From Candidatus Aenigmatarchaeota archaeon (lineage in GTDB: Archaea; Aenigmatarchaeota; Aenigmatarchaeia; Aenigmatarchaeales; SZUA-1535): a stretch of 12,607 nucleotides of DNA. A program made the position numbers and the translations under genes. Below are positions 1-12,607 of this stretch, one piece after another. The stretch is from positions 1 through 12,607 of the forward strand of contig JALSPV010000027.1 in the NCBI GenBank assembly GCA_026985775.1, read 5' to 3'. Numbering within the stretch: the stretch's first letter is position 1; each line of letters opens with the position of its first letter. The notes beneath the pieces are model-generated. The model was not told the DNA's origin, did no database searches, and worked only from the letters and a program-made list of their open reading frames with translations.

Positions 1-145
1 GGCGATGCTTGCAGGCATGCTCATCTTTCGCGAGCTATGGCTTTTGAGAAGAATCATAGAAAGAATCGAAATAAGAAAACTAATAGAATTTCTAAGTTCC
101 TTTGAGGAAGAGTATGAAAACAAAAAAAGAGGTAGAAAGAAATGA
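1..145 (+). CDS. C-terminal end of an unidentified membrane-associated protein (partial)
   Basis: The frame beginning at base 2 is open for 47 codons up to TGA at 143-145, so only the C-terminus is present. The piece starts with a hydrophobic stretch (AMLAGMLIF) and continues as a charged, probably helical tail with alternating Arg/Glu and Ile/Leu, ending in a basic KKRGRKK cluster. This looks like the end of a membrane segment followed by a cytoplasmic coiled-coil tail. Its stop overlaps the next start as ATGA (142-145), so the two genes are translationally coupled and probably work together. I do not recognise the family, and too little is visible to assign a function. Confidence 0.6.
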   Translation, partial: AMLAGMLIFRELWLLRRIIERIEIRKLIEFLSSFEEEYENKKRGRKK

Positions 146-633
146 GCGTCCTCGAAGAGATGCTCATAACACTTAGACAACAAGGATTTGACTTAATACT
201 TGTTTGGGTTTTGACGATGGCAATAGTTTACGGTGTCCTTACAAAGGTTAAAATGCCAGAATCTTACAGTGCAAGAGGATCTATTTCAATTGCCGTAGGT
301 TTTTTAGTTATGCTTGCTTCTGCTGGAACAGCAATACCGGTGATAATAATGCATATGGTAACAACCATGATAGTCGTTGGTTTCGCTCTTTTGCTTGTTG
401 TAATTTTCCTTGAACTCCTTGGAATAAAGAGCCTTGAATTAATGGAAAAACATGCAAACATAGTGCTTGTTATAATAGCCGTGATAACATTTTTCTCGTT
501 TTTAGCGAGTGGTGGAAGCTCCGTATTTGGTACAGCAATAAGAGTACCTGAAGCTATAGTTACTATGGCATTATTTTTTATATTTGCAGGAATAATAATA
601 TGGTTATTGGCTAAAGAAGGAGGAGGTGGATAA
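142..633 (+). CDS. Four-helix membrane protein, first of two tandem paralogues; function unknown
   Basis: This is a 163-residue, very hydrophobic protein with about four predicted membrane helices (roughly residues 17-36, 47-70, 72-94 and 104-122, with a further hydrophobic segment near 138-156). It ends in a glycine tail, EGGGG. The ATG at 142 is supported by GAGGT at 129-133, eight bases upstream, and by the ATGA overlap with the preceding gene. The next protein shares its architecture and the pattern W-(V/L)-L-T-x-A-(I/V)-V-Y-G-V-L followed by P-x-S-x-x-A-R in the first third, so the two arose by duplication. There is no signal peptide, enzymatic motif or cofactor site that I can see. I do not recognise the family; a structural or secretion-related membrane role is only a guess from the cluster. 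Confidence 0.85.
   Translation: MSVLEEMLITLRQQGFDLILVWVLTMAIVYGVLTKVKMPESYSARGSISIAVGFLVMLASAGTAIPVIIMHMVTTMIVVGFALLLVVIFLELLGIKSLELMEKHANIVLVIIAVITFFSFLASGGSSVFGTAIRVPEAIVTMALFFIFAGIIIWLLAKEGGGG
622..628 (+). promoter_or_regulatory. Shine-Dalgarno site embedded in the glycine-tail codons of the preceding gene
   Basis: GGAGGTG lies six bases before the ATG at 635 and also encodes part of the EGGGG tail of the upstream protein. It decides the start of the second paralogue in favour of ATG 635. The GTG at 626 lies inside the site and cannot use it. Confidence 0.7.
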
Positions 634-634
634 A

Positions 635-1129
635 ATGACAATGGGTATTGATATAGCGACCATAACACTTCCAGAAATACTTCTCTGGCTTCTTACATAC
701 GCTGTTGTTTACGGTGTATTAAGCCAGGCTGGCATTCCACAATCTAAAGCAGCCAGAAGCATAATAGCCCTTGTTGCTGGCTTCTTCGTGCTTATGAGCA
801 ATCCACTTTCGGTTCTTGCCGTGCTTTCCCAGGTAACAAGTGATATGCTTCTTGTGATAATAACTCTTTTGAGTTTTCTCGTTTTCGTGGAGATGATGGG
901 TGTGAAAATAGGAGGTCAAAAACCACATGAGCACTCGAGTGTTGCAAAAATAATTTTTCTAGCGCTAATAGTAATAGCAGCCGCGATATTTGTTTCGGCG
1001 GGGGGGTTAGAACTCTTGGGTTGGAGGAGCGCGGGAATTTTCAACATAAGCTGGAATACGCTATTCTTCATTATAGTAATAGTTGGTGCAATATGGTGGA
1101 TGATTTCAGAAGGCGGAGAAGGAGGTTAA
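635..1129 (+). CDS. Four-helix membrane protein, second tandem paralogue; function unknown
   Basis: This 164-residue membrane protein is homologous to its upstream neighbour: both open with a WxLTxAxVYGVL helix, carry a PxSxxAR loop and end in a Gly/Glu tail (here EGGEGG). It has about four to five hydrophobic helices, and an extramembrane loop at GGQKPHEHSS separates the two halves. I start it at ATG 635 because a strong GGAGGTG site is six bases upstream; the in-frame GTG at 626 overlaps that site, and ATG 641 is a weaker alternative. The gap after the previous stop is one base, so the genes are co-transcribed. The tandem duplication suggests a hetero-oligomer, which is inference. No family is recognised. 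Confidence 0.85.
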   Translation: MTMGIDIATITLPEILLWLLTYAVVYGVLSQAGIPQSKAARSIIALVAGFFVLMSNPLSVLAVLSQVTSDMLLVIITLLSFLVFVEMMGVKIGGQKPHEHSSVAKIIFLALIVIAAAIFVSAGGLELLGWRSAGIFNISWNTLFFIIVIVGAIWWMISEGGEGG

Positions 1130-1165
1130 AACTAATAAAAATATAAGCAAAAATCAAACTTTATT
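1130..1165 (-). terminator. Candidate oligo-T terminator for the PCNA operon
   Basis: The 36-base gap between the convergent membrane-protein gene and PCNA reads, on the minus strand after the PCNA stop, as several T runs (TTTTTGC, ATTTTTATT, GTTTT) with no hairpin. Archaeal termination commonly uses such T tracts. The plus strand is A-rich and gives little evidence of its own terminator. Confidence 0.35.
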
Positions 1166-1912
1166 TTACTCCTCTACTCTTGGTGCAAGGATTAGTGCAA
1201 GTTTAAGGGTTCCTGCATCAAACTCCATTCTCATTGGATAATCAGTTCCCATTTTTATTGTAACTCTATCTACAAGAGGTGCTGCCTTCATAAATTTTTT
1301 GAGATAATCTACAGGGTATCTTGCTCTTGCTTCGCCTTCTGTGATTAATGAAGGATCTTCACCTGTATTAACTTTTAAGTGTAGGCGTGAAGAATCACTC
1401 TCTGCGATTATCTCAAAAGTATCTTGAGATATTTTGAAAATTACGGCATCAGCAACATCTTTTGCATCGTCTATACCTTGCTTTAAAATATCTATATCAA
1501 TTTCTGCTTTTGCAGAAAACTGTAACCTATCTATTGGAGGAAGCTCTTCTTCCGAAAGTTCCAGAACAGGTATTGTAAAACTTCTTATCGCTCTACCCTT
1601 TATAACCACTTCAAACTTAGTCTTACTATCGTCTACCTTTAGCTCTATATCTTCTGTTTTCTTTGCACGCTTTATTGCTGTTAATAATTCCTCGAGGTTT
1701 AATCCAACCTTTATTTCTTCTTCTGTACATTCGTATTCATCAAAGGCGTCTTTGCTTAATCTGAAATCAACTGCTGCAACCTTTGCCCTATCAGCTGCAA
1801 CGAGTTCTATACCTTCTGGTGTGATCTTGAAGACAGCTTCATCTATAAGCTGTGCTATTGCGGCAATACTATTCTTAAGAAGGTTCACATTCGTTGTAAG
1901 CCCTCTGAACAT
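1166..1912 (-). CDS. pcn: DNA polymerase sliding clamp (PCNA)
   Basis: PCNA forms the ring that tethers replicative DNA polymerase, FEN1, ligase and other factors to DNA. The 248 residues are the usual length for archaeal clamps. The N-terminus is typical, with LIDEAVFKITPEG at 22-34 and AADRAKVAAVDF at 39-50. The interdomain connecting loop lies around 115-138 (PVLELSEEELPP), the segment YPVDYLKKFMKA sits at 199-210, and the C-terminus LILAPRVEE (240-248) forms part of the PIP-box docking surface. The start MFRG is the family-typical one and has a GGTGA site (1923-1919) six bases upstream. The gene follows an OB-fold protein gene and overlaps its end by 38 nt, so the two are co-expressed. 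Nothing is missing. There is one PCNA gene here and no sign of paralogues, so a homotrimer is likely. Confidence 0.97.
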   Translation of the reverse strand: MFRGLTTNVNLLKNSIAAIAQLIDEAVFKITPEGIELVAADRAKVAAVDFRLSKDAFDEYECTEEEIKVGLNLEELLTAIKRAKKTEDIELKVDDSKTKFEVVIKGRAIRSFTIPVLELSEEELPPIDRLQFSAKAEIDIDILKQGIDDAKDVADAVIFKISQDTFEIIAESDSSRLHLKVNTGEDPSLITEGEARARYPVDYLKKFMKAAPLVDRVTIKMGTDYPMRMEFDAGTLKLALILAPRVEE

Positions 1913-2225
1913 CTTCCATCACCTTTTTGAGTATTTCTCTCGCTTTTCTATATAAATTTACCTCGAAGCCGTTCAATTTTTGTACGCATTCTCCGTAAAT
2001 GAGCAAACCCTTCTCTTGAGTTTTTGAAACCCTTCCTATAATTTTTACAATTTCACCAATTTCTAAATCTACAGGCTCTTTGAAAACAACATTAGCTTTT
2101 CCTGTACCATCATCCACTATTATGGTGTTTCCCTGAAAATCTACGACCGTACCGAGAATTCTTACCCTTTTATCCTCTTCGTTTATTTCACATATCTTTT
2201 TTTCCACAGCTGTATAGCGCTCCAT
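1875..2225 (-). CDS. OB-fold nucleic-acid-binding protein, RPA14/RPA32-like
   Basis: This 116-residue protein is built around one OB fold. Residues 20-85 carry the typical strand pattern RVRILGTVVDF, then IIVDDGTGKANVVF (35-48), a hallmark turn of small RPA-type OB domains, then IGEIVKIIGRV and LLIYGECVQ. A charged C-terminal helix follows (residues 89-110). The size and motif fit a small RPA subunit or RPA-accessory protein that binds single-stranded DNA; a tRNA/RNA-binding OB protein is less likely beside PCNA. The coding end overlaps the PCNA start by 38 nt, an unusually long overlap. The ATG at 2225 has no Shine-Dalgarno site but has a TATA core 26.5 nt upstream, so the operon mRNA is probably leaderless. 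The exact subunit identity is not resolved. Confidence 0.8.
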   Translation of the reverse strand: MERYTAVEKKICEINEEDKRVRILGTVVDFQGNTIIVDDGTGKANVVFKEPVDLEIGEIVKIIGRVSKTQEKGLLIYGECVQKLNGFEVNLYRKAREILKKVMEDVQRAYNECEPS

Positions 2226-2247
2226 GATGAAAAACTATAATTTAAAA

Positions 2248-2255
2248 CTTTAAAG
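2248..2255. promoter_or_regulatory. Palindromic TATA core shared by two divergent genes
   Basis: CTTTAAAG is a perfect palindrome whose centre (2251.5) is 26.5 bases from the first base of both the minus-strand start codon (2225) and the plus-strand start codon (2278). Neither gene has a Shine-Dalgarno site. The spacing is what archaeal TBP/TFB promoters need to start transcription at the ATG itself. The only other TTTAAA core in the gap (2241-2246) is wrongly spaced for both genes. The flanks, AAAA on one side and GTTTT on the other, extend the near-symmetry. Confidence 0.6.
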
Positions 2256-2277
2256 GTTTTCAAAGAAAAGAAAATTA

Positions 2278-2994
2278 ATGCTTATTGCAGCGATTTCAGA
2301 TGTACACTACCCAAGATTTTCTGAACTTTTTCACAGTGCTTTGAAAAATGCAAACGATAAAAGACCATGTTTTGTAATACTAGCTGGAGATATCATAAAC
2401 CGTGGAGATGCGAGACAGTTTCCTGTTGTTATAAACCTTATTCGCGAGAATTTTGGAAAGGAAATTAAAATTCTCGCATGTTTTGGAAACGAAGAATACG
2501 AAGATGTAAGAGATGCTCTTAAAAAGCAAGGCGATGTAAAATTTCTGGAAGAAGAAATTCTCATCGAAAAATTTCATGGAAAAACCATAGCCTTCATAGG
2601 TTCCCAGGGTGTAATAGATTCACCAACTCCATGGCAGAAAAGACATATTCCAAACATCAAAGAGATTTATGAAAAAAGGATAAAGCAATTAAAAAAGCTC
2701 ATTTTACAGGCAAAGGAAAAAGCGGATATTACTGTGGTTTTTTCGCATTACGCACCGAGTTACAAAACCCTTAAAGGAGAGGAAAAAAGTAAATACCCCT
2801 TCCTTGGCTCAGTAAAAATGGAAAAGGTTATTGCTGAAACACAACCAGATATAGCAATTCATGGTCATGCTCACCACGGAAGTGTATACGCTGAGATAGG
2901 AAAAACAAGAATTTACAATGTTGCATTGCCTCTTAGAAAAGCATTTACCTTTATATCTCTTGAGGAGAAAATAGGTTTAGAAAGGTTTTGGTGA
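2278..2994 (+). CDS. Calcineurin-like metallophosphoesterase
   Basis: This 238-residue protein has all the motifs of the metallophosphoesterase fold: SDVH (D8, H10) and GDIINRGD (from residue 37) near the N-terminus, GNEE in place of the usual GNHE/GNHD, SHYAP near residue 157 and a C-terminal GHAHHG. These residues hold a two-metal centre that hydrolyses phosphoesters. GNEE matches my memory of a group of archaeal homologues, so activity is probably retained. The substrate cannot be read from the sequence; cyclic nucleotides, nucleotides or phosphoproteins are all possible. The start has no Shine-Dalgarno site and sits 26.5 nt after a TATA core, which fits a leaderless mRNA. The downstream small membrane protein begins four bases after its stop. 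Confidence 0.88.
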   Translation: MLIAAISDVHYPRFSELFHSALKNANDKRPCFVILAGDIINRGDARQFPVVINLIRENFGKEIKILACFGNEEYEDVRDALKKQGDVKFLEEEILIEKFHGKTIAFIGSQGVIDSPTPWQKRHIPNIKEIYEKRIKQLKKLILQAKEKADITVVFSHYAPSYKTLKGEEKSKYPFLGSVKMEKVIAETQPDIAIHGHAHHGSVYAEIGKTRIYNVALPLRKAFTFISLEEKIGLERFW

Positions 2995-2998
2995 AAAA

Positions 2999-3190
2999 AT
3001 GGTGAAGCCATCCACACTTTTAAAAATACTCGGAGTGTTTTTATCGGTGATTTTCATAGTTTTAGGTTGTTTACTTATTTTTCTTTCAAAAGACAGGATA
3101 TTCGGAATAGGATCTCCTTATAAAGAAATTTTGGGGATAGTTTTTATATTTCTTGGTGTACACAAATTTGCTAAAGATGTGGGGCCGTAG
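2999..3190 (+). CDS. Small two-helix membrane protein; function unknown
   Basis: This 63-residue protein consists of two hydrophobic helices (about residues 8-29 and 43-58) joined by a short loop, SKDRIFGIGSPYKE. The ATG at 2999 follows GGTGA (2990-2994) by four bases, and the site includes the stop of the phosphoesterase gene, so translation is coupled. Its final codons and TAG stop lie inside the first ten bases of the tRNA-Trp gene. The reading frame with its site looks genuine, but the size means confidence is moderate. The family is not recognised. Confidence 0.6.
   Translation: MVKPSTLLKILGVFLSVIFIVLGCLLIFLSKDRIFGIGSPYKEILGIVFIFLGVHKFAKDVGP
3142..3150 (+). promoter_or_regulatory. Possible TATA box for tRNA-Trp
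   Basis: TTTTATATT lies inside the small membrane-protein gene, centred about 35 bases upstream of the mature tRNA 5' end. Initiation 26 bases downstream would leave a short leader for RNase P to remove. The tRNA could instead be processed out of the upstream operon transcript. Confidence 0.35.
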
Positions 3191-3216
3191 TCTAGTGGCA
3201 GGACGGCCGGCTCCAG

Positions 3217-3258
3217 CGGTTGCTGGTGCTTTGAGCAAAGCGCGATGAAATCGGAGAC
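3217..3258 (+). other. tRNA-Trp intron 1, canonical 37/38 position
   Basis: The bulge-helix-bulge is textbook. CUCC of the anticodon loop (3211-3214) pairs with GGAG of the intron (3253-3256). The flanking three-base bulges are A-G|C (3215-3217) and A-C|A (3257-3259), each cut after the second base. The outer helix is the anticodon stem, and an inner helix pairs 3218-3221 with 3249-3252. The intron core folds into a 5-bp hairpin, GCTTT-GAGC-AAAGC (3228-3241). Introns at this site in tRNA-Trp are widespread in archaea; this one is short. Confidence 0.9.
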
Positions 3259-3279
3259 ACCGGTTGACCCCGGTTCGAA

Positions 3280-3293
3280 GCTTTTTGCAAAAA
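3280..3293 (+). other. tRNA-Trp intron 2, 14 nt in the T loop (59/60)
   Basis: Without this segment the T loop is the consensus UUCGAAU. The proposed bulges are A-A|G (3278-3280) and A-A|T (3292-3294). Between them UUCG (3274-3277) faces CAAA (3288-3291), giving three pairs and one C-A mismatch, so this is a relaxed bulge-helix-bulge. The inside is only a C-G pair closing five Us. A one-base shift (3281-3294) would leave UUCGAAG and is less consistent with the bulges. Most of the intron is the 12-base palindrome TTTTTGCAAAAA (3282-3293). Confidence 0.75.
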
Positions 3294-3312
3294 TCCGGGC
3301 GGCCCCACCATA

Positions 3313-3549
3313 CTATCTGTTTTCTTCCATCCATTTCCAAAGGTTATAATTATTTCTTCCGCCCATTTTTTCAAGTTTTTGCCACTCATTCCACCTGTCG
3401 AGCAATTTGAAAAAATAGAACATTATAGAAGGACTTGCGTGGTATTCTTCTGTAATAATTTCCTGTGCTTTTTCTGGACAATAATCCGCTTCTTTGAGAA
3501 TTTGATAAAAGATTTTAGTGAGCTTTCTTTTTCTTTCAAATTTTTCACC
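3313..3549 (-). pseudogene. Small open frame without a usable start codon; possible broken gene
   Basis: The minus strand is open for 79 codons, from just after TAA (3550-3552) to TAG (3313-3315). The translation looks protein-like: a basic start (FERKRKLTKIFYQILKEAD), a middle rich in Glu, and a Trp-rich end (WNEWQKLEKMGG, then NLWKWMEENR). An AAGGTGA Shine-Dalgarno sequence (3551-3545) and an AT-rich TATATAA precede it, but no in-frame ATG, GTG or TTG occurs near the beginning. The TTG at a good distance from the site is in another frame. The first in-frame ATG (3423) would leave 36 residues. A one-base indel in the A-rich run near 3528-3537, true decay or a sequencing error would explain this. 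It could be the last gene of the vWA operon. The family is not recognised. Confidence 0.4.
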
Positions 3550-3584
3550 TTATATATTATTTCCACAGAAAAAACTTTAAAGTT

Positions 3585-4577
3585 TTATACAGCACCAAAC
3601 TTAGAGAACACCAAAAGCTCAAGAGCAACAAGTAATGAAATGAAGAGTAGAACATAGTAGTCTGAGTTTAACGGAATTCTCTCGTTTTTCACAAGTACAT
3701 TTTTCATCGCTTCTTTAAACGCTTTTTCGTTTGTTACAAAGAAGAACTTTCCTCCTGTTTCTCTTGCTATCATTTTCAATTGTTCTGTATCAAGTTCAGG
3801 AAAGCTAAATTTTATTCCTTTTTTCTTCGCTATATTTACAAGTTGTTGGTATATTTCTTTTGTTTCATTTGTAATTCCGATTCCTATTGGATAAACTATC
3901 ACATTTTTTTCTTTTGCTGTCTTCAGAGCTTCTTCGAGGCTTCTTCCAGCATTATTCTTTCCGTCCGTTATTAAAATTAAAAATCTTTGCTTATCGCTTT
4001 GAGCAAGCATGGAGCTACCGAGAGCTATTGCTTCTCCAAGTGCTGTACCTGTGTCATTGGGGGCAATTCCGATGTTTTTTATTTTCTTTCTTACATCGAA
4101 AATATCTTCTGTAAGTGGGACAACAGGAGATGCACTATCGGCAAATTTAAGAACGCATATTTTCGATGCTCCTGGAAGTTCGTCGAGCCAGTTTTCAACA
4201 GTTTTTTTAACAAACTCGAGTCGGTTTGGAGAATAGTCTGGTAAAAGCATTGTTTGGGAAACATCTATTGCTATACAGAAATCTGTATTTGCAACTGGTT
4301 TTACCATGCTTATTTCTATTGAATCTGTTGCAACAAGAAAAAGAAGAGTTACAATAAAAAGTTTTGTGATCAATATCCATATACTTGGAACTATTGACTT
4401 ATATCCGTGAACTTTTTTCAACGTGTAAAAGTTTGCAAATTTTAGCACGCGTTCTTTGCGCATTTTCGTCATTAAAAGATAAGAAACAGTAACTATTCCC
4501 AGAAGTAAAATTAACATTCCAAGGCTTCGTGAAGGGAGGGTAATTGCAATTTTAACACCAAACAAATTCATTTCCAT
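3585..4577 (-). CDS. Membrane-anchored von Willebrand factor A protein (BatA-like)
   Basis: This 330-residue protein has two N-terminal membrane helices (about 18-38 and 62-83), a vWA domain (about 98-295) and a C-terminal helix (about 306-325). The metal-ion-dependent adhesion site looks complete: DVSQT (D105, S107, T109), a threonine in NDTGT (176 or 178), and D205 in ITDGKNN. Such proteins bind partners through the coordinated metal and commonly act with MoxR ATPases and DUF58 proteins at the membrane. The ATG at 4577 is chosen over ATG 4571 because GGTGA (4588-4584) lies six bases upstream of the former; the latter would give a plain ATGA overlap with the DUF58 stop. It is the third gene of the operon. 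The partner or substrate is not visible. Confidence 0.9.
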   Translation of the reverse strand: MEMNLFGVKIAITLPSRSLGMLILLLGIVTVSYLLMTKMRKERVLKFANFYTLKKVHGYKSIVPSIWILITKLFIVTLLFLVATDSIEISMVKPVANTDFCIAIDVSQTMLLPDYSPNRLEFVKKTVENWLDELPGASKICVLKFADSASPVVPLTEDIFDVRKKIKNIGIAPNDTGTALGEAIALGSSMLAQSDKQRFLILITDGKNNAGRSLEEALKTAKEKNVIVYPIGIGITNETKEIYQQLVNIAKKKGIKFSFPELDTEQLKMIARETGGKFFFVTNEKAFKEAMKNVLVKNERIPLNSDYYVLLFISLLVALELLVFSKFGAV

Positions 4578-5479
4578 AGCCTTTCACCGAAAAGTTCGAG
4601 GATTAGCTTAACCATATTCATTTCGTTGGTATGAGTTTTCGCAAATAACGCACCAGCTTCGATAAACTTTTCTATAATTTCTGCTTCTTCTTCTCTTGTT
4701 TTTTTATTAAATTCATCTCTTATTCTATCGGCATCAACAAGGGATATTTTCCCTGTAACAGGGTCTTGAACATAAATTTTTCCGATGCCTTCGGGAATGT
4801 AGCTATCTAAAGGATCTCGTACCATAATTCCTGCGACTCCTTCAAACTTGTTTGCTGCTTTAAGAACAAAATCATAAAGTTGTGTTTTTTCTCCTATGAA
4901 ATCTGAAATGATAAAAATGAAAGAGTCTGGAGGAAATGTTTCGAGAATAGGGGAGGTTATACATCCCCATTTCTTTTCTCCACCATAAATTTCTTTTTTA
5001 CAAAGAACTCTTGCAATTTGCAAAACAGTCTCGATAGTTAATGAAGGATCTATAAAAACTTTAATCTCATCCGAAAAGCCTATTAAACAAACCCTGTCTC
5101 CAAGTATATGTGAAACAAGAGCAAGTGTTGTTACCAACAGAGCGGCATATTCATTTTTGACCATTTCAGTTGTCCCAAGTGTCATTGTTGTAGAAAGGTC
5201 AACAACATAAATTATATTGAGTTTCCTCTCTTCCTTGAAGATTTTTACATGTGGTTTTCCGGTTCTCGCATAAGAGTTCCAGTCTATAAAGCGCGCATCG
5301 TCATTTTCTGTATATTCTCTTAATCTATCAAACTCTATTCCCCTACCCGTTATGATCTTGTAATAAATGAACTGAAATTTTAGGAGCTCAACAAGCTTCC
5401 AAGCATTTAGCACGCTTTTTTTCCATAGCTCGCGGAAATCTGGAACAGATATGTTTAAAACTCGATTATTTTCTTTCAA
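4568..5479 (-). CDS. DUF58 family protein, partner of the MoxR ATPase
   Basis: The 303 residues carry the DUF58 signature: GRGIEFDRLREY (45-56), DDAR (60-63), IDWN (65-68), ARTGKP (71-76) and EER (83-85). A vWA-like fold follows with DLSTT at 94-98, so the D-x-S-x-T metal motif is kept. There is no convincing transmembrane segment. The family is genetically tied to MoxR-type AAA+ ATPases and vWA proteins, here on both sides, and probably helps them remodel or activate a target. The start codon is TTG (5479-5477), overlapping the moxR stop as TTGA, with GAGGT (5493-5489) nine bases upstream and a second GAGGT (5487-5483) three bases upstream. No ATG occurs before residue 99, so TTG is well supported. 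The biochemical role is not established. Confidence 0.92.
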   Translation of the reverse strand: MKENNRVLNISVPDFRELWKKSVLNAWKLVELLKFQFIYYKIITGRGIEFDRLREYTENDDARFIDWNSYARTGKPHVKIFKEERKLNIIYVVDLSTTMTLGTTEMVKNEYAALLVTTLALVSHILGDRVCLIGFSDEIKVFIDPSLTIETVLQIARVLCKKEIYGGEKKWGCITSPILETFPPDSFIFIISDFIGEKTQLYDFVLKAANKFEGVAGIMVRDPLDSYIPEGIGKIYVQDPVTGKISLVDADRIRDEFNKKTREEEAEIIEKFIEAGALFAKTHTNEMNMVKLILELFGERLWK

Positions 5480-6486
5480 GGAACCTCTACCTCATCGAGA
5501 ATTTCGTTTATTATTTCGTCTGTGCTTATTCCAGCTGCCTTTCCCTCGTAGTTAAGTATTATTCTGTGTCTTAAAACAGGGTGTACAACGAGCTTTACAT
5601 CACCTGGGGCAACAAAGTCTCTTCCATCCATAATCGCAACAGCTCTTGCTGCCAGTGCGAGCGAAATACTTCCTCTCGGAGAAGCCCCGTAACGTATGTA
5701 CTTTGAATACTTTACTTTTTCATCTTTTTTTCTTGTCGCCGTAACTATTTTCAGGATATACTCTTTAACAGGTGGGGAGACGTAAATCTTTCGTACATCT
5801 CTTTGCATCGCAAGAATGGTTTGCTTATCCATCACAGGTTTAACATCTTCGAAAATATTGTACTTAACAAGCGTATTTCTATCTAGGATTTCCATTTCCT
5901 CATCCCACTTAGGATAATCTACAAGTATTTTCATGAAAAATCTGTCAACAACAGCCTCTGGTAGAGGATAAACTCCTTGCTGCTCAAGGGGGTTTTGAGT
6001 AGCTAGAACAAGGAATGGACGATCCAAAAGAAACTCTTCCTTGTGTATGTTAATCTTTCTCTCTTGCATGGCTTCCATCATAGCTGCTTGGGTTTTTGGC
6101 GGTGCGCGGTTTATTTCATCTGCCAAGATGAAATTCGCGAATATAGGACCTTTTATTATGTAAAAGTTTCCTGTTGCAGGGTTGAATGCATTCACTCCAA
6201 GAATGTCTGAAGGAAGCATATCTGGTACGAACTGGATTCTTCTAAACGTTGTGCCAGTTATGCATCGAGAAAGTGTTTCTACGAGCAAAGATTTTGCAAG
6301 TCCAGGTACACCTTCTAAGAGAGCGTGTGCATCGCATATGAGAGAGATTATAACCTGCTCTATAACCTCGTGTTGTCCAACAACGACTTTTTGAATCTCC
6401 TTTTTAAGCCTTGCTAAAAGTTTTTTGTATTCTTTAATCGTTTTTCTCGGTATGCTTTCCTCTTTTTGCGGAAAATATCTTTTCAT
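5476..6486 (-). CDS. moxR: MoxR-family AAA+ ATPase
   Basis: This 336-residue AAA+ ATPase of the MoxR clade probably acts as a chaperone that uses ATP hydrolysis to remodel or load cofactors into partner proteins with vWA domains. Visible motifs are Walker A GVPGLAKS (59-66), Walker B LADEIN with D123/E124, sensor 1 ATQNP (N165), the arginine-finger region DRF (181-183) and sensor 2 GASPRGS (R271). The C-terminal lid is complete. It leads an operon with DUF58 and vWA genes linked by 4- and 10-base overlaps. The ATG at 6486 has no Shine-Dalgarno site, but an AT-rich TTTTATTAA lies about 27 nt upstream, so the mRNA is probably leaderless. The client protein is not identifiable. Confidence 0.95.
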   Translation of the reverse strand: MKRYFPQKEESIPRKTIKEYKKLLARLKKEIQKVVVGQHEVIEQVIISLICDAHALLEGVPGLAKSLLVETLSRCITGTTFRRIQFVPDMLPSDILGVNAFNPATGNFYIIKGPIFANFILADEINRAPPKTQAAMMEAMQERKINIHKEEFLLDRPFLVLATQNPLEQQGVYPLPEAVVDRFFMKILVDYPKWDEEMEILDRNTLVKYNIFEDVKPVMDKQTILAMQRDVRKIYVSPPVKEYILKIVTATRKKDEKVKYSKYIRYGASPRGSISLALAARAVAIMDGRDFVAPGDVKLVVHPVLRHRIILNYEGKAAGISTDEIINEILDEVEVP

Positions 6487-6508
6487 AAAAGGTTAATAGC
6501 TTGTGGCG

Positions 6509-6517
6509 TTAATAAAA
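6509..6517 (-). promoter_or_regulatory. TATA-like element for the moxR operon
   Basis: On the minus strand TTTTATTAA is centred 27 bases before the moxR ATG. There is no Shine-Dalgarno site in between, which fits a leaderless transcript. Confidence 0.5.
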
Positions 6518-6592
6518 TTTTTATGGATTTTGCCTCGTTGTCGGTAATAAAGCGAAGCTATGAGAGAAAGAATTTTTACACTGAATGAAAAA

Positions 6593-6600
6593 TTTAAATA
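6593..6600 (+). promoter_or_regulatory. TATA box of the EF-2 gene
   Basis: TTTAAATA is preceded by a purine-rich GAAAAA resembling a BRE and centred 28-29 bases before the ATG at 6625. Initiation would fall at or a few bases before the start codon, giving a leaderless or nearly leaderless mRNA. Confidence 0.6.
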
Positions 6601-6624
6601 GCTTTTTTCCAATGAGTGGTTTTC

Positions 6625-8817
6625 ATGGCAAAGGAAGATTTTAAACAACGTGTACAGAAACTGATGGATAAACCAGAAAGAATAAGAAATATTGGTATAG
6701 TTTCTCATATTCATCATGGAAAAACAACTCTTACAGATAATCTTATTGCTGGTGCTGGGCTGATTTCGTCTGAGCTTGTTGGGGAAAGAATGCTAACTTG
6801 GATAGATGAACAAGAGAGAGAAAGACTTATGACTATTTATGGTGCCACGGTTACAATGGCCCACGAATATGAAGGAGAAAAGTATTTAATTAATCTTCTT
6901 GATACTCCAGGGCACGTTGACTTCGGTGCAGATGTTACTCAGGCAATGCGTGCTGTAGATGGGGCTGTGGTTGTGGTATGTGCAGTTGAAGGTATAATGC
7001 CCCAAACAGAAACCGTTCTAAAGCAAGCACTTGCTGAGCGCGTTAAACCGGTGCTTTTCATAAACAAAGTTGATCGCGCCATAAAAGAGCTCAAGCTCAC
7101 GCCTGAACAGCTCCAGCAGAGACTTGCAAAAATAGTAATAGAAGTAAACAAATTCATTCAGAAACATGTTGAACCGCAGTTTAAAGACAAGTTCATGGTT
7201 CGTGTAGAAGATGGAAGTGTGGCATTTGGTTCAGCTCTAAGAAAATGGGCCATTTCAGTACCTTTTATGAAAAGAGCCGGTGTTACATTCAAAGACATAA
7301 TCGAACTTTGTTCACAGGATAAGGATGAAGAACTCGCGAAAAAAGCACCTTTACATGTTGTTATTCTAGATATGGTCATAAAGCATTTGCCTTCTCCGGT
7401 TGATGCGCAGAAGTATAGAATAGAGAGAATTTGGACAGGTGATTTGAACTCTGATGTGGGTAAAGATCTTGTTGTATGTAATCCAAAAGGAAAACTTGCT
7501 GGAGTAATAACAAAAGTTGTTTACGATTCGCATGCTGGGCTTGTTTCTACCGCAAGAATATTTTCCGGTACACTTAAAGCTGGACAAGATGTGTATCTTG
7601 TAAATAAGGGTGTTACTCAGAAAATACAGCAGGTAACAACTTTCATAGCCGACAAGAGAATACCAATCGACTATGCAGGAGCTGGTAATGTAGTTGGTAT
7701 TACAGGTCTTTCAGAAGCTTTCATAGGCGAAACGATATGTTCGCCAGATGAAAAAATAGAACCGTTTGAAGCCATAAAACACATTTTCGAGCCAGTTGTA
7801 ACAAAGTCAATTGAACCCAAAAACCCACAAGATTTACCAAAACTTATAAACATTCTTAAGATTCTCGCAAGAGAGGATCCCGCGCTTAAAGTTGAGATAA
7901 ACCATGAAACAGGAGAGATTTTGATCTCTGGTCTGGGAGAGCTTCACCTTGAAGCAAAAGTGGAGAATAAGATAAAAGAAAAGGGCATCGAAATAATAGT
8001 TTCTCCACCCATAGTTGTTTACCGTGAAACAGTTAAGGGCAAGTCTCCTGTTGTAGAAGGAAAATCTCCAAACAAACATAACAAGTTTTACATAACAGTA
8101 GAGCCAATGCCAAAAGAAATTTATCACGCGCTCGTTGAAGGCAAGATAAGAGAAGGTGAGGTAAAAGGAAAGAAAGATCTTGAACTAAGACAGAAGCTCA
8201 TAGAGCTCGGAATGGATAAAGAAGACGCGAAGAATGTTGTGCTCATTTACAACCACTGCATGTTTCTTGACTGCACAAAAGGAGTACAGTATTTGAACGA
8301 GGCCATAGAGCTTGTAAAGCAAGGATTCAAAACAGCTGTAGATGAAGGGCCTCTTGCGAAAGAGCCTGTTGCAGGAATAATAGTCAAGCTTGTTGATGCT
8401 GTACTTCACGAAGATGCCGTCCACCGAGGACCAGCACAGGTTATACCGGCTGTGCGTTACGCAATACATCAAGCTATGCTCAAAGCGGATGCAACACTCC
8501 TCGAACCAAAGCAGATAGTGAGAATAGATACACCACAGGATTACATAGGAAACGTTACTGCTGAGATAAACAACAGAAGAGGAGAAATAATAAACATAGA
8601 ACAGGAAGAAGCAAGCGCAGTAATCACCGCAAAAATACCTGTTTCACAGCTCTTTGGTTTCGAGTCTGCTCTAAAATCTGCAACGGGAGGAAGAGGTTTT
8701 CAATCATTAATAGATGTTGTTTTTGAACCAGTACCGAAAGATCTTAGAGATACGGCCATTCTCAAAATAAGAGAAAGAAAGGGTCTACCAAAAGAGATTC
8801 CGCAGCCAGAGGTGTAA
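6625..8817 (+). CDS. fusA: Translation elongation factor 2 (aEF-2)
   Basis: This 730-residue GTPase drives ribosomal translocation. The G domain has P-loop HIHHGKTT (28-35), DTPGH (93-97) and NKVD (147-150). Domains II-V follow, with the family motifs GELHLE, VEGKSPNKHN, TKGVQYLNE and HEDAVHRGPAQ; in the last, H600 is the predicted diphthamide site. Two positions are unusual: the P-loop is HIHHGKT instead of HxDHGKT (D to H at 30), and switch I reads RLMT (67-70) instead of RGIT, keeping the Mg-binding Thr70. ATG 6625 is chosen over GTG 6616 because aEF-2 proteins start close to this point and the TATA box spacing fits. No in-frame stop or deletion is seen. The end carries AGAGGTG, a ribosome site for the decayed gene that follows. 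Confidence 0.97.
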   Translation: MAKEDFKQRVQKLMDKPERIRNIGIVSHIHHGKTTLTDNLIAGAGLISSELVGERMLTWIDEQERERLMTIYGATVTMAHEYEGEKYLINLLDTPGHVDFGADVTQAMRAVDGAVVVVCAVEGIMPQTETVLKQALAERVKPVLFINKVDRAIKELKLTPEQLQQRLAKIVIEVNKFIQKHVEPQFKDKFMVRVEDGSVAFGSALRKWAISVPFMKRAGVTFKDIIELCSQDKDEELAKKAPLHVVILDMVIKHLPSPVDAQKYRIERIWTGDLNSDVGKDLVVCNPKGKLAGVITKVVYDSHAGLVSTARIFSGTLKAGQDVYLVNKGVTQKIQQVTTFIADKRIPIDYAGAGNVVGITGLSEAFIGETICSPDEKIEPFEAIKHIFEPVVTKSIEPKNPQDLPKLINILKILAREDPALKVEINHETGEILISGLGELHLEAKVENKIKEKGIEIIVSPPIVVYRETVKGKSPVVEGKSPNKHNKFYITVEPMPKEIYHALVEGKIREGEVKGKKDLELRQKLIELGMDKEDAKNVVLIYNHCMFLDCTKGVQYLNEAIELVKQGFKTAVDEGPLAKEPVAGIIVKLVDAVLHEDAVHRGPAQVIPAVRYAIHQAMLKADATLLEPKQIVRIDTPQDYIGNVTAEINNRRGEIINIEQEEASAVITAKIPVSQLFGFESALKSATGGRGFQSLIDVVFEPVPKDLRDTAILKIRERKGLPKEIPQPEV

Positions 8818-9411
8818 TGGTGAAAATTGCCTTTACCGAGGCGGTTATTCTCTTTGTTTCTCTTGGGAGCGTATCGTTTTAAAAGGAGATTTTCCTTTTT
8901 CTACATAAAAAAGGAGTGAAGGATGTTATAACAGTGCATTCGGTTGGTATAATCAACGAAAATTGGAAAATACTGTGTATAGCAATAATAGATGATTTCA
9001 TAGATTTTACTGGAAAAATAGAAACGATTTACGAATGCTTTAAAGAAAAGCCTGTACACACGTAGAGATGCACGCACCTTATCATGCGCCTTATCAGGAG
9101 TTACTCGAGAAAATTTTCTCAAAATACCGCGGTTTACCGTGGAACATATGCACAAACTCTTGGACCAAGACTTGAGATAAAAGCAGAAATAAGAGCGCTG
9201 AAAATTCTTGGTGCTGATATGGTAGGCATGACGCATGCGAGAGAATGTGTTATTGCAAATGAACTTGGAATGAAGATAGCAAGCATAGGTGGGTGTAAAT
9301 TATGCGTGTGGAATAAATCAGACAACTCCAAGTGCAGAAGAAATAATAGCAAAAAACCAACGAGCTTTCGCAAAAAGTTACAGTGGTTTTGAAAGAATTT
9401 ATTTCAAGAGT
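8817..9411 (+). pseudogene. Decayed MTA / purine nucleoside phosphorylase gene
   Basis: The intact enzyme splits methylthioadenosine or purine nucleosides with phosphate in nucleoside salvage. Its pieces are recognisable in order but in different frames. MVKIAF (from 8817) is followed by stop TAA 8880-8882. In the same frame come KKGVKDVITVHSVG and DDFIDFTG (to TAG 9063-9065). Another frame reads EMHAPYHAPYQELLEKIF (from 9065), and the first frame resumes with VYRGTYAQTLGPRLE and GADMVGMT (to about 9287). A third frame holds VNYACGI and TPSAEEIIAKNQ (from 9289). The N-terminal phosphate-binding GG(T/S)G and RHG regions are missing, about 60 residues. The ATG overlaps the EF-2 stop (TAATG) and has an AGAGGTG site just upstream, so the gene once followed EF-2 in an operon. 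The last frame has no stop before the lhr end. Confidence 0.85.
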
Positions 9412-12204
9412 TTAACCCCAGAATTTTCTCGTTCTTATAAACTGTCTCTCCGCTTCAAAAACATCTTTTAACAAAACTTCTTCACTTGCGTGCATTCTAC
9501 TCAAAATCCTTTTTGTTGTTGTAACTCCTATTCCTCTTCCTGCGAGAACAATACATGCTTTTTTTCCGTAGTTCAAATAAAGCTCTGCGCTTTCCATGAG
9601 TTTTTTGAGAAAGAGTTTTTCCTCTTCACTAAGCTCTTTTCCGCACAACCTTTTTTTGAGCAACGATATAGTGCGCGCTTTTAAAGAAGAGTCCTTTACT
9701 ATGCATAAAAGTCTCGATCCACATTTTTGACAAACAAAATGTTCTGGAAGAATGTATGGTGTTATTTCAGCGAAAAACTTTGCGCAGTTTGCGCAAATGA
9801 GTAAAAGCCTTGTTGAAAACAAACGTTTCTTAAACGCCTCAAAAATCCTTTTTTCTGCTTTTTCGGGTAAGACGATATCTGGAAGATATTTTCTCAAACC
9901 AATCTCTCCAAAAGCACTTAACGCTTTTGTTGTGACGAATTGTAGCTCACTATTTTGAATTTTCTCAAATATGTGTTTTGCACCAATAACATCGAGTTTT
10001 GCATGGAAAAGTTCGCGAAAAGCTTCGCGATCTAAAGGAGTATTTTCAAAGGCTTCAACAAGTTTTCTAATTCTTATTTTTTCATATTTTGCATGCTTTT
10101 CTATTGCACCAAACCTTTTTGCAACATGAAGGAAACGGTGAATAAAAATCCCAGAGTTTTTAAGGTATGCTCTTAAAAGCTCTTCAACATCTTCTGGGTT
10201 TATAGAGAAAAGGTATTTCTTCACAACCTCTCCAGAACATCCGCGAAAGATTACTCTATATGCATCAGCCTTAACTTCAACGCTTTCTCCATATTCCGCT
10301 GCAAGATAACACGCAAGAGTCTTTGCTATAGTTTCATTAATCTTTGTCCCTGCACAGAGATGAAGTATTGTATAATCTTTTCCACACTCAAGAAGAACTC
10401 TTTCATGATTTGGTAAAGGATGTTTGGAAACATGTTTTTTAACAAGCTTCAACATTTCCTCTGCACAGTTTTTGCAAACACAATAACATTTTATTATCTC
10501 TCTTATTGCATTTTCTTTTCTTTCATTAAGTAAGGATGCTATTTTTTCTCTTAGCTTTCCAACCTCTTCAGCAACTTTTTGAGAGACAGGAATCAGCTCT
10601 CCTTCCCATGCAGGAACCGCGGAATCTATACTTGCACAAGGCTCTACAATTACCTTGTTATCTTCTATGGAAACAATCCTCCAGGGAGAGCCTTTGACTA
10701 TGAAAGTAACTCCATGCTCACCATATTCGCTTACCCAGCTTTCATCTAACATCGCGATTTTTCTGTTTGTGCCAAGCTCTATTACCTTATACTGTGCGAT
10801 ATCCGGGATGGTGGTTAAATTTTCAAAATAATATAGCAGTCCTCTTCTCGTTTTTGTTATTTTTGTTTCAATGCTTTTCAAAAGCTGCAGCTCTTCGAGA
10901 AGTTCAATAATCTCTTCGAACTCCTCGTATTCAAGATTTCTGAATGGATAGGCCTTTGTAATAACCTCGTAAATTTCCTTTTTTGAGTTATAACCTTCTA
11001 TTAGCATTCCTATAATCTGGTGGGCGAGAACATCAAGGGCGTTTTCGTAAACATTTATTTCTTCAAGTATCCCTTCCTGAGAAAGTTTTGCTATTACAGC
11101 GGATTCAAAAATATCATCACCATCTCCAGCAAGAATTATTCCCTTTGAAACTTTTCCAAGTGCATGCCCGCTTCTTCCCATTCTCTGCACAAACTTTGTG
11201 CACTGTCTAGGAGACATATACTGAATAACACATTCAACGCTTCCAATATCTATGCCAAGTTCAAGTGAAGAAGTACAGATTAAAGCCTTCAGCTTACCAG
11301 CTTTAAAAAGCTCTTCTGCACTTATTCTTGCTTCTCTCGAAAGCGAAGAGTGGTGCACCTCATGTTGAAAATCTTTGAAAAGGGCTTTTATCCTTGAACT
11401 CAAAACTTCTGCAGTTTCTCGTGTATTTGTGAAGACAAGTACGCTTTTATTAATGTCTGTTATTTTTCTAAGAAGCCTTATTCTTGCAATGCTTTCAGGT
11501 TCTACATAAAGCTTTTCCGAAAGCTCTATATCTCTGTTTTCTGGTTTTGCACAAAGAACAAACGCTTTTTTGTGCTTTTCCTCTTCCGCTACAACTATTC
11601 TTTCAGCACCTATAAATCTCGCAGCCTTATCTGGTTGTGAAATGGTTGCTGAAAGAGCTATTATTTGAAATTTTCCTGAAATTTTCTTCAGCCTCTCAAG
11701 GGCTATAGAAAGCTGAACACCACGCTTATTTTCGATAAGTTCATGGAGCTCGTCAATTATAACCCATTTAACATTTTTCAAGTGTTCTCGTAATCTTTTT
11801 CCTGTAAGCATTGCCTGAAGCTGCTCTGGTGTTATTATAAAAATTTCCTCAGGATTTTCGCTCTGAAGCTTTCTCTCATGTTTGCTTGTGTCTCCGTGTC
11901 TAACGCAAACTCCAATTTCAAGCTCTTTACACCACCACAAAATGCGAGAAAGCATATCTCTGTTCAAGCTCCTCAGCGGAGTTATATAAAGCACTGCTAT
12001 TGGTTTGGCTTTTGTTTCAAGGACTATGCTTAATACAGGAAGTAATGCTGCTTCGGTTTTTCCACAACCAGTAGGGCTTACTATAAGTGTGTTTTTCCCG
12101 GAAAGTATTTCTGGAAGAGCCATTTTTTGGGAAGGGGTAGGACTCTCAAAACCTCTTATTTTCAAAAGCTCTCTTACCTTCTTATGCAAGAGTTCGAAGA
12201 CCAT
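9412..12204 (-). CDS. lhr: Lhr-type ATP-dependent helicase with C-terminal zinc-binding motif
   Basis: This 930-residue superfamily-2 helicase belongs to the Lhr group, which unwinds DNA or RNA-DNA duplexes and is linked to repair and RNA metabolism. RecA domain 1 has Q26, SPTGCGKT (43-50), DELH (151-154) and SAT (185-187). RecA domain 2 has FTNTR (258-262), HHSSLSREAR (284-293), TSSLELGIDIG (311-321) and QRMGRSGH (340-347). Winged-helix and Lhr core domains follow. A cysteine-rich patch CYCVCKNC (573-580) and a CxxC...CxxC element (804/807 and 825/828) suggest zinc binding. The C-terminus ends with the AGRGIG segment I associate with archaeal Lhr. I start at ATG 12204 (MVFELLH), which matches homologue N-termini and lies 27.5 nt after a TTTAAA core; ATG 12228 would overlap that element. 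Confidence 0.93.
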   Translation of the reverse strand: MVFELLHKKVRELLKIRGFESPTPSQKMALPEILSGKNTLIVSPTGCGKTEAALLPVLSIVLETKAKPIAVLYITPLRSLNRDMLSRILWWCKELEIGVCVRHGDTSKHERKLQSENPEEIFIITPEQLQAMLTGKRLREHLKNVKWVIIDELHELIENKRGVQLSIALERLKKISGKFQIIALSATISQPDKAARFIGAERIVVAEEEKHKKAFVLCAKPENRDIELSEKLYVEPESIARIRLLRKITDINKSVLVFTNTRETAEVLSSRIKALFKDFQHEVHHSSLSREARISAEELFKAGKLKALICTSSLELGIDIGSVECVIQYMSPRQCTKFVQRMGRSGHALGKVSKGIILAGDGDDIFESAVIAKLSQEGILEEINVYENALDVLAHQIIGMLIEGYNSKKEIYEVITKAYPFRNLEYEEFEEIIELLEELQLLKSIETKITKTRRGLLYYFENLTTIPDIAQYKVIELGTNRKIAMLDESWVSEYGEHGVTFIVKGSPWRIVSIEDNKVIVEPCASIDSAVPAWEGELIPVSQKVAEEVGKLREKIASLLNERKENAIREIIKCYCVCKNCAEEMLKLVKKHVSKHPLPNHERVLLECGKDYTILHLCAGTKINETIAKTLACYLAAEYGESVEVKADAYRVIFRGCSGEVVKKYLFSINPEDVEELLRAYLKNSGIFIHRFLHVAKRFGAIEKHAKYEKIRIRKLVEAFENTPLDREAFRELFHAKLDVIGAKHIFEKIQNSELQFVTTKALSAFGEIGLRKYLPDIVLPEKAEKRIFEAFKKRLFSTRLLLICANCAKFFAEITPYILPEHFVCQKCGSRLLCIVKDSSLKARTISLLKKRLCGKELSEEEKLFLKKLMESAELYLNYGKKACIVLAGRGIGVTTTKRILSRMHASEEVLLKDVFEAERQFIRTRKFWG

Positions 12205-12213
12205 AGTGTAAAG

Positions 12214-12220
12214 TTTTAAA
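12214..12220 (+). promoter_or_regulatory. TATA core for the corA-like gene
   Basis: TTTTAAA has its TTTAAA core centred 25.5 bases before the ATG at 12243. No Shine-Dalgarno site precedes that ATG. The spacing supports 12243 as the true start even though its frame is soon interrupted. Confidence 0.5.
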
Positions 12221-12227
12221 GATAACA

Positions 12228-12234
12228 TTTTAAA
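12228..12234 (-). promoter_or_regulatory. TATA core for lhr
   Basis: On the minus strand TTTAAAA has its TTTAAA core centred 27.5 bases before the ATG at 12204. There is no Shine-Dalgarno site. It argues for the shorter of two possible lhr starts. Confidence 0.5.
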
Positions 12235-12242
12235 CCATTAGT

Positions 12243-12607
12243 ATGCTCAGGATTCTAAAAAAGGAAAATGAAAAGGAAATACCTGTAAGAGTAAAAGAAT
12301 AAACAAAGATTGTTGGGTTGATTTAGAAGCACCTAGCGAGGACGAGGGCGAGATTTCGCTACTTGTTAAAAGTACGGAGATACCAAGAGATGTGATTCTC
12401 GATTGTCTCGATGAAGACGAAGTGCCGAGGATAAGCTCTGAACAAATTAAGGATGGCGTGGTTGTAATAGTTAGAGTTCCTGTGTATGAGGGAGAGAAAA
12501 TTTTTACTATACCTCTTGGTATAATTATCACATCAGACCTTTTCATTACAGTGCATTCTAAGCCAATTTCGTTTCTCCAAAAGTTTTACGAGGGTGGAAT
12601 AGAGTTT
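12243..12607 (+). CDS. corA: CorA-family Mg2+/divalent cation transporter, N-terminal part, with a frameshift
   Basis: CorA proteins are pentameric membrane channels for Mg2+, with a large cytoplasmic N-terminal domain. Only part of that domain lies in the window. The frame from ATG 12243 gives MLRILKKENEKEIPVRVKE and then stops at TAA (12300-12302). From about 12299 a different frame continues with INKDCWVDLEAPSEDE, LDCLDEDEVPRIS, TIPLGIIITSDLFITVHS and onward to the window edge. Adding one base in the A-rich run at 12293-12303 joins both parts into a normal CorA N-terminus. The open part has no early start of its own. It is either a recent single-base deletion or an assembly error. The membrane helices and GMN motif would lie beyond the window. 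Confidence 0.75.

Follow-up and report, generated by a model that had tools for sequence, protein, structure and literature searches.

The tRNA-Trp(CCA) gene at positions 3181-3310 (plus strand) of the window, by which we mean the whole 12,607-nucleotide stretch of DNA analysed here, encloses 21 nucleotides in its T arm where the standard loop has seven. Are the 14 additional nucleotides an intron, what would remove them, and do they stand alone? An earlier note had read them as an intron between positions 59 and 60 of the tRNA. We regard this as highly probable and count the insert among the many very short T-loop introns of its Aenigmatarchaeota-like lineage.

The tRNA-Trp gene and its two interruptions

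The gene has three exons, all on the plus strand. Exon 1 (tRNA positions 1-37) spans 3181-3216, with the anticodon CCA at 3213-3215; exon 2 (positions 38-59) spans 3259-3279; and exon 3 (positions 60-76), which includes the encoded CCA end, spans 3294-3310. A canonical 42-nt intron at 37/38 (3217-3258), to which the earlier note made no reference, separates the first two exons. Its bulge-helix-bulge (BHB), formed by CUCC (3211-3214) and GGAG (3253-3256) with 3-nt bulges, is part of the predicted minimum-energy fold. The second interruption, GCTTTTTGCAAAAA (3280-3293), lies at 59/60. Removal of both inserts yields a complete tRNA, as expected of BHB-type introns: the acceptor, D, anticodon, and T stems all pair, with GGGGCCG (3181-3187) facing CGGCCCC followed by A and CCA (3300-3310) in the acceptor stem and CCCGG (3269-3273) facing CCGGG (3295-3299) in the T stem. 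The T loop becomes UUCGAAU, as the earlier note had proposed.

The tRNA-Trp gene of a genome of the same genus (G002) is interrupted alike. It shares 72 of 74 exon bases with the gene in the window, and its 41-nt intron at 37/38 aligns with the window's at 31 identical positions. The T-loop insert occupies the same site in both genes, is 33 nt long in G002 as compared to 14 nt in the window, and is hardly alignable between them. This same-genus gene and the genome-wide repetition of such inserts make a chance origin of the 14-nt segment very unlikely. A pseudogene or an assembly error might be suspected in a fragmented metagenome assembly of 135 contigs. However, all stems pair, searches of the assembly revealed no second tRNA-Trp, an independent same-genus assembly contains the same two interruptions, and the pattern recurs in dozens of genes; we give this explanation almost no weight. 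The Trp codon UGG is used by the window's proteins.

As expected for a doubly interrupted gene, ARAGORN reports no tRNA in the window, and the Rfam tRNA model scores the gene at 18.6 bits, under its cut-off of 29. A tmRNA was considered and rejected because the corresponding Rfam match (E 0.34) spans only 38 bases of the 5′ part of the tRNA. The idea of an isolated oddity was likewise rejected, given the interrupted same-genus gene and the 19 of 29 parsed tRNA genes of this genome in the same state.

A 63-aa membrane-protein-like open reading frame (2999-3190) ends in a TAG stop inside the tRNA-Trp gene (U8-A9-G10), and a similar-looking frame, compared by eye, also overlaps tRNA-Trp in G002. 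Neighboring genes between 1166 and 12228 encode PCNA, an RPA3-like OB protein, a metallophosphoesterase, a VWA/DUF58/MoxR cluster, EF-2, and an Lhr-type helicase.

Geometry of the putative T-loop splice sites

The exon strand UUCG (positions 54-57; 3274-3277, plus strand) faces CAAA (3288-3291) of the insert. The helix contains U3274-A3291, U3275-A3290, and G3277-C3288, with a mismatch of C3276 and A3289, and is followed by a single inner pair, C3281-G3287. The imperfect BHB described in the earlier note, with one C-A mismatch and one inner C-G pair, is thus present, and the motif belongs to the relaxed type, as opposed to the strict one with a 4-bp helix between two 3-nt bulges. The helix is flanked by a 5′ bulge, AA^G (3278-3280), and a 3′ bulge, AA^U (3292-3294), which from their geometry would place the splice sites after 3279 and after 3293; the 3-nt offset on the 3′ side is the strongest peak in each group of genomes examined below. 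Three registers (3278-3291, 3279-3292, and 3280-3293) give an identical spliced product, leaving the cut point ambiguous by two bases because of the flanking A's. Only in the 3280-3293 register do both cuts fall between the second and third bases of a 3-nt bulge. A stable fold, which supports rather than defines such a motif, is not predicted for the tRNA-Trp gene alone: the UUCG/CAAA helix is not the energy minimum, at -1.5 kcal/mol with all pairs to -2.8 kcal/mol with two pairs, and a competing fold, in which the loop forms a GC hairpin of 2 bp, reaches -10.0 kcal/mol.

T-loop inserts in the genome and its relatives

The window's assembly (G000) comprises 629 kb in 135 contigs and is 81% complete. 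At E up to 1, 24 loci match the Rfam tRNA model; all of them parse, and 14 have a T loop longer than seven bases. With loci added by a T-arm pattern, 29 tRNA genes were parsed, 19 interrupted and 10 intact. The inserts measure 11-41 nt, and their recurrence at the one site, 59/60, can be read directly from the sequence. The isotypes covered, taken from the parser's anticodons and in some cases by eye, are Cys, Asp, Glu, Phe, Gly, His, Ile, Lys, Leu, Met, Pro, Ser, Thr, Trp, and Arg. One of the 19, a tRNA-Arg(GCG) with a 41-nt insert, is a low-score reading that stands outside the helix statistics below. Two further candidates (L241 and L242) lie at a contig end or are unparsed. The parser requires a T stem, an acceptor stem, a D arm, and CCA; it gave 0 matches on both strands of 111,769 bases of reversed, uncomplemented DNA. 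Eighteen of the examined loci, three of them endonuclease (EndA) loci, gave no parsed tRNA, and four were read by eye. Counts from the CCA-based pattern are to be read as "at least" and mean little in families without an encoded CCA.

In tRNA-Arg(GCG) of G000 (L275) and G002 (L208), the D loop is interrupted by ~50 nt that include a conserved hairpin, AGCAAGATGACGA ... GTCCGAGGATTGCT; the insert may be box C/D-like, and Rfam gave no match for it. A search of nine loci against Rfam at E up to 1 found no known RNA inside the introns.

Related genomes carry the same kind of interruption. G002 has 23 parsed T-loop introns of 10-46 nt and one more read by eye (L208), as compared to 10 tRNA-model rows that are above cut-off and at least 70 nt long. 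Family f7 holds the shortest examples: the 16 parsed inserts of G008 consist of one of 9 nt, fourteen of 10 nt, and one of 29 nt, and five of the 10 in G010 are 10 nt long. The description of the 14-nt segment as about as short as an intron can be was therefore not quite right, given 11 nt in the same genome and 9-10 nt in relatives. Families f8, f13, f16, and f22 of the same class also yielded parsed T-loop introns, in which at least 3 of the 4 helix pairs form. G012 (family f2) has 43 tRNA matches, all end to end on the model and none T-interrupted. Among the six genomes in which the scan of fetched loci found tRNA-Trp, its T loop is interrupted in G000, G002, G008, and G010 and intact in G016 and G046. 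By eye, tRNA-Trp of family f7 (L221 in G008 and L247 in G010) seemingly has three inserts, in the D loop, at 37/38, and in the T loop. A CCA-free pattern searched across the phylum gave 135 matches in 57 of 156 genomes versus 37 for the reversed pattern, so single matches are not all real; the parser accepted 11 of the 20 stretches fetched from this search.

Might the inserts simply be kept, with the lineage using enlarged T loops in its mature tRNAs? The fourteen G008 inserts of exactly 10 nt (out of sixteen) look alike, as a retained structural element would. However, the inserts differ in length between isotypes and species, from 9 to 46 nt, tRNA-Trp alone varies between 14 and 33 nt within one genus, and intact UUCRAAU loops coexist with interrupted ones in the same genomes. 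The ends of the inserts also pair with the exon in the manner of a splicing motif. Retention is accordingly a poor fit, and we consider it very improbable.

Pairing and covariation with the exon

The splicing motif was examined in 72 distinct interrupted loops from ten genomes by scoring UUCR (54-57) against the four bases before the 3′ bulge at seven bulge sizes, with shuffled inserts as the control. At a 3-nt bulge, 36 loops form 4 of 4 pairs, 35 form 3 of 4, and one forms at most 2 of 4. This bulge size gives the top score in each of three groups: 144 of 168 pairs versus 69.2 (sd 5.7) for shuffled inserts in the 42 loops of G000-G002 (z 13.1), 76 of 88 versus 38.6 (sd 4.1) in the 22 loops of G008 and G010 (z 9.0), and 30 of 32 versus 13.7 (sd 2.5) in the 8 loops of five other genomes (z 6.4). 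Scores at neighboring bulge sizes likewise exceed chance, reaching z 5.9, which is probably due in part to the strands being runs of A or G.

Base 57 covaries with the insert, forming A-U in 26 loops, G-C in 17, and G-U in none (Fisher p 3.6e-7 for U against C, indicative only, as the rows are related). It faces a non-partner in 29 of the 72 loops (G-A 12, A-C 10, A-A 5, G-G 1, and A-G 1); the A-C and G-A cases indicate that relaxed pairing is common. For the 41 loops that end in TT, only a cut at 59/60 restores UUCRAAU, the sequence that 8 of the 10 intact G000 tRNAs have in this loop. Judged from these sequences, the pairing of the family is the BHB expected of archaeal introns. By geometry, the 10-nt introns would have room only for a bulge-helix-loop with a closing loop of about 6 bases; four loop, four helix, and two bulge bases would make up such an intron, near the smallest that the motif allows.

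The tRNA splicing endonuclease and ligase genes

The relaxed motif had led the earlier note to infer a splicing endonuclease of relaxed specificity and to suggest a check of the EndA type. G000 contains two EndA-like genes in tandem, their ends overlapping by a single base when the start is taken at the first ATG; the second gene is cut by the contig end. No fused EndA (alpha'2 or epsilon2) was found in this assembly. Among the best 80 of 320 EndA matches, the closest named relative is the Nanoarchaeota archaeon SZUA-1535 MAG (73% identity), followed mostly by Candidatus Aenigmatarchaeota MAGs, which points to an Aenigmatarchaeota-like DPANN lineage for the window. Elsewhere in the order, tandem pairs are found in G002-G008 and G010, one gene in G009, G011, G012, and G013, and two genes on separate contigs in G015; a profile search found no EndA in G001, G014, and G016.

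The two tandem genes differ in their catalytic residues. In all 8 tandem genomes aligned, the first subunit is without a His at position 125, and it lacks the catalytic His in 7 of 7 named tandem loci, partly from the same genomes as the 8; in G000 and G002 a His lies two residues earlier, and there the loss rests on the alignment. The second subunit keeps Tyr and His wherever it is complete and has a long Lys-rich loop of the KPLKRGPK...EHTKW kind before the catalytic His. With two different subunits, one without the catalytic His and one with it, the pair resembles an (alpha-beta)2 enzyme, consistent with the inferred relaxed specificity.

The catalytic triad Tyr-His-Lys is incomplete in the alpha-type subunit. 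Wherever a tandem genome has a complete second subunit, Ala takes the place of K156 (M. jannaschii numbering), in 7 of 7 cases; G000's own second subunit is cut off before this position. Across the class, Ala, Thr, or Ser replaces K156 in all 38 readable EndA rows from 31 loci, a set that includes 8 first subunits and leaves fused proteins of other families outside. In named EndA loci, 48 of 86 rows are without the catalytic Lys and 38 have it, the long protein L157 being left out. None of the 38 Lys-bearing records is titled Aenigm(at)archaeota, and the 41 Lys-less ones mostly are. The Lys-less loci are L028, L059-L088, and 41 of the named loci L089-L142. The activity of the aligned alpha-type EndAs of the class is thus not a given. 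A single Lys of this loop (Gly-x-Lys) is conserved without exception in the 52 sequences that the loop motif selected, and it is our guess that this residue might replace K156.

For ligation, RtcB (PF01139) is present in G002 and G008. It was not found in the 81% complete assembly of G000, probably owing to incompleteness.

Tandem endonuclease genes and intron number

Parsed T-loop cases in genomes with the tandem pair number 19 in G000, 23 in G002, 16 in G008, 10 in G010, 3 in G004, 2 in G006 (and one more without CCA), and 1 each in G003 and G005; the one stretch fetched from G007, which also has the pair, contained none. G009, with a single EndA gene, has one case, and the parser did not accept the pattern loci of G011 and G015. 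G001 and G014, in which no EndA was found, nevertheless give two parsed cases and three unparsed pattern matches, respectively. T-loop introns also occur in G079 and G080 of family f22, which have one alpha EndA, and in family f16, which has an epsilon-like EndA. The tandem pair is therefore not required for such introns.

Another nuclease, such as a canonical or epsilon-type EndA that escaped the search or some other RNase, might instead remove the introns, with the tandem pair having a different task. The 38 of 38 readable rows with Ala, Thr, or Ser in place of the catalytic Lys favor this explanation. Fused epsilon-like EndAs of ~400 aa occur in six genomes of families f10, f16, and f20 (L334-L339) and keep K156; in G119 (f10) and G127 (f20), they coexist with a separate Lys-less alpha EndA, and both EndA sizes occur by profile match in G019 and G032 (f10). 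In the window's order, however, only pairs or single genes were found and no fused epsilon-like EndA, and PF01974 at E 0.001 finds the tandem pair alone in G002 (92% complete) and G008. The second subunit's Tyr and His and the invariant loop Lys also argue for a splicing role. We consider another nuclease unlikely and favor cleavage by the tandem EndA pair.

A proposed course of splicing and signs of spread

We infer the following course for a T-loop intron processed by the tandem pair. In the precursor, the exon strand UUCR (54-57), near-identical in every tRNA, would pair with four bases by the 3′ end of the intron. This pairing would leave the 3′ site in a 3-nt bulge. The 5′ site would lie in another such bulge or, when the intron is of the shortest kind, in a small loop. 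The tRNA splicing endonuclease, probably a heteromer from the two adjacent genes, would make the two cuts, after which an RtcB-type ligase would join the exons and so restore UUCRAAU, the standard loop. Few stretches of tRNA are as uniform across isotypes as the T loop. Because the exon partner is near-invariant, an intron with a matching 3′ end would fit the T loop of almost any tRNA, which probably explains the repeated use of one site.

Several inserts may have spread between genes. The tRNA-Thr CGT and GGT genes have identical 39-nt T-loop inserts, pairs of tRNA-Pro have inserts 93% and 92% alike, and tRNA-Glu and tRNA-Gly of G010 have inserts 89% alike. The likenesses between isoacceptors would also be explained by gene conversion of 3′ halves. 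In G149 (f16), hairpin introns that resemble one another by eye interrupt the T loops of tRNA-Ser, -Lys, -Asp, and, with the weakest resemblance, -Phe; their 3′ ends are CGAA after UUCG and UGAA after UUCA.

Look-alike T-loop hairpin introns are also seen in different isotypes at L307-L318 (f16), several with GAAGCAGAT...ATCTGCTTC-type arms, and their 3′ ends match base 57.

Relation to known systems

T-loop introns at 59/60 are already known from other Archaea. The available text of a review (PMC4090602) lists non-canonical tRNA introns at many positions, including 59/60, in Crenarchaeota and Nanoarchaeota. As far as the available texts state, Thermoproteales average 0.84 introns per tRNA gene, with 71 in 46 genes of P. 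calidifontis (PMC8450103), and have accumulated and transposed introns (PMC8450103, PMC4033280). The present introns share with these their position, a BHB-type motif, the occurrence of similar introns in different tRNAs, and a partner endonuclease of relaxed type. The earlier note's comparison with Thermoproteales-type archaea and unusual lineages is therefore fair as a likeness; the lineage is an Aenigmatarchaeota-like DPANN one, and 19 of 29 genes, rather than one odd gene, are involved. Judged against the portions of those sources available, the introns described here differ in phylum, in the dominance of 59/60 (where the search was aimed; 37/38 and D-loop introns were also met), and in the 9-10 nt length of most parsed inserts in family f7. 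Atabeyarchaeia and Freyarchaeia (Asgard), with introns in 92-95% of tRNA genes (PMC11291895, available text), are alike in having most tRNA genes interrupted, often at non-canonical positions. They belong to another phylum, and the available text names no T-loop preference, intron length, or endonuclease.

Broad-specificity EndAs are of the (alpha-beta)2 and epsilon2 types, and a Lys in an extra loop matters in them, according to the available texts of PMC6379350, PMC12397907, and PMC4033280. The (alpha-beta)2 enzymes of Nanoarchaeum equitans (PDB 3IEY) and crenarchaea likewise combine a catalytic and a non-catalytic subunit, and an extended segment comparable to the one here precedes the catalytic His of N. 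equitans alpha. In contrast to these, both subunits here have N- and C-terminal domains, the genes are in tandem, and Ala stands at the catalytic Lys. The fused ~400-aa proteins of f10, f16, and f20 resemble epsilon2 of ARMAN-2 (PDB 4FZ2, 9W2K; PMC12397907, as far as its available text goes), a type of protein not found in the window's genome or order.

No paper on T-loop introns of Aenigmatarchaeota was found by title or abstract start in the literature searched, which covers few subscription journals, and this literature yielded no stated minimum length for archaeal tRNA introns; the available text of a paper on group I introns (PMC6125680) names Aenigmarchaeota once. Four features look new: the clade in which these introns occur, their concentration at a single site, their size of 9-10 nt, and the enzyme.

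Conclusions

Our analysis allows a tentative picture, possible though short of probable, of a one-site splicing economy in a DPANN phylum. Portable introns of as little as 9-10 nt, near the geometric minimum of an EndA substrate, would occupy the T loops of about two thirds of the tRNA genes in the richest genomes, and a Lys-less EndA would remove them, with an invariant, clade-specific loop Lys doing the task of the catalytic Lys. The ARAGORN miss and the sub-cut-off Rfam score imply that standard tools can miss such genes and that tRNA sets may be underestimated. This lineage would provide a DPANN counterpart to the intron burst of Thermoproteales, and the near-invariant exon partner would offer a simple reason for an intron hot spot. 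It would also supply a tRNA intron of very small size, and its EndA would serve as a natural test of whether the catalytic Lys is needed.
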